Notes under the pieces: generated by a model
The model's database searches: none
Told to the model about the DNA's origin: nothing
What the model saw: only the letters and a program-made list of their open reading frames with translations
Translations under genes and position numbers: made by a program
In this document: in pieces, positions 1 to 64,000 of the stretch
Layout of the letters: every line of letters begins with the position of its first letter
Position numbering within the stretch: position 1 is the first letter of the stretch
Origin: Bradyrhizobium sp. CB1015
GTDB taxonomy: Bacteria > Pseudomonadota > Alphaproteobacteria > Rhizobiales > Xanthobacteraceae
NCBI RefSeq assembly: GCF_025200925.1
Contig: NZ_CP104174.1
Span: 7,316,001 to 7,380,000, forward strand
Direction: 5' to 3'
Length of the DNA stretch: 64,000 nt

Positions 1-294
1 ATCTCGTCTTTTAGAACGGCTCCACTTCTAACCCCTGGCATGCCAGATGCCAAGCGGATTATCACGCTGGCGGAAGCGGTTAGCTGCACGGCTCAGGCGG
101 AGCCCAAGACAACCCCGGAGTGCTGCCCCGGACACGGCTTTGCGTTTCGTCTAACGGGCCCATTGATGGAGCGAAGCCCGAATTGGCCGGGAGATCAATA
201 AAGGTGTCCCATGCTGCGATAGCGAAGCCCTATCGAATGCGCAGTCCGAGGCTACGGCGGGAGCACAAGGCCGCCGCCGGGAACATTCGCCTTT
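1..294. other. No gene recognised at the window edge
   Basis: This stretch upstream of the sulfur-carrier gene gives short open frames on both strands but none with a recognisable domain or a convincing ribosome binding site. It may be the far end of an intergenic region or a gene remnant entering from the left. No RNA gene or riboswitch fold was recognised by eye. Confidence 0.3.
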
Positions 295-528
295 CTAAAG
301 GGCGTCGCTCTTTTCAACCAGGAACACGATGCGCGCCTCGTTGCGCTCGGTGATCTCGACCTTGTCGCCGGTCTCGCGGATCAGATTCGGGATGTCGATC
401 ACCGAGAGCGGATCGGTGCAGTGAACTTCCAGCTGGTCGCCTGCCTTGAGCGGCTTGAGCGCCTTGCGCGTCTTGAGCGCCGGCAGCGGGCATTTCAGCC
501 CGGTGAGATCGAGTGTCGTCCTGGTCAT
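295..528 (-). CDS. tusA: TusA/SirA-family sulfurtransferase (sulfur carrier)
   Basis: A 77-residue protein of the usual size for the TusA/SirA/YedF family. The hallmark CPLP motif is at residues 14-17, in the context LKCPLPALKTRKAL, so the sulfur-carrying cysteine is present. Family members shuttle persulfide sulfur in the cytosol. Lying 45 bases downstream of moeA and near fdhD suggests it supplies sulfur for molybdenum-cofactor or formate dehydrogenase maturation, which is inference from context. It is probably the last gene of a mobB-moeA-tusA minus-strand operon. The subfamily (TusA itself versus another CPxP carrier) cannot be fixed by eye. Confidence 0.85.
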   Translation of the reverse strand: MTRTTLDLTGLKCPLPALKTRKALKPLKAGDQLEVHCTDPLSVIDIPNLIRETGDKVEITERNEARIVFLVEKSDAL

Positions 529-573
529 GGCCGCACCATGGCGGGGTGGAACGGCTGCGTCAACGCGGGAGGA

Positions 574-1830
574 TCAGATCAGGCCGGCGTAGGGCAGGAA
601 GCCCACGTCCTGCCCCGGCTCGACATTCGTGATGTCCTCGTCGAGCTCGACGAGGCCGTCGGTCTCGACCAGCGAGGACAACAGCCCGGCCCCTTCGCGC
701 GGGAACTTGATCGCCTCGAGCCCGCCGTCCTGCGCGCGCCGCAGCGAGGCGCGCACATATTCACGCCGCCCGGCCTTCTTCTTGTAGGTGAACGCCGCGC
801 GCAGCGGGATGGGCAAGAGCGGCTCCGGCAAGGCGCCCGACAGCGCCAACACCGTCGGTCGCACCACGTGGACGAATGTCACGAAGCTCGCGACGGGATT
901 GCCGGGCAATCCGATCAGCGGTGTGCCGTCGATGATGCCCATCGCCACGGGACGACCGGGCTTGATCGCCATCCGCCACAGCACCAGCGAGCCGATGCTC
1001 TCCACCGCCGCCTTGACGTGATCCTCCTCCCCGGTCGAGACGCCGCCGGTGGTGAGGATCAGGTCATGGTCGCCCGCAACCTGCTTCAGGCCGCTCGCAA
1101 GCGAACTGCGCTCGTCGCGCAGAATGCCGAGATCGCTGACCTCGCAGCCGAGCCGCCGCAGCATCGCCATCAGCATGAAGCGGTTGGAATCGAACAGCTG
1201 CGAGGCGGCGCGCGGCTCGCCGGGCGAGGCGAGCTCGTCGCCGGTCGAGAACACGGCGACACGGATGCGCCTGACGACGTCGAGCCTTGTCAGCCCGAAC
1301 GCGGCGGCAAGGGCGACATGCTGCGGCCGCAGGCGCTGGCCGGCGCGGAGCGCGACCTGACCTTGCGCAATGTCCTCGCCTGCAGGCCGGACATTGGCCC
1401 CACGCTTCAGCCCCGGCGGCAACACGATCCTGCCTGAAGCATCGATGCGGACGTCCTCCTGCATGAAGACGGTCCCCGCATCCGGCGGCATCGGCGCGCC
1501 AGTGAAGATGCGCGCGGTGTGGCCGGGCTTGATCGGCGCTTGCGCAAGTCCGCCGGCCTGGATGCGGCCGTCGAGCGGGAACGCCTGTTCCGCCCTTGCC
1601 GGAAGGTCGGCGTTGCGCACGGCGTAACCGTCGACCGCGGAGTTGGTGAACGGCGGCAGCGGCAAGGGTGCGGCCACATCGCGCGCCAGCACGCGCCCGT
1701 CGGCATCGACCAGCGCCACCGTCTCGAGATCGACGATCGCGTTGACACGCGTCGTGATGAGGCCGACGGCTTCGTCGACCGACATCATCGGGCCGCCGAA
1801 GGCAAAGCAATCGTCCGACAGTTGCGCCAT
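574..1830 (-). CDS. moeA: Molybdopterin molybdotransferase MoeA (gephyrin-like, Glp type)
   Basis: A 418-residue protein of normal MoeA length. Visible family motifs are PPFTNSAVDGYAVR near residue 58, STGDELASPGEP near 190, TTGGVSTGEEDHVK near 265 and GLPGNPVASFVTF near 310. MoeA inserts molybdate into adenylylated molybdopterin in the cytosol to give molybdenum cofactor. The start lies 9 bases after the mobB stop, so the two are almost certainly cotranscribed; an internal ATG-ATG 15 codons downstream is an alternative start. This is the most canonical of three MoeA-like proteins in the window and the best candidate for the housekeeping enzyme. Confidence 0.93.
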   Translation of the reverse strand: MAQLSDDCFAFGGPMMSVDEAVGLITTRVNAIVDLETVALVDADGRVLARDVAAPLPLPPFTNSAVDGYAVRNADLPARAEQAFPLDGRIQAGGLAQAPIKPGHTARIFTGAPMPPDAGTVFMQEDVRIDASGRIVLPPGLKRGANVRPAGEDIAQGQVALRAGQRLRPQHVALAAAFGLTRLDVVRRIRVAVFSTGDELASPGEPRAASQLFDSNRFMLMAMLRRLGCEVSDLGILRDERSSLASGLKQVAGDHDLILTTGGVSTGEEDHVKAAVESIGSLVLWRMAIKPGRPVAMGIIDGTPLIGLPGNPVASFVTFVHVVRPTVLALSGALPEPLLPIPLRAAFTYKKKAGRREYVRASLRRAQDGGLEAIKFPREGAGLLSSLVETDGLVELDEDITNVEPGQDVGFLPYAGLI

Positions 1831-1839
1831 GGTGCCTCG

Positions 1840-2367
1840 TCAGCGTATCGCGGTGCTTCTTGCCACCGCTTCCTCGATCGGCATCGCCGCCCGAAGCAGC
1901 AACGCGGCGACGGCGGGGATATCATCGAGATGGACGGTCGGCAGCCGGGTTTCAACCGCGACGTCGCTCGCAATCCCCGCTATCCCGGGATCGTCCGGAA
2001 ACAGCAGCGGTTTGCCGTTGGCGGCGCGATGCACTTCGATCTTGCGATGCGGCTCGCGCTTGAAGCCCTCGACCACGACGAGATCGACCGCGGAGAGCTT
2101 CTCGAGCAGCTCCGGCAGCCGCGGCTCCGCCGCCCCGCGCAACTCACGCATCAGCGCCCAGCGCTTCGACGAGGCGACCAGCACCTCCGCCGCGCCGGCC
2201 TCGCGATGGCGCCAGGAATCCTTGCCGGGCACGTCGACGTCGAACTGGTGATGCGCATGCTTGATCACGGAGACGCGCAGGCCTTGCGCGCTGAAATGCG
2301 GGATCAGCCGCGTCAACAGCGTGGTCTTGCCCGCACCGCTCCATCCTGCAAGGCCGATGACTTTCAT
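1840..2367 (-). CDS. mobB: Molybdopterin-guanine dinucleotide biosynthesis adapter MobB
   Basis: The protein starts MKVIGLAGWSGAGKTTLL, putting a Walker A P-loop (GWSGAGKT) at residues 8-15. It continues with the MobB-typical VIKHAHHQFDVD segment and a VVEGFK motif near residue 100. About 175 residues is normal for the family. MobB is a GTP-binding helper of MobA in attaching GMP to molybdenum cofactor. The in-frame ATG seven codons upstream would add a non-conserved MLEKRPR extension, so the start at 2367 is preferred. It heads the minus-strand operon mobB-moeA-tusA and is divergent from fdhD. Confidence 0.92.
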   Translation of the reverse strand: MKVIGLAGWSGAGKTTLLTRLIPHFSAQGLRVSVIKHAHHQFDVDVPGKDSWRHREAGAAEVLVASSKRWALMRELRGAAEPRLPELLEKLSAVDLVVVEGFKREPHRKIEVHRAANGKPLLFPDDPGIAGIASDVAVETRLPTVHLDDIPAVAALLLRAAMPIEEAVARSTAIR

Positions 2368-2422
2368 TCGAGGTCTCTTTTCCAGCAACCAGCGCTCGCC
2401 GATGGAACCACCATCCCCTCCC

Positions 2423-2499
2423 CGTCATTGCGAGCGGAGCGAAGCAATCCAGACTGCCGCGGAAAGATTCTGGATTGCTTCGCTCCGCTCGCAATGACG
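2423..2499. repeat. Palindromic extragenic repeat with 31-bp perfect arms
   Basis: Positions 2423-2453 and 2469-2499 are perfect reverse complements separated by 15 bases. The element lies in the divergent mobB/fdhD intergenic region. The CGTCATTGCGAGCGGAGCG-type arm is a familiar dispersed palindrome in Bradyrhizobium-like genomes (recalled knowledge, not searched). It can fold as a strong hairpin but has no T-run, so it is more likely a REP-like or MITE-like repeat than a terminator. Confidence 0.85.
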
Positions 2500-2572
2500 A
2501 GCGGAGCCATTTTGCCCATTCCCGGCCATGCTTATATCGGCTTGACCCGAATGTCATGCTAACCTCGGCGCC

Positions 2573-3463
2573 ATGATGAAGATCGACAAAGCCCCGGTGC
2601 CCCTGATCGTCCCCAATCCGGACGACCCGCGCCTGACCCAGAGCGTGACCGGCACCGACCAGACCGGCGCCAGGGTCGAGATCAAGGTGCCGATGGAGCG
2701 GCCACTGACGCTCTATTTGAATGCGCAGGAGATCGTCACCATGATGACGATCGGCGACTATCCGGAATATCTGGCGCTCGGCTATCTGCTGAACCAGAAC
2801 ATGCTGAAATATAACGACGTGGTCACCGAGGTCGAATACGACGACGACCTCCAGGTGGTCGTCGTGCGCACCTCACATCACACCAATTTCGAGGCCAAGC
2901 TGAAGAAGCGCACGCAGACCTCGGGCTGCGCACAGGGCACCGCCTTCGGCGACCTCTTGGAGGCGGTCGAGAGCGTCGCGCTGCCCAAGGCCGAGCTGCG
3001 CACCTCCTGGCTCTACCAGATGACGCAGACCATCAACACCATGCCCTCGCTTTATCTGGAGGCCGGCGCGATCCATGGCTGCGTGCTGTGCAAGGAGGGC
3101 ACCCCCCTCTGCTACACCGAGGACGTCGGCCGCCACAACGCCGTCGACAAAATCGCCGGCTGGATGTACCGCCACGGCGTCGACGCGTCCGACAAGATCC
3201 TCTACACCACCGGACGCCTCACCTCGGAGATGGTGATCAAGACCGTGCGCATGGGCATTCCGATCCTGGTGTCGCGCTCCGGCTTCACCGCCTGGGGAGT
3301 CGATCTCGCAAGGCAGGTCGGCCTGACGCTGGTCGGACGCACACGCGGCAAGCGCTTCATCGCGCTCGCAGGCGAAGAACGCATCGTCTACGACCAGAAC
3401 CTCGCTTATGTCGAAGAGGAATCGGCCAAGCACAAGCGCAAGGGTGAAGGCGGTGAAGACTGA
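2573..3463 (+). CDS. fdhD: Formate dehydrogenase accessory sulfurtransferase FdhD
   Basis: A 296-residue FdhD-family protein with the family motif [15 protein letters not shown] near residue 183 and the GRLTSEMV segment near 217. FdhD passes sulfur to the molybdenum or tungsten bis-MGD cofactor before insertion into formate dehydrogenase. The central cysteine region reads SGCAQGTAF, with a second CVLC pair further on, rather than the CGxCG of well-studied members, so it belongs to a divergent subfamily. Start codons ATG-ATG at 2573/2576 are equivalent choices. Its stop region overlaps or abuts the mobA start, implying translational coupling. Confidence 0.9.
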
Positions 3464-4100
3464 CGTGTCCGCGGCGCATGTTCCGCCGACTCTCGGCGTG
3501 CTGCTCGCCGGCGGGCTCGCGCGGCGCATGGGCGGCGGCGACAAGCCGATGCGCAGCATCGGCGGCCGCACCATTCTGGAACGCGTGATCGCGCGCCTTT
3601 CGCCCCAGTGCAGCGGGCTGATCCTCAACGCCAACGGCGATCCCGCCCGCTTTGCCGCGTTCGGCCTGCAGGTCGTCGCCGACGACGTGCCGGGCTACCC
3701 CGGCCCCCTCGCCGGCATCCTCGCGGCGCTCGACTGGGCCGCGGCGAACAGTCCGGAGATCGAATGGGTGCTCAGCGCCGCCGGCGACTGCCCTTTCCTG
3801 CCGCGCGATCTCGTCGCGCGCCTGCATGAGGTGCGCGCGCGTGAGAACGCGCAGCTTGCGGTCGCCGCGTCAGGCGCGCAGTCGCATCCGGTGATCGGCC
3901 TGTGGCGTGTCGCCTTGCGCGAGGAGCTGCGCCACGCGCTCGTGGTCGAAGACCTCCGCAAGATCGACCGCTGGACCGCGCGCTATCCGCTCGCGACGGT
4001 GACCTGGCCGAACGAGCCGCTCGATCCGTTCTTCAATGCCAACACGGTCGAGGATATTGCCGAGGCCGAGCGGCTGGCTGCGCTGGATGACGCGTCCTAA
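3453..4100 (+). CDS. mobA: Molybdenum cofactor guanylyltransferase MobA
   Basis: The N-terminus has the nucleotidyltransferase signature [17 protein letters not shown], followed by [13 protein letters not shown] (the metal/GTP-binding GDxP region) and HPVIGLW, all diagnostic of MobA, which transfers GMP to molybdopterin. The open frame extends back to ATG 3408, but that extension lies wholly inside fdhD and is not MobA-like. GTG at 3444 or 3453, overlapping the end of fdhD, are the better starts and give about 215-218 residues, the usual family length. It forms an operon with fdhD. Confidence 0.9.
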
Positions 4101-4180
4101 GCCGCTGCGTTGAGCTGTTGGCCGTGAACCCGACCGAGCAAGCGAACGACCAATGATCGGTACGTTGCCCCGGATGAACC

Positions 4181-4417
4181 ATGGCCGACTCTCTCTTGGA
4201 TGTCGTTTTCGATGTCGTCGATCTCGCGCTCGATGTTTCGGATGTGATCGATCGCACGAAGCAGCTGAGCAAGCCTGACCTCGTCGAGGTCCCGCCCGAT
4301 CCGAAGCCGTTGCCGGCCCCCGCGCAACGTGCGCTGGCCGAGGCCGAGGAACGGGAGCGCAAGCGCGGGCAACCCGATCGAGCCGCCAGCGCCACCGACC
4401 AGGCGTCGCAACCGTAG
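4181..4417 (+). CDS. Small conserved-looking hypothetical protein
   Basis: A 78-residue protein, acidic and aliphatic at the N-terminus (MADSLLDVVFDVVDLALDVS) and rich in Pro, Ala and Glu toward the C-terminus. No known domain was recognised. It sits between mobA and the convergent MoeA fusion gene. The ordered hydrophobic periodicity makes it plausible as a real gene, but nothing ties it to cofactor synthesis. Confidence 0.5.
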   Translation: MADSLLDVVFDVVDLALDVSDVIDRTKQLSKPDLVEVPPDPKPLPAPAQRALAEAEERERKRGQPDRAASATDQASQP

Positions 4418-4430
4418 ATCTAGTTGATAT

Positions 4431-6380
4431 CTACGCAGGCCGGAAACCCGCGCGCTCGAGTGCGGCGCGCGCCGCGTGCGAGCCGAGCGCGTCGAGAAAG
4501 GCCCGCACGGCCGGCCGGTCTTTGCGTGCGGTCACCAGCGCGAAGTCATAATGCTCTTCGGCCAGCGGAATGAAACCGAGGCCGACGGCGTGGGCGACCG
4601 GCGCAATGGTCATGCCCCAGTCGGCGCGGTGCTGCGCCACGGCCGCCGCCACCGCATTGTGCGAGCGCGGCTGGTTCCAATAGCCTTCCGGACGCGCGCC
4701 GCCGAGCAGCCGGTCGATCAGGATGCGGGTGCCGGCGCCCTGGTTGCGGTTGACCATGATGCAGGCGGGGTCGGCGAGCGCTGCGGCAACAGCGTCCTTT
4801 GCGCTCATGCCCTCGAAACGTTTGTCGCCCTTGCGGCAGACAATGCCCTGCATCCGCCGCCAGCCGGCGACGAGCTCGAGTCCCTCGACAAGGTAAGGCG
4901 TGTTGTAGGTCTCGCTCTTGTCGTCGAACAAATGGATCGGTGCGAGATCGCATTCGCCACGCTTGGCTGCTGCAAGCCCGCCGAGACTGCCGACTGCGAT
5001 CGAGCGCACGGTGAGACCAGCATGCGCGAGCTGTGCGGTGACGAGATCAAGGCCGGTGCAATGGCTGCCGACGATGACGAGATCCGGCACGCGCACATGC
5101 GGCGTGAACAGCGTCACCTCCGTTTCGGTCCCGGCCGGCATCTGGTCGGCAAGTGCAGCGATACGCAGAAAGCCGTCCGCCTGCGCAAAGGACGTGATCG
5201 CACCAGACCCCTTGCCGGAAGGATAGGCGATGAGGCCCTCCCTGCCCTGGACCAGCGAGACCATGACGAATTCGGTGCGGCCGAGCTCCGAGGCGATGCG
5301 CACCGGCGCGGTCGCGTTCACCTTGGCATCGGAGCGCGGCGGCAGTCCGGCCATCCTGCGCAATACCGGCACGATCATGTCGTGGAAGGTGAACATCGCC
5401 GAGGTCGGAAAGCCCGGCAGGATCACGACAGGCTTGCCGTCGCACACCGCAAGGCACAACGGCTTGCCGGGCTTGAGCGCGACGCCATGCGCGATGATGC
5501 CGGGCGCGCCGAGCCGGCCGATGATGCGATGAGACAGGTCGCCCGCGCCTTTCGAGGTGCCGCCCGACAGCACCAGCATGTCGGCATCCGCAAGCGCGTT
5601 GCGCATGGCGGCTTCGAGCCTGGCTTCGTCGTCCGGAATGGCGCCGAGGAAGACGGCCTCGCCACCGTTTTCGTCGATCGCGGCCGCGACGATGGCGCCG
5701 TTGGTATCGTAGATCTCGGCGGGCCCGAGCACCTCGCCGGGCTGAACCAGCTCGTCGCCGGTGGAGATCACGGCAACCCGCGGTCTGCGGACAACACTCA
5801 CCTCAGCGATGCCGCAAGCCGCCAGCATGCCGATCTCGCGCGAGCCGATGATGGTGCCGGCGCGCAGCAGCGCCTCGCCGCACGCGATGTCGGATCCGGC
5901 ATAGGAGACGAATTGCCCCGGCGAGACAGCGCGACGGACGTCGATCGCATCTTGGCCGGCCGGCTGGGTGTGCTCGACCATGACCACGGCATCGGCGCCG
6001 CGCGGCAACGGACCGCCGGTGGCGATCGCCGTTGCGGTTCCGGCCGCCACCTGCAGTGTCGGCGCGGTCCCGCAATGAACAGTCTCGCCATTCAGCGCGA
6101 GGCGCACGGGCGCGCCCTCGCCGGCCGCCGCAAGGTCGGCGGAGCGCACGGCAAAGCCGTCGACATTGGAGCGGTCGAACGGCGGGACGTCGATCGGGGC
6201 CGTGATATCTTCGGCGAGGGCAGCGCCCAGCGCGGCTGCGAGCTTGCGCGTTTCGGTGCGGCGCGCGCGCGGGAACAAGGCCGCCTCGAAGCGCGCCAAG
6301 GCCTCCTCGCGCGACAGGATCTTGAGGAACTGCTCCTGCTCGAGCGCGCTGCGGTCCGGTGATTTCGGGATCATCGTCAT
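4431..6380 (-). CDS. MoeA-periplasmic-binding-like domain fusion protein
   Basis: A 649-residue protein, longer than ordinary MoeA (about 400). Residues 1-410 are MoeA: PPFDRSNVDGFAVR, STGDELVQPGE, LSGGTSKGAGDLSHR and ILPGFPTSAMF. Residues 420-649 form a type-2 periplasmic-binding-like domain without a signal peptide (VIVGSHCTGLDLVTAQL, GECDLAPIHLFD, NRNQGAGTRILIDRLL). Such fusions are known in prokaryotic Moco genes and are thought to let the enzyme bind its oxyanion or sense cofactor. The domain resembles the C-terminal half of the HTH regulator at 8665. The MoeA-like gene upstream ends 12 bases before it, so they form one operon. Confidence 0.88.
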   Translation of the reverse strand: MTMIPKSPDRSALEQEQFLKILSREEALARFEAALFPRARRTETRKLAAALGAALAEDITAPIDVPPFDRSNVDGFAVRSADLAAAGEGAPVRLALNGETVHCGTAPTLQVAAGTATAIATGGPLPRGADAVVMVEHTQPAGQDAIDVRRAVSPGQFVSYAGSDIACGEALLRAGTIIGSREIGMLAACGIAEVSVVRRPRVAVISTGDELVQPGEVLGPAEIYDTNGAIVAAAIDENGGEAVFLGAIPDDEARLEAAMRNALADADMLVLSGGTSKGAGDLSHRIIGRLGAPGIIAHGVALKPGKPLCLAVCDGKPVVILPGFPTSAMFTFHDMIVPVLRRMAGLPPRSDAKVNATAPVRIASELGRTEFVMVSLVQGREGLIAYPSGKGSGAITSFAQADGFLRIAALADQMPAGTETEVTLFTPHVRVPDLVIVGSHCTGLDLVTAQLAHAGLTVRSIAVGSLGGLAAAKRGECDLAPIHLFDDKSETYNTPYLVEGLELVAGWRRMQGIVCRKGDKRFEGMSAKDAVAAALADPACIMVNRNQGAGTRILIDRLLGGARPEGYWNQPRSHNAVAAAVAQHRADWGMTIAPVAHAVGLGFIPLAEEHYDFALVTARKDRPAVRAFLDALGSHAARAALERAGFRPA

Positions 6381-6392
6381 GCCAGAACCCTA

Positions 6393-7499
6393 TCACGCCC
6401 GCATCAGATACGCATCGATCGGCGTACCTGCCGCAAATCCCTCGTCGCTGGCGGAAATGAGCAGCCAAGCGTCCGCACGGGCGATGGCCTGAAGCGGCCA
6501 TTCGCCCACGGCAAGCGGCATCCAGGCACGATGTTCCTCAGCCAGCAAAGCGATCTCCGTGATGCCGACGCTGGAGGCGATTTTTCGCGCAAGCGGCAGC
6601 GACACTTTTCGACGCGGCCGACGCGCCGACAAATGGTCGACGAGCGGCAGCACGAGTGCAAGCCAAGCTGCAAACGCGTGATCGGGCGAGCCGGGCAAGG
6701 CGATGACCGGAACCCGTCCCAGCCGTCCGACCGCGGCGGTGCGTCCCGGCTGCAGCGCAAGGCCGTGCGCCATCACCTCGCCGCGCCGGGCGAGGGCCGC
6801 GATGGCGGCGTCCTGGCGGCCGACGCCGCTACCGCCGATGGTCAGCAGAACATCGCAGGAGGACGCCTCGAGCGCATCGGCAAGCGACGCTGCATCGCGC
6901 GCACGCGCTTGACGCGTTTCCACATCCAGTCCCGCTGCGTGCGCGATCCCGGCAATCATCTGCGCCGTGACCGTTCCACTCGGCACATTGACGATGCGCA
7001 GCCGCGGCCGCCTCACGGCGAGTTTCTCCACGCCCGCCACGCGCGCGAGCAGCAGATCCTTCGCAGCGATGGGATGGCCCGCGGCCCCCACGGCCATGCG
7101 CGCGGCAATGTCGCTGCCCGCGCGCCTGACACCCTGCCCCGGCGCGCCCTCTGCGAGCACTTGGGCAAGCGGCCCAGACATCTCCACGGCGTCAGCATCG
7201 AGCACGCAATCGCATCCCGCCGGCATCGCCTCACCCGCCTCGACCCATGCAGGGGCCATTGCCAGCGGCACAGGCGAGTAAGCGGACGCCCCGACGAGAT
7301 CGTTGGCGGATAGCGCCCAACCGTCTACGGCCGCAATGTTCCGCGAAGGATAGGCGGCAAGCAGCGGGGCGCCCGCCGCGATGCAGGCGATTACGTCCGC
7401 CAGCGGCACCTCCACCGGCGCGACGGGATCAACGCCCTGCAGCAGCGCGGCAAGCGCGGTGTCGAGCGGCGTGAGCGAGGACGGCAGGCGCTGGGTCAT
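6393..7499 (-). CDS. Divergent MoeA-like molybdopterin-binding protein
   Basis: A 368-residue protein retaining the MoeA layout in degenerate form: NIAAVDGWALSAND near residue 59, LLTIGGSGVGRQDAA near 222 and IALPGSPDHAFAAWL near 270. Several positions invariant in MoeA are changed, for example GDE is replaced by VPSGTV. It may have a regulatory or specialised metal-insertion role rather than being a redundant enzyme. The ATG at 7499 is chosen because upstream in-frame codons overlap the 3' part of the tupA-like gene region and are not MoeA-like. It is cotranscribed with the downstream MoeA fusion and probably the upstream binding protein. Confidence 0.8.
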   Translation of the reverse strand: MTQRLPSSLTPLDTALAALLQGVDPVAPVEVPLADVIACIAAGAPLLAAYPSRNIAAVDGWALSANDLVGASAYSPVPLAMAPAWVEAGEAMPAGCDCVLDADAVEMSGPLAQVLAEGAPGQGVRRAGSDIAARMAVGAAGHPIAAKDLLLARVAGVEKLAVRRPRLRIVNVPSGTVTAQMIAGIAHAAGLDVETRQARARDAASLADALEASSCDVLLTIGGSGVGRQDAAIAALARRGEVMAHGLALQPGRTAAVGRLGRVPVIALPGSPDHAFAAWLALVLPLVDHLSARRPRRKVSLPLARKIASSVGITEIALLAEEHRAWMPLAVGEWPLQAIARADAWLLISASDEGFAAGTPIDAYLMRA

Positions 7500-7552
7500 G
7501 CGCCATGAGGACCATGCATCGTCCGGTTTGGCAACCGCCGGCGATGCCGGCC

Positions 7553-8380
7553 TCAGCCACCCGACCTGTCCGAATTGGGAAAAAACAGCTGCTGCCCGTC
7601 GACCTTGTAGCCGGCGATCGCCGTCTGCCCCTCCGGCGACGTCAGCCAATCCACGAAACTCTGCGCGTTGTCCTTCTTCACGTTCGGGAACTTCGCAGGG
7701 TTCACCAGCATCACGCCATATTGGTTGAGCAGCCGCCGGTCGCCTTCGACGACGATGTCGAGATCGCCGCGATCCCTGAAGGCAATCCAGCTGCCGCGTT
7801 CCGACAGCACATAGGCGTTGGCGGCGCGCGCGGCCTCGAGCGCCGCGGCCATCCCCGGCCCGGCCTCGCGATACCAGGCGCCCTTGGCGCCGGCGATGTC
7901 GATGCCGGCGACGATCCAAAGCGCGAGCTCGGCGGCGTGAGTGCCCGACCGATCGCCGCGCGTCACGAACGGCGCGCCCTTGGCTTCGATCGCCTTCAGC
8001 GCCGTCGCGATGTCCTTGCCCTTCACGCCCGCGGGATCGCTCTTCGGCCCGATCAGCACATAGTCGCTGTACATCACGTCGTAGCGCTTCACGCCGAAGC
8101 CGTCGGCAACGAACTTCTCCTCCTGTGGCCGCGCGTGCATCAGCACGACATCCACCTCGCCCCGCCTCGCCCCATCGAGCACCTCGTCGGCGCGCCGCGC
8201 GATCACGGTGACGTCGATGCCGGTCTTGTCGCGGAAGATCGGCAGCAGATAGTCGAGCAGCCCGGACTCCTGCGTCGCCGTCGTCGAAGCGAGGACGATG
8301 CTGCGGTCCTCCGCGGATGACGCCGCAATGCCTGCGGCAAGGCCGCAGAGGAGCGCAAGTGCAACGGACAGGCGGCCCAT
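7553..8380 (-). CDS. TupA-like tungstate/molybdate-type substrate-binding protein
   Basis: A 275-residue secreted protein with a clear signal peptide (residues 1-23, cut near AASSAED) and the TupA-family oxyanion motif STTATQESGLLDYLLP directly after it, then TRGDRSGTH near residue 130. The family binds tungstate or molybdate in the periplasm for an ABC importer. No tupB permease or tupC ATPase gene is adjacent; instead MoeA-like genes follow, so uptake partners must be elsewhere. Divergent from the HTH/binding-domain regulator at 8665, with a candidate operator between. Confidence 0.85.
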   Translation of the reverse strand: MGRLSVALALLCGLAAGIAASSAEDRSIVLASTTATQESGLLDYLLPIFRDKTGIDVTVIARRADEVLDGARRGEVDVVLMHARPQEEKFVADGFGVKRYDVMYSDYVLIGPKSDPAGVKGKDIATALKAIEAKGAPFVTRGDRSGTHAAELALWIVAGIDIAGAKGAWYREAGPGMAAALEAARAANAYVLSERGSWIAFRDRGDLDIVVEGDRRLLNQYGVMLVNPAKFPNVKKDNAQSFVDWLTSPEGQTAIAGYKVDGQQLFFPNSDRSGG

Positions 8381-8497
8381 GATCCGGGTTCCCTCGGTTA
8401 TGACGCGATCATGATGATGATCGATTGCGCCGCACTCGTGACGCGTTTTTGCGCTGCCAGTCGGGAAATTTCGGCAATTTCATCGAGGCGTATCGCA

Positions 8498-8522
8498 TGA
8501 ACGATCGCTTTGGGATCGTTCA
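8498..8522. promoter_or_regulatory. Perfect dyad, candidate operator between tupA-like gene and regulator
   Basis: TGAACGATC at 8498-8506 and GATCGTTCA at 8514-8522 form a perfect 9-bp inverted repeat with a 7-base spacer. It lies in the 284-base region between the divergent tupA-like gene and the HTH regulator gene, an ideal place for autoregulation. Neither flank shows the classic ModE operator sequence. Function is inferred from position and symmetry only. Confidence 0.5.
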
Positions 8523-8664
8523 CCAAAGCGGAAATCGCGCGTGCTGGATGTGTTGCAAAGCAGCGAGATGATCGGGCATGGTTCCCGCGACAAAAATCTG
8601 AAATGCAGAATTCCACCTGCGTCGGACGTCAAAAAGAAAGCAAGAATTTGCATAGGAATGCAGG

Positions 8665-9558
8665 ATGGAATTCCTGACCACCAGCGAAGCCGCCGACTAC
8701 CTGCGGCTCGGCGAACGCAAGCTTTACGAACTCGTCACCACCGGTGCGATCCCCTGCAGCAAGGTGACGGGAAAATGGCTCTTCCCACGGCACGAGCTCG
8801 ACCTCTGGGTCCTGTCGGGCCTCGCGCGACCGGCCGGCATGTTGATCGCCGAGCCGCCGCCGGTCGTCGGCGGCAGCCAGGACGAACTGCTCGATTGGAG
8901 CCTGCGCGAGTCCGGCTCCGGACTCGGATCGATGAGCGAGGGCAGCGCGCGCGGGCTCGAGCGCTTGCAGCGCAACGAGGTGATGGCCGCGGCGGTGCAC
9001 TTCCACGCCCTGGACGCCTCCGACAATCTCGCCGGCGACGCCAGTATCGAAGCGCTGCGGACCACGCCGGACCTGCATGATGCGGTGCTGGTCGCGTTCG
9101 TGCGCCGCGAAGAAGGTCTGGTGCTGCCACACGGCAATCCCAGGCACCTGCACAGCCTGACCGACGTGCTCGCAACTGGCGCCCGGATGGCGACGCGGCA
9201 GCAGGGCACGGGCGCGCAGATGCTGCTCGACGTGCTGCTGAAGCGCGCGGGCGCCTCGATGCGGGACTTGCGCCGCATCGAGACGCCGGCGCTGACCGGC
9301 CCGGATCTCGCCGAGCTGGTTCGCGCCGGCCAGGCCGATTGCGGCATCGCGACGCGCGCCGCGGCGCGCTCGGCCGGCCTCGATTTCGTGCCGCTGGTGT
9401 GGGAGAATTTCGACCTTGCGATGCGGCAGCGCAGCTATTTCTGTCCCGCCATGCAGGCCCTGCTCCGCTTCATGAACGAGCGGCGGCTGCGCCAGCGCGC
9501 GGAGGAGCTGACCGGCTACGATCCCTCGCCCGCAGGACTGATCCGCTTCGCAGCCTGA
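8665..9558 (+). CDS. Excisionase-type HTH / periplasmic-binding-domain regulator
   Basis: A 297-residue cytosolic protein. Residues 1-52 are an excisionase/MerR-like winged helix (FLTTSEAADYLRLGERKLYELV, with WLFPRHELDLW). Residues 70-297 are a binding-protein-like domain of the kind fused to MoeA at 4431, with no signal peptide. This architecture is known for molybdate/tungstate-responsive regulators that sense ligand through the binding domain. Its position opposite the tupA-like and MoeA-like operon suggests it controls that operon; the ligand is inferred. ATG 8665 is used because the HTH begins there. Confidence 0.85.
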   Translation: MEFLTTSEAADYLRLGERKLYELVTTGAIPCSKVTGKWLFPRHELDLWVLSGLARPAGMLIAEPPPVVGGSQDELLDWSLRESGSGLGSMSEGSARGLERLQRNEVMAAAVHFHALDASDNLAGDASIEALRTTPDLHDAVLVAFVRREEGLVLPHGNPRHLHSLTDVLATGARMATRQQGTGAQMLLDVLLKRAGASMRDLRRIETPALTGPDLAELVRAGQADCGIATRAAARSAGLDFVPLVWENFDLAMRQRSYFCPAMQALLRFMNERRLRQRAEELTGYDPSPAGLIRFAA

Positions 9559-9661
9559 CATTGACGCCTACCCCCTAATAGTTGCAAAAGAAACCAATTC
9601 AGCCGGGCCATACCCGGGACAAGCAACACCGGCCAACGCGCCGAATCAGGGGAGGAGAAAC

Positions 9662-10876
9662 GTGTATCCAACGAGATTTGGACTGCCGGTCGCGGCCGCA
9701 CTCGCGGCAGCGCTGCTGCCGGGCGCGGCCATGGCGCAGGTTTCCGACGACGTCGTCAAGATCGGCGTGCTCACCGACATGAACGGTCCGGCCTCGGCGC
9801 CGACCGGCCAGGGCTCGGTGACCGCGGCGCAGATGGCGATCGACGATTTCGGCGGCAAGGTGCTCGGCAAGCCGATCAGCGTCGTGATCGGCGACCACCA
9901 GCTCAAGGCCGATGTCGGCGGCGCCATCGCGCGGCGCTGGTTCGACGTCGATCAGGTCGATCTGATCGTGGACGTTCCGGTCTCCGCGGTCGGGCTCGCG
10001 GTGCAAAACATCGCCAACGAGAAGAAGCGGCTGTTCATCACCCACTCCACCGGCACCGCGGATTTCCACGGCAAGTTCTGCTCGCCTTACGCCATCCAAT
10101 GGGTGTTCGACACCCGCGCGCTCGCCGTCGGCACCGCCGATGCCGTGGTCAAGCGCGGCGGCGACAGCTGGTTCTTCATCACCGACGACTACGCCTTCGG
10201 CCATTCGCTGGAGCGCGACGCCTCAGCCGTCGTCACCGCCAATGGCGGCAAGGTGCTGGGCTCGGTGCGGCCGCCGCTGGCAACGCCCGATCTCTCCTCC
10301 TTCGTGCTGCAGGCGCAGGCCTCCAAGGCCAAGATCATCGGCATTGCCGCCGGTCCCCCCAACAACATGAACGAGATCAAGACCGGCGCCGAGTTCGGCG
10401 TGTTCAAGGGCGGCCAGCAGATGGCGGCGCTGCTGGCGCTGATCACCGACATCCACGGCCTCGGCCTGCAGGCGGCGCAAGGCCTGCTGCTGACCACCTC
10501 GTTCTACTGGGACATGGACGACAAGACCCGCGAATGGTCGAAGCGCTATTTCGCCAAGATGAACAGGATGCCCTCGATGTGGCAGGCCGGCGTCTATTCC
10601 AGCGTGATGCACTATCTCAACGCCATCAAGGAGACCGGCACCGACGATCCGCTGAAAGTCGCCGCCAAGATGCGCGAGAAGCCGATCGAGGATTTCTTCG
10701 CCCGCAACGGCAAACTGCGCGAGGACAATCTGATGGTGCACGACCTCTGGCTGGTGCAGGTGAAGACGCCGGAGGAGAGCAAATATCCGTGGGACTATTA
10801 CAAGATCCTCACGACGATCTCCGGCGACAAGGCGTTCGGCCCGCCGGACCCGGCGTGTCCGCTGGTGAAGAAGTGA
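9662..10876 (+). CDS. ABC transporter substrate-binding protein (branched-chain amino acid type)
   Basis: A 404-residue LivK-type protein. The GTG start at 9662 follows a strong GGAGGAG ribosome site and gives a signal peptide (residues 1-25, ending AAMA-QV). The mature part opens with DDVVKIGVLTDMNGPAS, standard for the Peripla_BP_6 family; many members bind small carboxylates or aromatics rather than amino acids. No permease or ATPase genes are adjacent, so the ligand and transporter are unknown. It precedes a TctC-type binding protein, possibly in one transcription unit but separated by a repeat. Confidence 0.85.
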   Translation: MYPTRFGLPVAAALAAALLPGAAMAQVSDDVVKIGVLTDMNGPASAPTGQGSVTAAQMAIDDFGGKVLGKPISVVIGDHQLKADVGGAIARRWFDVDQVDLIVDVPVSAVGLAVQNIANEKKRLFITHSTGTADFHGKFCSPYAIQWVFDTRALAVGTADAVVKRGGDSWFFITDDYAFGHSLERDASAVVTANGGKVLGSVRPPLATPDLSSFVLQAQASKAKIIGIAAGPPNNMNEIKTGAEFGVFKGGQQMAALLALITDIHGLGLQAAQGLLLTTSFYWDMDDKTREWSKRYFAKMNRMPSMWQAGVYSSVMHYLNAIKETGTDDPLKVAAKMREKPIEDFFARNGKLREDNLMVHDLWLVQVKTPEESKYPWDYYKILTTISGDKAFGPPDPACPLVKK

Positions 10877-10879
10877 CGG

Positions 10880-10956
10880 TGGCGAGTGGCGAATAGGGAG
10901 TAGCGAATGGGGATGCTTCCATTCGCTATTCGCAACTCACCATTCGCTATTTCGTC
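10880..10956. repeat. Short palindromic intergenic repeat
   Basis: The stretch contains several near-repeats of GCGAATAG/CTATTCGC arranged as an imperfect inverted repeat (AGTAGCGAATGG against CCATTCGCTATT, with further half-copies). It separates the two binding-protein genes and could form hairpins. It looks like a dispersed rhizobial repeat rather than a terminator, since no T-run follows. Confidence 0.65.
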
Positions 10957-10987
10957 GCGCGCAGACAATGGAACAACGGGAGATGTC

Positions 10988-11962
10988 ATGTTGCGAATTT
11001 TGCGGCGCGGTGTTTTCGGGCTCGCAGTGCTCTTGGGTTTTTTCAGCGCCACCCCTCCCGCCGCTGCCGGCTATCCCGACCGCCCCGTGCACTGGCTGAT
11101 CGGCTTTTCCGCCGGCGGCCCGGTCGACATCGTGGCGCGGATCATGGCGCAGTGGCTGTCGGACCGGCTCGGCCAGCAATTCATCGTCGAGAACCGCACC
11201 GGCTCGGGCGGCAACATCGCCGCCGCCGCCGCGATCAATTCTCCGCCGGACGGCTACACGCTGCTGTTCGTCGCGCCCAACAACGCGATCTCGACCTCGC
11301 TCTACAAGAAGCTGCCGTTCGACTTCCTGCGCGACACCGTGCCGGTGGCCAGCATCATGCAGCTCACCAACATGCTGGTCGTCTCCAACGCGTTTCCGCC
11401 GAAATCGGTTCAGGAGTTCATCGACTATTGCAAGGCCAATCCCGGCAAGGTCTCCTACGCCTCCTCCGGCAACGGCACCTCGGTGCACATGTCGGCCGAG
11501 CTGTTCAAGGTGATGACGAAGTGCGACATGGTGCACGTGCCCTATCGCGGCTCGGCCATCGCCTTCCCCGACGTCATCTCCAACAAGGTGCAGCTGATCT
11601 TCGACAACCTGCCCTCGGCGATGGAACAGGTGAAGGGCGGCAACGTCCGCGCGCTCGGAGTGACCTCGCCGCAGCGCTGGCCGAGCGTGCCCGACGTGCC
11701 CGCGATCGCCGAGACCGTGCTGGGCTTCGAATCGGTCGGCTTCTACGGCATCTCCGCGCCGAAGGGCACGCCGAGCGAGGTGATCGAGATCCTCAACAAG
11801 GCCGTCGGCGAAGCATTGAAGGATCCGAAGCTGGTGGCGCGCCTCACCGAAGTCGGCGGCCTGCCCAAGCCGATGACGCCCGCCGACTTCGGCAAGCTGG
11901 TCGCCGACGAAACCGAGAAGTGGCGCAAGGTGGTCGAGTTCGCCGGGGTCTCGGTGGACTAG
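10988..11962 (+). CDS. Tripartite tricarboxylate transporter binding protein (TctC/Bug family)
   Basis: A 324-residue secreted protein. ATG 10988 is preferred over the upstream in-frame codon because it has GGGAGATGTC upstream and starts a typical signal peptide ending PPAAAGYPDRPV. Family motifs are YPDRPVHWLIGFSAGGPVD, RTGSGGNIAAAAA and VPYRGSA. Bug proteins bind carboxylates for TctAB permeases or serve as orphan sensors; no tctAB is visible here. It ends about 340 bases before the tRNA. Confidence 0.88.
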   Translation: MLRILRRGVFGLAVLLGFFSATPPAAAGYPDRPVHWLIGFSAGGPVDIVARIMAQWLSDRLGQQFIVENRTGSGGNIAAAAAINSPPDGYTLLFVAPNNAISTSLYKKLPFDFLRDTVPVASIMQLTNMLVVSNAFPPKSVQEFIDYCKANPGKVSYASSGNGTSVHMSAELFKVMTKCDMVHVPYRGSAIAFPDVISNKVQLIFDNLPSAMEQVKGGNVRALGVTSPQRWPSVPDVPAIAETVLGFESVGFYGISAPKGTPSEVIEILNKAVGEALKDPKLVARLTEVGGLPKPMTPADFGKLVADETEKWRKVVEFAGVSVD

Positions 11963-12299
11963 GCCGCGGCCCCGCCACCGAGCTCGGCCGCACCACGTGA
12001 GGGGGCCCAAAGCCCTCTCAGCACAAAGTTGCGAAAACAACCCCATGCACAGTAGACGAGGCCAGTTATTTCAATGGGTTAGCGCACACCTCGAAAAAAC
12101 CTGCGAAAAAGCGGTTTGCTCCGTCGGGCAAAACAGGGTTATATATAGGCATCATCGCCAGTTTCGGTTATTCGAAAATGATCCGAGATGCTGTGCCGGC
12201 GTTCCCGTCCGCCAGAGCCAGGATTGCACCCCCGCCCCGAGCCCTGTAAACGAACCGCGCACCGTTGCCGGCCGCGCTATCTGCGGCCGCCTCGCGGCG
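11963..12299. other. Intergenic region upstream of the tRNA
   Basis: No convincing gene. An imperfect GC-rich stem (GAGGGGGCCCAAAGCCCTCTC near 12,000) may end the upstream transcript. The rest should hold the tRNA promoter; an AT-rich stretch near 12,140-12,150 is a possible -10 region. Nothing else was recognised. Confidence 0.4.
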
Positions 12300-12375
12300 G
12301 GGCCTGTAGCTCAATGGTTAGAGCCGGCCGCTCATAACGGTCTGGTTGCAGGTTCGAGTCCTGCCGGGCCCACCA
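12300..12375 (+). tRNA. tRNA with CAU anticodon (tRNA-Ile2 or elongator tRNA-Met)
   Basis: A 76-base cloverleaf: acceptor GGGCCTG pairs with CGGGCCC (one G-U), D arm GCTC/GAGC, anticodon stem GGCCG/CGGTC with loop CTCATAA (anticodon CAT), T arm GCAGG-TTCGAGT-CCTGC, and encoded CCA. The overall form resembles lysidine-modified tRNA-Ile (CAU), but an elongator methionine identity cannot be excluded by eye. Its 3' 48 bases are duplicated at 55,513, making it the insertion site of the island that follows. Confidence 0.93.
12328..12375 (+). repeat. Direct repeat attL: 3' part of the tRNA
   Basis: These 48 bases, from the anticodon stem to the terminal CCA, recur without mismatch at 55,513-55,560. 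A direct repeat of a tRNA 3' end is the usual core site left by tyrosine-recombinase islands. The complete tRNA is kept on this side, so the far copy is the displaced half. Confidence 0.9.
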
Positions 12376-12389
12376 ATAAATCGATCATT

Positions 12390-12466
12390 TGTGCGGACAC
12401 TTTGAGAACGACTCGATTTCCGCTTTAAGAACGACTCGATTTCGTTTTGAGAACGACTCGGTTTCA
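12390..12466 (+). repeat. Left transposon-like end with three direct AGAACGACTCG sites
   Basis: Near-identical sites (TGAGAACGACTCGATTT type) lie at 12403-12419, 12426-12442 and 12448-12464, 23 and 22 bases apart. The terminal TGT is 14 bases beyond the tRNA CCA. The same site recurs in inverse orientation at 46,173-46,305, so the two arrays belong to one type of element. Confidence 0.75.
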
Positions 12467-12561
12467 CATCCGCCTGACACAATTGGCAAATCCAGCCTCA
12501 GTTTTTTCGACGATTTTCGCGCTTTGAAAAACCGAGGGGGGTCTAAGTATCTTAAGCGCGA

Positions 12562-13113
12562 TTGCGGTTTGCCGATCCCAGCTCCAGCCTGACGCTTCGT
12601 CATCGGAGGCAAAGCAGTGCAAAGAGCTCTAGAGAAGTATTCCACGAGGTGAAGATCGCGAACGTGGCCTTCCGCGCGATGGTAGAGCGCGACCGCGTCG
12701 TTCTTCACATGGAAAACCAGAGCGGTCGGGAGTCCAGCGTCGATCTCATCGGCAAAGCGTTCACCTTGCCAAGGCTTTGCTACTCGGAAAACTGGACGCA
12801 GCGCCGGGCGCCTTCAGGATCGCCCGGCTGGGCTGTCTGCCACGACTCGCCCAGAGAACCGCGTATGTTTCTCGGCCCCCTGTCCAACGAAGACGTGTGG
12901 TTCCTAACCCAGGATTTCGGGCTGCATAGAACTGATTTCTTGGATCGCCAGGTCACATTCGCGGAGTCGACCGCCGGCCAAGCTTTGAAGGAGATCATGC
13001 TTCACGATGCCGCGCGTGCTGCAGTTTACCGCAAGTCGGCGAAGTGGCTGGACGATTGGGCGGAACGGGTAGTCTCCGAGGAGCCAGCGCGACCCGGCCG
13101 CCTTGGAATTTGA
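12562..13113 (+). CDS. Hypothetical protein upstream of AAA+/protease pair
   Basis: The open frame gives up to 183 residues; a GTG at 12649 (start VKIANVAFRAMVERD) removes an unlikely basic N-terminus and may be the true start, leaving about 154 residues. The sequence alternates charged and hydrophobic segments, ends in DDWAERVVSEEPARP, and has no domain I recognise. Codon use is less GC-rich than the backbone genes. Its stop overlaps the start of the next small frame, suggesting an operon with the AAA+ gene. Confidence 0.5.
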   Translation: MRFADPSSSLTLRHRRQSSAKSSREVFHEVKIANVAFRAMVERDRVVLHMENQSGRESSVDLIGKAFTLPRLCYSENWTQRRAPSGSPGWAVCHDSPREPRMFLGPLSNEDVWFLTQDFGLHRTDFLDRQVTFAESTAGQALKEIMLHDAARAAVYRKSAKWLDDWAERVVSEEPARPGRLGI

Positions 13114-13300
13114 GAATAGCGCTCGGGTATTAGGCGTCAGAGTTCTCACCTCGCCGTCGGGCCGTGACGGGCGGCGTGAGCACATCGTTAGAGGCGATCC
13201 GAACCGAGCGACCCTGCTGTTCCGCAAGAAGGGCAAGTGGCTGAACGGCTGGCTCGGCAAGAGATACCCACAGAGCCGCACCGACGGTGCCATTAATTGA
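13103..13300 (+). CDS. Small hypothetical protein, coupled to the preceding gene
   Basis: A 65-residue frame starting at TTG 13103, overlapping the preceding stop by 11 bases. It contains a basic stretch LLFRKKGKWLNGWLGKR. No domain was recognised. It lies between an unknown gene and the AAA+ ATPase on the same strand; whether it is translated is uncertain. Confidence 0.3.
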   Translation: MEFENSARVLGVRVLTSPSGRDGRREHIVRGDPNRATLLFRKKGKWLNGWLGKRYPQSRTDGAIN

Positions 13301-13385
13301 CTGGCGTCTTGCGACCAACACGGTATTTTCGTACGATTCCTCCATTCCATTGGATATGATCTGCGGTCGAGGGCCGCCCACGTAG

Positions 13386-14378
13386 ATGGCCAAGGCTGAA
13401 CAGATCAAAAAGCTCATCGCGAGCTATGGCCGTCCCGATGAATTTCGGTCTGCGGCGATGACTATCATCAACGATGAACATCGGATGGGCCACGCTCCGC
13501 TGGCCGCCGCTCTTAAGCGAGTTCTCGATTCCAGCGTTCATCCCGTCAGCGGCGCCCCAAAGCTCGCTTCCCTTGACGCATCCTCGGATCCCGCCATCGA
13601 ATTGGTGGACGCGACCGACCCCTCGCGGAGGCTGTCGGACATCGTCTTGACTTCGGAAGCTCGCAGCAGCTTCGATTCCTTGATCGAGGAACAAAAACGA
13701 GCCGACGAACTTCGACGGCATCGACTGCATGTGAAGTCGAAGATCCTGTTCTGCGGGCCTCCGGGCTGCGGCAAAACGCTTGGAGCCGAGGTGATCGCGC
13801 GCGAGCTCGATCTGCCGCTTCTAACGGCCCGCGTGGATGCGCTGATATCATCGTTGCTCGGTCAAACGGCTACAAATCTCAGACGCCTCTTCGAGTACGC
13901 GACGCGCCGCCCATGTGTTCTATTTTTGGATGAATTCGACGCACTCGCTCGGTCTCGGACTGACGAGGGCGAACACAACGAACTGCGGCGCGTCGTAAAC
14001 AGCTTACTGGGGCTAATTGATCGCCACCATGGACGGGGTGTTTTCGTAGCGGCGACAAATCTCGAAAGCAGCTTGGATACTGCCATCTGGCGTCGCTTCG
14101 ACGATGTGGTGATTTTTGAACCGCCAAGCCGCGAGCAAATCGGCTCGTTACTGCGACTGGTTTTCAAGAACTTTCCTGTCAACTTCGACGTCGACGCCAG
14201 CGCTGCTAAGCTGCATGGTCTGTCGTATGCAGAAATCGAGCGCGTAGCGCTCGATGCCGTGAAGACTGCGGTCCTGAAGAAGCGGAAAGCGGTGAGCGAG
14301 ACGGATTTCGCTGCGGCCCTCAAAAGCGCGAACCGAAGAACTGCGGCGCAATCAACTCGTCGGCCCCGGGCGACCTGA
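13386..14378 (+). CDS. AAA+ ATPase (SpoVK/FtsH-like) partnered with subtilisin-like protease
   Basis: A 330-residue protein. After a helical N-terminal region (residues 1-110) comes a classical AAA module: Walker A FCGPPGCGKT near 120, Walker B VLFLDEFDAL near 180, sensor 1 VFVAATNLE near 220 and an arginine-finger region WRRFDD near 235, then the AAA lid. It is closest in style to stand-alone CDC48/FtsH-like ATPases. The subtilase gene starts 3 bases after its stop. ATPase-subtilase pairs of this kind occur sporadically in bacterial accessory regions; a role in defence or conflict is inference. Confidence 0.85.
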   Translation: MAKAEQIKKLIASYGRPDEFRSAAMTIINDEHRMGHAPLAAALKRVLDSSVHPVSGAPKLASLDASSDPAIELVDATDPSRRLSDIVLTSEARSSFDSLIEEQKRADELRRHRLHVKSKILFCGPPGCGKTLGAEVIARELDLPLLTARVDALISSLLGQTATNLRRLFEYATRRPCVLFLDEFDALARSRTDEGEHNELRRVVNSLLGLIDRHHGRGVFVAATNLESSLDTAIWRRFDDVVIFEPPSREQIGSLLRLVFKNFPVNFDVDASAAKLHGLSYAEIERVALDAVKTAVLKKRKAVSETDFAAALKSANRRTAAQSTRRPRAT

Positions 14379-14381
14379 TGA

Positions 14382-15407
14382 ATGCCCCCACGTGAGCACC
14401 TTCCGCTTCTACGCATGCCGCGCGTAGAGCCCCGCAGAAAGCATGGTTTTGGACGGCCGCCGGAACGCGACCACCGAGCGCACGGAGCGCGCATCGCCGA
14501 GGAGGTCGTGGAAACGATAGCTGTCGCCCGAGCGCGGGCTCCCATCCCCGGAATCGACCCTAAGCTGATCCTAAAGGTCGAACTAACCAGCGCGGTGGAC
14601 GAAGACGAGTGGCGGAGAGCTGGCCTGCACGTTTTGGCTCAAAATCCGGGCAACATTCTCGTCCTTTTCTCAGACTCGTTTGAACTAGAGGCATTCCGCG
14701 ATCGCGTGGAGAGGTTCATCGCGGGGCCGGTAAAGGGCCGTGAAAACCCGCCCCACAACTCCCTTATCGCTTCTATCGAGCGAGTAGGTGAGCTTGACCC
14801 GAAAGACCGGATCGGACCGCGTCTTGCCGCATCTGGCATTGTGGGGCTAGACGATATCGACGGCCGGAATGTTTTCGTCGTGGACGTCGAATTGTGGGAT
14901 GCCGGCGAGCAGTTTGATCGCGAAGTGCGAGCGCGATCGTTGATTGCTTATGTCGAAGGCGACCTCCGAGGCCAGAGTGTCGGTCAACCATTTATCGGCA
15001 CTTCAGGCTTCTCACTGGTCCGTTTGCGCATTCGAGGGAGCGAGCTGAAGATACTCTTCGACCGTCCGGAAGTGGCGTCCATCGATCTGCTTCCGCTTCC
15101 CGATTTGGGCGAACACGATGTTCCTAGTGTTACAGTTCATGATTTACCGCCAGCAATCCCAGCTGAGCGGGACTCTCCGATCATCGGCATCATTGATTCC
15201 GGGCTGAACGCGCATCCTTTGCTCGACGGCCTCGTTGTGGAGCAAATTGCAGTTCCAGCGGCACTCGGCACTGCCGACGTATGGGGACATGGCACAAAGG
15301 TCGCGGGGATTGCCGCTTACGGCGATGTTCGCGAACGGCTCGACCAGAGAAACTTCGTTGGGTCGGTCCGAATTCTCAGCGCCCGCGTGGTGAACGATCC
15401 CCGGTGA
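14382..15407 (+). pseudogene. Subtilisin-like (S8) peptidase, truncated by IS256-family insertion
   Basis: About 340 residues remain. A roughly 250-residue N-terminal region precedes the peptidase core, which shows the catalytic aspartate in PIIGIIDSGLNAHP near residue 272 and the histidine in VWGHGTKVAGIAAYG near 306. The reading frame then enters the IS element after VVNDP and stops; the catalytic-serine half is absent, so the product should be inactive. The missing part is not on the far side of this IS copy or next to the other copy, implying deletion as well as insertion. Confidence 0.85.
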
Positions 15408-16814
15408 TGGTGTAGCTCGGTAGAGCAAAGCCGTCCGCACGCGCGCCCTCCCATGGCGCCGTAGCGGGCGGGCGGCTTTGCGGTGGTCACCGGCAGTTCG
15501 CCGGTAGGGTCGGGTTGCTGACACCAACCTGATTCGAGGAACCACCGATGACCGATGAGATGATGAACCTCCGCACGCTCGTGGAGAAGACCCCTGATGC
15601 GGATCTGCTGCGCGAGATGATCGGCTTTGCTGCCCAGCGCCTGATGGAGCTGGAAGTGGAAGGCCAGACCGGGGCCGCCTACGGCGAGAAGAACCCCGAG
15701 CGTCTGGCGCAGCGCAACGGCTACCGCGACCGGACCTGGGAGACCCGCGCCGGCACGGTCGAGCTGCGCATTCCCAAGCTGCGCAAAGGCTCCTACTTCC
15801 CCGGCTTTCTGGAGCCGCGCCGGATGGCCGAGAAGGCGCTCACCGCCGTGGTGCAGGAAGCTTATGTGCAGGGCGTCTCGACCCGCTCCGTCGACGATCT
15901 GGTGCAGGCGATGGGCATGAGCGGCATCTCCAAGAGCCAGGTCTCGCGGCTGTGCGCGGAGATCGATGACAAGGTGAAGGCGTTCCTCGCTCGCCCGATC
16001 GAGGGCGATTGGCCCTATCTGTGGATCGACGCCACCTACGTGAAGGTGCGCCAGCAGGGGCGCATCGTGTCGGTCGCGGTGATCGTCGCGGTCGGCGTCA
16101 ACAGCGATGGCCGGCGCGAAGTTCTCGGCATGGACATTGGTCCCTCGGAGGCCGAGACATTCTGGACGGCGTTCCTGCGCAAGCTCGCCCGCCGCGGCCT
16201 GCGCGGCGTCAAGCTGGTCGTCTCCGACGCCCACGAGGGCATCAAGGCGACCGTCGCCAAGGTGCTCAACGCCAGTTGGCAGCGTTGCCGCGTGCACTTC
16301 ATGCGCAACGCGCTGGCCCATGCCGGCAAAAGTGGACGGCGTGTCGTCTCCGCCTTCATCGCCACTGCGTTTGCCCAGGACGATGCCGAGGCCGCACGAG
16401 CGCAATGGCGGAAGGTCGCCGATCAGCTCCGCCCCAAGCTACCCAAGCTCGCCGGCTTCCTCGACGAGGCCGAGACCGATGTGCTGGCCTACATGACGTT
16501 CCCGCCGCAGCACCGCACCAAGCTGCACTCGACCAACCCGATCGAGCGCCTCAACGGCGAGATCAAGCGCCGGACCGAGGTCGTCGGCATCTTCCCCAAT
16601 GAGGACGCTATCGTCCGCCTCATCGGCGCGATCCTGCTCGAACAGAATGATGAATGGACCGTCCAGCGCGCCCGTTACATGACGCTGGAAACCATCGCGC
16701 CGTTGAGCGATGATCCAACCGTCAGCCTCCCGGCTATCGCCAGCTGACCAGTCCGGCTCTTGCCGGCGAACGCGGTGTCCCACCGCCAGTTACACCACGC
16801 TCAGGGACACGATC
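15398..16814 (+). mobile_element. IS256-family insertion sequence, copy 1
   Basis: About 1.4 kb, nearly identical to the inverted copy at 46.4-47.8 kb. Ends show an imperfect inverted repeat (GTGTCCC...GGTGTAACTGG against the CCCCGGTGATGGTGTAGCTCGG side). It splits the subtilase gene. The left tip lacks the GTGT seen in the other copy, and no matching 8-9-bp target duplication is visible, so the flanks have been rearranged since insertion. Confidence 0.88.
15548..16747 (+). CDS. IS256 (Mutator)-family transposase, copy 1
   Basis: A 399-residue transposase with the DDE triad in context: [11 protein letters not shown] near residue 160, [11 protein letters not shown] near 225 and [15 protein letters not shown] near 336, plus the [10 protein letters not shown] and RCRVHFMRN motifs of the family. 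It appears intact. It differs from copy 2 by only two residues (Q/R in the VQAMG segment and T/A near the C-terminus), so the copies are recent. It starts 140 bases inside the element after a GC-rich leader. Confidence 0.95.
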
Positions 16815-16998
16815 GCTTCGCCCGTCCGACCGTCCTCACGGCGGCAGCCGCCCGCAGACGCGTGAGCTAAGCAAGAGCGCGCTCTGGATCCCAAATATCT
16901 CGGCACCGTCTGCCACGATCCGTGTGGCAGGCCCCCTTGACGGCCAATTCCGCCCATCCATATACCATCCAATTGGATGCTGTACGGATGGTGATGTG

Positions 16999-17406
16999 AT
17001 GCCGAGCAATGTTCACGAAATTCGACCAAAGCCTTCCGACACGGAAAAAATCACGATCAATCTTGGTTTTGTCGATCTCGGTCAGGTCGATTTGATGGTG
17101 CAGGAAGGCTTCTACTCCAACCGCACGGATTTCATCCGGACCGCCATCCGCAACCAGCTCGAACGCCATGCCGAAGTGGTCAAGCAGTCCACGGCGCGAA
17201 AGAGCCTGGACCTGGGCTTGCGACACTACAGCCGCGAGGATCTCGAGGCGGCACGGAGGGTGGGCGAGATGCTGCACGTCAATGTTCTGGGTCTCGCCAC
17301 CATCGCGCAGGACGTCACGCCCGAGCTCGCCCGCGCGACGATTGCATCGGTCTCTGTGCTGGGGGGCCCTGCATGCCAGTCCGGCGGTCAAGTCCGCTCT
17401 CGCTGA
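16999..17406 (+). CDS. CopG/ribbon-helix-helix-type regulator
   Basis: A 135-residue protein with an RHH-like N-terminal half (KITINLGFVDLGQVDLMV, then FYSNRTDFIRTAIRNQLERH), resembling CopG/NikR-type DNA-binding proteins. The upstream in-frame ATG at 16924 would add an unrelated 25-residue leader, so 16999 is used. It ends 17 bases before a PHB-depolymerase-family gene, with which it probably forms an operon, suggesting a regulator of that esterase or of polyester metabolism. Confidence 0.7.
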   Translation: MPSNVHEIRPKPSDTEKITINLGFVDLGQVDLMVQEGFYSNRTDFIRTAIRNQLERHAEVVKQSTARKSLDLGLRHYSREDLEAARRVGEMLHVNVLGLATIAQDVTPELARATIASVSVLGGPACQSGGQVRSR

Positions 17407-17423
17407 TAGGACGAGGTAAGGTC

Positions 17424-18599
17424 ATGTTGAACCAGGACATCATTCGCGAAGCCACACGCCTCACGCGCTCGGGCCAACTCGTCGAGGCCACCGCGCTGCT
17501 TCAGCGCATGCTTCGGGGCGAGAAAGAACGGGGCGCTACCGCACCGAGGACCGGCCACCCTGCCCTTGCTGCAGGAAGAGAACCGCCGACCATCAACGCC
17601 AAGGCGAACGCCACCGAGACGAGACGTCCGCGTCGGGCGGCCAAGCCGGCAGTGGACCTCGCCAACAGCATCCACGGGCTCGGACTCCGAGGATCGCTGG
17701 GGCGCCCCCCGCCGTCCATGGCGGATACCGTGCCGGACGGCGCCAGGTTCGTTGAAGGCGTCTACGCAAATGCCGCGGGAAGCCGCGCCTACCGGCTGTT
17801 CATCCCGAGCGGCTATCATGGCCAGGCCATTCCGCTGGTGATCATGCTCCACGGCTGCACGCAGTCGCCGGAGGATTTCGCCGCCGGCACGCGGATGAAC
17901 TTCATCGCCGAAGAACAGACCTGCTTCGTGGCCTACCCCGCGCAGCAGCCGGAAGCGAACCAGGCGAAATGCTGGAACTGGTTTCGGCCGGCCGACCAGC
18001 AGCGCGGCCGAGGCGAGCCCTCGCTCATCGCCGGCATCACCCGCCAGATCATGCGCGACCATTCGGTCGATCCGGAACGCGTCTACGTCGCCGGACTGTC
18101 CGCCGGGGCCGCGGCCGCGGCGGTCATGGGATCGACGTACGGCGATTTGTACGCGGCGATCGGCATTCATTCCGGACTGGCCTGCGGAGCAGCCAGCGAC
18201 CTTCCTTCCGCGCTGATGGCCATGAAGCAAGGCGGCGGACCTGAGGCAATGCCGAGCGGCGGCCCGCCCGTGCCGACAATCGTCTTCCACGGCGATCGCG
18301 ACACCACGGTGCATTCCAAAAACGGCGCTCGGATCGTCCGACAGTCGATCGGCAGATCTCGCACGAAGGCGAAGGTGCATCGCGGGCGGGTACCTGGAGG
18401 GCATGCCTACACCCGCACGGTCTACACCGACGCCGGCGGGCGCGGAATCCTCGAACACTGGGAAATCCACGGAGCCGGACACGCATGGGCGGGAGGCAGC
18501 CCCGCCGGCTCCTACACCGATCCGGACGGACCGGATGCGACGAGGGAGATGCTGCGTTTCTTTCTCGAACATTCGCTGCAGCGGAGACGAAACTACTAG
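17424..18599 (+). CDS. PHB depolymerase-family esterase
   Basis: A 391-residue alpha/beta hydrolase of the LpqC/PhaZ type. The oxyanion region is VIMLHGCTQSPEDFA near 155, the lipase box YVAGLSAGAAAA near 230 (nucleophile Ser), the acid residue lies in VFHGDRDTTVH and the base histidine in HGAGHAWAGG near 355. Residues 1-100 are a Pro/Ala/Arg-rich leader with no clear signal peptide, so it may act on intracellular polyhydroxybutyrate or a related polyester. It follows an RHH regulator in the same direction. Confidence 0.87.
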   Translation: MLNQDIIREATRLTRSGQLVEATALLQRMLRGEKERGATAPRTGHPALAAGREPPTINAKANATETRRPRRAAKPAVDLANSIHGLGLRGSLGRPPPSMADTVPDGARFVEGVYANAAGSRAYRLFIPSGYHGQAIPLVIMLHGCTQSPEDFAAGTRMNFIAEEQTCFVAYPAQQPEANQAKCWNWFRPADQQRGRGEPSLIAGITRQIMRDHSVDPERVYVAGLSAGAAAAAVMGSTYGDLYAAIGIHSGLACGAASDLPSALMAMKQGGGPEAMPSGGPPVPTIVFHGDRDTTVHSKNGARIVRQSIGRSRTKAKVHRGRVPGGHAYTRTVYTDAGGRGILEHWEIHGAGHAWAGGSPAGSYTDPDGPDATREMLRFFLEHSLQRRRNY

Positions 18600-18619
18600 G
18601 GTCACTGAGGACGCAACGA

Positions 18620-18817
18620 TCAGGCCTTGGGCTTGTGGTTGACGGCCGCCTCGCAAGCCAGCCGCTCCGCCTTCAGGCGCTCCCGGCTCGCATGGAATGC
18701 CTGTTGGTCGCGCCCATACTCCGAGGCCGGCGCCTTGGCGCCTGCATCTCGAAACACCTTTCGAGCTTCCCGCTCGGCCGCGATCGGCGCTCTCCGGTCC
18801 GATATGCGATTGCTCAT
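18620..18817 (-). CDS. Small charged hypothetical protein (family repeated in island)
   Basis: A 65-residue, highly charged protein starting MSNRISDRRAPIAAERE, with ASRERLKAERLA near the C-terminus. A GGAGGGAG ribosome site supports ATG 18817 over the longer frame. Paralogues are at 24446 (same RERLKAQRLA tail), with a degraded partial copy including the upstream region near 25,860. Predicted alpha-helical; function unknown. Confidence 0.6.
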   Translation of the reverse strand: MSNRISDRRAPIAAEREARKVFRDAGAKAPASEYGRDQQAFHASRERLKAERLACEAAVNHKPKA

Positions 18818-18886
18818 TGCTCCCTCCTCCAGGCGCAAACGGTCCTTGCGCTATAACTGCGCATTCGGACCGCCAACCTAGCGGGT

Positions 18887-18956
18887 AGGTTTGCCTGCGC
18901 GCTTCCGGTTGATCAGATCGATCAGTGCGGTTTCGTAGTGGTCCTCGAATCGCGCG
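18887..18956 (-). pseudogene. Fragment of a Ku gene
   Basis: About 70 bases correspond to the segment of Ku encoding KRxGKxxNQIDLIDQA...YEDHYETAL (read on the minus strand), aligning with the intact Ku at 57,928 and the decayed Ku at 26,089. It abuts the upstream region of the small gene at 18,620 and the truncated secreted protein at 18,956. It marks a recombination junction within duplicated DNA. Confidence 0.65.
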
Positions 18957-19076
18957 GACGGCCCTGATCTGCTCCCGCACGGACTCGTCATTCGGTCTTG
19001 GCTTAGAGATGGGTGTCTGAGCCGCCGTGACTGACGACCACAGGATGAGTAGTGCGATGATGAGGGGTGTCTTCAT
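18956..19076 (-). pseudogene. 5' part of a small secreted protein, truncated
   Basis: The frame starts MKTPLIIALLILWSSVTAAQ, a clear signal peptide, and continues ISKPRPNDESVREQIR before it runs into the Ku fragment. The N-terminus is typical of short secreted Bradyrhizobium proteins of about 100 residues. The 3' part is missing. Confidence 0.55.
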
Positions 19077-19129
19077 CCCTGCCGTTAGCACGTCTCGGCT
19101 GGGTCGCCCGATTTTGTTTGGGCCGCTTG

Positions 19130-19405
19130 CTAACTCAGATAATGGCCGAAACTCTCCCTCGCGGCGTCAACCTCAACCTTTGCGAGGCCCAATTCCTCAG
19201 TGAGAGAAGAGGCAGCCTCCAAATGGTGAGCTAACATTCTATAGTGGGCGGAAACCCGATGCTCCGAATGGAGGGTCGCCTTCTCGTCCGTCAGTTCACT
19301 GATGTCGTATCGAAGGAGGGTCTGCGCGAGCACCTCTGTCGCCCGATCGAGCACGGAATTAAGATAGACTAACTGAAGATCGACCGCGTCACATCTGGCA
19401 CACAT
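19130..19405 (-). CDS. Hypothetical helical protein
   Basis: A frame of 91 residues from MCARCDAVDLQLV (115 if the TTG further upstream is used). It contains heptad-like hydrophobics (LNSVLDRATEVLAQTLLRYD, then HLEAASSLTEELG). No known domain. Stands alone between pseudogene fragments; moderate coding appearance. Confidence 0.45.
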   Translation of the reverse strand: MCARCDAVDLQLVYLNSVLDRATEVLAQTLLRYDISELTDEKATLHSEHRVSAHYRMLAHHLEAASSLTEELGLAKVEVDAARESFGHYLS

Positions 19406-19805
19406 TCGACGTTCCGCTTCAACAAAGGGCGGGAGAGCGCATCTCTCCGCCGCCGGCGCTCCTGTGGTAGGTGCCAAGACCGGCGATGCGAACTAAAGCC
19501 CTACAGGCCGAGATGTTTCAAAATACCAGCGAACTGGTGACTAACTGCTCCACGGGATTGATAGGTTCCACCTGTTCGAGCGCGCCATGGAGGTGCTGAA
19601 ACCAATACCGGCACATTGCAACGCCTGATTCTGCCGTTGAAGCCGCCGGCTGCTAGGTGGAAGTGCGCTCCTTCAGGACAGCTATCGCCTCTCAGGCGCG
19701 GCATTAGCGAAGTCCGCTTGGACCGACCCTAGGGGGCCGACAGGTGCAACTGGTCTTGCGGTGCCGGCGGATAGCAACCAAGCATGCGTCAGCCTGTTCA
19801 CATAC
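19406..19805. other. No convincing gene
   Basis: Between the minus-strand hypothetical gene and the next plus-strand small gene only short frames occur, none with family resemblance. No repeat or hairpin stands out. Confidence 0.3.
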
Positions 19806-20045
19806 ATGGAAGCGCATCTTCTGCGGGTCATTACTGACGATGGCGAGTGCCGGTTTTGGTTAGCGGCCGGTACGGAGGAAGAGGCCGTTCAGCTGGTCTT
19901 GGATGTCATCCCAGAGGGATGGACTGCTAAAGTGATCGATCGTGGATGGTTCAGCGGATGCGACGAAGCTGCGGCACTCGCCTTAACCGGCGGCCTCGCG
20001 CCGGGAGAAGTCCGCGAGGTAAGCAGAGGAATCGGTCTTAGCTGA
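19806..20045 (+). CDS. Small hypothetical protein
   Basis: A 79-residue protein from MEAHLLRVITDDGECRFWLA to a GEVREVSRGIG tail. The internal ATG at 19806 is preferred because the 15 residues encoded upstream look non-coding. Composition is balanced and suggests a compact alpha/beta fold. No domain recognised. Confidence 0.5.
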   Translation: MEAHLLRVITDDGECRFWLAAGTEEEAVQLVLDVIPEGWTAKVIDRGWFSGCDEAAALALTGGLAPGEVREVSRGIGLS

Positions 20046-20138
20046 AATGTGTCCCCTGGTGTGATCCGCCATCCGCAACAACGAAAACGGTTCGGGAAGG
20101 CCGGATGATTACAAAACTAGCCCTACAGGGAGCCTCAG

Positions 20139-20369
20139 ATGAGCGAACGACGTGAGCTCTATCGAAGTACCAACGGCGATGCCTGGTTTCTCGGGCGCGA
20201 GCCCGCCAATGGCAAGGCTTTCGTCATTCATCAGCCAAATGCACCTTCTGGCGGTCGACTGACGCACATCGAACTCGGCGATTTTTTGCGCAGCGAGCCG
20301 AAAGGACCGGAGCATCAGGCCCTCCTCCGCCTGATTGGGACCCTCGTGAACGTGCCGCCGTACGCTTAG
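20139..20369 (+). CDS. Small conserved hypothetical protein
   Basis: A 76-residue protein, MSERRELYRSTNGDAWFLGR at the start, with FVIHQPNAPSGGRLTHIEL in the middle and a helical LRSEPKGPEHQALLRLI tail. Proteins of this type are common in Bradyrhizobium (recalled, not searched). Preceded by CAGGGAG at a suitable distance. Function unknown. Confidence 0.65.
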   Translation: MSERRELYRSTNGDAWFLGREPANGKAFVIHQPNAPSGGRLTHIELGDFLRSEPKGPEHQALLRLIGTLVNVPPYA

Positions 20370-20828
20370 GTTTGGTGACCGGAGAAAGACGGCAAACACG
20401 GAGAGTACGTGGGCGAGGAGGATCTAGAGTACCTAGCGCTCGTTCCGCATGTATGGGCTGTTCTCAGACACCAGAAGCATAGATGGATCAGTGTGCGGCA
20501 CGCCTCCATGGTCAAACGAAGCTTTCGGCAGAGCCACAGTGCAGATCCCCGCGATCAGAGCGATCGAGAACAAAGCCCCCAAGACAATACAGCGCTGCCT
20601 CTGCATCTACTTTACCTGGGCAGAGTACCAATGGCAGGGCCAACGCGAGTCCTCGACGAGCCGTTCCTATTTTCTGAGTCCGGATGGCCGCCGAGCCGAT
20701 AGACGCCAAAAATAAGCTGTCGCCTAAAGGTTGACCTGCGATCGGAGCCATTGAAGGGGGCGTGGGCAATGAGTTCAGTGATCCGCTCGCCTGACTAGCG
20801 AGATAGGATCCGTCTGCTCGGCTCTATG
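20370..20828. other. About 460 bases without a convincing gene
   Basis: Overlapping frames occur on both strands (for example 20,449-20,715 plus and 20,512-20,769 minus), but none has a clear start, family resemblance or sensible composition. Probably decayed or intergenic DNA. Confidence 0.35.
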
Positions 20829-21173
20829 CTACTTCTTCTTTGCAGGCCCGAAATCAGGCTGCCAAGCCGCTTCCTTGCGGCTCGGCGCTGCGGCGATCAC
20901 CTTGACCTTTTCCTTTTTCGGTTTCTTGGCTTCGCGATTGCCGCGTTGCTGTCCCTTCGCCATGTCGCTCTCCTTTAGTGGTTTGAGTTCGTCGAGTTCA
21001 TTTGACTGCAGCACGCGACCCCGCGGAGTGCAGACCCTGACGTCCATGTAGCCTTCACGCAGAAATCTTCTGGCGAGCCGCAGCGCGACTGATGCACTGC
21101 CACGCCCGAGATTGGAGCCGCCGTATTCGTTGGTCCCACTGACCAGATACGGCACCCGGGTTGCCCTAGCCAT
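20829..21173 (-). CDS. Small protein, possibly two short genes fused in frame
   Basis: The full frame is 114 residues. The last 44 residues, from MAKGQQRGNREAKKPKKEK (start 20963, good AAGGAGAG site), match a lysine-rich short protein common in Rhizobiales and are likely translated alone. The first part (MARATRVPYLVSGTNEYGGS...) looks like a separate small protein whose frame runs into the second without a stop. Either a natural fusion or loss of a stop codon. Confidence 0.55.
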   Translation of the reverse strand: MARATRVPYLVSGTNEYGGSNLGRGSASVALRLARRFLREGYMDVRVCTPRGRVLQSNELDELKPLKESDMAKGQQRGNREAKKPKKEKVKVIAAAPSRKEAAWQPDFGPAKKK

Positions 21174-21264
21174 TGAGGACGGCGGCTCCGCACACCAGAA
21201 GTAGAAGAAACAAGGGAACGATCACCGGCGGCACGATCCATTCCGAAAAGCGAAAACGCTGCAT
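21166..21264 (-). CDS. Possible 32-residue single-pass membrane protein
   Basis: The frame encodes MQRFRFSEWIVPPVIVPLFL followed by LLLVCGAAVLNG, one hydrophobic helix. Its stop overlaps the start of the next minus-strand frame (ATGGCTAG), an arrangement typical of coupled small genes. Short length makes it tentative. Confidence 0.35.
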   Translation of the reverse strand: MQRFRFSEWIVPPVIVPLFLLLLVCGAAVLNG

Positions 21265-21609
21265 CGAACGCTCCTGCGAAGCCTTCGGCGGGAGCACACG
21301 TGACCCTCAGTCACCGCTCGAACCCGTTGAGAAGTGCGGTGATGGCAGCGACCCTACGCCCCCGCGGCGCCTTTAGCGAGCGCTAAATGCGGCGCAGCGG
21401 CTGCCGGGAGGAAGTCGGCTACCGCCGATGAGGATAGTGCTGGCTATTGTCGAGCCATGGGCGCATGGTCGTCCCAGCCGGCATCGGTCGGGCTTCACTT
21501 GCGAAGGGCAAGCTTGCATGACTATGCGCTCGCGGCGAAACCATCGCGTTTGGGCATTCTTTCCGCATCCGCGGCATCGAATGGCCTGTGTCCGCAGGGC
21601 CCAACCGGG
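21265..21609. other. No convincing gene
   Basis: A GC-rich stretch with only antisense or out-of-frame short frames. No repeat recognised. It precedes the helical protein at 21,610. Confidence 0.3.
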
Positions 21610-21921
21610 ATGCGGGTATCGCCAGTGACTGACCACACCGTCGATCTCGACAAGCATCGTGGGATGGCCGCGCAGAAAGCGACCGATTTGCGCCGAGCGC
21701 TGGCCGAGGTCGAGAACAATGTCCGCGAGCTGCGTGAGCGCGAGGCCGATCTGGAGAACCGCCTGCTGACAGTGGCTGCCGCGTCATGGCCGGAAGCCGC
21801 AGCCAAAGCGCGTTATCTTCTCAACCTCTATGCTGCAAGCCTGCCCCCCGAGGACACGCGCCACCGCGCCCTAGTGGCAGCACTGTTCGACGATTTCGTC
21901 CGGCTGTCGGGGGAGGACTGA
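21610..21921 (+). CDS. Coiled-coil hypothetical protein
   Basis: A 103-residue protein, starting MRVSPVTDHTVDLDKHRG. Residues 20-60 form a strong heptad region (DLRRALAEVENNVRELRERE) followed by a helical tail ending FDDFVRLSGED. The longer in-frame extension upstream has unlikely composition. No domain name can be given. Confidence 0.5.
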   Translation: MRVSPVTDHTVDLDKHRGMAAQKATDLRRALAEVENNVRELREREADLENRLLTVAAASWPEAAAKARYLLNLYAASLPPEDTRHRALVAALFDDFVRLSGED

Positions 21922-22030
21922 GGCGAACGAGCGCTGCCTGCATCAGCGCGCGACCGGGAAGCGCATAGTCACGGGAGGCCGTGATTTGAGCGCGCGATAA
22001 TGCCGCACGCAATCAGGAGCGGAGTAAGCC

Positions 22031-22309
22031 ATGACACTGACCAGCGGCCGTTTCATCGGCCACGAATACGACCGGATGATTGTTCGGTTCTCTATGCACG
22101 ATGGCGCTAAGGAGATTCCCTGCGCGATCTCAACCTCTGCGATGGACCATCTCGAGGGCGGGCCGCAAGTCAGACCCGAGCAGCGCGAAGCCCAGTTCAC
22201 CCGCCTGCGGGATCGTATCGAAGCATGTGCCGCAAGCAAATATCGCGCGACGGAGTTCGAAGGCACGCCACCGGGCATCGTACTGCGAGGCATCGATTTC
22301 AGGTCGTAG
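22031..22309 (+). CDS. DUF1488-like small protein
   Basis: A 92-residue protein with the pattern [20 protein letters not shown] followed by a helix, as in DUF1488 proteins of rhizobia. AGGAGCGGAG precedes the ATG. Function of the family is unknown. Its end overlaps the convergent S21 gene by about 10 bases. Confidence 0.6.
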
Positions 22310-22580
22310 GAACGCGTGCTTTGACCTCTGGCAAAGGCGGCTTGCGCTCGAAAGGCTTCTTTTTCGGCGGCGCGGGCAGCAGTCCTTCTCTAATCGCCTG
22401 CTTGCGGGCGAGCTTGCGCGCTCGTCGAATAGCTTCGGATTTCTCGCGGGTCTTTCTCTCCGACGGCTTTTCGTAGGAGCGCCGCTGCTTCATCTCCCGG
22501 AACACGCCCTCGCGTTGCATCTTCTTCTTGAGAACACGAAGGGCCTGCTCAACATTATTGTCTCTGACAAGTACCTGCAA
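22299..22580 (-). CDS. rpsU: Ribosomal protein S21 paralogue (TTG start)
   Basis: A 93-residue S21: [20 protein letters not shown] at the N-terminus, [20 protein letters not shown] in the middle and an Ala/Arg/Lys-rich tail extended with [19 protein letters not shown]. The start is TTG 22580 with GGGAGG 7-8 bases upstream; the longer frame upstream is not S21-like. Rhizobia often carry several rpsU genes, some stress- or cold-linked, and this one lies beside a cold-shock protein gene. An island location makes it an accessory copy. Confidence 0.88.
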
Positions 22581-23002
22581 TCGATGTCCTCCCTTGTGGC
22601 TGCAAATGCGGTACTTCCTACATGCAGCCAATGCGCAGGAGCTTCATTGCGATTTTGAGGATAGCGGCGGCGACATTCGTCACCGGAGTCGAGGTGCTGA
22701 TCTGCTTAAACAGCGATGCAGCCTAGTAGTGACATCAACGTGACCACCGTCGTTGACGAGTGTCAATCAAGAAAGCCCTTCATACAGGTCACTCTCTGGC
22801 CGGAGCACCAGATATGGCCAGGCGAAACAAAACGGCTTTCCTCCTTGCAAAATCCGAAAGGTGATATATATTGGCAGTTGTTCGATTAGCCGCTGTGCCG
22901 TGTTGAATGCGCCCGCGGGCTCCTTTTCCAAAGACATCGACGAAGTTGAAGATCACCGTGTGATTGTCACGCGGCACGCGCTTGCGCGCTTTGGAGAAGA
23001 AA
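22581..23002. other. Leader region of the cold-shock gene
   Basis: No protein gene recognised in about 420 bases. The segment just upstream of the csp gene is AT-richer (GATATATATTGG near 22,864) and likely carries its promoter and a 5' untranslated leader of more than 100 bases, as is usual for csp genes. The leader's folding was not computed. Confidence 0.4.
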
Positions 23003-23212
23003 ATGACGACAGGTACTGTTAAGTGGTTCAATGGCCAAAAGGGCTTCGGTTTCATTCAGCCGAACGACGGCGGCAACGATGTGTTCGTTCATATCAGCGC
23101 TGTTGAACGAGCTGGCCTTTCCGGACTCGGAGAGGGTCAGAAGGTCGCTTTCGAGATCAAGACCGACAAGATGCGAGGCAAGGTCAGCGCTGAGAACCTC
23201 TCGCTGGCTTGA
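23003..23212 (+). CDS. Cold-shock domain protein (CspA family)
   Basis: A 69-residue CSD protein with RNP1 KGFGFIQP near residue 16 and RNP2 VFVHIS near 31. TTGGAGAAG precedes ATG 23003; the upstream ATG at 22964 would add an unrelated 13-residue leader. CspA-type proteins bind single-stranded RNA/DNA and act as chaperones in cold or stationary phase. Located beside an S21 paralogue. Confidence 0.95.
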
Positions 23213-23307
23213 TATCGTAGCGCCGTTTCACGGATGTACTGAGACGGCAGTGCGGCCCGCTCGATCACAGGCTTGAGCGGCATTGCGCGTTTCAATTTGG
23301 ATGAGAC

Positions 23308-23547
23308 ATGACTGGCAAGAGGACGGGTGAGCCTTCCCCTGATAGCGTCGCGCGCGCCAACCGGCAGCGTGTGGCCCGGGAGGAAGGCGCGCAAGCTCTG
23401 GCAGATGCGAACCGCCGGGCCGTCGAAGTCCGTCTAAACATGCAGCGGCTTCGCGCGTTGCGGGAAGCCCGGCTGTTGGAGGAAGCGAGTGCGCGGACAG
23501 CTCTGCCGCCACCAAAGAAGAAGCGCAGCAAAGGGAATGCTGGATAG
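23308..23547 (+). CDS. Small basic hypothetical protein
   Basis: A 79-residue, Arg/Ala/Glu-rich helical protein (MTGKRTGEPSPDSVARANRQ; LNMQRLRALREARLLEE) with a lysine-rich C-terminus. This type is frequent downstream of csp genes in Bradyrhizobium-like genomes (recalled). Function unknown; nucleic-acid binding is possible from its charge. Confidence 0.6.
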   Translation: MTGKRTGEPSPDSVARANRQRVAREEGAQALADANRRAVEVRLNMQRLRALREARLLEEASARTALPPPKKKRSKGNAG

Positions 23548-23616
23548 GGCTGCCGAGTTCAGCCGCTATCAGCACCGAAAGAAGTCAAGGCTTCGTCAAA
23601 AGGTGGAAGACGGCAT

Positions 23617-23853
23617 ATGCTGAACGATGTGCGGATCGCTCCCGAGGTCAACTCGCATAACGGATATTCTGTCACCTTTGTGCTGGCCATCGGCACGGTG
23701 CGGCAGATGTGCCGTCTTCAGACCAACTTCGCGTCGCAAAATCAGGCTTTCAACTATCTGCACAAGCACCGCAAGCGGTTCGAGCAACTAGCCCGCGAGC
23801 GGTTCGCGCTTGGCCAGATCGAAGACGGCTTGATCAAGCTGACGATGTTGTAG
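23617..23853 (+). CDS. Small hypothetical protein
   Basis: A 78-residue protein, MLNDVRIAPEVNSHNGYSVT at the start and a basic helical C-terminal half (LHKHRKRFEQLARERFALGQ). Good composition and a GGTGGAAGAC site upstream. No domain recognised. Confidence 0.55.
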   Translation: MLNDVRIAPEVNSHNGYSVTFVLAIGTVRQMCRLQTNFASQNQAFNYLHKHRKRFEQLARERFALGQIEDGLIKLTML

Positions 23854-23943
23854 GCGAACGAGCAGCTCACCCGGCTTGGCGCATTGCGAGCGCGTGCGAG
23901 GCTCAGCTGTCCTTCAGAGCGCCAGTCCGTCCCTCCACGTTGA

Positions 23944-23968
23944 GGAACCGATGCAGGCGCCACCTGTT
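23944..23968 (+). promoter_or_regulatory. Weak EcfG-like promoter
   Basis: GGAAC at 23944-23948, a 16-base spacer, then TGTT at 23965-23968, one base off the GGAAC-N16-CGTT consensus of alphaproteobacterial EcfG sigma factors. It lies 60 bases before the gene at 24,028. Confidence 0.3.
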
Positions 23969-24027
23969 GTCCTGGTACGTAAAGCGACGCCGACCATCCC
24001 ACCTCCCACCACAAACCTGTGGTGCAG

Positions 24028-24396
24028 ATGAGCGCGAAATTGAAGAGCCGTAGCAATCGCGACGCCTCAATGGTCTTTCGGCCGACACCTCTGCTGCGAG
24101 CGGCGATCGTCAAGTGGGCGGAGCGCCAACCCGAGAGGCTCACCTTGTCGCAGGCGGTGTGTGAGCTGGTCGAAAGTGGTCTCAAGGTGAAAGAAGCGGA
24201 CCCATCCGGACACAGGCAAGAGCGGCGCGCCCGCAAGATGGCCGGCGAGACGATAGACGATATGATCAGTGCCAACATGACCGCCGACGTTAAAGCTGCG
24301 AGCAAGCGACACCTGCTTGACGGGCCTGAAGAGTTTAGCCGCGTTCGCGTCGACCGCCGAAAGGCAAGTCGATCTGCTGACCGCGGCGAGCGATAA
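24028..24396 (+). CDS. Hypothetical protein with ribbon-helix-helix-like start
   Basis: A 122-residue basic protein. The N-terminal part (RDASMVFRPTPLLRAAIVKW...LTLSQAVCELVESGL) has the strand-helix-helix pattern of RHH DNA-binding proteins. The C-terminal half is charged and helical. No partner toxin gene is adjacent. Confidence 0.5.
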   Translation: MSAKLKSRSNRDASMVFRPTPLLRAAIVKWAERQPERLTLSQAVCELVESGLKVKEADPSGHRQERRARKMAGETIDDMISANMTADVKAASKRHLLDGPEEFSRVRVDRRKASRSADRGER

Positions 24397-24445
24397 CCGA
24401 GCGTGAATGGCGCCTAAGCGCCGCCGCTCAATTGGAGTTTGAGAG

Positions 24446-24628
24446 ATGATGAGAGAAAGAGAGTTCGCCCGTGATCGGGCCATTCGCGAGGCCAACAAAG
24501 CATTCAAAGCTCGCGAGCCGCTGACCCCAACGACCGACTACGCAAAGGCGCAGCGGTCCTTCCAGGAAAATCGCGAGCGCTTAAAGGCGCAGCGACTGGC
24601 ACGCGATGCAAAGGCAGGGCAGAACTGA
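24446..24628 (+). CDS. Small charged hypothetical protein, paralogue of the 18.6-kb gene
   Basis: A 60-residue protein, MMREREFARDRAIREANKAF at the start and FQENRERLKAQRLARDAKAG at the end, resembling the gene at 18,620 in length and C-terminal motif. Likely helical; function unknown. Confidence 0.6.
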   Translation: MMREREFARDRAIREANKAFKAREPLTPTTDYAKAQRSFQENRERLKAQRLARDAKAGQN

Positions 24629-24739
24629 CCGTAACGAGCTGTTCTTGGGCGGTTGAACAGACGGTCGTCTGCTTGACGAGCGCACTTCCCAAGCATGCTG
24701 CCGACACTCCAGGCCTTGGAATACCCTGACGTGCGTGTC

Positions 24740-25057
24740 TGATGTGGGTCAAAGATCGAGCAGGGGGGCCAGGATGATCGCGGCTTCTACTTCGCGGGCA
24801 TTGAGGCGTCCGGCCGCGCCCCGACCTTTCTGATGATCCCCGGCTACGAACAGGTCCGCTCTATCGCTGCCCACATCGCGGGAGACAGAGAGGCCGCCGA
24901 GCGCGTCGGGCTTGAGCTGCCTGAGACCGGCGTTTGCACGCGCGGTGGGGTCGATGGCCCCGCCGGCGCCTCCCGATGCTGCGGCGGTCCCGCGAATCAG
25001 GATGCGATCGCGTCCTGCGCGGCGGATGAGAGCGCGAAGAAGGCTGGCGCCGCTTAG
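24740..25057 (+). pseudogene. 3' remnant of an oxidoreductase-like gene
   Basis: The frame enters without a start and reads GQDDRGFYFAGIEASGRAPT, then FLMIPGYEQVRSIAAHIAGD, then a Cys-rich tail (ELPETGVC, SRCCGGPANQD, CAADESAKKAG). This looks like the C-terminal end of a flavin-dependent oxidoreductase-type protein; the family name is a guess. The N-terminal part is absent, so it is a truncated gene. Confidence 0.4.
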
Positions 25058-25264
25058 ACAGGCTTCTCTCGAGGAATGACAAATACGCTTTTTGCCCGCG
25101 CCAATAGTCGCAATCGCCGAGACATGAACGGTTGCGTTTCTTCGTGGGTTGTAGCCATTGCCGATCTCCGCTTGGCTGTACTTGAGAGCCGAGCGGTCCG
25201 CAGCGAACTACAAGCCGCTCGGCAGAGTGAAAATCTACGCGCCTCGTTGTAAGCTGAGACGCCA

Positions 25265-25414
25265 CTAGTCGTCCCACACCCGTTCGCCGCATTCGCAGCG
25301 AAACAGCCGAAGGATACGACCGGTGCGTGGGTCCAAAATCGCATGCGATGCGGCCAAGCGGCGACCGCAGCGGGTGCATTGTTTTTCTTTGTCGGGCGGC
25401 GGTGGCTGAGTCAT
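25265..25414 (-). CDS. 49-residue zinc-ribbon protein
   Basis: The frame encodes MTQPPPPDKEKQCTRCGRRL, then SHAILDPRTGRILRLFRCEC and GERVWDD. Two CxxC/CxC pairs (CTRC and CEC) make a zinc ribbon of the sort common in short rhizobial proteins. A decayed relative with the same CGERIWDD end lies near 30,600-30,740 on the minus strand. Confidence 0.6.
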   Translation of the reverse strand: MTQPPPPDKEKQCTRCGRRLAASHAILDPRTGRILRLFRCECGERVWDD

Positions 25415-25486
25415 CGCCACCCAGTAAGCGAAAGCTGCTTTGTACGACCGGCCCTTTTTTTGCTGCTTGAGAGGCAGCCGAGGATT

Positions 25487-25720
25487 TCAATCATCTCCGA
25501 GCAAACTGCCTGCGCTTTGGGCGGTATCGCACTGGTTGCCGTTCGCCGTTACCCGTGGGTTGTTTCGGTGTCGCTGTGACCCCGCAAACGTGCTCGGGTC
25601 ACTCTTGCTGAGGAGCGCCTTTGATTGAGCTACCAAATCCCGAGACCGTGCAACGGCCTCCGCTTGGTAAGCCGCCAATCGTCTGCGAATTGAGGCTGAC
25701 ATTAGACGCTCCCTTGCCAT
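25487..25720 (-). CDS. Possible small hypothetical protein
   Basis: A 77-residue frame; the likely start is the internal ATG giving MSASIRRRLAAYQAEAVARS. Its upstream 80 bases (25,716-25,795) closely resemble those upstream of the gene at 30,498, which supports real gene control here. Composition of the C-terminal half is less convincing. Confidence 0.35.
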   Translation of the reverse strand: MARERLMSASIRRRLAAYQAEAVARSRDLVAQSKALLSKSDPSTFAGSQRHRNNPRVTANGNQCDTAQSAGSLLGDD

Positions 25721-25795
25721 GCAGGCGGGAGCGCAATCGGTCTCTCAGCCACCGACGCCTACGGGCAGAGCCGAAGCCGGTGATGCGGGTAAACT
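25716..25795. repeat. Repeated upstream segment, also at 30,510-30,590
   Basis: About 80 bases (TGCATG/TTGCAGGCGG..., GATCGGTCTCTCAGCCACCG) recur at 30,510-30,590 with roughly one change in seven. Both copies precede minus-strand small genes. It probably reflects duplication of a promoter-gene unit. Confidence 0.6.
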
Positions 25796-25854
25796 AACTC
25801 AAGTCGCTTTGGTTCAGAAGTGAACTTATGTTGTGTGCGGCAAATCGTGATCTC

Positions 25855-25985
25855 CGATGCCGGTGCCTTGGCGCCCGCATCTCGAAACACCCTTTCTCCG
25901 GTCCGCTATGCGATCGCTCATTGCTCCCTCCTCCGGGCGCAAACGGTCCTTGCGCTATAACTGCGCATTCGGACCGCCAACCTAG
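25855..25985. repeat. Partial copy of the 18.7-18.9 kb segment
   Basis: The run from GGTGCCTTGGCGCC...GCATCTCGAAACACC to GCATTCGGACCGCCAACCTAG matches 18,730-18,880 with an internal deletion. It contains the 5' end and ribosome site of the small charged gene plus its upstream region. Like the other copy, it lies next to Ku-derived DNA. Confidence 0.75.
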
Positions 25986-26088
25986 TGGTAGGTTTTCCCC
26001 CGGCGGGGTTTTGGGGGAAGTGCCGGGGCGGAGACTCGACGCCTCGCGAAGCCCTTAGTTCCAATCCGTTCACGTGGTCGCACGCGTC

Positions 26089-27013
26089 TCAGGCCGACTT
26101 CCGCTGCGGCTTGGCGGCCGGCTTCTTGGCTGCCGCCTCCTTCGCCGGCTTCTTACCCTCGATCGGCATCAGCATCTCCTTCTGGCCGGCTGCCGCCTTG
26201 CGCGGCTTCTTGGCCGGCTTGGCGGCCCTCACCGGGGCGGCCTCCTTGCCGACGGATCGGCGTAGCGCCTCCATCAGGTCGACGACGTTCGTCGCCGCGG
26301 GCTTGGACTTCGGGGTGATCGGCTTGCCGGCGCGCTTCTGATTGATCAGATCGATCAGCGCGGTCTCATAGTGGTCCTCGAACTTCTCCGGATCGAAGTC
26401 TCCCGATTTCTGACTGACGATGTGCTTCGCGAGGTCGAGCATGTCTTTCGTGACCTTCACATCCTGGATCTCGTCGAAATATTCCTGCTCGCTACGGACT
26501 TCGTAGGGGTAGCGGAGCAGGTACCGACGAGCCCCTTGTCCATCGCCTCAAGCGCGATGATGTGCTCGCGGTTGGTCAGCACCACGCGCCCGATCGCGAC
26601 CTTGTGCATCGCGCGGATGGTCTCGCGGATCACGGCGAAAGCGTCGTGCCCGACCTTGCCGTCGGGGCGGACGTAGTAGGGGCGGATCAGGTAACGCGGG
26701 TCGATGTCGGCCTTGTCGACGAATTCGTCGATCTGGATGGTGCGCGTGGACTCCAGCGCGATTTCCTCGAGCTCCTCTTTCGAGACCTCGATGTACTGGC
26801 CGTTGTCGAGCTCATAGCCTTTGACGATGTCCTCGTTCGGCACCTCGTCGCCGGTGTCGGCGTCGACCTTCAGGTATTTGATGCGGTGGCCGGTCTGCCG
26901 GTTGAGCTGGTTGAACGAGATCTTCTCGGACTCGGACGTCGCCGGATAGAGTGGCCACCGGACAGGTCACCAGTGACAGACGCAGGAAGCCTTTCCAGTT
27001 GGCACGGGGCCAT
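26089..27013 (-). pseudogene. ku: Decayed Ku gene (NHEJ end-binding protein)
   Basis: Nearly the whole length of a Ku gene is present and matches the intact Ku at 57,928, including the KxPKxAAxGQKEMLMPIEG tail. It has at least three frameshifts: a 2-base deletion just after the ATG, a 1-base insertion near 26,950 (VTCPVA region) and another near 26,520 (LVGNLLRYPYEV region). Homology continues upstream of the start codon, so the locus was duplicated. Not expected to make protein. Confidence 0.88.
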
Positions 27014-27179
27014 GTACTCAGAACTCCGTTTGGGCGGGCGTGGATTCAAGACGAACGAGGGTGGCCGGTTCCGACAGACCAGCCGCTGATCCGGAGTTTC
27101 TTCCGACGCCGGCTGCCGCGCCATGGGAATTCGGGAGAGGGTCTCTTGACTCTTCAGAACGAAACGGGAACATAATCCG

Positions 27180-27411
27180 ATGAAAGCCGCCTCCGACCAG
27201 ACCGAGCCCATCGCCGAGGGACCTGGAAGCAGCCGCCGACCAGGCGATCGCGGCCTGCGGCGGTGATGCCCGAGAGGCGGTAAAGGCGCTGATCGTGGCC
27301 AACGATTTCTTGGAGACCCAGCTCAATGCGCTCCGGATGAAGGTCTCAACGGGCTACGCCCGTGGACGGCTTCCAGGAGCGCGGGAACGCAAGGATGAGG
27401 CAGATGGCTGA
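27180..27411 (+). pseudogene. Small helical gene with one frameshift
   Basis: MKAASDQTEPIAEGP is read from ATG 27180, but the rest of the protein (LEAAADQAIAACGGDAREAV, then KALIVANDFLETQLNALRMK) is in another frame, requiring a single-base change near 27,222. The combined product would be about 76 residues. This is either a recent mutation or a sequence error. Its stop overlaps the next gene's start. Confidence 0.55.
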
Positions 27412-27652
27412 TGTGACCTACTATGTCGCTCTACCGTTCGTTTTCTCCGACGACGGCCTAGCCGCCGGGGAGGCGACGGAGTGCCTGAGCGCCAACGCCG
27501 CGGTGATGCGGGCCGAGGCTCTGTCCCGGAAGCCCGGTCACGCCGGCGCCATCGCGTTCAGCCGAACCGGCGATCCGTCCAGCGGCGACTTCAGCGATGC
27601 CAGACTGATCCGGAAGTTCGGCGAGGTGCCGGACGATCTCAGCACCTTGTGA
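27404..27652 (+). CDS. Small hypothetical protein
   Basis: An 82-residue protein starting MADVTYYVALPFVFSDDGLA; ATG 27404 has AAGGATGAGG upstream and overlaps the stop of the preceding frameshifted gene. The C-terminal half (GAIAFSRTGDPSSGDFSDAR) is typical of a rhizobial family of unknown function. Confidence 0.6.
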   Translation: MADVTYYVALPFVFSDDGLAAGEATECLSANAAVMRAEALSRKPGHAGAIAFSRTGDPSSGDFSDARLIRKFGEVPDDLSTL

Positions 27653-27764
27653 TGGCCGACCTCCGGCTAATCGACGGTGGGGAAGCTCGCATCAGGAGAT
27701 CTTGGTGGTATAGACCTTGATCATCACCTGATCACCGCTTCACTTCCATTCGAAGAGAAATAAC

Positions 27765-28362
27765 GTGGCAAAGACGCGACCCGAACCCGTCCGCGATCCG
27801 AAGGCCGATCACCTTCTGACCCGCAAAATTGCGTTCTTGTCCTCATCGACTACCAACCTGAGCAGTATTCCAGCGTGACTTCATCCTCGCGCGAGGAGAT
27901 CACCCTCAATGCGATTGCGCTGTGCAAGCTCGCTCAGGCCTACGGCATCCCTGTGGTGCTCTCGACGGTGGCGGTCGACATGGGCGTGAACGAAGGCACG
28001 ATTCCGGAGATCCGCGCGGCTCTGCCGGGAGTGAAAGAAATCGACCGCACCGGCGTCAATGCATGGGAAGACGATGACTTCCGCAAGGCGGTCCAGGACA
28101 CGGGGCGACGCAAGGTGGTCATCGGGGCGCTCTGGACCGAGGTCTGCCTCGCCTTTCCGACCCTCGACATGCTGGCCGAAGGCTACGAGGTCTATCCGGT
28201 CGCCGACGCGTAGGCGGCATCTCGCCGGCCGCGCACCAACGCGCGTTCGACCGGATGATCCAGGCCGGGGCAAGGCCGATCACCGCGATCTCCTTCGGTT
28301 GCGAGATCATGCGCAACTGGGCCCGGGGAGATTCCGACAAGCTGCGGGAAGTCATGCGGTAG
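27765..28362 (+). pseudogene. Isochorismatase-like cysteine hydrolase, frameshifted
   Basis: The protein can be reconstructed across frames: CVLVLIDYQPEQYSSVTSSS (catalytic Asp region), ALPGVKEIDRTGVNAWEDD, KVVIGALWTEVCLAFPTLDM (catalytic Cys) and ITAISFGCEIMRNWARGDSD. One shift lies near 27,830 and another near 28,210 (VADA). The full family protein (about 200 residues) hydrolyses small amides or vinyl ethers. As written it would not be made intact. Confidence 0.8.
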
Positions 28363-28739
28363 TATTTCCCTCAGCATCGCCGTCTGCACAAGTCGGCTTG
28401 AGGAACAACGTCGATCCTTTTGGCGATCAGCCACGGGAAGTTGAGATGCCTCAAAGCGAACCGTGTTTGGAGGCGCAGAGTTGGCTTCGTACCGAGCGGC
28501 AAGAGAGCGTGCTCCGGTGCCGTTACGGTTGCGGAGCCCCGGGCTCCTAGGCACTCCGGGCTCTGCTCCAAGATTTTGCGACCGCAGGATACGGCGTCGG
28601 CTCCGAGAACAACCCGCGGGCACGTTCGATGGAACGAAGCCCGGACCTGCGGGTTGGACGGCAAAAAGCATTTGGACAGTTTGAGAGCACGATCGGCCTC
28701 GGCAGTGATACAGCTGCCGGGGCCGATCTGCACTCCATC
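28363..28739. other. About 380 bases without a recognised gene
   Basis: Only shadow frames are present. Short palindromes (for example GGAGCCCCGGGCTCC near 28,537) occur but no terminator with a T-run. Likely intergenic or decayed DNA. Confidence 0.3.
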
Positions 28740-28907
28740 CTATTCCTCGCTCGGCGCGGCGGCGTTTCCGGGCTCGAGCAGACTGAGCGCGGTCTCGATC
28801 TGCGCGAGCAAGCTTTCGATCTCCTCGCGCTCGTTCGGCCCGGGATCGCTCTCGAGCTGCGCCAGGAGCCGTTCCTTCCGCGCCAGCAACTTCGCGACGG
28901 TCGACAT
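28740..28907 (-). CDS. Small coiled-coil hypothetical protein
   Basis: A 55-residue protein, MSTVAKLLARKERLLAQLES, then PGPNEREEIESLLAQIETAL. GGAGGT lies upstream of ATG 28907. A paralogue with the same PGPNER-EI-ALLA-IETAL core is at 35,455. Predicted helical hairpin; function unknown. Confidence 0.65.
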   Translation of the reverse strand: MSTVAKLLARKERLLAQLESDPGPNEREEIESLLAQIETALSLLEPGNAAAPSEE

Positions 28908-29058
28908 CGTACCTCCCCACGCTCCCAGCACTACCTCCAGAGGAGGTGGTGCGCTGGTGTCGATCGCGCCAGCCCTGTCGCGGCAATGGACGGCCCGCCA
29001 CGCGTTGCACGCGCCTCAGGCCTGGACGTTCGACGGGAGACTGGCGCTCGTTCGGGCG

Positions 29059-29241
29059 CTACTTCCCCGGCGGCCGCAACGGACTGTCCACCCACCTCCG
29101 GGCGGCGGGATCGTGCAGCGGATCATCGTCGCAGACGGGACAGACGTATCGGTCGCCGCCGCGCCCCGTCCGCTCGGGGGCGAGCTTCATCGCCCTCCCG
29201 CAGATCGGGCACAACTTCCGCACCTGGTGCGATACCGACAT
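29059..29241 (-). CDS. Small zinc-ribbon protein
   Basis: A 60-residue protein with CPICGRAMKLAPERTGRGGD and YVCPVCDDDPLHD, giving two CxxC pairs 20 residues apart, as in short zinc-ribbon proteins common in Bradyrhizobium. Function unknown. Confidence 0.6.
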   Translation of the reverse strand: MSVSHQVRKLCPICGRAMKLAPERTGRGGDRYVCPVCDDDPLHDPAARRWVDSPLRPPGK

Positions 29242-29366
29242 CCGATTTCCCCCGCCGCCCCCAGCTTAGTTCCGGACGGAGCGCTCGCTCAAGACAATTC
29301 GCCAGGCGCGCGAAGCAACGCGTTCGACGATGGCCGCAATTATCGCGGGACGCGGCCCCGGCCGCA

Positions 29367-29555
29367 TCAAGCGGTATGACCGGGGTCGATGTGCTTGGGC
29401 GTGTTCTTCTCGGCTTGCGGCACCATGCGGGCAGGATCCGGAGCGCCAGGGACGCAGCGCGGGCCGAGCTGCTCGCGCGCAATGTCGCCCTCGGTCTTGT
29501 CAGGCGCTATGCCGTTGATCGGGCGCGGACGCATGATCCTCTTCCTCGGGCGCAT
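29367..29555 (-). CDS. Possible small hypothetical protein
   Basis: A 62-residue basic, Pro-rich frame (MRPRKRIMRPRPINGIAPDK; DPARMVPQAEKNTPKHIDPG). Composition is plausible for a small rhizobial protein, but there is no domain or paralogue here to confirm it. Confidence 0.4.
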   Translation of the reverse strand: MRPRKRIMRPRPINGIAPDKTEGDIAREQLGPRCVPGAPDPARMVPQAEKNTPKHIDPGHTA

Positions 29556-29981
29556 CGGCGGTCAATCGCCCGACGCACCGAGCGCCGCTCCAGACCTCTA
29601 TGACCGGATGTGCCCCAAGGAGTTTCGCGGCTCGACACCTTGCGTCGTCATCGGCGCCGCACTCCAGCTCATAGACTGCATGGACGACGCCGCATTGATC
29701 GACTCATAGGCCACATAACGCATGGCGGTGCACAACGCGCGATGTTCAGCACACCCGAACGACTCCCACGACAGGCCGTTTGTTCCTACTAATTCGGAAT
29801 GTCGTCAGCCCGGTCGCTCCGAGCCAAGCGACCGGAAAGCAATGGCAGGTTTGCCGGCGGACGCTTCGTCCTGTGACGCCGCCCATATTGCCCCTCGTCG
29901 CTCCGGATGCGTCAGACCACTTGACGCGGCGCGCGCTCCGCACTGAAATCCGATTTTCAGTGATGTTGCGGGGGTGGCGTC
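29556..29981. other. About 425 bases without a recognised gene
   Basis: Short plus-strand frames exist (29,533-29,709) but lack support. A perfect dyad CACTGAAATC-CGATTTTCAGTG-like hairpin at about 29,939-29,961 lies upstream of the next gene and may be regulatory. Confidence 0.3.
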
Positions 29982-30176
29982 GTGGAAGAGTTCTACAAAG
30001 GCTTCGCGCAGCGGGCGCGCGATCTGGCCGAGCATGCGGACCCGTTCACCAAGCGGCGGCTGCTCGACCTGGCAAAGCGGTACGATCTCAACAGCAGCGG
30101 ATCAAGCCAGGGACGCGCTCCGGCGCCACGGGCAACGCCGCCGAACGTGCTGTTCTCTGGCTCCGGCGAAGCCTGA
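29982..30176 (+). CDS. Small hypothetical protein
   Basis: A 64-residue protein, MEEFYKGFAQRARDLAEHAD, then PFTKRRLLDLAKRYD, ending NVLFSGSGEA. Proteins with this ADPFTRKRLL-L-A-RYD core are widespread in Bradyrhizobium (recalled). Helical; function unknown. Confidence 0.65.
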   Translation: MEEFYKGFAQRARDLAEHADPFTKRRLLDLAKRYDLNSSGSSQGRAPAPRATPPNVLFSGSGEA

Positions 30177-30270
30177 CTACTCTCTGGCGGCCGGCGCGAC
30201 AGCCCAGTCCAACGCGGGCTTTCTGTCTCATTGGTCGCGCAGGCGCGTTCCGCAAGCTACCGAGCCGACC

Positions 30271-30498
30271 CTACTCGGTCGGCACGCCGATTTCCCGGAT
30301 CGTTATCTCACAGAGCGCCACCGCATCGGTGACGCCGCGCCGGTGAACGGCGATCATTCTCCGGGCCACGATCTCGCAAACCGGGTCCTTGCGATCGACC
30401 AAGCCGATTCTGCGGAGAGCGGCATTGAATGCCAATTCCAGAACGTGCCGTTGCTCCGGTTCAAAACTGCCGTCTATGAGTAGGGGTGTGATCGGCAT
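30271..30498 (-). CDS. Small hypothetical protein, paralogue of the 34.1-kb gene
   Basis: A 75-residue protein from MPITPLLIDGSFEPEQRHVL, with ALRRIGLVDRKDPVCEIVAR and a LCEITIREIG tail. It shares the ALRRIG-DR-DP-E-IA-K/R pattern with the gene at 34,107. Predicted helical. The N-terminal extension in the longer frame is disregarded because the paralogue starts at a similar point. Confidence 0.65.
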   Translation of the reverse strand: MPITPLLIDGSFEPEQRHVLELAFNAALRRIGLVDRKDPVCEIVARRMIAVHRRGVTDAVALCEITIREIGVPTE

Positions 30499-30549
30499 AG
30501 CGGCGCTCCCTTGCCTTGCAGGCGGCAGCGCGATCGGTCTCTCAGCCAC

Positions 30550-30914
30550 CGGCGCCTACGGACAGAGCCTTGGCCGGTGATGGTTTGACCATGCGCCTTT
30601 TGTGGCGGGATAGCGAGTCTGAATCGGTCATCCCAGATGCGTTCGCCGCATCGGTTCGGGGCTCAAGGATCGCGTGAGTGCGATGCGGGAAAGCGGGGCA
30701 GGTCGGATTGCCTGGACGGGGGGCGTGTGTCTTCTTCTCGGTGATGCGTAGCCAGTTGCTCGAACTCTCAAGGTGCGAGGGTGCTTGAGTGCAAAAGTGA
30801 ACATTCGCTCCACGCCCTTCGAGAGCTCTCCGACGTTCGACTTTCGGCACCCGCTACGTTCTTCTCGATCTGAGGGCCGCCCGATCGGGGTCATGCCGTT
30901 CGTTTTTCCCTTCG
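30550..30914. other. Gene remnant and intergenic DNA
   Basis: Minus-strand pieces at 30,600-30,740 resemble the zinc-ribbon gene at 25,265 (THAILEPRT in one frame, CGERIWDD in another), so a decayed copy is present. The rest leads to the EcfG-like promoter of the receiver gene. Confidence 0.4.
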
Positions 30915-30939
30915 GGAACGACCGATCCATTGGGCCGTT
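30915..30939 (+). promoter_or_regulatory. EcfG-type promoter (GGAAC-N16-CGTT)
   Basis: GGAAC at 30915-30919 and CGTT at 30936-30939, separated by exactly 16 bases, match the general-stress sigma factor (EcfG) consensus. It lies about 40 bases upstream of the receiver-domain gene start. Confidence 0.65.
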
Positions 30940-30979
30940 CGACTGCTTTAACGGATGCCCATTTCGTTGTGAGTCACCA

Positions 30980-31255
30980 GTGAGCGTGCTTCTCGTCGAG
31001 GACGACCCTCGGATCCGCGAATTCGTCGTCGAAGCGCTGCGCGAGGCGGGCTACCATGTCATCCACGCGAGCACCGGCGAGGAAGCTTTGGAGTGGTGCA
31101 AGCGCCGGGCCGCCGACGTGCTGGTCACCGACGTCAGGCTGCCCGGACAAGTCGACGGGTGGCAGATCGCGGAGCGCTTCCGCGAGCAGGATCCGGAACT
31201 GCCGGTCGTCTACGCCACGGGCTTCTCGCCCAGTACACCACGCCCCGTGCCTGGC
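30980..31255 (+). pseudogene. Response-regulator receiver domain, 3' truncated
   Basis: GTG 30980 opens a receiver domain: VLLVEDDPRIREFVVEALRE (acidic pocket), DVLVTDVRLPGQVDGWQ (phospho-acceptor Asp near residue 54), and PVVYATGFSPS with the conserved Thr/Ser. It breaks off near PVPGS before the conserved Lys of the last strand, where DNA from a glycosyltransferase gene start (minus strand) is joined. Single-domain receivers of this kind normally have about 120 residues. Confidence 0.75.
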
Positions 31256-31256
31256 A

Positions 31257-31309
31257 GCCGCATCGTGTGGGACGCTCCCGGCCAACGGAGCAAGCGGGGC
31301 AATCCGCAT
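31257..31309 (-). pseudogene. 5' fragment of a GT4 glycosyltransferase gene
   Basis: The frame starts MRIAPLAPLAGSVPHDA, matching the start of the intact glycosyltransferase at 40,741 (MRIAQLAPLAESVP), then runs into the truncated receiver gene on the opposite strand. It is the third member of a duplicated three-gene unit. Confidence 0.7.
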
Positions 31310-31312
31310 TGG

Positions 31313-31447
31313 CTAGGCCCCGAATGCGCATCGCACGGCCATCACGATGACCGCCGAAAAGAGATACGAGATGGCGAGCAGCGTCCAAATCGGTCTTGTG
31401 CTTCCACGGGCTACGCGCGCGACGAGCATCTTCAGGCCCGTCAGCAT
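31313..31447 (-). CDS. 44-residue membrane protein, paralogue of the 40.7-kb one
   Basis: The frame encodes MLTGLKMLVARVARGSTRPI, then WTLLAISYLFSAVIVMAVRC, ending AFGA: one transmembrane helix after a basic N-terminus (inside). The paralogue at 40,745 precedes the intact glycosyltransferase in the same way, so the two are linked in function or regulation. Confidence 0.55.
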   Translation of the reverse strand: MLTGLKMLVARVARGSTRPIWTLLAISYLFSAVIVMAVRCAFGA

Positions 31448-31454
31448 TCGTCCG

Positions 31455-31648
31455 CGGGAAGCCGGTGCAGTAGGCGAGGCCGAAGCTTGTCAGTTCTTCG
31501 GTATGCCCTCTCGGGCTTCCCATCTCCCTTGCAGATGACGCTCGAGCAGACAGCGCCGACTGTCCTGAGCGCCGACATCAGGGTGCATCGCCCGGTACAC
31601 AGTCCAGGCCATCTCTGCCGCCTGTCTCACCGCGACTTCGTCGACCAT
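31455..31648 (-). pseudogene. Frameshifted paralogue of the 40.9-kb small gene
   Basis: MVDEVAVRQAAEMAWTVYRA and AQDSRRCLLERHLQGRWEAR are intact, then the frame stops early; the expected EELTSFGLAY segment is in another frame. It corresponds to the gene at 40,864 in the duplicated unit. Confidence 0.65.
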
Positions 31649-31789
31649 CCCTCACGCTCCGGAGATCGCATCAAGTCGATGCCAACTCTACGCGATGGCG
31701 AAGGTTTCCGGTTTTTCCCGATAGTCATCGAGCCGCTTCCGGAGCGGCTCTAGGCGACGCGCCACATCAGCGAACGGCTGTGCCTGTCG

Positions 31790-32152
31790 TCACGCGATCG
31801 GCACACCGTAATAGGCGTTCACCGAGCGCGTCGTCGCCGGGTCGCTCCAATTCCAACTGCTCTCGTCGGCGTATTTGGGGGCGCCGCGGAGCTGGTCCTG
31901 AGTGATACCGGTGACGTAGCCGCCGAGGTTGGTGTCGTATTTCAAGGCCTGCCAAGGCAGCGGATAGTGATCGTCGCCGATACCGAGCAGGCCGCCGAAA
32001 CTGAGCACTGCGTAGGCCACCTTGCCGCTGATCTTGTCGATCATGACGCGCTCGATGTAGCCGACCTTTTCTCCGCCGGCCCCGTACACGTTCGTGCCCT
32101 CAACCTTGTCGCTTCCGATCAGGCTGGACGTCTCGCGATCTTCCATGGTCAT
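31790..32152 (-). CDS. PRC-barrel domain protein
   Basis: A 120-residue protein with the PRC-barrel pattern SDKVEGTNVYGAGGEKVGYI and VMIDKISGKVAYAVLSFGGL, then DDHYPLPWQALKYD. Rhizobial PRC-barrel proteins of this size are typical members of the general stress regulon. ATG 32152 follows AGGGAGG; the longer frame upstream is antisense to the neighbouring gene's region. An EcfG-type promoter is 32 bases upstream. Divergent from the small gene at 32,247. Confidence 0.88.
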   Translation of the reverse strand: MTMEDRETSSLIGSDKVEGTNVYGAGGEKVGYIERVMIDKISGKVAYAVLSFGGLLGIGDDHYPLPWQALKYDTNLGGYVTGITQDQLRGAPKYADESSWNWSDPATTRSVNAYYGVPIA

Positions 32153-32183
32153 GTTGACCTCCCTGATATTGTCTTCTGGAATC

Positions 32184-32208
32184 AACGGGACGACGATGGC
32201 TCCGTTCC
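32184..32208 (-). promoter_or_regulatory. EcfG-type promoter of the PRC-barrel gene
   Basis: On the minus strand GGAAC (32208-32204), a 16-base spacer and CGTT (32187-32184) match the EcfG consensus exactly. The distance to ATG 32152 fits a short leader containing the AGGGAGG ribosome site. Confidence 0.75.
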
Positions 32209-32246
32209 TGGCGAGGGGGACTTGTTCTGGAAGAGCGGAGGACGAG

Positions 32247-32438
32247 ATGGAGCTGACCGAGCTGGAGCGCGATTTTCTGAAGAGGCTCCTCGGCGAATCC
32301 TGGATCAGCCCACCGCTGTTCGACCATGAGACGGTGGCGCGGCTGGTGGAGCTGGGTTTGGTGGAAACCGAACCGCTTCCATCCGGAGACATCGAATACC
32401 GCATCACTGACGCGGGGCGGGCGGCGGTTTCCGCGTGA
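32247..32438 (+). CDS. Small winged-helix-like hypothetical protein
   Basis: A 63-residue protein, MELTELERDFLKRLLGESWI, then FDHETVARLVELGLVETEPL and EYRITDAGRAAVSA. The helix-turn-helix plus 'T-GR' wing pattern resembles tiny winged-helix proteins. GGAGGACGAG precedes ATG 32247; the longer frame overlaps the PRC-barrel promoter. Confidence 0.65.
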   Translation: MELTELERDFLKRLLGESWISPPLFDHETVARLVELGLVETEPLPSGDIEYRITDAGRAAVSA

Positions 32439-32746
32439 CAGGGATGGGGCGGTCAGCAGGGTCATGAAGCGCGCTCTGGGCGGCGATCCCAATGGGACCT
32501 GACCGAGGCGGGCCCAATGGGACCGACCTGAGCCGAGAGCGCTTCGCCGTCTACCAGCGAGATCGAGCGCCAAGGCCGTTCTCTATCGTCCGGCACCGTT
32601 ATGTCGACCGTCGCCAGGCCCGGCCTCGTTCCAGGCCTTACCGGCTTTGTAATACGCGATGCACAACTCGGCTGCTGGCAAGGGGGCGTCGGATCGGGCC
32701 GGCTTGGCGCAAGCAGCCCTAGCGACGCGAGAGTGTGATTCAGGTC
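32439..32746. other. No recognised gene
   Basis: About 300 bases between the small winged-helix-like gene and the kinase promoter. Only shadow frames are seen. No hairpin with a T-run was found. Confidence 0.35.
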
Positions 32747-32772
32747 GGAACATCGAGCGCCGAGGACACGTT
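32747..32772 (+). promoter_or_regulatory. EcfG-type promoter (GGAAC-N17-CGTT) of the kinase gene
   Basis: GGAAC at 32747-32751 and CGTT at 32769-32772 with a 17-base spacer. The kinase ATG is only 9 bases after the -10 element, so a transcript from here would be almost leaderless, or the real start is internal. Confidence 0.55.
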
Positions 32773-32780
32773 GCTCTCGA

Positions 32781-33732
32781 ATGGAAGCCTTTCTGCAACG
32801 CCTCCTGACGGCGAGGTCGGACTTTCCGATCTGGGTGCGCTACACCTTGACGCTCGGTCTGGTGGGCATCGCTTTCATCGCCCGGGTGATGTTGGACGAT
32901 CACCTGCGCTCCTACCCTGTTCTGCTGTTCATACCGGCTATCTTCCTGTCCTCCTTTCTTTTCAATCGCGGCAGCGGTTTCGTGGCCACCGCGGCAGGTG
33001 CCGCGCTCGCCGCCGCCTACTTGATCCCGGACCCACCATCCTCAGCTGCGATCCCACTCATCCTGTTCATTCTGACGGGCATCTGCATCGCTGCCGTCAC
33101 CGAGCTCCTCAGGAGCACGCTGCACAAGCTCTCCGAGGCGAAACGCTATACCGAGGTACTGCTGCAGGAGCTCGCGCACAGAACGCGGAACGACCTCGCC
33201 ATGATCGTCTCGGTCCTCCGGCTCCAGGCCCGCTCGGCAACTGCCCCAGCGGTTCAAATGGCGATCGCATCCGCGGTGAGCCGGGTGGACGTGGTGGCGA
33301 AGGTCCACGATCGCTTGCGCGATACCGCCGACAGCAGCCGCATCGCACTCGCGCCCTATATCGAAGCCTTATGCGGGAGCCTGGCCGACTTCCATCGCGG
33401 CGTGCGCACGATCTCGATCGGCGTTCGCTGCGAGAACATCGAGGTGCGGAGCTCGCAGGCGGCGTCGATCGGGCTGATCGTGAACGAATTGGTCACGAAC
33501 TGCTTCAAGTACGCCTTTCCGGAAGGCCGCCAGGGCGCCGTCGAGGTGCGCCAAGGACGAGCGCGTCCTGGTGACGGTGCGGGACGACGGCGTCGGCTGT
33601 CCGGCCGACGTCAGGAGCGGGCTCGGCACCCGGCTCGTCGGCCTTCTGGCGACGCAGATGAAAGGCACCGTGGTGAGAAGGCCGCTTCCAGAGGGGTGCG
33701 AGGTCCAGGCCTCGCTCGCGCTCGACGCCTGA
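32781..33732 (+). pseudogene. HisKA_2/HWE-type sensor histidine kinase, frameshifted
   Basis: Residues 1-110 hold four hydrophobic segments (DUF4118-like membrane sensor). The phospho-acceptor helix is LLQELAHRTRNDLAMIVSVL and the N box VNELVTNCFKYAFPEG, both in the first frame. Around 33,548 the frame is lost; the rest of the ATPase domain (VTVRDDGVGCPADVRSGLGT, then RLVGLLATQMKGTVV) continues in the next frame to a stop at 33,732. HWE/HisKA_2 kinases of this type can feed the PhyR-EcfG stress pathway. One base restores a normal 317-residue kinase, so a sequence error is possible. Confidence 0.82.
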
Positions 33733-34106
33733 GCGGCGAATGCGCTGAATTTCGCCGAAGGCGGCTGCAACCCGCGACCCGTTCTGGCGTAGACGGTTTG
33801 GAGATCGCGACAGACCATGGCTGCCCAATCGCCGAAGATACCCGAAGAACTGCAGCGATATCGAAGACTGCACGCTGAGACCGGCAAGAAGGCTGACGAC
33901 AGCTAGGCCATGGCCCGGATCGGCCTCGGCATGGGCTACGAACGTCATTCCATTTTGGCAATGTGCGGGACCCAGTTGGTTGTCCTCACCTCCAGAAGGC
34001 GCGTTTCTGTCGACGAGAGCGGCAATCTTTCAGAGCAGCGGTACCGGCCGCCCACTCCGACGAGGGGCACTCCAGATCGAACGGCTCGCGGTCTTGCGCT
34101 TGCCAA
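33733..34106. other. Mostly non-coding; possible 29-codon frame
   Basis: No large gene. A tiny frame at 33,817-33,906 (MAAQSPKIPEELQRYRRLHA) could be a micropeptide but has no support beyond composition. Confidence 0.25.
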
Positions 34107-34334
34107 TCATCCCTCCGGCAGGCCCAATTCCTCGACCGCCCGGCCGCAGATTTCGGCGGGATCCTTGAGGCCGGTCTGACCGACCTCGATGATCTTCTTG
34201 GCGATCAGTTCGGTCAGCGGGTCGTTGCGATCCTGCACGCCGATCCTGCGGAGCGCCTCTTCATAGGCCCTCGAAAGCCGTGCAATCTCTTCCGGCCCTA
34301 GAGGTGAGTTTTGAAGTATTCGATAGATGGCCAA
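34107..34334 (-). CDS. Small hypothetical protein, paralogue of the 30.3-kb gene
   Basis: A 75-residue protein, MAIYRILQNSPLGPEEIARL, then ALRRIGVQDRNDPLTELIAK and KIIEVGQTGLKDPAEICGRA. This family, with the DR-DPLTE-IAKKIIE core, is common in Bradyrhizobium (recalled). Helical; function unknown. Confidence 0.75.
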   Translation of the reverse strand: MAIYRILQNSPLGPEEIARLSRAYEEALRRIGVQDRNDPLTELIAKKIIEVGQTGLKDPAEICGRAVEELGLPEG

Positions 34335-35050
34335 CTGTCATATCCCCGCTCGGGGTAGCGTAGCACCGATGTGCTGTGGGAGCATTGCATCATTGCCGCT
34401 AATTTTAACTTCTGCACCCATGCAGGCGTCGGCCAGAAGAGCGCCGCCGAGAAGCAACGCGAAACTAGTTGCGCATAGAGGAACGATAGCGCGAGTGCCA
34501 AGTTTTCCCCAGCCCCCCTACCCCGGGGGTGAACCCCGAATGGCCCCAGCTCATAGCCTCCCTAGCCCCCCGAGCTGGGGCCTCTCTCCCGAGCTGAGCT
34601 TCCGTCAACAGTCGCCGAACACTATCCCTTCCGCGCCGGCATCGGAATCCTGGACCCAAGCAGCTGCGCCACGGAACGACGCTGACGCACATTCGCGCTA
34701 CACCTGATGGATCCGCCGATTAAGTTTCGGGTAAGGCAACATACGATTCACATATGTAGATGCTGGAACAACGTCGGCGGATTTCAGTCGCGATTGCATC
34801 ATTTTCCCGATTGGTCCACCGGCGGGCGATGATCCAAGTTTGTTCCTAGGCTTGGTTTGGGGGTTTACACGACATCCGTGAATACGATGGTTTCGCGTTG
34901 ACGCCGCTATGCTGCTGCATGCGCGTCTGGAACAGCTCACGTCTCAATTATCCGAATTGAAAAGGCTTCGCGCCCGCGTGCTTGAGGCGGAGCGGCGCGC
35001 AGAAAAGTGGAGCATCGGAAGGTGCTTTTCCAGTGGAAGCGACAACTCTC
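34335..35050. other. About 700 bases with no convincing gene
   Basis: AT-richer than its surroundings in part (34,690-34,900) and lacking any family-like frame. A plus-strand frame at 34,909 (MLLHARLEQLTSQLSELKRL) is coiled-coil-like but runs into the antisense of the secreted protein gene. Contains the perfect hairpin at 34,542-34,582. Confidence 0.35.
34542..34582. repeat. Perfect 11-bp inverted repeat
   Basis: GGCCCCAGCTC at 34542-34552 and GAGCTGGGGCC at 34572-34582 flank a C-rich 19-base loop. It could act as a transcription terminator stem or a palindromic repeat; no T-run follows. Confidence 0.6.
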
Positions 35051-35428
35051 CTAGACCTTGGTCGCCTTCCAGACACCGCTGCACCTGGTAGCGCCGGAAT
35101 AGCCACTCCAAGATCCCATTCCACTCGTCGGCGCCAATCTGCCGGCGCCTGCGGCATGCTTGTCCTGAACGGTTACAGAAGCGCGCACTGCGCCGGTTCT
35201 CGATACGCGCCCCCGAAATCTGACAAGGTTTGGATGAGAGATGTTGCCATTCGAGATGTTCACGTCGAAATTGTAGCTAGGATCGCAGGATCCGGACCGC
35301 GTCTCGAAGATCAGGTGCCACGCACCATCGAAGGCGCGTATTGGATAGGAGCGCGCCTCGGCGTAAGCGGCATAGGCGAGGGTTAGACAACCCGCCGTCA
35401 AGTTGGCAACTAATCGCATCATCGTCAT
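35051..35428 (-). CDS. Secreted hypothetical protein
   Basis: A 125-residue protein with a signal peptide (MMRLVANLTAGCLTLAYAAY, cut near AEARS). The mature part has YPIRAFDGAWHLIFETRSGS and two cysteines, a beta-rich pattern typical of small periplasmic rhizobial proteins. ATG 35428 or the ATG-ATG two to three codons on are alternatives. Function unknown. Confidence 0.7.
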   Translation of the reverse strand: MTMMRLVANLTAGCLTLAYAAYAEARSYPIRAFDGAWHLIFETRSGSCDPSYNFDVNISNGNISHPNLVRFRGRVSRTGAVRASVTVQDKHAAGAGRLAPTSGMGSWSGYSGATRCSGVWKATKV

Positions 35429-35454
35429 CGCCTCAAACCCTGAGGTGAGTCTCG

Positions 35455-35622
35455 CTATTTGCCGCTCGTCAGAGGAGCGCCCTGCGGCTCCGGTAGCTTG
35501 AGAGCGGTTTCGATCTTGGCGAGCAGCGCCTGGATTTCACTTCGCTCATTGGGGCCGGGATGGGCTTCGAGTCGCGCCAACAATTGCTCTTTGTGTACTA
35601 TCAAATTTGCAAGAGCGGACAT
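35455..35622 (-). CDS. Small coiled-coil protein, paralogue of the 28.7-kb gene
   Basis: A 55-residue protein, MSALANLIVHKEQLLARLEA, then HPGPNERSEIQALLAKIETA and LKLPEPQGAPLTSGK. Shares the PGPNER/LLA-IETAL core with the gene at 28,740. It lies just beyond the bidirectional hairpin at 35,639. Confidence 0.65.
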   Translation of the reverse strand: MSALANLIVHKEQLLARLEAHPGPNERSEIQALLAKIETALKLPEPQGAPLTSGK

Positions 35623-35638
35623 CCTAGGATTGCCAGCG

Positions 35639-35666
35639 AAAGGGCCGCTCGAAAGAGCGGCCCTTT
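35639..35666. terminator. Bidirectional hairpin terminator
   Basis: A perfect 12-bp stem (AAAGGGCCGCTC / GAGCGGCCCTTT) with a GAAA loop, immediately after the stop of the Gly/Tyr-rich gene at 35,674. The A/T-rich stem ends supply a short T-tract in either direction. Confidence 0.8.
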
Positions 35667-35673
35667 GTCTGGT

Positions 35674-35991
35674 TCACCAACTCCGGGTACCGAAGCTGAA
35701 ACCGATGCTCGGGCCACCGCCATAGTAGCCGTAGCCGCGATCGTAGTAGCCGGGGCCGCCATAATAGCCGTAGCTTCTGCGGACCACGTACCCGTCGTCC
35801 CCGCCGTAGTAGCGCTGGACGTACCGAGGACCGCGGGTCCGATAGCAGCGGCCGTACTCGTCACAGACGAGGCGGACCTGCTCGACGCCACCAAGCTCGG
35901 CCGACGCGATGGCCGCAGGCGCGAGCGGGGCGGCATTCGCAGAGGCCGCCATCAGGGTGGCCCCGAGCGCTCCCAGCAAAATGGTCTTCAT
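35674..35991 (-). CDS. Secreted Gly/Tyr-rich small protein
   Basis: A 105-residue protein with a signal peptide (MKTILLGALGATLMAASANA). The mature part has a paired-cysteine segment VRLVCDEYGRCYRTRG and then a Gly/Tyr/Arg repeat tail (YYGGPGYYDRGYGYYGGGP). Such proteins are abundant in Bradyrhizobium and may be cell-envelope associated. It starts 24 bases after the DUF1236 gene and ends at a terminator, so both form one transcription unit. Confidence 0.8.
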   Translation of the reverse strand: MKTILLGALGATLMAASANAAPLAPAAIASAELGGVEQVRLVCDEYGRCYRTRGPRYVQRYYGGDDGYVVRRSYGYYGGPGYYDRGYGYYGGGPSIGFSFGTRSW

Positions 35992-36015
35992 GGTTCTTCT
36001 CCTTCCGTTGCGAGA

Positions 36016-37107
36016 TCAATCGATCTCTTCGATGACGCGACGTTCGCGGGGTTCGACGATGTAGGTGCGGCTGTCCCGATTGATGTACCGGTACTCGCGA
36101 AGGGTCGGAGCATCCCGATAGACGTCTTCCGGGAAGGCCTCGATCTCCACGCCGTCAGGCACGCGCTCGCCGGTGCGGATTTCGGTCCGCACCGAGCTGC
36201 CGGTGGTCACCCGCTTCTCGCGCTCGACCGGGCGCGCCTTGACGTGCTTGCGGACGACTTCGCGATCGCGGTCGCTGAACGTCACCTTGCGCTGCTCCGT
36301 CCGCACCGGCGCGGCCGCCGTGGCACGGCCGGAGTACGGCAGGACCGTCACGATCTTGTAGGTCGACGGCTCGACGATGACGATCTCGTCCTTCACCAGG
36401 ACGAAGTTGTAACCGCGGTACTGCGGCACGATCTCGACGACCTCGGGCGGTAACGGCTGCAGGCGGACGTCGCGCGGGACGACGGTGCCCACCGACAAGG
36501 AGAAGTTCACGTTGGTGAGCGGCTGCACGTTCAGGTGCGAGATCGACGCGCTGATGCGGGTCCGCTGCTGGTCGTTGATGTTCACCGACGCATTCACGTT
36601 GCTGTTGGACGAACGGTCGACCGTGTTCTGCTGACTGTTCGGCTGCTGGGCCGTGTTGGTCGAACTGCCACCCGACGGCGACTGCGCCTGGTTGGTGCTT
36701 GAGGACGGCGGGTTGGCGCTCTGCGTCTGGTTGTTCGTGTTCGAAGGAGTGTTGGTCTGCGCCTCGTTGGACGGCGTCGTGGTTTGCCCGGACGGCTGAT
36801 TGGTCTGAGCCTGGTTGGTCGAATTGTTCGAAGCAGGCGCCTGCGTCGTGTTGGTGCCGCTGCCCGAATTGGACGACTGGCCCGCCGCGGTCTGGCCGGT
36901 CGAGGATGGAGACTGCGTCTGAGCCGAATTCGTCGAAGAATTGGTCTGCGCGGACCCCGACGAGCTGGGCGACGTGGTCGACGGGGAATCCTGCTGACGC
37001 TGTGTCGCGGTCGGATTGGAATTCGACGTGCTCGGAGAAGACTGCGCGAACGCCGAAGTTGCGATGGCGACTGCAGCGGTCGTGGCCAAGAATAAACGCT
37101 TGTTCAT
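36016..37107 (-). CDS. DUF1236 family protein with long Ser/Asn/Thr/Gln-rich linker
   Basis: A 363-residue exported protein: signal peptide (MNKRLFLATTAAVAIATSAFA), a low-complexity S/N/T/Q/P segment at about residues 22-165, a conserved middle domain (RTRISASISHLNVQPLTNVN), a DUF1236 motif YNFVLVKDEIVIVEPSTYKI, and a second copy near the C-terminus (YRYINRDSRTYIVEPRERRV). DUF1236 proteins are stress-inducible in several rhizobia; their role is unknown. An EcfG-like promoter lies upstream. Confidence 0.85.
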   Translation of the reverse strand: MNKRLFLATTAAVAIATSAFAQSSPSTSNSNPTATQRQQDSPSTTSPSSSGSAQTNSSTNSAQTQSPSSTGQTAAGQSSNSGSGTNTTQAPASNNSTNQAQTNQPSGQTTTPSNEAQTNTPSNTNNQTQSANPPSSSTNQAQSPSGGSSTNTAQQPNSQQNTVDRSSNSNVNASVNINDQQRTRISASISHLNVQPLTNVNFSLSVGTVVPRDVRLQPLPPEVVEIVPQYRGYNFVLVKDEIVIVEPSTYKIVTVLPYSGRATAAAPVRTEQRKVTFSDRDREVVRKHVKARPVEREKRVTTGSSVRTEIRTGERVPDGVEIEAFPEDVYRDAPTLREYRYINRDSRTYIVEPRERRVIEEID

Positions 37108-37136
37108 CTGGAAACCTCCAAATGTGGATGTCGATC

Positions 37137-37161
37137 AACCCCAATCCATCGGCGCGGTTCC
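37137..37161 (-). promoter_or_regulatory. EcfG-like promoter of the DUF1236 gene (variant -10)
   Basis: On the minus strand GGAAC (37161-37157), 16 bases, then GGTT (37140-37137). The -10 differs from CGTT by one base. It is 30 bases upstream of ATG 37107, a spacing like that of the PRC-barrel gene. Confidence 0.5.
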
Positions 37162-37273
37162 ATTTCGGGAAACTTGGCAATCGAAAACTTGGCAATCTGG
37201 GGGTGCATTTTTTTCGAGAAGCCGGATGAGCTGTAGCGAAATGGCACGACGGCTTTCGCGATCGGGAACAACC

Positions 37274-37298
37274 GGAACTTCGATGACAACTCCCCGTT
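37274..37298 (+). promoter_or_regulatory. EcfG-type promoter (GGAAC-N16-CGTT)
   Basis: GGAAC at 37274-37278 and CGTT at 37295-37298, an exact consensus match with a 16-base spacer, 36 bases upstream of the secreted protein gene at 37,334. Confidence 0.75.
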
Positions 37299-37333
37299 GG
37301 CAGTAGCTACCTACGAACTCTGAGGAGGACATC

Positions 37334-37561
37334 ATGAAGAAGTTGATTGTATGCGGCGCGCTCGCCGCTTTCGCCCTTGGCACCCAGGCCGCCGGCGCCG
37401 CCGAGTTCTACATCGTCCGCGACGCGACCACCAAGAAGTGCACCGTGGTCGACACCAAGCCGACCACGACCACCACGACCGTCGTGGGCAACGGCGTCTA
37501 CAAGACCAAGACGGAGGCCGAGTCCGCCGTGAAGACCACCAAGGTCTGCACCGAGCAGTAA
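37334..37561 (+). CDS. Small secreted protein
   Basis: A 75-residue protein with a signal peptide (MKKLIVCGALAAFALGTQAA, cut near AGA-AEF). The mature 50 residues start EFYIVRDATTKKCTVVDTKP and hold two cysteines. GAGGAGGAC precedes the ATG, and an EcfG promoter controls it. This short family recurs in Bradyrhizobium stress regulons (recalled); function unknown. Confidence 0.8.
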   Translation: MKKLIVCGALAAFALGTQAAGAAEFYIVRDATTKKCTVVDTKPTTTTTTVVGNGVYKTKTEAESAVKTTKVCTEQ

Positions 37562-37609
37562 ACGGTCTCGCCAAGCCGAGCCGGCCTGGCGAGAGCGTCC
37601 TGACAGCAA

Positions 37610-37702
37610 ATGGAGGAGAAGACGCCAGTATTGATTTTGTGGGCCGTTCCTGCCGTGCTCGTTGTCGGCGGCGTCGGCTATTGGTTAGTCCACATGCACT
37701 GA
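37610..37702 (+). CDS. 30-residue single-pass membrane peptide
   Basis: The frame encodes MEEKTPVLILWAVPAVLVVG then GVGYWLVHMH, one hydrophobic helix with an acidic N-terminus. It lies between the secreted protein gene and a strong terminator, which suggests it is the last gene of that transcript. Confidence 0.45.
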   Translation: MEEKTPVLILWAVPAVLVVGGVGYWLVHMH

Positions 37703-37725
37703 GCGAGCATCAACTCGCGCGAAAG

Positions 37726-37755
37726 GCTCGCCCGCAAACCGGGCGAGCTTTTTTT
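37726..37755 (+). terminator. Rho-independent terminator
   Basis: A perfect 9-bp stem GCTCGCCCG/CGGGCGAGC with a CAAAC loop followed by seven T residues, 24 bases after the membrane-peptide gene. Ends the EcfG-driven transcript from 37,274. Confidence 0.9.
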
Positions 37756-37940
37756 GTTGAACTCGCGAAAACTTTGAGCCGGCCACCTGAGGCAGACACA
37801 GCATTCGCGAGCGCATTGTCTCTGAGGTTGGTCTCATCTGCACCGCCTGTCAGTGTCGGCTTCGCGAGCAGAATGCCGCGTTGCGCTACCTCGAGATGCG
37901 CACCTGCTCCGCCCCGATAAAATCCAACCACAGTAGCTCG

Positions 37941-37965
37941 GGAACAAGTGGCATGTTGAGCGGTT
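37941..37965 (+). promoter_or_regulatory. EcfG-like promoter (variant -10) before the GH13 gene
   Basis: GGAAC at 37941-37945, 16 bases, then GGTT at 37962-37965, the same variant as at the DUF1236 gene, 30 bases upstream of the GTG start of the GH13 enzyme. Confidence 0.5.
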
Positions 37966-37995
37966 GTGCTTCGATCACGCTGAGCCGCGCGCCCT

Positions 37996-39660
37996 GTGGG
38001 CAGGCTTTTGGTGCGTGCTGATGCATCTGGATGGCGACCCTTGCTCGACCTTTGGTACAAGAACGCCGTCATCTACAGTTTGAACGTGTCCACGTACAAG
38101 GACGGGAACGGAGACGGCATCGGCGATTTCAAGGGGCTGACGGAGCAGCTCGACCATATCGCACAGCTGGGCGCAAACTGCCTGTGGTTACTTCCGTTCT
38201 ATCCGAGCCCCGGACTCGACCACGGCTACGATGTGACCGACTACTACAACGTCGCTCCGTCGCTTGGCACGTTGGGCGACTTTGTCGAATTCAGTCACCA
38301 AGCGAGGTTGCGGGGCCTGAGACTGATCGTCGATCTGCCGATCAACCACACCTCCGACCGGCATCCATGGTTTCAGCAGGCGCGCGCCAACCCTTCGTCA
38401 CCGTATAGGGAATACTACGTCTGGTCAGCCGCAGAGCCGGAAAACAGCACGGAAGGAGTCGTCTTTCCGGGGTATCAGCTGAGCGTATGGACCTACGACC
38501 TTTGCGCGAGAGCGTGGTACTATCACCGCTTCTACCAGCATCAGCCCGACCTGAACATCGGCTGCCCGGCAGTCCGCGAGGAGATCTTCAAGATCTTCGG
38601 TTTTTGGCTCGAGCTTGGCGTGTCCGGATTTCGAATTGACGCTGCGCCGTTCGTCGTGGAAGAAGTGCGGCCCGACCGTCCGCCGACGCGCCGATATGAA
38701 TTTTTTGCCGAGCTTCGCAATTTTCTCTCCTGGCGGAAGGGAGACGCGGTTCTGTTGGCGGAAGCCAACGTCGCTCCGGGCGAGCTGAAGCACTATTTCG
38801 GCGATGGATCGCGGATCCACCTCCTCTTCGCGTTTCTCATCAACCAGCACCTTTTTCTTGCTCTGGCGCGCGAGACGTCCGAGCCTTTGCGGCGCTGTCT
38901 GACTTCGCTACCGCGGCCGCCGCAGTTCGGACAATGGGCTCAGTTCCTGCGCAATCACGATGAGCTGGACCTCGGACGTCTGACTGCCGAAGAGCGCGAG
39001 GAAATCTACGCCCAGTTCGCGCCCTCGCGCAAAATGCAGCTCTACGGGCGCGGAATTCGCCGCCGCTTGGCGCCCATGCTCGGTAACGATCGCAGGCGCA
39101 TAGAGTTGGCTTTCAGCCTGCTCTTCAGTCTTCCGGGCACCCCGATCGTCTACTACGGAGACGAGCTCGGAATGGGTGACGATCTCGCACTTCCGGAACG
39201 ATGGCCCGTGCGCACCTGCATGCAGTGGACCGAAGAGGAGAACGGCGGATTCTCCTCGCGAGCCCCGGAACAATTGCTGCATCACCTGATCCAAGAAGGC
39301 GCCTACTCGCCGGCGCAAGTCAACGCAATCGCACAACAGCGCGACCCGGACTCGCTGTTCAACTGGCTTCGCCGCCTCGTGGAAATGCGTCAGTCCTGCG
39401 CAGAAATTGGTTGGGGCGAGTGGACGCTGCCCGAAGCCGATTGTCACTCGGTTCTAGTCCAGCAGTCCGTCTGGGAGAGTCGATCAGTACTAATCCTGCA
39501 CAATCTATCGCATGTCGAATGTACCACCCAGATCAAGGACCTTTCGAAGGGGAAGAAGCTGACGGACCTGTTCGGCAATCGGATTTATCCATCGAAGCCG
39601 GATGCCGAGAGTGCCATCGAGCTTGATGGTTACGGATATCGCTGGTTTCGCATGGAGTAG
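37996..39660 (+). CDS. GH13 alpha-amylase family enzyme, trehalose-synthase-like
   Basis: A protein of about 550 residues starting from GTG near 37,996. It opens with LDLWYKNAVIYSLNVSTYKD, typical of trehalose synthase (maltose alpha-glucosyltransferase). Catalytic regions are LGVSGFRIDAAPFV (nucleophile Asp), VLLAEANVAPGE (acid/base Glu) and QFLRNHDELDLGRL (third acid). No maltokinase extension is present. It may make or rearrange trehalose as a stress protectant, fitting the upstream EcfG-like promoter and the neighbouring glycosyltransferase. Substrate is inferred. Confidence 0.87.
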   Translation: MGRLLVRADASGWRPLLDLWYKNAVIYSLNVSTYKDGNGDGIGDFKGLTEQLDHIAQLGANCLWLLPFYPSPGLDHGYDVTDYYNVAPSLGTLGDFVEFSHQARLRGLRLIVDLPINHTSDRHPWFQQARANPSSPYREYYVWSAAEPENSTEGVVFPGYQLSVWTYDLCARAWYYHRFYQHQPDLNIGCPAVREEIFKIFGFWLELGVSGFRIDAAPFVVEEVRPDRPPTRRYEFFAELRNFLSWRKGDAVLLAEANVAPGELKHYFGDGSRIHLLFAFLINQHLFLALARETSEPLRRCLTSLPRPPQFGQWAQFLRNHDELDLGRLTAEEREEIYAQFAPSRKMQLYGRGIRRRLAPMLGNDRRRIELAFSLLFSLPGTPIVYYGDELGMGDDLALPERWPVRTCMQWTEEENGGFSSRAPEQLLHHLIQEGAYSPAQVNAIAQQRDPDSLFNWLRRLVEMRQSCAEIGWGEWTLPEADCHSVLVQQSVWESRSVLILHNLSHVECTTQIKDLSKGKKLTDLFGNRIYPSKPDAESAIELDGYGYRWFRME

Positions 39661-39700
39661 TTTCGCCGTTCTCGAATGCTTCGCGCTCGCCGGTTTGTTC

Positions 39701-40741
39701 TCACGCTTGGCGTCCTCCGCGAGCGACCAGTTCGCGATAGCGATTTTCGTACTCCCTCGCCATCCGGCTCGCGACGAAGCGCTCCTCGAAGCGAGCGCGG
39801 ACCTTCCTTCTGTCCAGCCGGACGACTTCCTTGACCGCTTCAATCGCCTGCTCCTCGCCGTCCACGATGAAGCCGGTGACGCCGTCCTCGAGGACTTCCG
39901 GCACCGATCCGGAGCGGTAGGCGATCACGGGCGTCCCGCAGGCCATCGCCTCGATCATGACAAGGCCGAACGGCTCCGGCCAGTCGATCGGAAACAGCAA
40001 GGCGGCGGCCCCGGCGAGGAAAGGTTGCTTCCGGGTTTCGTCAACTTCACCGACGAGCTGGATTGTCTCGCCGTCGATCTCGGGCTCGAGCTTCTTCTTG
40101 AAATAGGCCGTCTCGGCTCGGGGTATCTTGGCCGCGATCCGGAGCGGCATCCGGACGGTGCGGGCGATGCGCATCGCAGCTTCCGGCCCTTTCTCCGCCG
40201 TCAGCCGCCCGAGAAAAGCCAGGTAAGACCCGGCTTCGTATGAGGGGCGAAACAGGTCCTTGGGCAATCCGTGCTGAATCGTCGCGATCCAGTTGGCCCC
40301 CGGAAGCGGACGGCGCTGGTTGTCGGAGATGGAGACGAACGGGGCCTCGGCGAACGTCCCGATCACGTCGGACAAGCCAGGAAGGTCGAGCCGACCGTGC
40401 ATCGTCGTCAGAAACGGCACGCCGGTCCGGCTCAGCACCGGCAGCGGCAGCCAGTCTACGTGGGAATGAATGACGTCGAATTCGTGCGCACGTTCGGCGA
40501 CGGTCTCGATCAGCAGCGAGCAGGCGGCGTTCGGGTCGACACCTCGCCGACCGAGCCGAAGCGCGCGCGGCCACACAGCGTGGAGCTTGGCCTTCGTGCT
40601 GGAGTCGCCGCTTGCGAACAGGGTGACGTCGTGACCGAGGTCGACCAGCTCATCCACAAGCCAGGCGATCACGCGTTCCGTGCCACCATACAGCTTTGGA
40701 GGAACGCTCTCGGCCAAGGGGGCAAGCTGGGCGATCCGCAT
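39701..40741 (-). CDS. GT4-family glycosyltransferase
   Basis: A 346-residue protein with MRIAQLAPLAESVPPKLYGG at the N-terminus (nucleotide-sugar transferase Rossmann fold), FDVIHSHVDWLPLP, FLGRLTAEKGPEAAMRIAR, and the EX7E motif region EPFGLVMIEAMACGTPVIAY. The family transfers sugars to lipids, proteins or small molecules in the cytosol. It is convergent with the GH13 gene and ends a minus-strand operon with two tiny genes. A truncated copy of its 5' end is at 31,257. Confidence 0.88.
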   Translation of the reverse strand: MRIAQLAPLAESVPPKLYGGTERVIAWLVDELVDLGHDVTLFASGDSSTKAKLHAVWPRALRLGRRGVDPNAACSLLIETVAERAHEFDVIHSHVDWLPLPVLSRTGVPFLTTMHGRLDLPGLSDVIGTFAEAPFVSISDNQRRPLPGANWIATIQHGLPKDLFRPSYEAGSYLAFLGRLTAEKGPEAAMRIARTVRMPLRIAAKIPRAETAYFKKKLEPEIDGETIQLVGEVDETRKQPFLAGAAALLFPIDWPEPFGLVMIEAMACGTPVIAYRSGSVPEVLEDGVTGFIVDGEEQAIEAVKEVVRLDRRKVRARFEERFVASRMAREYENRYRELVARGGRQA

Positions 40742-40744
40742 CGA

Positions 40745-40867
40745 TCAGTCACCAAAGACGGCCCGCAAGCCGATCGCGAGGACCGCGGAGATGAGAAACG
40801 AGATCGCGAGCAACGTCCAAACGGGCCTTATGCTCCCGCGAGCTACGCGCGCGACGAGCATTTTCAT
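40745..40867 (-). CDS. 40-residue membrane protein
   Basis: The frame encodes MKMLVARVARGSIRPVWTLL, then AISFLISAVLAIGLRAVFGD, one transmembrane helix. Its ATG overlaps the upstream gene's TGA by four bases (ATGA), and it ends 3 bases before the glycosyltransferase start, clear signs of a coupled operon. A paralogue is at 31,313. Confidence 0.65.
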   Translation of the reverse strand: MKMLVARVARGSIRPVWTLLAISFLISAVLAIGLRAVFGD

Positions 40868-41082
40868 GGTCGTGAACATTCGACTCGGGGGAGCCGGTGC
40901 AGGTAGGCGATCCGGAAGCCGGCGAGTTCTTCGGCATCGCTCTCTCGCTCTTCCCCTCTTCTCTGCAGGTGACGTTCGAGAAGGCAGCGCCGGCTGTCCT
41001 GCGGGCCAACGTCCAGGTTCCGCGCCCGGTAAACTGTCCAGGCGGTCTCCGTGGCAGTCTTCGAGACGACATCGTCGACCAT
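40864..41082 (-). CDS. Small hypothetical protein, first of the glycosyltransferase operon
   Basis: A 72-residue protein, MVDDVVSKTATETAWTVYRA, then GPQDSRRCLLERHLQRRGEE and EELAGFRIAYLHRLPR. Bradyrhizobium genomes carry many relatives (recalled). The upstream frame at 41,598 now reads into it without a stop, but the internal ATG at 41,082 matches the paralogue start at 31,648. Confidence 0.65.
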   Translation of the reverse strand: MVDDVVSKTATETAWTVYRARNLDVGPQDSRRCLLERHLQRRGEERESDAEELAGFRIAYLHRLPRVECSRP

Positions 41083-41183
41083 CTTCACGCTCCCGGCGAC
41101 CGATCCAATCGCTGGCAACTCAAGACGATCAGCAAAGTTTCCGGTTTTTCCCGGTGACCAGAGGTGAGCTGGACAAGGCGCGC

Positions 41184-41598
41184 TCAGCACGCTTTGGCAC
41201 GGGCCCGCTCGCGTGCCGCACGACGGCGCTGCAGTCGCTGGCTTCTGCCGGAGCGCCTGACGGCAAGAAGCGGGGATGCCACCGGGGCTGAAGCGGAAGG
41301 CTCCGGCTGCGGGTGCAGCGCTCCGTCCGTATCTCGGCATGAGCTCGAGCACCGCACGACCCTTCTCAGTGATGCGACGGCCGTTCAGATGCTCGACCAA
41401 GCCTTGCGAGAAGATGTCGAGAGAGGGCGCGCGCGCGGCGAGGCGCCTGGTCCGCTCGGCCCAGTCGCGCCCGCCCGTCACCAGAATCGCCATATCGCGC
41501 TTGAGGTCCGCCATGACGGCGAATCCATCGGGATAGCTCACCAGGATCTTGAGCACAGTGACCTGTAAATTCACCCGCCTTCCTCGACCTATCGCCAC
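41184..41598 (-). pseudogene. Small hypothetical gene, frameshifted near its 3' end
   Basis: The N-terminal 100 residues (VNLQVTVLKILVSYPDGFAV; LFSQGLVEHLNG-like segment) match the intact paralogue at 56,298. Near 41,280 the frame shifts; the expected basic tail (RRRAARERARAKAC) is in another frame and stops at 41,184, while the written frame continues into the next gene. It has a winged-helix-like look ('TEKGRAVLE'). Confidence 0.6.
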
Positions 41599-41779
41599 AT
41601 GTTCGGAGCGTCGTGGAGGGCCTCGCGTCCGACCTGCTTCAGCCTCTCGGGCGAGGTGTCGCCGTTTGTAGCGGCTTCCAGGATCCTCGAGGCGACGTGG
41701 GTGCGTGCCCCGGTTTCATAGCGCGAGACGTCTTCGCAAATACGGCGCGCAAAAGCGCGGTCGTGGTCGGATCGAACAT
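41589..41779 (-). pseudogene. Small hypothetical gene with a frameshift
   Basis: MFDPTTTALLRAVF is read in one frame and CEDVSRYETGARTHVASRIL, then EAATNGDTSPERLKQVGREA, in another, ending at a stop overlapping the next gene. One base change near 41,740 restores a 63-residue protein of a type common in Bradyrhizobium (recalled). Confidence 0.55.
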
Positions 41780-42076
41780 GGGAACCCCCAACGCAAGAAG
41801 TGTTAGCCTACCGCGTAAACTCTTTCCGGCGAATTCAACAAAGTTAACGTGGCCACATCAGCCGATGGCCATCGAGCAATTCCGCGACGCAACATTTACT
41901 GAACTCAACGACCTTGCTGTTGTGGTCCAAGCTCGAGGCTCTCGAGTGAAGCTGCCCAGCGATGACCAGCCTGCCGCTCTAAGCGGGTGAGTTGTTGCGG
42001 CCCTTTGAGCGGCTCGTCCTCCCGCAAGCTGGAGGGCCGCTTCCGAACCATAGGCGGCAACGGACGTTATCGAATC

Positions 42077-42361
42077 ATGTCAGACGCCTTTGACTACTTC
42101 CGGGCCTACGCGGTCCGAGCTCTTTCCAAAGCCCGCTCGATGCCGCAGGGCAAGATGAAGCATCTGCACCTTGTGGCTGGACGAATTTATAATCTCCTCA
42201 AGAATGAGGCCGCTTACGCTCCGAACGTGCAGCACCTCGAGGACTTCCGCGCAGCACAGAAGCTCGAGAGGTCTCTCGATCGGGAGCCTGACGTCGCCGC
42301 GACCGCTCGACATCTTGCCACTTCACCGAGATCGCAGGACATGGGGCGGGAGGCTCATTGA
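42077..42361 (+). CDS. Small hypothetical protein upstream of polX-like gene
   Basis: A 94-residue protein, MSDAFDYFRAYAVRALSKAR, with a basic helical middle (KMKHLHLVAGRIYNLLKNEA). ATG 42077 is preferred over the longer frame. Its stop is immediately followed by the GTG start of the PolX-like gene, so the two are cotranscribed. A near-EcfG sequence (CGAAC-N16-CGTT, 42,044-42,068) lies just upstream. Confidence 0.6.
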   Translation: MSDAFDYFRAYAVRALSKARSMPQGKMKHLHLVAGRIYNLLKNEAAYAPNVQHLEDFRAAQKLERSLDREPDVAATARHLATSPRSQDMGREAH

Positions 42362-43970
42362 GTGCCAGCCCTTGACACCCGCGCCGTAGCAAGCCTCCTT
42401 CGAAAATATGCGCAGCGCAGCGCCTTGCGCGGCGGCAATCCCTACCGCGCAAAAGCCTACTCTCGGGCCGCAGATAGCCTGGCGGCTCTTGCCGTCCCCC
42501 CGGACGTGCTCATCGCCGAAGACCGTCTTACGGAGATCCCGAGCGTCGGCGAGGCGATCGCCGACATCATCGCCAAGCGTCACAAGACGGGCACTCACCC
42601 GAACCTCGAAAAGCTGCGGAAGGAGATTCCCGCGGGCGTGCTCGAGATGCTCGCTGTACCCGGCCTTCGTCCAGAGAAGGTGCTGCGCCTGTACAAGGAT
42701 CTCGGCATCGGCTCGCTATCGGAGTTGGAGGCCGCCGCCAAAGATGACCGCATCAAGAAGGCTAAAGGACTCGGCGCCGCGCTGCAGACCAAGATCCTGC
42801 AGAACCTCGCGGTCGCCAAAAGCGGAGAAGGCCACCTCCACCTGCACCGCGCCGCCGCGCTGCTCGCTCATGCGAAGGACTCCATCCGCAAGTCCCGGCC
42901 CGAACTTAAGCGTGTGACGATCGCCGGCGATTTCCGCCGCGGCTGCGAACTCGTCGGCGATCTCACGATCGTTGCGGAGGCTGCCAAGCCGGACAAGACA
43001 TCGACGCCATCGGCCGACGGGCTGCGAATCCGAGTATCCGACCGCAAGCACTTCGGCGCCGCCCTTCTCTTCGCCACCGGCTCCGCGGGCCACATCGAGC
43101 AGCTCCAAGCCTTGGCCGCCGAGAAGGGCATGCGGTTAGGCGCCGAAGGCTTGCACAAGGGCCGCTTGCTGGTCGCCGGCGAGGAGGCTGAGATCTACCG
43201 CGCCCTCGGCCTGCCCTTCATGGACCCTGAGCTCCGGGAGGGGCGCGGCGAGATCGAGGCGGCTCTGAAAGGCAAGCTCCCGAAGCTCGTCACGGACCAG
43301 GACCTGCGCGGCATCCTTCACTGCCACACCGATGCCTCCGACGGCACTGAGACGCTGGAGACCATGGCTAAGGCCACGCTCCAGCGGGGCTTCGAGTATT
43401 TCGGCGTGGCGGACCATTCAAAGTCTGCCCACTATGCCGGCGGTCTCTCTGTTGAGGAGATCGCGCAGCAGCACCGGGAAGCCGATCGACTGAACAAGCG
43501 CTTCGGCAAGGACTTCCGGGTCCTCAAGGGTATCGAGTCCGACACCCTGGCGGACGGGTCGCTCGACTATGACGATGACGTTCTCGAGCGCTTCGATTTC
43601 GTGGTCGCCAGCATCCATGGGCGCTTCAAGCTGGATCGCAAGGCGCAGACGCAGCGCCTGCTTCGGGCTATTTCCGACCCTCACACCACCATCATCGGCC
43701 ACATGACGGGGCGGCAACTTCAGCGGCGGCCGGGCTACGAAATCGACGTTGAGAAGGTGCTGCGGGCGTGCGCCAAGCACGACGTTGTGGTCGAGATTAA
43801 CGCCCACCCATGGCGGCTCGACCTGGACTGACGTTGGCACCAGGCGGCCCTCGACTTCGGTTGCATGCTGAGCATCAATCCCGACGCGCACTCGATCCCC
43901 GAACTCGACCACATGCACTGGGGCGTCGAGATGGCCCGCAAGGGCGGTATACCGAGGTATGCGCTCGACA
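42362..43970 (+). pseudogene. polX: PolX-like DNA polymerase/PHP exonuclease, broken by in-frame TGA and truncation
   Basis: Starts at GTG. Residues 1-80 are the 8-kDa/HhH region (LRGGNPYRAKAYSRAADSLA; LTEIPSVGEAIADIIAKRHK), then fingers and palm with AGDFRRGCELVGDLTIVAE where family members have a DxD metal pair: the second Asp is Thr. The PHP domain follows (ILHCHTDASDGTETLETMAK; FGVADHSKSAHYAGG; VEINAHPWRLDLD). An in-frame TGA at 43,829 interrupts it, after which the same frame continues RWHQAALDFGCMLSINPDAH and then joins unrelated sequence near 43,970. PolX-PHP proteins act in base-excision repair. Confidence 0.82.
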
Positions 43971-44776
43971 GCCTGACCGACTTCAAGCTTATCGTTCCGT
44001 TGACAGGACCCATCCTCGGTCTGGTGCCGGGGCACGCCGGCTATACCAAGTCCTCCGTCGAGGGACTTGCCGACAGGATTTGGCGACTCGCATTGCCCAA
44101 CCCGTCCCAGCCTACGATCTCACTCACGGTCGCGGCTCGACGTTTCGGCACCGACGGCACTCCATGGGCGGCGATCTTGGCGGCGATCGCCGCGGGCGAC
44201 GTCTGTGTCTTTCGCGGCCGGGACAAGCGCGGCACGTTGCGGCAAAGCCTCACTGTGGCCGACCTGGATGCGTTCGTTGCGGGCGTTCGGAAGCACCTCT
44301 CCCGACGGACTACGGACAACCTGCCGGACCGGATCGGCGCACCGACTGCCGCCGAGCTGCTCGGGATCAATGAGGCGTTCTTCTATCGATTGATTGCCGG
44401 GCGCCCCGATTTGATTCGGAAGAAGGACGATGGACCCACGCCGTTCTCTCGAAACGAGATCGCCTCCGTCGCAAAGCGCTTTGTGTTCGCCCCCGAGGTG
44501 GCTGTGCGGACCGGCGAACCGAACAAGAGGGTTCGCAATTTGCTCGGGGAATCGGGTGTCGTGCCGGCCATCGCACTGCAGCCGAATCGCGACCTTGGTT
44601 ATGCCCGATCAGAAGTCGAGCCGGTCCTTATCAAGCTGTCCGCAGAGCGAGAGCGGCTGCTCGCCAATCTGCCAGCGAGTTCCGACGATGTTCGAGTCGC
44701 ATTGATCAGGATGGTCATGAGCGGCACCTCGACAGCGGCCGCTGTGAGAAAGGGATCGGGTACGGGGAAGCCTTGA
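43971..44776 (+). pseudogene. C-terminal remnant of a possible TniQ/TnsD-like targeting protein
   Basis: In frame with the PolX remnant, about 265 residues follow: LTDFKLIVPLTGPILGLVPG, LTVAARRFGTDGTPWAAILA, LPDRIGAPTAAELLGINEAF and RNEIASVAKRFVFAPEVAVR. Repeated helix-turn-helix-like units of this kind are found in the C-terminal part of TniQ/TnsD proteins, but the diagnostic N-terminal zinc-binding half is absent, so the call is tentative. Its position 1.5-2.3 kb inside the right transposon-like end fits. Confidence 0.35.
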
Positions 44777-45102
44777 AGTGGATTCGGCGCTGGAAGAGAA
44801 AGGGTTCCTACAAATCCGGCAAGGGCGGCAGCCAAGGTTCGCCGCTGGACAAGTATGAAGACTTCGCTCGAAAGTTACGCGGACAGGACCCGAAACCGAC
44901 GCTTGCGGAGGTAGTGGCGGCGTTCCGGGCCCTAGGTATCGTCTGCGCCGAGAAGACCTACATCGCGTTCCTGAAGCGAGTTGGCCTAACTTACAGAAGC
45001 GTTCGCGGCGAAAGCATCAGGGCGGCTCACAGGCGTAAGGCGGAAGCGGGAATGCCCTGGTCGAACGCGGAGTGTACCAGCAAACGCGGTAAAAAATCCT
45101 GA
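44773..45102 (+). CDS. Transposase-like HTH fragment (IS630-type N-terminus)
   Basis: A 109-residue frame: MKWIRRWKRKGSYKSGKGGS, then KPTLAEVVAAFRALGIVCAE and KTYIAFLKRVGLTYRSVRGE. The RW-G-GG-D-TLAE-FLKR-GLTY pattern is that of the N-terminal HTH part of IS630-type transposases. The preceding residues (RVALIRMVMSGTSTAA) are in the neighbouring frame, so a frameshift near 44,748 separates the two. No catalytic DDE part follows. Confidence 0.45.
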   Translation: MKWIRRWKRKGSYKSGKGGSQGSPLDKYEDFARKLRGQDPKPTLAEVVAAFRALGIVCAEKTYIAFLKRVGLTYRSVRGESIRAAHRRKAEAGMPWSNAECTSKRGKKS

Positions 45103-45335
45103 CCTACTGCTGTTCGTTTAGCGGAAAGCCGATCGATCAGACCGAAGACCGCGTTCAATTTCTTCTCATCCATTATGAAGTTCAAACAGCCGGGGCGTCC
45201 TGCTCTCGTTTGGAGCACCGCCGAGGTTTGGCTGGATGACGGTTGCCGTCGCTCGCGCAAGGTCGTCGAATTTCGCCGCGGAAATCCGGATACGCATTGA
45301 ATCGGTTTCGACATCCTCCCCTTGGCGTGAATCCG

Positions 45336-46082
45336 TCACGAAGTCAGATTCATCTTGGCGTCGAGAGTGGCCTCGAGCCAGTCGAGGTGCCGCCGCAACT
45401 CTTCCGCCCCCTCATGGCCCAGCACCTCGTCCGCCTCGCGCGGCTTCCATTCGGCTCCGAACGCGTTCCCGCCGTAAGCCGTCATCTCGGCCACAAGGAA
45501 ATCGGCGTCCTCGTCAAGCAGGCCGCTCGTCCGCGCCAGCGTGGCCACCTCATCCAGACCGCCGAAAGTCTCCGGACGCCAGCCGTCCCTAAACTTGGCC
45601 GCACCGTAGCGGTTCAACAGTTCGTATAGGCGTGGCGTCCTGCTCTCGATCGCGGCGCCGGCGAAGTTCGGCTCGATCCGGATCCCGACGGCTCTCGCTA
45701 GGTCATCGATCTCGTCGCGGCTGTCCGGATACGGATTGGCGCCGGCGTACCCGACCGTGTACGTCGGCGGGACGTGGCAAGCTGCGTGCCGCAAGCGCAC
45801 CCCCGCGCCCGGGGCGGCCACGATGATGCTGCCATGGATGGCGCCTTCGATGGGGTCGACGTTCGCGAGCATGAACCAGCGGTGAGGCGCGGGTCGGCTG
45901 GCGTTCTGCCGATGCTCGGCCGTGAACGGAACGTGGATTTCGGTGCCTGATGCACGTCGGGCGAAGTCGGCCTGTTCCGGCGTCGTGATCTCGACCCATG
46001 CCGGATAGCCGTGGCTCTCGGTGATCACGTTGAAATTCAACCGCCGGAATTCCTGCAGCCGCGGCAGCACTCTGGTGTCCAT
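45336..46082 (-). CDS. Hypothetical protein at the right transposon end
   Basis: A 248-residue protein, MDTRVLPRLQEFRRLNFNVI, with ESHGYPAWVEITTPEQADFA, WFMLANVDPIEGAIHGSIIV and DWLEATLDAKMNLTS. Good composition and a clear start, but no domain I recognise; mixed alpha/beta. A fragment with the same ESRTPRLFEL segment lies at 45,180-45,300 minus, so part of the gene is duplicated. As the outermost cargo gene it may be a conflict or defence gene. Confidence 0.55.
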   Translation of the reverse strand: MDTRVLPRLQEFRRLNFNVITESHGYPAWVEITTPEQADFARRASGTEIHVPFTAEHRQNASRPAPHRWFMLANVDPIEGAIHGSIIVAAPGAGVRLRHAACHVPPTYTVGYAGANPYPDSRDEIDDLARAVGIRIEPNFAGAAIESRTPRLYELLNRYGAAKFRDGWRPETFGGLDEVATLARTSGLLDEDADFLVAEMTAYGGNAFGAEWKPREADEVLGHEGAEELRRHLDWLEATLDAKMNLTS

Positions 46083-46172
46083 GACCGGCCTCCCTCCGCT
46101 GGGAGGGACCTTACGCGCCAGTCCGGCAAGGCGGAATCCTCAGAGTTAAAAAATCTGGAAAAACAACGAACT

Positions 46173-46305
46173 ACGAAATCGAGTCGTTCTTATCGTCAAA
46201 ATGGGCGGATCGAGTCGTTCTTAAAGCCCAAATCGAGTCGGACCCAAAATGCGCGATCGTGGGAAATCAAAGGCTTGCGCGAGTCGTTCTTATAGTGGAC
46301 CAACA
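46173..46305 (-). repeat. Right transposon-like end with four inverted sites
   Basis: CGAGTCGTTCT-type sites lie near 46,176-46,191, 46,208-46,222, 46,231-46,241 (degenerate) and 46,279-46,292, all inverse to the left-end sites. The terminus ...GTGGACCAACA at 46,305 mirrors the left TGTGCGGACAC. Spacings of 31, 23 and 46 bases suggest one decayed site between the last two. Confidence 0.72.
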
Positions 46306-46428
46306 TCACCTTGCCGGGCCGCGACAAGCACTCCAGTTCCGCTGAAGCGCGCGCAGGAGTTGTCGCGGGTTCGGGCTTGAAGAATGCGGAAAGTGGGTTC
46401 GCAGACGCGGACGACGTCGAGAGGGATC

Positions 46429-47843
46429 GTGTCCCTGAGCGTGGTGTAACTGGCGGTGGGACACCGCGTTCGCCGGCAAGAGCCGGACTGGTCAGCTGGC
46501 GATAGCCGGGAGGCTGACGGTTGGATCATCGCTCAACGGCGCGATGGTTTCCAGGGTCATGTAACGGGCGCGCTGGACGGCCCATTCATCATTCTGTTCG
46601 AGCAGGATCGCGCCGATGAGGCGGACGATAGCGTCCTCATTGGGGAAGATGCCGACGACCTCGGTCCGGCGCTTGATCTCGCCGTTGAGGCGCTCGATCG
46701 GGTTGGTCGAGTGCAGCTTGGTGCGGTGCTGCGGCGGGAACGTCATGTAGGCCAGCACATCGGTCTCGGCCTCGTCGAGGAAGCCGGCGAGCTTGGGTAG
46801 CTTGGGGCGGAGCTGATCGGCGACCTTCCGCCATTGCGCTCGTGCGGCCTCGGCATCGTCCTGGGCAAACGCAGTGGCGATGAAGGCGGAGACGACACGC
46901 CGTCCACTTTTGCCGGCATGGGCCAGCGCGTTGCGCATGAAGTGCACGCGGCAACGCTGCCAACTGGCGTTGAGCACCTTGGCGACGGTCGCCTTGATGC
47001 CCTCGTGGGCGTCGGAGACGACCAGCTTGACGCCGCGCAGGCCGCGGCGGGCGAGCTTGCGCAGGAACGCCGTCCAGAATGTCTCGGCCTCCGAGGGACC
47101 AATGTCCATGCCGAGAACTTCGCGCCGGCCATCGCTGTTGACGCCGACCGCGACGATCACCGCGACCGACACGATGCGCCCCTGCTGGCGCACCTTCACG
47201 TAGGTGGCGTCGATCCACAGATAGGGCCAATCGCCCTCGATCGGGCGAGCGAGGAACGCCTTCACCTTGTCATCGATCTCCGCGCACAGCCGCGAGACCT
47301 GGCTCTTGGAGATGCCGCTCATGCCCATCGCCCGCACCAGATCGTCGACGGAGCGGGTCGAGACGCCCTGCACATAAGCTTCCTGCACCACGGCGGTGAG
47401 CGCCTTCTCGGCCATCCGGCGCGGCTCCAGAAAGCCGGGGAAGTAGGAGCCTTTGCGCAGCTTGGGAATGCGCAGCTCGACCGTGCCGGCGCGGGTCTCC
47501 CAGGTCCGGTCGCGGTAGCCGTTGCGCTGCGCCAGACGCTCGGGGTTCTTCTCGCCGTAGGCGGCCCCGGTCTGGCCTTCCACTTCCAGCTCCATCAGGC
47601 GCTGGGCAGCAAAGCCGATCATCTCGCGCAGCAGATCCGCATCAGGGGTCTTCTCCACGAGCGTGCGGAGGTTCATCATCTCATCGGTCATCGGTGGTTC
47701 CTCGAATCAGGTTGGTGTCAGCAACCCGACCCTACCGGCGAACAGCCGGTGACCACCGCAAAGCCGCCCGCCCGCTACGGCGCCATGGGAGGGCGCGCGT
47801 GCGGACGGCTTTGCTCTACCGAGCTACACCATCACCGGGGACA
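46429..47843 (-). mobile_element. IS256-family insertion sequence, copy 2 (inverted)
   Basis: Nearly identical to copy 1 and in opposite orientation. Ends are GTGTCCCTGAGCGTGGTGTAAC (left) and GGTGATGG...GGGGACAC (right, inverse). It lies about 120 bases outside the right transposon-like end. Flanking 8-mers do not match each other. Confidence 0.88.
46492..47691 (-). CDS. IS256 (Mutator)-family transposase, copy 2
   Basis: A 399-residue transposase, intact, with the same catalytic regions as copy 1 ([26 protein letters not shown]). Only two residue differences separate them, so both could be active and can recombine with each other. Confidence 0.95.
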
Positions 47844-47911
47844 CGACCGCCGCAGGCGAGATGAGTGCGCGGACCGGGGGAATTGATGCAAAGGCTGTAA
47901 CCGCACCCGAA

Positions 47912-47955
47912 CGGATGTAGCCGATGTTACGGCTGCCAGACGAGCGCTACATCCG
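47912..47955. promoter_or_regulatory. 10-bp inverted repeat upstream of the secretion locus
   Basis: CGGATGTAGC at 47912-47921 and GCTACATCCG at 47946-47955 are exact reverse complements with a 24-base spacer, about 100 bases before the first secreted-protein gene. It may be an operator for the LuxR-type regulator at the far end of the locus or a leader hairpin. Function is inferred from position. Confidence 0.45.
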
Positions 47956-48053
47956 AACTGACGGCTGGGCATTCGACCTTCCCGGGACGACATTCTCTCC
48001 GGAGTGCAGAACCCGTCCGATCGCGCGGAGCGATTGCGATGAGGGAGGCTACG

Positions 48054-49466
48054 ATGGATTTTACGCGGATGTCGGATGCAATCCGGCTGCATCACGCCTC
48101 TCATCACCGCGATGGGTACGATGGCGCCGGCGAATTGGGCCCTGGGTCGAGTGTTCCGTTCGTGGCTGACCCGGTCGGAAGTGGCGCCCTTTTCCATCCT
48201 CCCGGCCCGTTTGCTGATCCTGGAGCATACGCCGCGAGCGCGAATACCCATCATAGAGACTCCGACCCCGTTCAATCCGAACATCCCCCATCGGGGAGCG
48301 GGATGGACGGCCACGCCGGCAACCACACTGCAGCGGGCCTGGACGTTTCGTCCACGACGCCTGCTGCCGGCGCATCCTTTCCCGAGAAGGGTATTGCTTC
48401 GGTCGAGAGTGGGGCGAACACGGCAGGGAACGGCGGGGATGGCCATTTTTACGGAGGTATCATTCACGCGTCCCTGTTGATCTACGAACCGATCAACATT
48501 TCGATCAGCGTGGGATACGGCTCGGTCGCCCTGGCCAACCAGTCCAACAATTTGAATGTTGATCAATCCGCTTTTCAAATGGCCGGCATCGGCGGCCCTG
48601 GCGGCAATGACAACATTGCAGCGGGTGGGAGCATCAGTACGTTTTCAGGCTCCGGCGTGATCGCGAGCGGCGACAACAGCGCCGGAAACGGCGGCAGCGG
48701 CCATTTCTCGGGTGCGATCGTGGACGCTCCCGTGGTGATCTATCATCCGATCAATATGGCGTTGGCGAGCTCGGGCGGCACTGCACATGCAAGTCAGTCG
48801 AACACGGTTGACATCGACCAATCGGCCACGCAGATCGCGGGCGTCGGCGGAAGTGGCGGACATGGCAATGTGGCCGCCGGCGGCAGCGTCATCACGCTCG
48901 ACCCCAGTTGGGGATCGAGCGTCTTCGACGTTCAAACGGGCGGAAGCCAGGCCGGCAATGGCGGTGACGGCCTGTTCTACGGGGAACTCGTCCATACCTC
49001 GTTTGTCGTGTACAACCCGATCAACATCGCGATCGCAGGCTATGGCTCCAGCGCTTACGCGGTCCAGATAAATGATGTCTCCATGGATCAATCCGCGGTC
49101 CAGATCGCTGGGATTGGCGGCCACGGCGGCAACGACAACGCCGCAGCGGGCGGCCATGCAAACCTTCTCTCCCATAATCTGTGGGGCGGGTCCGATACGA
49201 TCGCGACCGGTTCGAACAGCGCAGGCAATGGCGGCAACGGCTATTTTGCTGGCAGTCTGATCGACGTCAGCGTCGCGATCTATGCACCCATCAACATAGC
49301 AATCGCGGGTCCACATTCGACGGCCGTGGCCGATCAGGTCAACAACGTGCACATCGACCAGAGTGCGACCCAGATCGCCGGCGTTGGCGAGGACGGCGGC
49401 TACGGCAACCTCGCGCTAGGTGGCGATGCCGCGCATCTCTTGTCGGATCTTCACCTGGTGGCATAG
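48054..49466 (+). CDS. Glycine-rich four-repeat protein, predicted type I secretion substrate
   Basis: A 470-residue protein; ATG 48054 is chosen over 48039 because GGGAGG lies 6 bases before it. After a His/Pro/Gly-rich N-terminus (about 110 residues) come four units of 83-90 residues, each with AGNGGDGHFYG, YxPINIAIA, a spacer with xAxAxQxNxV, DQSAxQIAGxGG and GGxxNxAAGG. The pattern suggests a beta-helix. There is no N-terminal signal peptide, and the protein ends HLLSDLHLVA, an acidic/hydrophobic tail like type I signals. The exporter genes are directly downstream. No canonical RTX calcium nonapeptides are present. Confidence 0.75.
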   Translation: MDFTRMSDAIRLHHASHHRDGYDGAGELGPGSSVPFVADPVGSGALFHPPGPFADPGAYAASANTHHRDSDPVQSEHPPSGSGMDGHAGNHTAAGLDVSSTTPAAGASFPEKGIASVESGANTAGNGGDGHFYGGIIHASLLIYEPINISISVGYGSVALANQSNNLNVDQSAFQMAGIGGPGGNDNIAAGGSISTFSGSGVIASGDNSAGNGGSGHFSGAIVDAPVVIYHPINMALASSGGTAHASQSNTVDIDQSATQIAGVGGSGGHGNVAAGGSVITLDPSWGSSVFDVQTGGSQAGNGGDGLFYGELVHTSFVVYNPINIAIAGYGSSAYAVQINDVSMDQSAVQIAGIGGHGGNDNAAAGGHANLLSHNLWGGSDTIATGSNSAGNGGNGYFAGSLIDVSVAIYAPINIAIAGPHSTAVADQVNNVHIDQSATQIAGVGEDGGYGNLALGGDAAHLLSDLHLVA

Positions 49467-49716
49467 CGAAACGTCGCGTCGCTCGCATGGCTGATCGCAT
49501 CGCGGCACGCGCCGTCGCCGCTCTTCGCATGCAAAGCCCGCGCAGAGGCGCCCTCCCCGACGAAATGTCGTACTTTCGTACGTAGGCCCACCAAGCCGGA
49601 TGGTGTTCGATTTGACATCTATCGCTCTCGCGCATGGGCGGATCAGACTTGCCGTGCGCGTCCGCCTGATCGGGATGGATGTTGCACGACAGCCAACAAA
49701 GCGACGGAGGCCTCAA

Positions 49717-50175
49717 ATGATGCCAAAGGCAATCAACATCTCGGATACGATCAAGGTTAAATCGATCGACACCGGCGGTCAAAGTGACGGAAATGGCGGC
49801 GACGGTACTTTCAAGGGAGCCATCATCAGCAAGCCGACTGTCAACTACGATCCGACCAACAAGGCGGAAGGCGCCGACGTGCACGTGAGCACCGGCGATC
49901 ACGTCAAACAGACGGCGGATTGGGATGCCGGCGGCGCCAACGCCAAGGCCTCGGTGTTCTCCAAGGCTCATGGCGGAGACGCGGAGTCGAACGGCAGCCA
50001 GAAGTCCTACAGCGGCTACGATACCTCCAAGGTCTACGCCAATACGGATGCGACCCAGATCAACAAGCTCGCGGTGGACCAGCACCAGGAAGTTGTCGCC
50101 GGCATCGGCGGCGACGGCGGAGACGGCAACTTCGCATGGGGTGGCGGGGTGACCTTCCATCTCGACACGCTCTGA
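49717..50175 (+). CDS. Single-unit relative of the glycine-rich repeat protein
   Basis: A 152-residue protein starting MMPKAINISDTIKVKSIDTG after CGGAGG. It has one AGNGG-like unit: QSDGNGGDGTFKGAIISKPT, an inserted hydrophilic stretch (ADVHVSTGDHVKQTADWDAG), then VDQHQEVVAGIGGDGGDGNF and AWGGGVTFHLDTL at the end. It lacks a signal peptide and precedes the exporter genes, so it is probably secreted by the same system. It may be a partner, cap or polymer-starting subunit of the larger protein. Confidence 0.7.
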   Translation: MMPKAINISDTIKVKSIDTGGQSDGNGGDGTFKGAIISKPTVNYDPTNKAEGADVHVSTGDHVKQTADWDAGGANAKASVFSKAHGGDAESNGSQKSYSGYDTSKVYANTDATQINKLAVDQHQEVVAGIGGDGGDGNFAWGGGVTFHLDTL

Positions 50176-50316
50176 CCAGCCGCTCGTCCGACTGGCGGGA
50201 CCGGCGGCCGCGGCCGCCGGTCCCGGATTTCACGCCAAAGATCTACCGATGCCGTTGCCGGATTGCGTTGCCCATCAGTCAAGTGCGCCGGCCCCCGATT
50301 TCAGGCGGTGACGATC

Positions 50317-52053
50317 ATGCTGATGCCGCCCATTCGGTTGCCCATCCTGCCGCGGATCCGGACGCCACTGCACACCGCCCTCCGGTCCTGCGTGGGACCG
50401 CTAGGTCTCGTTTTCGCATATAGCTGCAGTTACAATCTGCTACTGTTTGCGCCCTCCATCTATCTTCTTCAGATCTACGACCGGGTGCTGTCGAGCCGGA
50501 GCGGCGACACGTTGCTCCTGCTCACGCTCATAGTCGCGATCACAGTGGTCGTCGGCGGCGTGTTCGATGCATTGCGACGCGCCGTCCTTGGACGCCTCGG
50601 CGCCTGGCTCGACGATCGCCTTCGTCCCTGCGTGCTTTCGGCCGGCCTCGAATCGGCGTTTCGCAGCGATTGGACGCAAGCGTCGGGCGCATATCGGGAT
50701 CTCACCGTGCTGCGCCAGTTCGTCGAGTCCGGCTCATGTACGATGCTGTTCGACGCGCTCTGGGCGCCCTTGTTCCTCCTTGTCCTCGTTCTGATCCATC
50801 CCCTGCTTGGCCTGGTGGGCGCCTGCTGCGTCGCCTTCCTGTTCGCACTCACGGTCGCCGGAGAGCTGGTCACGGAAGACGCTTTGCTCAGGTCCAACGC
50901 CGCGCTCTCCAGAAGCTACGGTCGCCTTCAGACTGCCGCGGGCAACATCCACATGATCCGCGCCATGGGAATGTTCGATAGCGCTGCGCGCATGATCCAC
51001 CGTGACGCGCAGCACGCGCGCAGAGAGCACGATGTGGCGCTCCGGCGAGGCGAGATCATCTCACTGGCCGCCAAGCCGGTTCGCGCGCTGTCGCAGGTCT
51101 TGATCATGGGAGCTGCCGCGTGGCTCGTCCTCGATCACGGGAAAAGTCCGGCAATCATCTTTGCTTCTACGCTGATGTTCAGCCGGGCGCTCGCGCCGGT
51201 CGAAAGTGCGGTCGCGGGCTGGAAATCACTCATGACGGCCGTGAGCGCCTGTCAGCGGCTCGGCGCACTTCTCGGCGCATTCCCCGTCGCGCGGCAGGAG
51301 AGTGCGGGGGTTTTCCCGCCGCAGGTGCGAAGCGGACTCGTCGTCGACAATGTGGGCGTGTGGCTTGCGGGGACTGACCATCTTCTGCTGAACGGCGTCT
51401 CCCTCAGCCTCATGCCCGGAGAATGCCTTGGCATCATCGGTCCGTCCGGGTCAGGCAAGTCCTTGCTCGGCCAGGTGATCGCCGGGCTGTCCATGCCGAC
51501 GCATGGCCGTGTCCTCCTCGACAATACCGACGTCTCGCTGCTTCGCGAGGGCCGAAACGGCGACGGCCTCGGATATCTCCCCCAGGACATCAATCTGATC
51601 GGCGACACCATCAACGACATCATCGCACGCCTCGAAGATGCCGACCGGCGGAAGGTCGTCGAAGCGGCCAAGCTCGCCGGAATCCATGGGGCGATCATGC
51701 GCCTGCCGCAGGGTTACGACACGGTGGTTCACAGTGAAACGATCTTCTCACGCGGGTATCGGCAGCGCCTCGGTCTTGCCCGCGCCTTTTTCGGCAGTCC
51801 ACGCCTCATCGTTCTCGACGAACCCAACGCCAGCCTCGACTACGGGGGCGAGCGAATGCTCCTGGATGCCATCGAGCGCATGAAGCTCGCAGGCGTCATC
51901 CTTGTCGTCGTCACTCACAGGATGGGTCTCCTCGCCGCCACGGACAAGATTGCCATCATGGAAGACGGTGCGGTCACCGCGTTCGGCGACAGCGAGGACA
52001 TCTTTGAACGGCACCTGAGCCGACCCCAGGTTACTTCGCAGGCTGCGCTATGA
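50317..52053 (+). CDS. Type I secretion ABC exporter (PrtD/LapB-like), atypical signature motif
   Basis: About 578 residues. The membrane domain covers residues 20-300 with six hydrophobic segments, followed by an ATPase domain: Walker A IIGPSGSGKSLLGQ near 377, Q-loop in LGYLPQDINLIGD, Walker B RLIVLDEP, D-loop NASLD and H-loop VVTHR. The signature motif reads IFSRGYRQRLGLAR where family members have LSGGQRQRI, an unusual change. ATG 50317 starts MLMPPIRLPILPR; a longer frame starts at 50,263. Its stop overlaps the next start by 4 bases (ATGA). Confidence 0.87.
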   Translation: MLMPPIRLPILPRIRTPLHTALRSCVGPLGLVFAYSCSYNLLLFAPSIYLLQIYDRVLSSRSGDTLLLLTLIVAITVVVGGVFDALRRAVLGRLGAWLDDRLRPCVLSAGLESAFRSDWTQASGAYRDLTVLRQFVESGSCTMLFDALWAPLFLLVLVLIHPLLGLVGACCVAFLFALTVAGELVTEDALLRSNAALSRSYGRLQTAAGNIHMIRAMGMFDSAARMIHRDAQHARREHDVALRRGEIISLAAKPVRALSQVLIMGAAAWLVLDHGKSPAIIFASTLMFSRALAPVESAVAGWKSLMTAVSACQRLGALLGAFPVARQESAGVFPPQVRSGLVVDNVGVWLAGTDHLLLNGVSLSLMPGECLGIIGPSGSGKSLLGQVIAGLSMPTHGRVLLDNTDVSLLREGRNGDGLGYLPQDINLIGDTINDIIARLEDADRRKVVEAAKLAGIHGAIMRLPQGYDTVVHSETIFSRGYRQRLGLARAFFGSPRLIVLDEPNASLDYGGERMLLDAIERMKLAGVILVVVTHRMGLLAATDKIAIMEDGAVTAFGDSEDIFERHLSRPQVTSQAAL

Positions 52054-53522
52054 TCTGGAATTCTCTCATCGTCTGGAGGCATCCTGCCGTCTCGAGACTT
52101 CCCATGATCTGGGACCGGCTCATGCGAGCGCCGGCGCGCTCCGCGCCCGCCCGACGATCCGGCGTCCTGGTAACCGCAATCGACGATTTCGAGCCTCTGG
52201 AATTTCCATGGTGCTCGACGCCTACGCCGATCTCGCCACGCGGAAGGCTTCGCGCTATCACCGTCGCGGGCAATCTGCTGGTGCTCTGCTTCATGCTGGG
52301 GCTTGGTACATGGGCGAGCCTCGCGCCTCTCGAGAGCGCCGCGATCGCGTCCGGCGTCGTGGAATCGGAATCGAGCCGGAAGACGATTCAGCATCTGGAA
52401 GGCGGTATCGTCAAAAGGATCCTGGTTTCGGATGGCGATATCGTACGAAGCGGCCAAACGTTGATCGCGCTGGACGACACCCGGGCCGGCTCGGAGATGC
52501 AGAGCCTTCAAGGCCAATTGTGGGATGCAGTTGCTCGTGCCGCACGGCTTCAAGCCGAGCAGCAGAGATTTGAAAGGGTCGCGATTCCGGACACGCTGGA
52601 ACAGGACAGCAAGCAGAACGGAGTGGCAGCCGCTGCGATGTCGGCGCAGCAGTTCATTTTTCAGGCACGCCTGCAGGTTCACGAGTCGCAGCTTGCCGTC
52701 ATTCGCGAACGAAGGCGTCAAGTCGAAAAGGAGATCGAAGGTCTCACGGCACAGGAGAGCGCCACCGAGCAGCGGGTCGGCATCGTCCGGGAGGAACTGG
52801 ATATGGTCGCGACCCTCGTCAACAAGGGGCTCGAACGGCGGCCGCGACTTCTGAACCTGCAGCGGGAGCTGGCCGACGTTGAGGGCCGCCGCGGCGAGAT
52901 CGCCGCGCAGATTTCCCGCGCCGCGCAAGTCATCAGCGAACAGCAGGCCACATTGTTCAAGCTCGAGAGTGAGAGGCAGAACGAGATCGCACAGTCGCTT
53001 CGTGAAGCACAGAACCAGATATTCCAGCTCCGCGAGCGGTTGCTTGCGGCCAGGGACCAGCTATCGCGAACAGAGGTCAAGGCGCCAGAGGACGGCGTGA
53101 TAACCGATTTGCGGATTCATACAGCCGGTGGCGTCATCGGAGCGGGCGCTCCGCTCATGGATCTGGTGCCCCGGCAAGACCGTCTGATCGTGACCGCGCG
53201 CCTGAGGCCCGAGGATATCGATGTGGTTCATCCCGGCCTCAATGCCGAGGTTCACCTCGTACCGTACAATCAGCGTCGCGTGCCTCGCCTGAAGGGAACT
53301 GTCGTGCACGTGTCGGCAGACCGGCTCCTCGACAAGCGTACCGACAAGCCATACTACGCGACCAAAATCCGGATCGACGACGCGCAGATCCTCGCAAACG
53401 ACATCCAGATCGTCCCCGGCATGCCGGTTCAAGTGTTCATCACGACAGGGCGCGGTACCGTGGCTCTCTACGCGCTCAGGCCTTTGCTCGACAGCTTCCG
53501 TGGTGCATTCAGAGAGGACTAA
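52050..53522 (+). CDS. Type I secretion membrane fusion protein (HlyD family)
   Basis: A 490-residue protein with a cytoplasmic N-terminus (about 70 residues), one membrane helix (ITVAGNLLVLCFMLGLGTWA), then a lipoyl half (SSRKTIQHLEGGIVKRILVS), a long coiled coil at residues 170-345, the second lipoyl half (LSRTEVKAPEDGVITDLRIH) and a C-terminal beta-barrel (YYATKIRIDDAQ; VPGMPVQVFITTGRGT). It bridges the ABC exporter to an outer-membrane TolC-type channel, which is not encoded nearby. Translationally coupled to the exporter. Confidence 0.92.
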   Translation: MIWNSLIVWRHPAVSRLPMIWDRLMRAPARSAPARRSGVLVTAIDDFEPLEFPWCSTPTPISPRGRLRAITVAGNLLVLCFMLGLGTWASLAPLESAAIASGVVESESSRKTIQHLEGGIVKRILVSDGDIVRSGQTLIALDDTRAGSEMQSLQGQLWDAVARAARLQAEQQRFERVAIPDTLEQDSKQNGVAAAAMSAQQFIFQARLQVHESQLAVIRERRRQVEKEIEGLTAQESATEQRVGIVREELDMVATLVNKGLERRPRLLNLQRELADVEGRRGEIAAQISRAAQVISEQQATLFKLESERQNEIAQSLREAQNQIFQLRERLLAARDQLSRTEVKAPEDGVITDLRIHTAGGVIGAGAPLMDLVPRQDRLIVTARLRPEDIDVVHPGLNAEVHLVPYNQRRVPRLKGTVVHVSADRLLDKRTDKPYYATKIRIDDAQILANDIQIVPGMPVQVFITTGRGTVALYALRPLLDSFRGAFRED

Positions 53523-54301
53523 GTCTCCTGCATCGGACCTGCGCCGGGTTCGTGATCGCGACCCTGCGCCGGCAACCGGCCGCGCCAGCGGAGCACGGCT
53601 TCCGTCCGATTGTGCGCGGCACATTTCCGCATGATATGCTGGATGTGCATTTTGACTGTGCTTTCCGATAGGTTCAATTTGGCGGCGATCAGCTTGTTGG
53701 GCAGGCCGAGCTCCAATTCCGCCAGCACCTGTTGCTCACGAGGCGTGAGATCCGTCACGCTCCTTTCGATAGTCACTCCAGCTCCCTCGTTCACAAGATA
53801 TGCGCGCGCAAGCCCGCGTGCATCTGGCGCCTCGAAATCAGGTATCCTGTTCATGCCGGCGACGGGCAACGGCCTGTAGACGCCGCCGACAAGGACAAGG
53901 CGCAGGCCAGCTATGGCGATCTCGATCGGCAGCGAGGTAGAAAGAAAGCCGCGCACGCCCCGCTGCATCGCGGCCTGCACGGTCGGCTCGTCGTCATGGT
54001 TCGACAGGATTGCAACGGCGGCGTTGGGACAACACTCCGCAACGAAGGCGAGACTGCCCGCAACCGAGGGATCGTCGATGGGCTTGTCCGCGATACTCAG
54101 CACCACCAGACGAACATCGCGGGTTGACGTGGAGTCCAGGCTTTCGACCGTTGCCATGTCGAGGATCTCGAATTCCGCCAATTCCCGCCTGAGGACGTTC
54201 AGAATGCATGTGCGAGGTAACAGGAGCGGGTCGACGATTACCAGAACCGGAAAGTGAAGCGATCCATCGAGCCGCTTTGAGGAGTTGGTTATGTCGTCCA
54301 T
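53519..54301 (-). CDS. LuxR/NarL-type response regulator with non-canonical receiver
   Basis: A 260-residue protein. Residues 15-130 have the receiver fold outline (FPVLVIVDPLLLPRTCILNV; AAVAILSNHDDEPTVQAAMQ), but the expected phospho-acceptor position reads RLVVLSIADKP with Ser in place of Asp. Residues 185-245 are a GerE-type HTH (DLTPREQQVLAELELGLPNK; LNLSESTVKMHIQHIMRK). ATG 54301 (MDDITNSS) is preferred to the longer frame. Its stop overlaps the stop of the convergent membrane fusion gene by about 2-3 bases. It probably regulates this secretion locus, independent of phosphorylation. Confidence 0.83.
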   Translation of the reverse strand: MDDITNSSKRLDGSLHFPVLVIVDPLLLPRTCILNVLRRELAEFEILDMATVESLDSTSTRDVRLVVLSIADKPIDDPSVAGSLAFVAECCPNAAVAILSNHDDEPTVQAAMQRGVRGFLSTSLPIEIAIAGLRLVLVGGVYRPLPVAGMNRIPDFEAPDARGLARAYLVNEGAGVTIERSVTDLTPREQQVLAELELGLPNKLIAAKLNLSESTVKMHIQHIMRKCAAHNRTEAVLRWRGRLPAQGRDHEPGAGPMQET

Positions 54302-54514
54302 GATTTCCTCGAGATGAAAAGAGCTTCCGCGATATTCCCATTCCGTATTGCATCTCCCCTGCTGCTGCATTCATCCTGAATGAACATCACGAGAGCGCCG
54401 CAGTGCCGCCGCCAGTGCCTTATCCACTGCGGGTTTACCTGGCGCCTGGGTGGAAATTCTTTCCGCTCAAATCATTTGGGCGCGTACCGCGCGGTGACGC
54501 AGTCGACGCATTCC

Positions 54515-55099
54515 CTAATTGCAGATATTTCGATACGCCGTTGACGCCGCCGACCCCGACTTGCCGTCGACGACATATGCTTCATCCTCCTTCACGAGAT
54601 AAAGAAACGGTCTCTCTGCGGTCTCGCCGCCTGATGCGCTTCTTCCTTTCACGCGCCCGCAAATCGTATCCACGGGGCGTCCAAGCGTGTTCTTTCGCAT
54701 CGTGCGCTTCATTTCGGTGAATTCGGCCGATCCCGGATCCTCCATCTTCGTGGCGATGGTGACCTTCGCCTTTTCTAGGACAGGATCTGATACTTCCGCG
54801 GGCCGTTCGGATGCCGGGACGCTGATCCTCGTCCGCGGTGACGCCGCTTTGGCGAGGTCGACCGATCCGCTCTTCTTTGGAGATGATTTCTTGCCGGACC
54901 TTCCCGGAGTTGCAGAATTCGTTTTGACGATCACGGGATCCGGCGCCAATGCCGTCGGCGTTGGCTGCGCGGGTCGGGCGACCGCAACCCGGTCGAAACA
55001 GGGTCGTGACGCGCACCCAAGGAAATACCCTCGGGAAGGCGCGAACCAGCCAAAGCCGATCAGGACTCCTGCCAGCACTCCAACAAAAAGCAGTCCCAT
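54515..55099 (-). CDS. Membrane-anchored hypothetical protein
   Basis: A 194-residue protein starting MGLLFVGVLAGVLIGFGWFA after GGGAGGGG. An N-terminal membrane helix is followed by a Pro/Ser/Lys-rich linker and a conserved C-terminal domain (KAKVTIATKMEDPGSAEFTE; GRPVDTICGRVKG; RPFLYLVKEDEAYVVDGKSG). The C-terminal part resembles a short domain frequent in Bradyrhizobium envelope proteins (recalled). No known function; next to the secretion regulator. Confidence 0.65.
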   Translation of the reverse strand: MGLLFVGVLAGVLIGFGWFAPSRGYFLGCASRPCFDRVAVARPAQPTPTALAPDPVIVKTNSATPGRSGKKSSPKKSGSVDLAKAASPRTRISVPASERPAEVSDPVLEKAKVTIATKMEDPGSAEFTEMKRTMRKNTLGRPVDTICGRVKGRSASGGETAERPFLYLVKEDEAYVVDGKSGSAASTAYRNICN

Positions 55100-55512
55100 C
55101 CGATTCCCCTCCCTGGGAACTCGGCTCGCACTTGTAACTAGGACTAATTCCGCGCTGGTGATCCATCTGTTGCGCAAAAGCGTTAAACGCCCATTAAGGT
55201 CGCAGTCGTCTGGACCATGCCTGGATCGGCGGATCAGATCGGGCTCCAGGCCCGTGCCGAGATTGCCGCAAAAGGCCAATCGTGAAGGCAAACATAGCCT
55301 GAGTCGGTCCGCTCTTGGACCCCTCTGCAACTTGCATGTTCGAAGATCCGCTTTGCACCACCAAAGGCTGCCGATCACCGGCTTATGGCTCTCGGGCCGA
55401 TTCCGGAGCGCCGCACCAGTTTCGCACCAGAAACGGCGTGAACGAAACGGAACGAAGGCAGTTGGGATCGAGCAAAACCGCAGGAAGATCAACGAAGCTG
55501 ACCAATATTCTC
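55100..55512. other. No recognised gene at the right end of the island
   Basis: About 410 bases between the membrane-anchored protein and the right attachment repeat. No integrase, excisionase or repeat array is visible. A GGTGCGAAAC-type inverted pair (GCACCAGTTTCGCACCAG) near 55,410 is a weak candidate for recombinase arm sites. Confidence 0.35.
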
Positions 55513-55560
55513 CCGCTCATAACGGTCTGGTTGCAGGTTCGAGTCCTGCCGGGCCCACCA
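55513..55560 (+). repeat. Direct repeat attR: displaced 3' part of the tRNA
   Basis: An exact 48-base copy of the tRNA 3' half at 12,328-12,375, ending GGGCCCACCA. The 5' half is absent, so it is not a functional tRNA. It marks the right boundary of the integrated island. Confidence 0.9.
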
Positions 55561-55938
55561 CGCTTCGCCCTTCGGGCTACGCGTGGCTCAGCCAAGCAGA
55601 CGGCCCGAAGGGCGAAGTGTGTCCGGCATAGCTGGAGCGCAGCGGAAGCGACGACGGACTGGCGCGGTGAGATTCGACTAGGCGAGCCAGTGCCACACAT
55701 TAGAAGCCAAGCGAGTGAAGGCTGCCGCGCCGAAGCTCGCAGGGCGAAGGCGGGCTGCTGCTATGCGGAGGACCGAAAGACGAGGCGCCTGGCGTCACTG
55801 GAGCGCAGCGGAAGGGAAGCCTCTCCGGGCTCAAGGAAATGCACTACCGAGGTCAGCCGAGTTTTGTGCACTGTGACTGTAATCCAAGTGCCATGCTGGT
55901 TTTAGTACGCATATTACGATTACCTGCGCGTTCAGACC
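55561..55938. other. Post-tRNA intergenic DNA
   Basis: Starts with CGCTTCGCCCTTCGGGCTACG, a sequence style often found directly after tRNA genes in Bradyrhizobium, with an imperfect inverse GGCCCGAAGGGCGAAG 30 bases on. This would be the original downstream sequence of the tRNA before island entry. No gene recognised. Confidence 0.5.
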
Positions 55939-56310
55939 ATGAAACCGATTGCACCTACGCAATGGAGCTTTCTCAAGCGCTATCAACGCGCCCTAGATAG
56001 CAAAGAGTGTCTGTCCAAGCGCTTCGGCGGGGGCGACTGCGATGGCAGGATCGTTCACGCGCACATGATTCCTCGCTCGCAGCTCTTACAAATTGCTCAG
56101 CAAGGCCACGACCACGCCGTTCCTACTCGCCTTTCACCCATCGCACAGATGAAGAGATCCGGCTTTCAGGCGGAAGATATCGGTATAGGCAACTTCTCGA
56201 CGCTACAGTGCTTCTGCGCACGTCATAACAAGAATCTGTTTGCGCCTTTGGAGGACGTAGCACTCACCTTCACACGCGAACAACTTACCCTGCTACATTA
56301 TAGAGCGATG
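55939..56310 (+). pseudogene. N-terminal part of an HNH-like/zinc-binding protein, 3' truncated
   Basis: About 125 residues are gene-like: CDGRIVHAHMIPRSQLLQIA, IGIGNFSTLQCFCARHNKNL, FAPLEDVALTFTREQLTLLH and a YRA end. The H-x-H...R-x-x-L, FCxxHNxxLFAPLE and EQ-LL-YRA pattern belongs to a family of uncharacterised proteins with an HNH-like zinc site. After about 56,310 the frame runs antisense through the next gene, so the C-terminal part has been lost. Its role could be nucleolytic, but that is inference. Confidence 0.55.
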
Positions 56311-56693
56311 GCAGCAGAACGGCGCTCTCGCCGCCGCTTGGCACGGTCAGCTGGCTGCGGCAGCGGGGAAACCGGAGCAATCTCGAATACCGGTGGGGAC
56401 GCCGCATCGACCAAGGACTCCAGGCTTGGCTCACTTTTCGCCGGTCGGGCTTCCATGAACTCCAATATGTCTCGCCCCTTGGACGTCAGTCTCCAGCCAC
56501 CGCTGATGCGCTCGACCAGCCCCTGTGAAAAGATGTCGAGGTCCGGCACCCGGCTGGCGAGACGCCTCGTCCGGTCGGCCCAATCGGGGCCACTGGTCGC
56601 CAGGATGGCCATGTCGCGCTTGAGGTCTTCCATGACGGCAAAGCCGTCCGGATAGCTCACCAGGATCTTCAGAACCGTAACCTGGAAATTCAC
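56298..56693 (-). CDS. Small hypothetical protein, intact paralogue of the 41.2-kb gene
   Basis: A 131-residue protein, MNFQVTVLKILVSYPDGFAV, then MEDLKRDMAILATSGPDWAD and SQGLVERISGGWRLTSKGRD, with a basic C-terminus. The 'L-SKGRDILEFME' wing-like motif suggests a winged helix. One copy is inside the island (frameshifted) and this one is outside. Function unknown. Confidence 0.7.
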   Translation of the reverse strand: MNFQVTVLKILVSYPDGFAVMEDLKRDMAILATSGPDWADRTRRLASRVPDLDIFSQGLVERISGGWRLTSKGRDILEFMEARPAKSEPSLESLVDAASPPVFEIAPVSPLPQPADRAKRRRERRSAAIAL

Positions 56694-56847
56694 GCACCTG
56701 CCCCCGCGCTGGATTAATCAGCGCCAGAAAATCCCCTCCCGGGAAACGGTCACCGTACTTTGCTTCGCTTCGTTCGCGATTCAAAAATGTTAATCGCGAA
56801 GAAGAAGGGCGCGCGGGGAGCGGGGCTGCAGCCCGCGTCGGGTGTAC

Positions 56848-57324
56848 CTAAAGCTTCCGATACGTCACATGCGCCGTCGCGAACGGAATGCCCGCGCGCC
56901 CGGCGGATCCGCGCACGATGCAGGCGCGGTCATCGATCGCATAGAACCAGTCATCGAAGTTCAGCTTGAACGACTTTCCATCGCCCTGAGGCGTGTCGCG
57001 CGTGTACGTCCAATGGAATGCGCAACCGGCCTGCTCGCCGGTGGCTTCGCCTTCCAGGCGGTTCTCATGGCCGGTGTATTGACCCTCGCCCAGCTTGTGA
57101 ATCGTCCAGCGCAGCGTGTCGCTGTGGCCGTCATCGAAGGTGTAGGTTTCGGTCAGGACGACGGTGTCGGTGTCCGCATCCAACTCGCCATGCGCCGTGA
57201 TCGTGGCCCGCTTCAAGAGCCCGCCGACGAGGCTCTCGACCACCGCCCATCCTTCCAAGCGGCCAACGAAGAACTGCTCAGGGAGAAACAGCGGCGTGGT
57301 GCCGGCGAACGCATCAATGGCCAT
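56848..57324 (-). CDS. DUF3833-like protein
   Basis: A 158-residue protein: LPEQFFVGRLEGWAVVESLV, TLRWTIHKLGEGQYTGHENR, GEATGEQAGCAFHWTYTRDT and FKLNFDDWFYAIDDRACIVR match the pattern of DUF3833. ATG 57324 (MAIDAFAG) has GGAGG upstream; the longer frame has a non-conserved extension. It lacks the lipoprotein signal of many family members, so it is probably cytosolic. Confidence 0.72.
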   Translation of the reverse strand: MAIDAFAGTTPLFLPEQFFVGRLEGWAVVESLVGGLLKRATITAHGELDADTDTVVLTETYTFDDGHSDTLRWTIHKLGEGQYTGHENRLEGEATGEQAGCAFHWTYTRDTPQGDGKSFKLNFDDWFYAIDDRACIVRGSAGRAGIPFATAHVTYRKL

Positions 57325-57572
57325 GGGCTTTTCCTCCGAAACCGATGACCACTCAAGTCGCCTCTCGGCACCGGGTTCCCAAGCAGGAGACCCGCCTGGC
57401 TCGGTCGTGTGCTTGCGGCGCATGGAGGCCCCGCGTCAACACTTCGCCTTCTCCACAGCCCTTCGGAACACGGGGACAAAGCCAGTCCCGCCATTTGCGA
57501 ATCCCTGCCCCGTGCTAACGCGCGGAACGATGTGGCGCGGGCACGGATTCGTCCCGCAGGAGCGATCTCGCA

Positions 57573-57842
57573 ATGCTGATGACCAGGGAAAGACGGCCGG
57601 CGATCCGGACCTTGAGGGGATGGGCCATCCATGTGCTGCACGAGGCTGGCGCCATCAACGAATGCGAGGAGCACGGCTGGGCCAAGGATCGTGCCGACCC
57701 TCACGCCCGCGAACGCGCGATCGATCTCGCCCGCCAGGATCCACCGGACGGCGTCTCCGCCGATCAGGCCGTCGCGGAGATCAACAATGTCCTCGATTCG
57801 ATCGGCGATACCTGTCCGGAGTGCCCTGACGAGAGTCTTTGA
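57573..57842 (+). CDS. Small hypothetical protein
   Basis: An 89-residue protein, MLMTRERRPAIRTLRGWAIH, with CEEHGWAKDRADPHARERAI and two late cysteines (DTCPECPDESL). Typical of a Bradyrhizobium small-protein family (recalled). Function unknown. Confidence 0.65.
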   Translation: MLMTRERRPAIRTLRGWAIHVLHEAGAINECEEHGWAKDRADPHARERAIDLARQDPPDGVSADQAVAEINNVLDSIGDTCPECPDESL

Positions 57843-57927
57843 GGCCTGCGGCAAGGACCTTCGCGCACCAGGCGGCATAAGGCGTGGTCCTGGCCATGTG
57901 GCGATCCGTCCGGTGTCACCGGATGCT

Positions 57928-58881
57928 TCATGCCGATTTCCGCCGCGCCCCTGCCGCCGGCTTCTTCGCGGACGTCTCCTTGGCGGCAGCCTTCTTGCCC
58001 GCGATCGGCATCAGCATCTCCTTCTGGCCGGCCGCCGCCTTCCTCGGCTTCTTCGCCGGCTTGTCTGCCTTCGCGGGCGCGGCCAGCTTGCCTGCATCTT
58101 TGCCTGCCTCCTTGCCGACGCTCCGCCGCAGCGCCTCCATGAGGTCGACAACGTTCTCGCCCTTCGGCCGCTCCTTCGGCCGGATCACCTTCCCGGCGCG
58201 CTTCTCGTTGATCAGCTCGATCAGCGCGGTCTCGTAATGATCCTCGAACTTCTCGGGAGCAAAGCGTCCGGCCTTCTGGTTGACGATGTGCCGGGCGAGA
58301 TCGAGCATGTCCTTGGTGACCTTCACGTCCTGGATGTCGTCAAAGTATTCATGCTCACTGCGCACCTCGTAGGGGTAGCGCAAGAGGTTGCCGACGAGGC
58401 CCTTGTCCATCGGCTCCAGCGCGATGATGTGCTCGCGGTTGGTCAGCACCACGCGCCCGATCGCGACCTTATCCATCTCGCGGATGGTCTCGCGGATCAC
58501 GGCGAAGGCGTCGTGGCCGACCTTGCCGTCGGGGCGGATGTAATAGGGGCGGATCAGGTAGCGCGGGTCGATGTCCGACCTGTCGACGAACTCGTCGATC
58601 TCGATGGTGCGCGTGGACTCCAGCGCGATCTCCTCGAGCTCTTCCTTGGAGACCTCGATGTACTGGCCCTTCTCGAGCTCGTAGCCCTTGACGATGTCCT
58701 CATTCGGTACCTCGTCGCCGGTTTCCGCATCGACTTTGACGTATTTGATGCGGTGGCCGGTCTGCCGGTTGAGCTGGTTGAACGAGATCTTCTCGCCCTC
58801 GGACGTCGCCGGATAGAGCGCCACGGGGCAGGTGACGAGGGACAGTCTCAGGAAGCCTTTCCAATTGGCGCGCGGGGCCAT
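57928..58881 (-). CDS. ku: Ku protein (bacterial NHEJ)
   Basis: A 317-residue Ku of normal bacterial length, starting MAPRANWKGFLRLSLVTCPV, with IKYVKVDAETGDEVPNEDIV, STRTIEIDEFVDRSDIDPRY and YDIQD-KVTKDMLDLARHIV-type helices, and a Lys/Ala-rich DNA-binding tail. Ku homodimers bind double-strand ends and recruit LigD. No ligD is adjacent. Its frameshifted duplicate at 26,089 shares sequence even upstream of the start codon. Confidence 0.95.
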   Translation of the reverse strand: MAPRANWKGFLRLSLVTCPVALYPATSEGEKISFNQLNRQTGHRIKYVKVDAETGDEVPNEDIVKGYELEKGQYIEVSKEELEEIALESTRTIEIDEFVDRSDIDPRYLIRPYYIRPDGKVGHDAFAVIRETIREMDKVAIGRVVLTNREHIIALEPMDKGLVGNLLRYPYEVRSEHEYFDDIQDVKVTKDMLDLARHIVNQKAGRFAPEKFEDHYETALIELINEKRAGKVIRPKERPKGENVVDLMEALRRSVGKEAGKDAGKLAAPAKADKPAKKPRKAAAGQKEMLMPIAGKKAAAKETSAKKPAAGARRKSA

Positions 58882-59099
58882 TTACGCAGAACTCCGGTTC
58901 GAGGCGGCTCTGATTCAAGACGAACGGCCGGCCCGGGGTTCCGACATGCATGGAACAGAAATTGCGGGACATCCCGTCGGCCGACCGCATCCGGCGATCG
59001 GATCAATCCGGGCCGAAATGGCGCGAAAACTTGTTTGGAAGCTTGAATAGCCGGAGCCTTCCATCTGGGCGCAGCTCTCGCAAGGGCCGTCTGGTCCCC

Positions 59100-59897
59100 T
59101 CACCCCTCCACCCGCCACAGCCTCCACCGCTCCGGCACGCCCTTCAGCCGGTGCACGCCGTGATCGCGCAGACTGGTCGCCGCCTGCGCCGTCATCAGCT
59201 GCTTCACCGCGCTCGACACCAGCACCTCGCCGGCGCGCGCTTTCGCGGCGATGCGGGTGCCGATGTGGAAGGCGAGGCCGACCATTTCGCCGCCACTGAT
59301 GGTGTATTCGCCGGCGTGCAGGCCCACGCGGATCTCGAGGCCGAGCGTGCGCACGGCTTTCTGGATCGACGTTGCGCAGGCGATGCCGGCGGCGGGCTTC
59401 CTGAAGGTCGCCAGCACGCCGTCGCCGGTGGTGACGACCTCCTTGCCGCCGCACGTCTTCAACTCCTTGCGGACCGCCGCATAATAATGGCCCATCACCT
59501 TGGTCCAGCGCGCATCGCCGAGCTTGGCCGCCTTCGCGGTGGAGCCGACGATGTCGACGATCAGGATGGTGGCGAGCGCCTGCTTGAGCTCTGGCCTGCC
59601 TGCGGCCGACGGCCGCCGGTTCGCAATCGGGCCGGTCAGCGGCTCATAACGATGGCTGCGGCGCCGCGCGATCGCGGCCTTGGTGTAGTCCTGCGCGGCT
59701 TGCGCACTGCCGCAGCGAACGGTCTTCTCCTGCGGCAGGCGCGCCCAATAGACCTTGCGCGCAGGCCCCGTGCCATGCACCTCGACGGCGCCCCATTTCA
59801 GGAAGACCGCCGAGCCGACACGCCTGACGCACCACGCCTTCGACGTGTATCCGGAGACGTTGGACTGATGGACACCGATGCGGAGGAATTTGGGCAT
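59100..59897 (-). CDS. Class III nucleotide cyclase with N-terminal WGR-like domain
   Basis: A 265-residue protein. Residues 1-80 resemble a WGR domain (AWCVRRVGSAVFLKWGAVEV; YWARLPQEKTVRCGSAQAAQ). Residues 100-265 are a class III cyclase homology domain: TILIVDIVGSTAKAAKLGDA (first metal Asp and FDIVGST-type motif), TGDGVLATFRKPAAGI (second metal Asp), and VGLHAGEY. Cytosolic. The WGR-cyclase combination is unusual; WGR domains often bind nucleic acid or ADP-ribosylated targets. Could make cAMP. Confidence 0.8.
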   Translation of the reverse strand: MPKFLRIGVHQSNVSGYTSKAWCVRRVGSAVFLKWGAVEVHGTGPARKVYWARLPQEKTVRCGSAQAAQDYTKAAIARRRSHRYEPLTGPIANRRPSAAGRPELKQALATILIVDIVGSTAKAAKLGDARWTKVMGHYYAAVRKELKTCGGKEVVTTGDGVLATFRKPAAGIACATSIQKAVRTLGLEIRVGLHAGEYTISGGEMVGLAFHIGTRIAAKARAGEVLVSSAVKQLMTAQAATSLRDHGVHRLKGVPERWRLWRVEG

Positions 59898-60074
59898 GAA
59901 GGCGCGGCCAGAGACCGTTTGGGCGTAGCTTCGGCAAAGCTAGTCGGACAATCCGGCCTTGGCAACCGGACCTCCGGCCTCCTGACTCCAGCAGGACAAG
60001 CTCATCCGGGAGCGATGTCCAGATCGATGTGCTATCCTCTCATGGGGCGGCAGACGAAGACCCGGAGAGAACCC

Positions 60075-60443
60075 ATGGCAACGAGTGTCAAGCAAATGCT
60101 GGAAGCTGCGAACGCGGCGGTCCCGAAGATCACCTCGGAGCAGGCGGCCGAGATGATCAACAAGGGCAACACGCTAATCGTGGACGTTCGCGATGCGCCG
60201 GAAGTCACCGCCAGCGGCAAGATCGCCGGCGCCGTGAACGTCTCGCGCGGGATGCTGGAGTTTCGCGCCGACCCGGAGTCGCCCTATCACGACAAGGCGT
60301 TCGACAAGAGCAAGACCGTCATCCTGTATTGCGCATCCGGCGGCCGGTCGGCGCTGGCCGGCAAGCTCTTGAAGGATATGGGTTACGAGAACGTCTACAA
60401 CGTCGGCGGCTTCAAGGACTGGACGGGCGCAGTCGAGAAGTAG
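60075..60443 (+). CDS. Rhodanese-domain sulfurtransferase
   Basis: A 122-residue single-domain rhodanese, MATSVKQMLEAANAAVPKIT at the start, with LIVDVRDAPEVTASGKIAGA and the active-site loop ILYCASGGRSALAGKLL (catalytic Cys near residue 87), then NVYNVGGFKDWTGA. Cytosolic. Transfers sulfur from thiosulfate or persulfide donors; the physiological acceptor is unknown. Confidence 0.92.
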   Translation: MATSVKQMLEAANAAVPKITSEQAAEMINKGNTLIVDVRDAPEVTASGKIAGAVNVSRGMLEFRADPESPYHDKAFDKSKTVILYCASGGRSALAGKLLKDMGYENVYNVGGFKDWTGAVEK

Positions 60444-60538
60444 CCAGAGCCGTCGCGCAGTCCCGTTGAATGCGTTGCGAGCTCCGATTGGCACTTTCCG
60501 CGGCGAAGCGCGTTGCGGTGGTTTCGAGGAGGCGAGAG

Positions 60539-60745
60539 ATGACCAAGGCGAAGGCTGCCCACGCGCAAGACGCCAAGATTCCGGCGCAAACAGCGCTCAA
60601 TCCCGGTGACGAAGCCCCGCCCGGAACCAAGGGCACCGGCGACGACGTCTGTCCCGATTGTCACGGCAAGGGACGCATCGACGGCGCGCCTTGTGCCACC
60701 TGCGGCGGGAGCGGCACCATCACGCGGGCGGTCGGCGGCGCCTGA
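60539..60745 (+). CDS. Small protein with DnaJ-like zinc-finger motifs
   Basis: A 68-residue protein with two CxxCxGxG units, CPDCHGKG and CATCGGSG, like half of the DnaJ cysteine-rich domain. The N-terminal half is charged and disordered in appearance. GGAGGCGAG precedes ATG 60539. It may be a zinc-binding chaperone accessory; function unknown. Confidence 0.75.
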   Translation: MTKAKAAHAQDAKIPAQTALNPGDEAPPGTKGTGDDVCPDCHGKGRIDGAPCATCGGSGTITRAVGGA

Positions 60746-60830
60746 CGCCGCCTCGTCCAGCAGCTCCATCCTCAAAGCAACGATCGGCCCTGTCGCGCGT
60801 TTTCCGCACCAAAGAACAGCGAGGCGCGCC

Positions 60831-61010
60831 ATGAACAAGACGACCGGACTGACACCCGACGATTTTCCGATCGAGACCGACAAGGACAAGCTGAAGACCC
60901 ACAAGGGCGAGCCGGTAGGCTCGGCCAAGACCGAGCAGATTGCGGAAGAGATCGCCGACCGGCTGAACGAGCACGCTCACCAGGAAGAGCAGGATCGCTG
61001 GTCAGCCTAG
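60831..61010 (+). CDS. Small acidic hypothetical protein
   Basis: A 59-residue, highly charged protein: MNKTTGLTPDDFPIETDKDK, then GSAKTEQIAEEIADRLNEHA. Helical C-terminal half. Common type in Bradyrhizobium (recalled). Function unknown. Confidence 0.65.
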   Translation: MNKTTGLTPDDFPIETDKDKLKTHKGEPVGSAKTEQIAEEIADRLNEHAHQEEQDRWSA

Positions 61011-61150
61011 TTCAGCGGTTTTGCGGCCGCGCCATCGAATTTGGAACGACCACGCGTTCCCGCGCATTGGCCTTTCGCCGGCGTCTCACCATTCCGGCAA
61101 ATGGCGGCCCCGGCTCAAGCCCCGCCCCCGGATGCCGGGCCGGGGCCGCC

Positions 61151-61248
61151 TAGAGCGCGATGCGATTAGGATGAACCGTCATCGCGCTCTAGATTATTGT
61201 TTGAGCATGATCTTTCGGAAAACCGCTGCGCACTTTTCCGGATCATGC
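61151..61248. repeat. Dispersed rhizobial palindromic repeat
   Basis: Two hairpins: TAGAGCGCGATG (61151-61162) with CATCGCGCTCTA (61180-61191), and GCATGATC (61205-61212) with GATCATGC (61241-61248) around CGGAAAA...TTTTCCG. The AGCATGATC...TTTCGGAAAACCGC element is widespread in Bradyrhizobium and relatives (recalled). Confidence 0.8.
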
Positions 61249-61272
61249 ACTGGGCCGAGCACAGGAGCGGAC

Positions 61273-61566
61273 ATGAAAGCACTCGTCATCGCAGGGCTCA
61301 TCGCGGCTCTCGCCTCGTCCCCTTCCGCTTTCGCTCAAAGCGGCACGGGGCCCTCGAGGACGGGCTCCAGCATCAATTCGACCGGCACCGGCGGCACGAC
61401 CGGCGCGGGCGCCTCCGGCCTCAATACGTCGTCGGATGCCAACAGCGGCGGCGCCAATGCACCGGCGAAGTCGTCAACGCTGAGGCCGGGCGACAACGAT
61501 CCGGCCAGGCGAACCCAGGGCGGCCAGCAGGCCCTGCCGAACGCCAGCGGAACTAACCGGAAATAG
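61273..61566 (+). CDS. Small secreted Ser/Gly/Thr-rich protein
   Basis: A 97-residue protein with a signal peptide (MKALVIAGLIAALASSPSAF, cut after AFA-QS) and a low-complexity mature part (GTGPSRTGSSINSTGTGGTT). AGGAGCGG precedes the ATG. Overlaps the convergent cyclase gene by 14 bases. Function unknown. Confidence 0.7.
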   Translation: MKALVIAGLIAALASSPSAFAQSGTGPSRTGSSINSTGTGGTTGAGASGLNTSSDANSGGANAPAKSSTLRPGDNDPARRTQGGQQALPNASGTNRK

Positions 61567-62758
61567 CGCGAGCCGGATAGGCATACAGCTCGATCGGAGC
61601 GTTGAAGCCGCGCACCTCGTGGCTGCCGACATGTTCCAGCGCGAACTGCTTCTCCACCAGCTCGGCGAAATCGCGTGACAGCAGCACGTTCCTGCCGAGC
61701 GTCTTGGTCAGCGCCTCGAGGCGGGAGGCCATGTTGACGGCCGGGCCGATCACCGTGAAGTCGAGCCGCCGGGCCGATCCGATATTGCCGTACATGACAT
61801 CGCCGACATGGACGCCGATACCGTAGTTCAGCGGCGCGCGGCCGGTTGCGCTGTTGCGCTCGTTGAGCGCGACCATGGCCTGCCGGGCCTCGGCCACCGC
61901 GTGCAGAAGATTGGCGCAGGCGTTCGGCTGATGAAGCGGGAAGATGGCGAGCAGTCCGTCGCCGATGAATTTCAGGATCTCGCCGCCATGCCGCGCGATC
62001 GGCTCCGACATCGCGTCGAAATAGTCGTTGAGCAGGTCGATGACGTCGTCGCGCGGCCAATTGTCGGAGATCTTGGTGAAGTCCCTGAGGTCGCAGATCA
62101 TGATCGCGGCGCGCACCGTCGTGCCGCTGCCGCGCCTGGTGGCGCCGGCCAGGATCATCTCGCCGGCGTGGGTGCCGACATAGGTCTCCAGCAGCGTGCG
62201 TGCGAGGCGATTCTTGACGCGGATCTCGCTGACCAGCGCCAGCACCGGCAACAGCTTCTTCAGGCCGGCGACATGCGCATCGTCGAACCCGCCGGGCCGG
62301 GCGGTCGCGAACGTGACGAGGTGCCGCTTGCCGAGCGTATGGTAGAGCGGCCAGGCGACATAGTCGGTGAGGCCCTTGGCCCGCATCTCGTCGTAGAGGG
62401 CGTGCTTGCGGCTCAGCGCGGAATCCTGCGCGAGCCGCTCGCGCACCTCGGCGGCGCCGTCATGGATCTCGTTGGCGGCGCTGCCGATATATTCGGACCG
62501 CTCGCGCACGTCGTAATCGACCAGCGCAATCTCCGCCTCGCGCATCCCGTCGGACCACATCATCCGCGCGCCCAGCCATTGCGGATGATTGATCAGCACA
62601 TGGAGCGTCGCGCGCTGCACCGGAATGCCCGCCTGCTGCAGGCGGATGCACATCTGCGCGAAGATGTCGTCGATGTAGCGCTCGTCGCGCGTGCCGTTGG
62701 TCAGCCAGTCGATGACGCCGTCGGCCTGGGTGGGGGCGTATGTGTCTGGCGCATTCAT
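61553..62758 (-). CDS. Class III adenylate/guanylate cyclase with GAF-like N-terminus
   Basis: A 401-residue protein from ATG 62758 (MNAPDTYAPTQADGVIDWLT), with GAGGGGCAGG upstream. Residues 1-200 form a sensor region of the kind seen in rhizobial cyclases (QMCIRLQQAGIPVQRATLHV). Residues 225-390 are the catalytic domain: VRAAIMICDLRDFTKISDNW, ILKFIGDGLLAIFPLHQPNA (metal Asp pair) and GIGVHVGDVMYGNIGS. Makes cAMP or cGMP. One of three class III cyclases in the last 5 kb. Confidence 0.88.
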   Translation of the reverse strand: MNAPDTYAPTQADGVIDWLTNGTRDERYIDDIFAQMCIRLQQAGIPVQRATLHVLINHPQWLGARMMWSDGMREAEIALVDYDVRERSEYIGSAANEIHDGAAEVRERLAQDSALSRKHALYDEMRAKGLTDYVAWPLYHTLGKRHLVTFATARPGGFDDAHVAGLKKLLPVLALVSEIRVKNRLARTLLETYVGTHAGEMILAGATRRGSGTTVRAAIMICDLRDFTKISDNWPRDDVIDLLNDYFDAMSEPIARHGGEILKFIGDGLLAIFPLHQPNACANLLHAVAEARQAMVALNERNSATGRAPLNYGIGVHVGDVMYGNIGSARRLDFTVIGPAVNMASRLEALTKTLGRNVLLSRDFAELVEKQFALEHVGSHEVRGFNAPIELYAYPARAISG

Positions 62759-62855
62759 ATCCTGCCCCTCGATCTTTGGTGAAGCAGATATCGTGCGCCG
62801 GCCGGGCGGCGTCAACCTGGCCAGTTGCACGGATTGTGCGCATCGGCTTGGGGTT

Positions 62856-63418
62856 TCAGCCCAGAAGCCGGATCGACCCCAGCACCGCCAGCCCCGAGAC
62901 CAGCGCAAGCTGCGACGGCCCGGCCAGCTCGAGCTTCAGCGTGCCGGTGCGGGGAATGGCAAAATCCTCATGGTCGAGGCGGATGCGGCATTCGCCATGC
63001 CGGCGGCGAGCCGGAAATCGCCTGGCTCCTTCAGTGCGAGGAGATCGATCTCCGCCGCACCGCGCCGCGCCATGAGGTTCACGACCTCGACGGGACCCGC
63101 CTCGAGCTCGGTCACGATCCCGAGCTCACCGGTGAAACGCACCGTCGTAAACGGTTCACGTTCGTCGAATTCCTGCGTCGGCGACTTCAGCACCAGCCCG
63201 CGCCCTTCGACCACCATCTGCAAGCGGTCGATGCCGGGCATATGGGAGAAGGGACCGGGCGCAAGAATCGGCGTCGACGCAAAGCGCCAGAGCAGGCTGT
63301 CCCAGTCCTTCCGCGGCGCATCGGCCCGATGAGCGTCTGCGATGTCGGTGAAGATGCCGCCGCCGTTCTTCCACGGCGAGCGGGTGTAGTTTTCAGGATT
63401 GAGCAGCGTCGCCTTCAT
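62856..63418 (-). pseudogene. hutD: HutD-family protein, frameshifted near the 3' end
   Basis: The first 135 residues match HutD: ENYTRSPWKNGGGIFTDIAD, PGPFSHMPGIDRLQMVVEGR and FTGELGIVTELEAGPVEVVN. Near 63,000 the frame shifts; the proper C-terminus (EDFAIPRTGTLKLELAGPSQ, then LALVSGLAVLGSIRLLG) is in the next frame, ending at 62,856, whereas the written frame stops at 62,936. A single-base error or mutation explains it. HutD is a cupin-like protein associated with histidine use; no hut genes are adjacent. Confidence 0.75.
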
Positions 63419-63461
63419 GTCTCGAGCTCGTCCGGGAAAGTCGGGGTATGTAACCGAGTTT

Positions 63462-63548
63462 GTAGCCCGGATGAAGCGCAGCGCAATCCGGGTTAGCTCG
63501 CGCCGTGCAGCACCGGCCCCGGATTACGCTCCGCTCCATCCGGGCTAC
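63462..63548. repeat. Palindromic extragenic repeat
   Basis: GTAGCCCGGATGAAGCGCAGCG and, inverted, CGCTCCATCCGGGCTAC flank two CCGGATT/AATCCGG pairs. It is a REP/BIME-like element of a kind common between rhizobial genes (recalled). It lies between hutD and the partial cyclase gene. Confidence 0.8.
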
Positions 63549-63567
63549 AGGTCCGCCGATGATGTCG

Positions 63568-64000
63568 CTATTTCGACGTCAATGCCGCCATAGGCCGCCA
63601 GGTGACGTCGGGCGCAGCTGCAGCGAGCCGACGGCAGCGGTCACGCATCAGCTCGGCCGGACGATCGTCGACGCGCTGCTTCAGCACGGCCTCGAAATCG
63701 GCGAGCGCGTCGGCAAAGCGGCGCGCGCGATAGGCGGCGAGGCCGCGCTCGTAGTCCGCAATCCAGCCGATCGTGTCGCTGCCAACCGCATTCTCGTTCA
63801 CCATCCCGATCAGCTCGTGAACGGAGAGTCCCTCCTCGCGTCCGTACACCGCGATGCTGTCGACCTCGCGCGTGATGACCGCGCCGCGCGCCAGACGTTC
63901 GGTCGCCGCACCGATCAGGATTTGCGTGCCGTAGGATTTGTTGGCGCCTTCGAGCCGGCTCGCAACATTCACGGCATCGCCGATCACGGTGTAGTTCAGC
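63568..64000 (-). CDS. Class III nucleotide cyclase, partial (runs off the window)
   Basis: About 144 C-terminal residues are visible, with the end of the cyclase domain (YTVIGDAVNVASRLEGANKS; TEREVDSI-type hinge; GREEGLSVHELIG) and a helical TPR-like tail (DYERGLAAYRARRFADALAD). The VIGDAVNVASRLE motif is diagnostic of CYCc domains. The N-terminal sensor lies beyond the right edge. Confidence 0.85.
   Translation of the reverse strand, partial: LNYTVIGDAVNVASRLEGANKSYGTQILIGAATERLARGAVITREVDSIAVYGREEGLSVHELIGMVNENAVGSDTIGWIADYERGLAAYRARRFADALADFEAVLKQRVDDRPAELMRDRCRRLAAAAPDVTWRPMAALTSK

What the first reader, a model, noticed from the sequence alone, without database searches (positions are those of the whole stretch)
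48054..54301. Self-contained type I secretion locus exporting a novel four-repeat glycine-rich protein and a single-unit partner
Seen: a 470-residue protein with four units of 83-90 residues (AGNGG-x-G-x-F-x-G ... Y-x-PINIAIA ... DQSA-x-QIAG-x-GG ... AAGG), a 152-residue protein with one related unit and an insert, then a PrtD-type ABC exporter and HlyD-type fusion protein overlapping by ATGA, and a convergent LuxR regulator. Known: type I systems carry substrates next to ABC/HlyD genes and use uncleaved C-terminal signals. Inferred: both proteins are secreted, may assemble on the cell surface or in the matrix (large plus small subunit), and the regulator controls them. The repeats are not RTX nonapeptides and I cannot assign them to a named family, so this is the best candidate for an undescribed secreted polymer, adhesin or biofilm system.
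Basis: partly seen in the sequence, partly recalled or inferred. Interest (0 to 1): 0.78.

Follow-up and report, generated by a model that had tools for sequence, protein, structure and literature searches.

The report
Likely cargo of orphan rhizobial exporter
Two undescribed repeat proteins sit beside one dedicated export pump in many root-nodule and soil bacteria, and are probably the missing cargo of a pump described in 2008 whose cargo was not found.

Summary
A 470-residue protein (LRG, four units) and a 152-residue relative (SML) precede a PrtD-type ABC exporter, an HlyD-type adaptor and a convergent LuxR-type gene. LRG and SML match no Pfam, NCBIfam or PHROG family. This is no lone novelty. 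In 146 genomes of the genus, LRG, SML and this ABC clade occur in the same 53. Of 80 named loci (mainly Rhizobium, Phyllobacterium, Ensifer, Bradyrhizobium), 78 carry all five genes; the other two are cut by contig ends. Gene order varies; flanking genes do not persist. In R. leguminosarum 3841 the pair lies where tobDE should be, a system called 'enigmatic' in 2008 because no substrate was found. LRG repeats almost lack Lys and Arg (none in the last 320 residues of 73 of 79 loci), so trypsin-based identification, as used then, is nearly blind to LRG. Best reading: LRG and SML are TobDE's two dedicated substrates. The best AlphaFold2 model shows locally confident long strands, with only weak matches to beta-solenoids, FapC and curli among them. 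A surface or matrix role is inference; a tobD mutant had normal biofilm rings and nodulation as tested.

The parts
47890..48053 (+). Conserved region upstream of LRG, probable promoter and leader; includes GATGTAGCCGATGTTA at 47914 and CCGAACTGACGGCTGGGC at 47953
   Evidence: Alignment of 9 loci: conservation rises sharply about here. A related block is conserved upstream of LRG in 9 more distant Bradyrhizobium loci (10 tried, 9 aligned). The second motif, copied from this place, does not recur elsewhere in the window within 3 mismatches; 21 of 100 shuffles gave a match, so this is no evidence of function.
48054..49466 (+). LRG: 470-aa four-unit glycine-rich protein, predicted type I substrate
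   Evidence: no Pfam, NCBIfam or PHROG match up to E 1 and no PDB match by single sequence; dN/dS 0.30-0.45 against 6 relatives.
48054..48404 (+). LRG residues 1-117: predicted disordered N-terminal region
   Evidence: pLDDT below 50; residues 21-117 poorly conserved, 2.52 bits.
49404..49463 (+). LRG residues 451-470: conserved, predicted unstructured C-terminal tail, candidate uncleaved secretion signal
   Evidence: pLDDT below 50 yet 3.74 bits conservation, against 3.64 for residues 118-450 (alignment of 50 close relatives); HLLSDLHL-type ending in the Bradyrhizobium loci.
49717..50175 (+). SML: 152-aa single-unit relative with an insert, predicted second substrate
   Evidence: dN/dS 0.07-0.20 against 6 relatives; no family or PDB match.
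50317..52053 (+). PrtD-type ABC exporter, orthologue of TobD
   Evidence: TIGR01842 496.9 bits, cut-off 510.15; 53% identical to the tob-position ABC of R. leguminosarum 3841, against 35% and 32% for its other two PrtD-type ABCs. Start codon not certain.
52050..53522 (+). HlyD-type membrane fusion protein (TobE position)
   Evidence: TIGR01843 379.3 bits, cut-off 208.65; ATGA overlap with the ABC gene.
53519..54301 (-). LuxR/NarL-type regulator with a receiver-like N-terminal domain
   Evidence: GerE domain PF00196 6e-19; present in 23 of 23 fetched relatives and in 79 of 80 named loci (the other is cut by a contig end).
54515..55099 (-). Sixth conserved gene: about 194 aa, N-terminal hydrophobic segment, low-complexity linker, conserved C-terminal part; unknown function
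   Evidence: In all 23 Bradyrhizobium-type loci and 25 of 26 named Bradyrhizobium loci (the other is cut by a contig end); not detected in the 54 other named loci; no Pfam match.
46492..47691 (-). IS256-family transposase just upstream; not part of the system
   Evidence: NF033543 352.5 bits, cut-off 150; not among the conserved neighbours.

Best explanation
The locus is the Bradyrhizobium orthologue of the orphan TobDE type I secretion system of Rhizobium leguminosarum. LRG and SML are its two dedicated substrates. Both appear to lack an N-terminal signal peptide (by inspection), and are passed unfolded from the cytoplasm through the ABC protein, the HlyD-type adaptor and a TolC-type channel encoded elsewhere, probably using an uncleaved C-terminal signal. 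Outside, the LRG units fold into glycine-linked repeats of long beta-strands with conserved Ala/Gln/Asn/Val on one face. Because LRG and SML share the unit and always occur together in the loci seen, they probably assemble or act together at the cell surface or in the matrix, under conditions set by the linked LuxR-type regulator. Shown here: the genes, families, linkage, conservation and composition. Inferred: secretion, the signal, co-assembly, regulation and biological role.
For: Linkage: LRG in 53 of 146, SML in the same 53, and the ABC at 61% identity or more in the same 53 genomes of a genus sample (own genome included); the other ABC matches listed there are 35-41% identical. All five genes in 23 of 23 relatives fetched and 78 of 80 named loci, the two exceptions cut by contig ends. 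Two arrangements keep the same set (37 loci divergent, 41 collinear) while the flanks change. Family: TIGR01843 over cut-off; TIGR01842 just under it in the window and over it (535.3 bits) in 3841. Orthology: the three over-cut-off PrtD-type ABCs of 3841 lie at 0.09, 0.67 and 3.85 Mb, matching the gene numbers RL0072 (toaD), RL0623 (tobD) and RL3658 (prsD) of PMC2275737; the window ABC is 53% identical to the middle one. PMC2275737 itself notes a 52%-identical B. japonicum protein with similar surroundings. The clade has its own signature: (S/P)RG(Y/F/L)RQ in place of the usual LSGGQ-type motif in 23 of 23 ABCs read (24 tried). Substrate character: no Cys, pI 4.6 and 5.0; LRG has 1.3% K+R, the lowest of 50 long non-overlapping ORFs of the window, the next being 9.3%; LRG's C-terminal tail is conserved but predicted unstructured. 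Selection: dN/dS 0.07-0.45 for the five genes. Strands: alternation of conservation exceeds all 5000 permutations, the strands being taken from the model.
Against: No secretion experiment on these proteins was found. In 3841 the tobD mutant showed no change of supernatant protein bands, biofilm rings or nodulation, and double and triple mutants looked like prsD alone. The authors also considered that TobDE might export something other than protein. SML has three Lys in 3841 and some usable tryptic peptides, so poor detection explains its absence less well. The C-terminal tails of SML differ between clades, so no single signal motif is seen. SML was not modelled well (mean pLDDT 43), and the other four LRG models had mean pLDDT 43, 38, 30 and 27. 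Constant linkage alone does not prove a transport relation.
Confidence: 0.74

Rival explanations
1. The exporter carries a small molecule or polysaccharide; LRG and SML are accessory proteins (scaffold, regulator or processing factor) rather than its cargo.
For: PMC2275737 raises non-protein cargo for TobDE after finding no missing bands.
Against: The ABC is closest to the PrtD protein-exporter model and is paired with a type I HlyD adaptor; LRG and SML are Cys-free and acidic, and LRG has a conserved tail, as expected of type I cargo.
Confidence: 0.12
2. LRG and SML form a functional amyloid or beta-solenoid polymer, a curli- or FapC-like matrix exported by a type I system (this refines rather than excludes the best explanation).
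For: Foldseek's two best PDB matches are FapC (E 0.023) and a CsgA (E 0.08); strands carry regular Ala/Gln/Asn/Val positions; Gly, Ala, Ser and Asn make up half of LRG; CsgD is among the weak, sub-cut-off matches of the regulator, which rest on the shared HTH domain.
Confidence: 0.3
3. The pair is a secreted antagonistic protein (rhizobiocin-like) or a host-directed effector.
For: PMC2275737 mentions rhizobial bacteriocins exported by type I-related systems. A chromosomal 'PE-PGRS family protein', the label also given to SML homologues, was among 17 genes linked to nodulation of pea cv. Afghanistan in a comparison of eight strains (PMC8457355); its identity with this locus is unproven.
Against: No domain of any kind matched in LRG or SML; the repeat architecture is more typical of structural proteins; nodulation of pea, broad bean and vetch did not need tobD.
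Confidence: 0.1
4. Ordinary RTX-type calcium-binding exoprotein that standard models miss.
For: Gly/Asp/Asn-rich turns and a type I exporter next door; one GGxGxD sequence in SML.
Against: No Pfam match up to E 1; GGxGxD occurs 0 times in LRG and once in SML, and the full nonapeptide GGxGxDxUx 0 times in both; the period is 83-90 residues.
Confidence: 0.04

Closest known systems
TobDE (RL0623/RL0622), orphan type I system of Rhizobium leguminosarum 3841 (PMC2275737)
   Same: Orthologous ABC (53% identity), same adaptor type, and LRG, SML and LuxR-type homologues beside it (L149).
   Different: The paper identified no substrate and said that no gene within 10 kb encodes a known type I substrate; here LRG and SML are proposed. 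In 3841 LRG points away from SML-ABC-HlyD; in the window all four are collinear.
PrsDE of Rhizobium and its substrates (Rap, Ply, NodO and others)
   Same: PrtD/HlyD-type exporter; signal-peptide-free secreted proteins (PMC2275737).
   Different: Different ABC clade (32% identity). PrsDE cargo includes cadherin-like, RTX and glycanase proteins; LRG and SML match no Pfam family. PrsDE serves many scattered substrates; this system appears dedicated to its neighbours.
Curli (CsgA) and FapC functional amyloids
   Same: Secreted beta-repeat proteins (recalled: with regularly spaced Gln, Asn and Ala); best though insignificant fold matches.
   Different: Longer unit (83-90 aa), different export route, no sequence similarity found, no assembly evidence.
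PE-PGRS proteins (the database label of several homologues)
   Same: Glycine-rich composition only.
   Different: No PE domain match; in rhizobia, linked to a type I exporter. The label looks like a composition artefact.

Membership tests
Type I secretion system (PrtD/HlyD type) | ABC exporter of the PrtD subfamily | tested here: inconclusive
   TIGR01842 is the best NCBIfam match, 496.9 bits against a cut-off of 510.15; its orthologue in 3841 passes at 535.3.
Type I secretion system (PrtD/HlyD type) | HlyD-family type I adaptor | tested here: met
   TIGR01843 379.3 bits, cut-off 208.65.
Type I secretion system (PrtD/HlyD type) | TolC-type outer-membrane channel available | tested here: met
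   Not in the locus; 2 of 5 matches elsewhere in the genome pass the TIGR01844 cut-off. Which one is used is unknown.
Type I secretion system (PrtD/HlyD type) | Exporter-dependent secretion of the neighbouring proteins | not testable with these tools
   Needs the experiment described under decisive next steps.
Tob locus (orthology) | Best match to TobD rather than ToaD or PrsD, with the same neighbours | tested here: met
   53% against 35% and 32%; LRG, SML, HlyD and LuxR-type homologues adjacent in L149; position agrees with the published gene numbers. The RL numbers of LRG and SML were not verified.
RTX exoproteins | GGxGxDxUx calcium-binding nonapeptide repeats | tested here: not met
   0 in LRG and 0 in SML; no Pfam match at E up to 1.
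Curli / FapC functional amyloids | Curlin or Fap repeat at sequence level | tested here: not met
   No Pfam match at E up to 1; no PDB sequence match, and by the LRG profile only one hit at E 1.9, a receptor fusion that looks unrelated.
Curli / FapC functional amyloids | Shared fold | tested here: inconclusive
PE-PGRS | PE domain | tested here: not met
   No Pfam match at E up to 1.
Response regulator (NarL type) | Phospho-accepting Asp in the receiver | tested here: inconclusive
   In an alignment of 24 loci the position that I take for it reads Ser 11, Asn 11, Thr 1 and Asp 1 (the Asp in L083); the position was picked by eye, not by alignment to a solved receiver.

The most novel reading that the evidence does not exclude
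TobDE exports a two-component, nearly Lys/Arg-free beta-solenoid polymer: LRG as the multi-unit building block and SML as a single-unit cap, nucleator or linker. It would be a new kind of type I-secreted structural fibre of rhizobia, overlooked because trypsin-based proteomics, and probably Coomassie staining, barely see it.
Probability: 0.27. Interest if true: 0.85.

Novelty: new variant of a known kind. Interest (0 to 1): 0.63.

Why it matters
In the open-licence literature searched, TobDE has stood as a secretion system without a known cargo since 2008. This gives two specific candidate substrates and a concrete reason why the earlier screen could hardly identify the main one. LRG of strain 3841 would give a single tryptic peptide in the 700-4000 Da range (13-17 aa) plus one 348-aa piece of about 33.7 kDa, while the published work identified bands by tryptic MALDI fingerprints after colloidal Coomassie G staining. 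The tobD::Tn5 mutant described there makes the question directly testable. Trypsin-based proteomes of these bacteria would share the blind spot. A new family of repeat proteins with its own exporter also widens what type I systems are known to carry.

Tried and rejected
RTX, curlin, PE and phage families: no Pfam, NCBIfam or PHROG match for LRG or SML. Anti-phage defence: PADLOC gives nothing for LRG, SML or the sixth gene, and for the LuxR-type protein only matches to its HTH end. Rfam 46000-56000: none. tRNA: one in the whole window, at 12300-12375, far from the locus. PDB by sequence or profile: nothing for LRG or SML but one hit at E 1.9 that looks unrelated. The SML structure model is unusable, so no fold claim is made for it. 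Families absent from the fold lists are not thereby excluded, since VIA looked at 106 Foldseek-ranked chains only. The GATGTAGCCGATGTTA motif was considered as a shared regulator box: it lies upstream of LRG in the window and in L061-L067 with up to 2 mismatches, but not in L068, and in the other 23 loci scanned it is absent, upstream of LRG with 3 mismatches (L073, L076), or matched elsewhere with 3 mismatches; it is not claimed as a general site (32 sources scanned). RL0626, listed as growth-defective in a transposon screen (PMC5118466, passages seen), could not be assigned to a gene of this locus; TA-site counts fit more than one ORF. Heat- or salt-induced HlyD genes of R. etli (PMC4167512, passages seen) and RosR targets (PMC4696191, passages seen) could not be tied to this locus. 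The B. japonicum CPAC 15 paper (PMC4070871, passages seen) mentions Gly/Asp-rich type I proteins without enough detail in those passages to match. The review PMC10925705 names tobDE in one passage without giving a cargo for it there. Searches behind the statement that I found no paper on the substrates of TobDE: (open-licence PMC only; most subscription papers and all preprints are missing; supplements were not available).
Full report
What is there. The window is bases 7316001-7380000 of an 8.41 Mb single-contig genome that belongs with Bradyrhizobium by its closest protein hits.

The repeats are real. Units of 86, 90, 90 and 83 residues align pairwise at z 23.0-30.1 over 300 shuffles each; SML aligns with each unit at z 9.2-10.5; no shuffle reached the observed score in any of the ten comparisons. 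Of 121 LRG-type proteins examined (the window's own and 120 listed hits), 88 score four by both of two rough unit markers; the longest, 741 and 769 residues, score eight by one marker and one by the other, so unit number seems to vary but the count is approximate.

Families. LRG and SML match nothing in Pfam, NCBIfam or PHROGs up to E 1. The RTX nonapeptide occurs 0 times in both. HlyD passes TIGR01843; ABC has PrtD (TIGR01842) as best model, 13 bits below its cut-off. TolC-type genes are elsewhere: five matches, two over cut-off.

How far it is spread. In 100 relatives (own genome included) LRG and SML occur in the same 24. In 146 genomes of the genus (own included), LRG, SML and ABC at 61% identity or more occur in the same 53; I compared the lists by eye. 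Eleven further genomes have only ABC matches of 35-41% identity at the cut-off used (E 1e-100). In 397 genomes of the order 6 have SML, the window's own included; in 385 of the class only the window's own does. These searches score a limited number of first-look candidates per genome. A scan of named genomes gave 105 relatives, of which the best 80 are listed: mainly Rhizobium, Phyllobacterium, Ensifer/Sinorhizobium and Bradyrhizobium, some named only as Rhizobiales.

The set stays together. All five genes are present in 23 of 23 fetched relatives and in 78 of 80 named loci; L162 and L174 lack genes at the end of their contigs. Of the 78, 37 have LRG and the LuxR-type gene divergent from SML-ABC-HlyD, and 41 have the window's order. 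Genes outside the set recur in at most 5 other loci of 23, apart from the sixth gene (a greedy choice of ORFs compared at E 1e-20; the more frequent unnamed ORFs there lie opposite to HlyD, where that choice displaced it). Keeping the set through rearrangement and changing surroundings argues for a functional unit. dN/dS against six relatives is 0.30-0.45 for LRG, 0.07-0.20 for SML, 0.21-0.24 for ABC, 0.16-0.30 for HlyD and 0.11-0.38 for the LuxR-type gene. The ABC clade carries (S/P)RG(Y/F/L)RQ where most ABC proteins have an LSGGQ-type signature (recalled), in 23 of 23 read; one of 24 could not be read.

Identity with Tob. R. leguminosarum 3841 (now R. johnstonii, L149) carries the set at about 669-676 kb of its chromosome. 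Its three PrtD-type ABCs over cut-off lie at 91.5 kb, 670.9 kb and 3.854 Mb, in the order of RL0072 (toaD), RL0623 (tobD) and RL3658 (prsD) in PMC2275737. The window ABC is 53% identical to the middle one and 35% and 32% to the others. I read passages of that paper, not the whole text. It reports that no gene within 10 kb of tobDE encodes a known type I substrate, that tobD single, double and triple mutants showed no change in supernatant bands beyond the prsD effect, that biofilm rings and nodulation were unaffected by tobD, and that a 52%-identical B. japonicum protein has similar surroundings; it calls the system enigmatic, and names unsuitable growth conditions, gel resolution or a non-protein cargo as possible reasons.

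Why the substrate could have been missed. LRG has one Lys and four Arg, none of them in residues 118-470. In 73 of 79 named-locus LRG reading frames picked out by a residue pattern (80 loci tried), the last 320 residues have no Lys or Arg; the other six have one or two. LRG has the lowest K+R fraction of 50 long non-overlapping ORFs of the window, 1.3% against 9.3% for the next; these ORFs are mechanical picks, not annotated genes. For 3841 LRG trypsin would give one peptide in the 700-4000 Da range and one 348-residue piece. The paper identified bands by tryptic MALDI fingerprinting from a colloidal Coomassie G gel (its Fig. 6); how the gel comparing the mutants (Fig. 5) was stained I did not see. 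That Coomassie binds basic residues is recalled knowledge. SML of 3841 has three Lys and two usable peptides covering 25 residues; SML of the window has nine, so this argument holds for LRG more than for SML. It does not prove that LRG was secreted in that medium; the genes may simply have been silent.

Signals and regulation. LRG residues 451-470 are predicted unstructured yet conserved at 3.74 bits, against 2.52 for residues 21-117 of the other disordered part; residues 1-20 are also conserved, at 3.57. The tail is a good candidate for a C-terminal export signal; no signal predictor was available. SML tails differ by clade. Upstream of LRG about 165 bp are conserved among nine loci while sequence further out is mostly not, with a related block in nine more distant loci. 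The LuxR-type protein has a receiver-like N-terminal domain; at the position that I take for the phospho-accepting Asp, 24 loci read Ser 11, Asn 11, Thr 1, Asp 1, which hints at phosphorylation-independent control in Bradyrhizobium.

Judgement. That LRG and SML are the dedicated cargo of this exporter I hold at about 0.74. That they form a structural surface polymer I hold at about 0.27-0.3, with the normal biofilm of the tobD mutant as the main result against it. A possible symbiotic link exists only as a lead: PMC8457355 (one section and passages read) lists a chromosomal 'PE-PGRS family protein' among 17 genes linked to nodulation of one pea cultivar in a comparison of eight strains; SML homologues bear the same label, but identity was not tested.

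Noticed in passing
46492-47691: IS256-family transposase gene ends about 360 bp before LRG; the LRG upstream region is conserved only from about 47890, so the element lies just outside it.
   Followed up: partly
51740-51790: The ABC signature region reads SRGYRQRLGLARAF rather than an LSGGQ-type motif; (S/P)RG(Y/F/L)RQ is kept in 23 of 23 orthologues read (24 tried), so it may mark this exporter clade.
   Followed up: partly
54515-55099 (-): Sixth gene linked to the set, found in Bradyrhizobium loci only: hydrophobic N-terminus, low-complexity linker, conserved C-terminal part; weak NCBIfam match to a GspB model far below cut-off.
   Followed up: partly
P0077 and P0080 (metagenome proteins, 741 and 769 aa): LRG relatives with apparently more than four units, so unit number seems to vary naturally.
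   Followed up: partly
48054-48113: The first 20 residues of LRG are conserved (3.57 bits) although predicted disordered, and run into a His-rich stretch; possible metal binding or targeting.
   Followed up: no
L149 6759-7046 (-): A 95-aa ORF between LRG and the LuxR-type gene of 3841 has 13 TA sites, the number listed for growth-defective RL0626 in PMC5118466; SML has 13 too, so the link is only a guess.
   Followed up: partly
53519-54301 (-): The LuxR-type protein seems to have lost the receiver Asp in Bradyrhizobium but kept it in the Rhizobium locus L083.
   Followed up: partly
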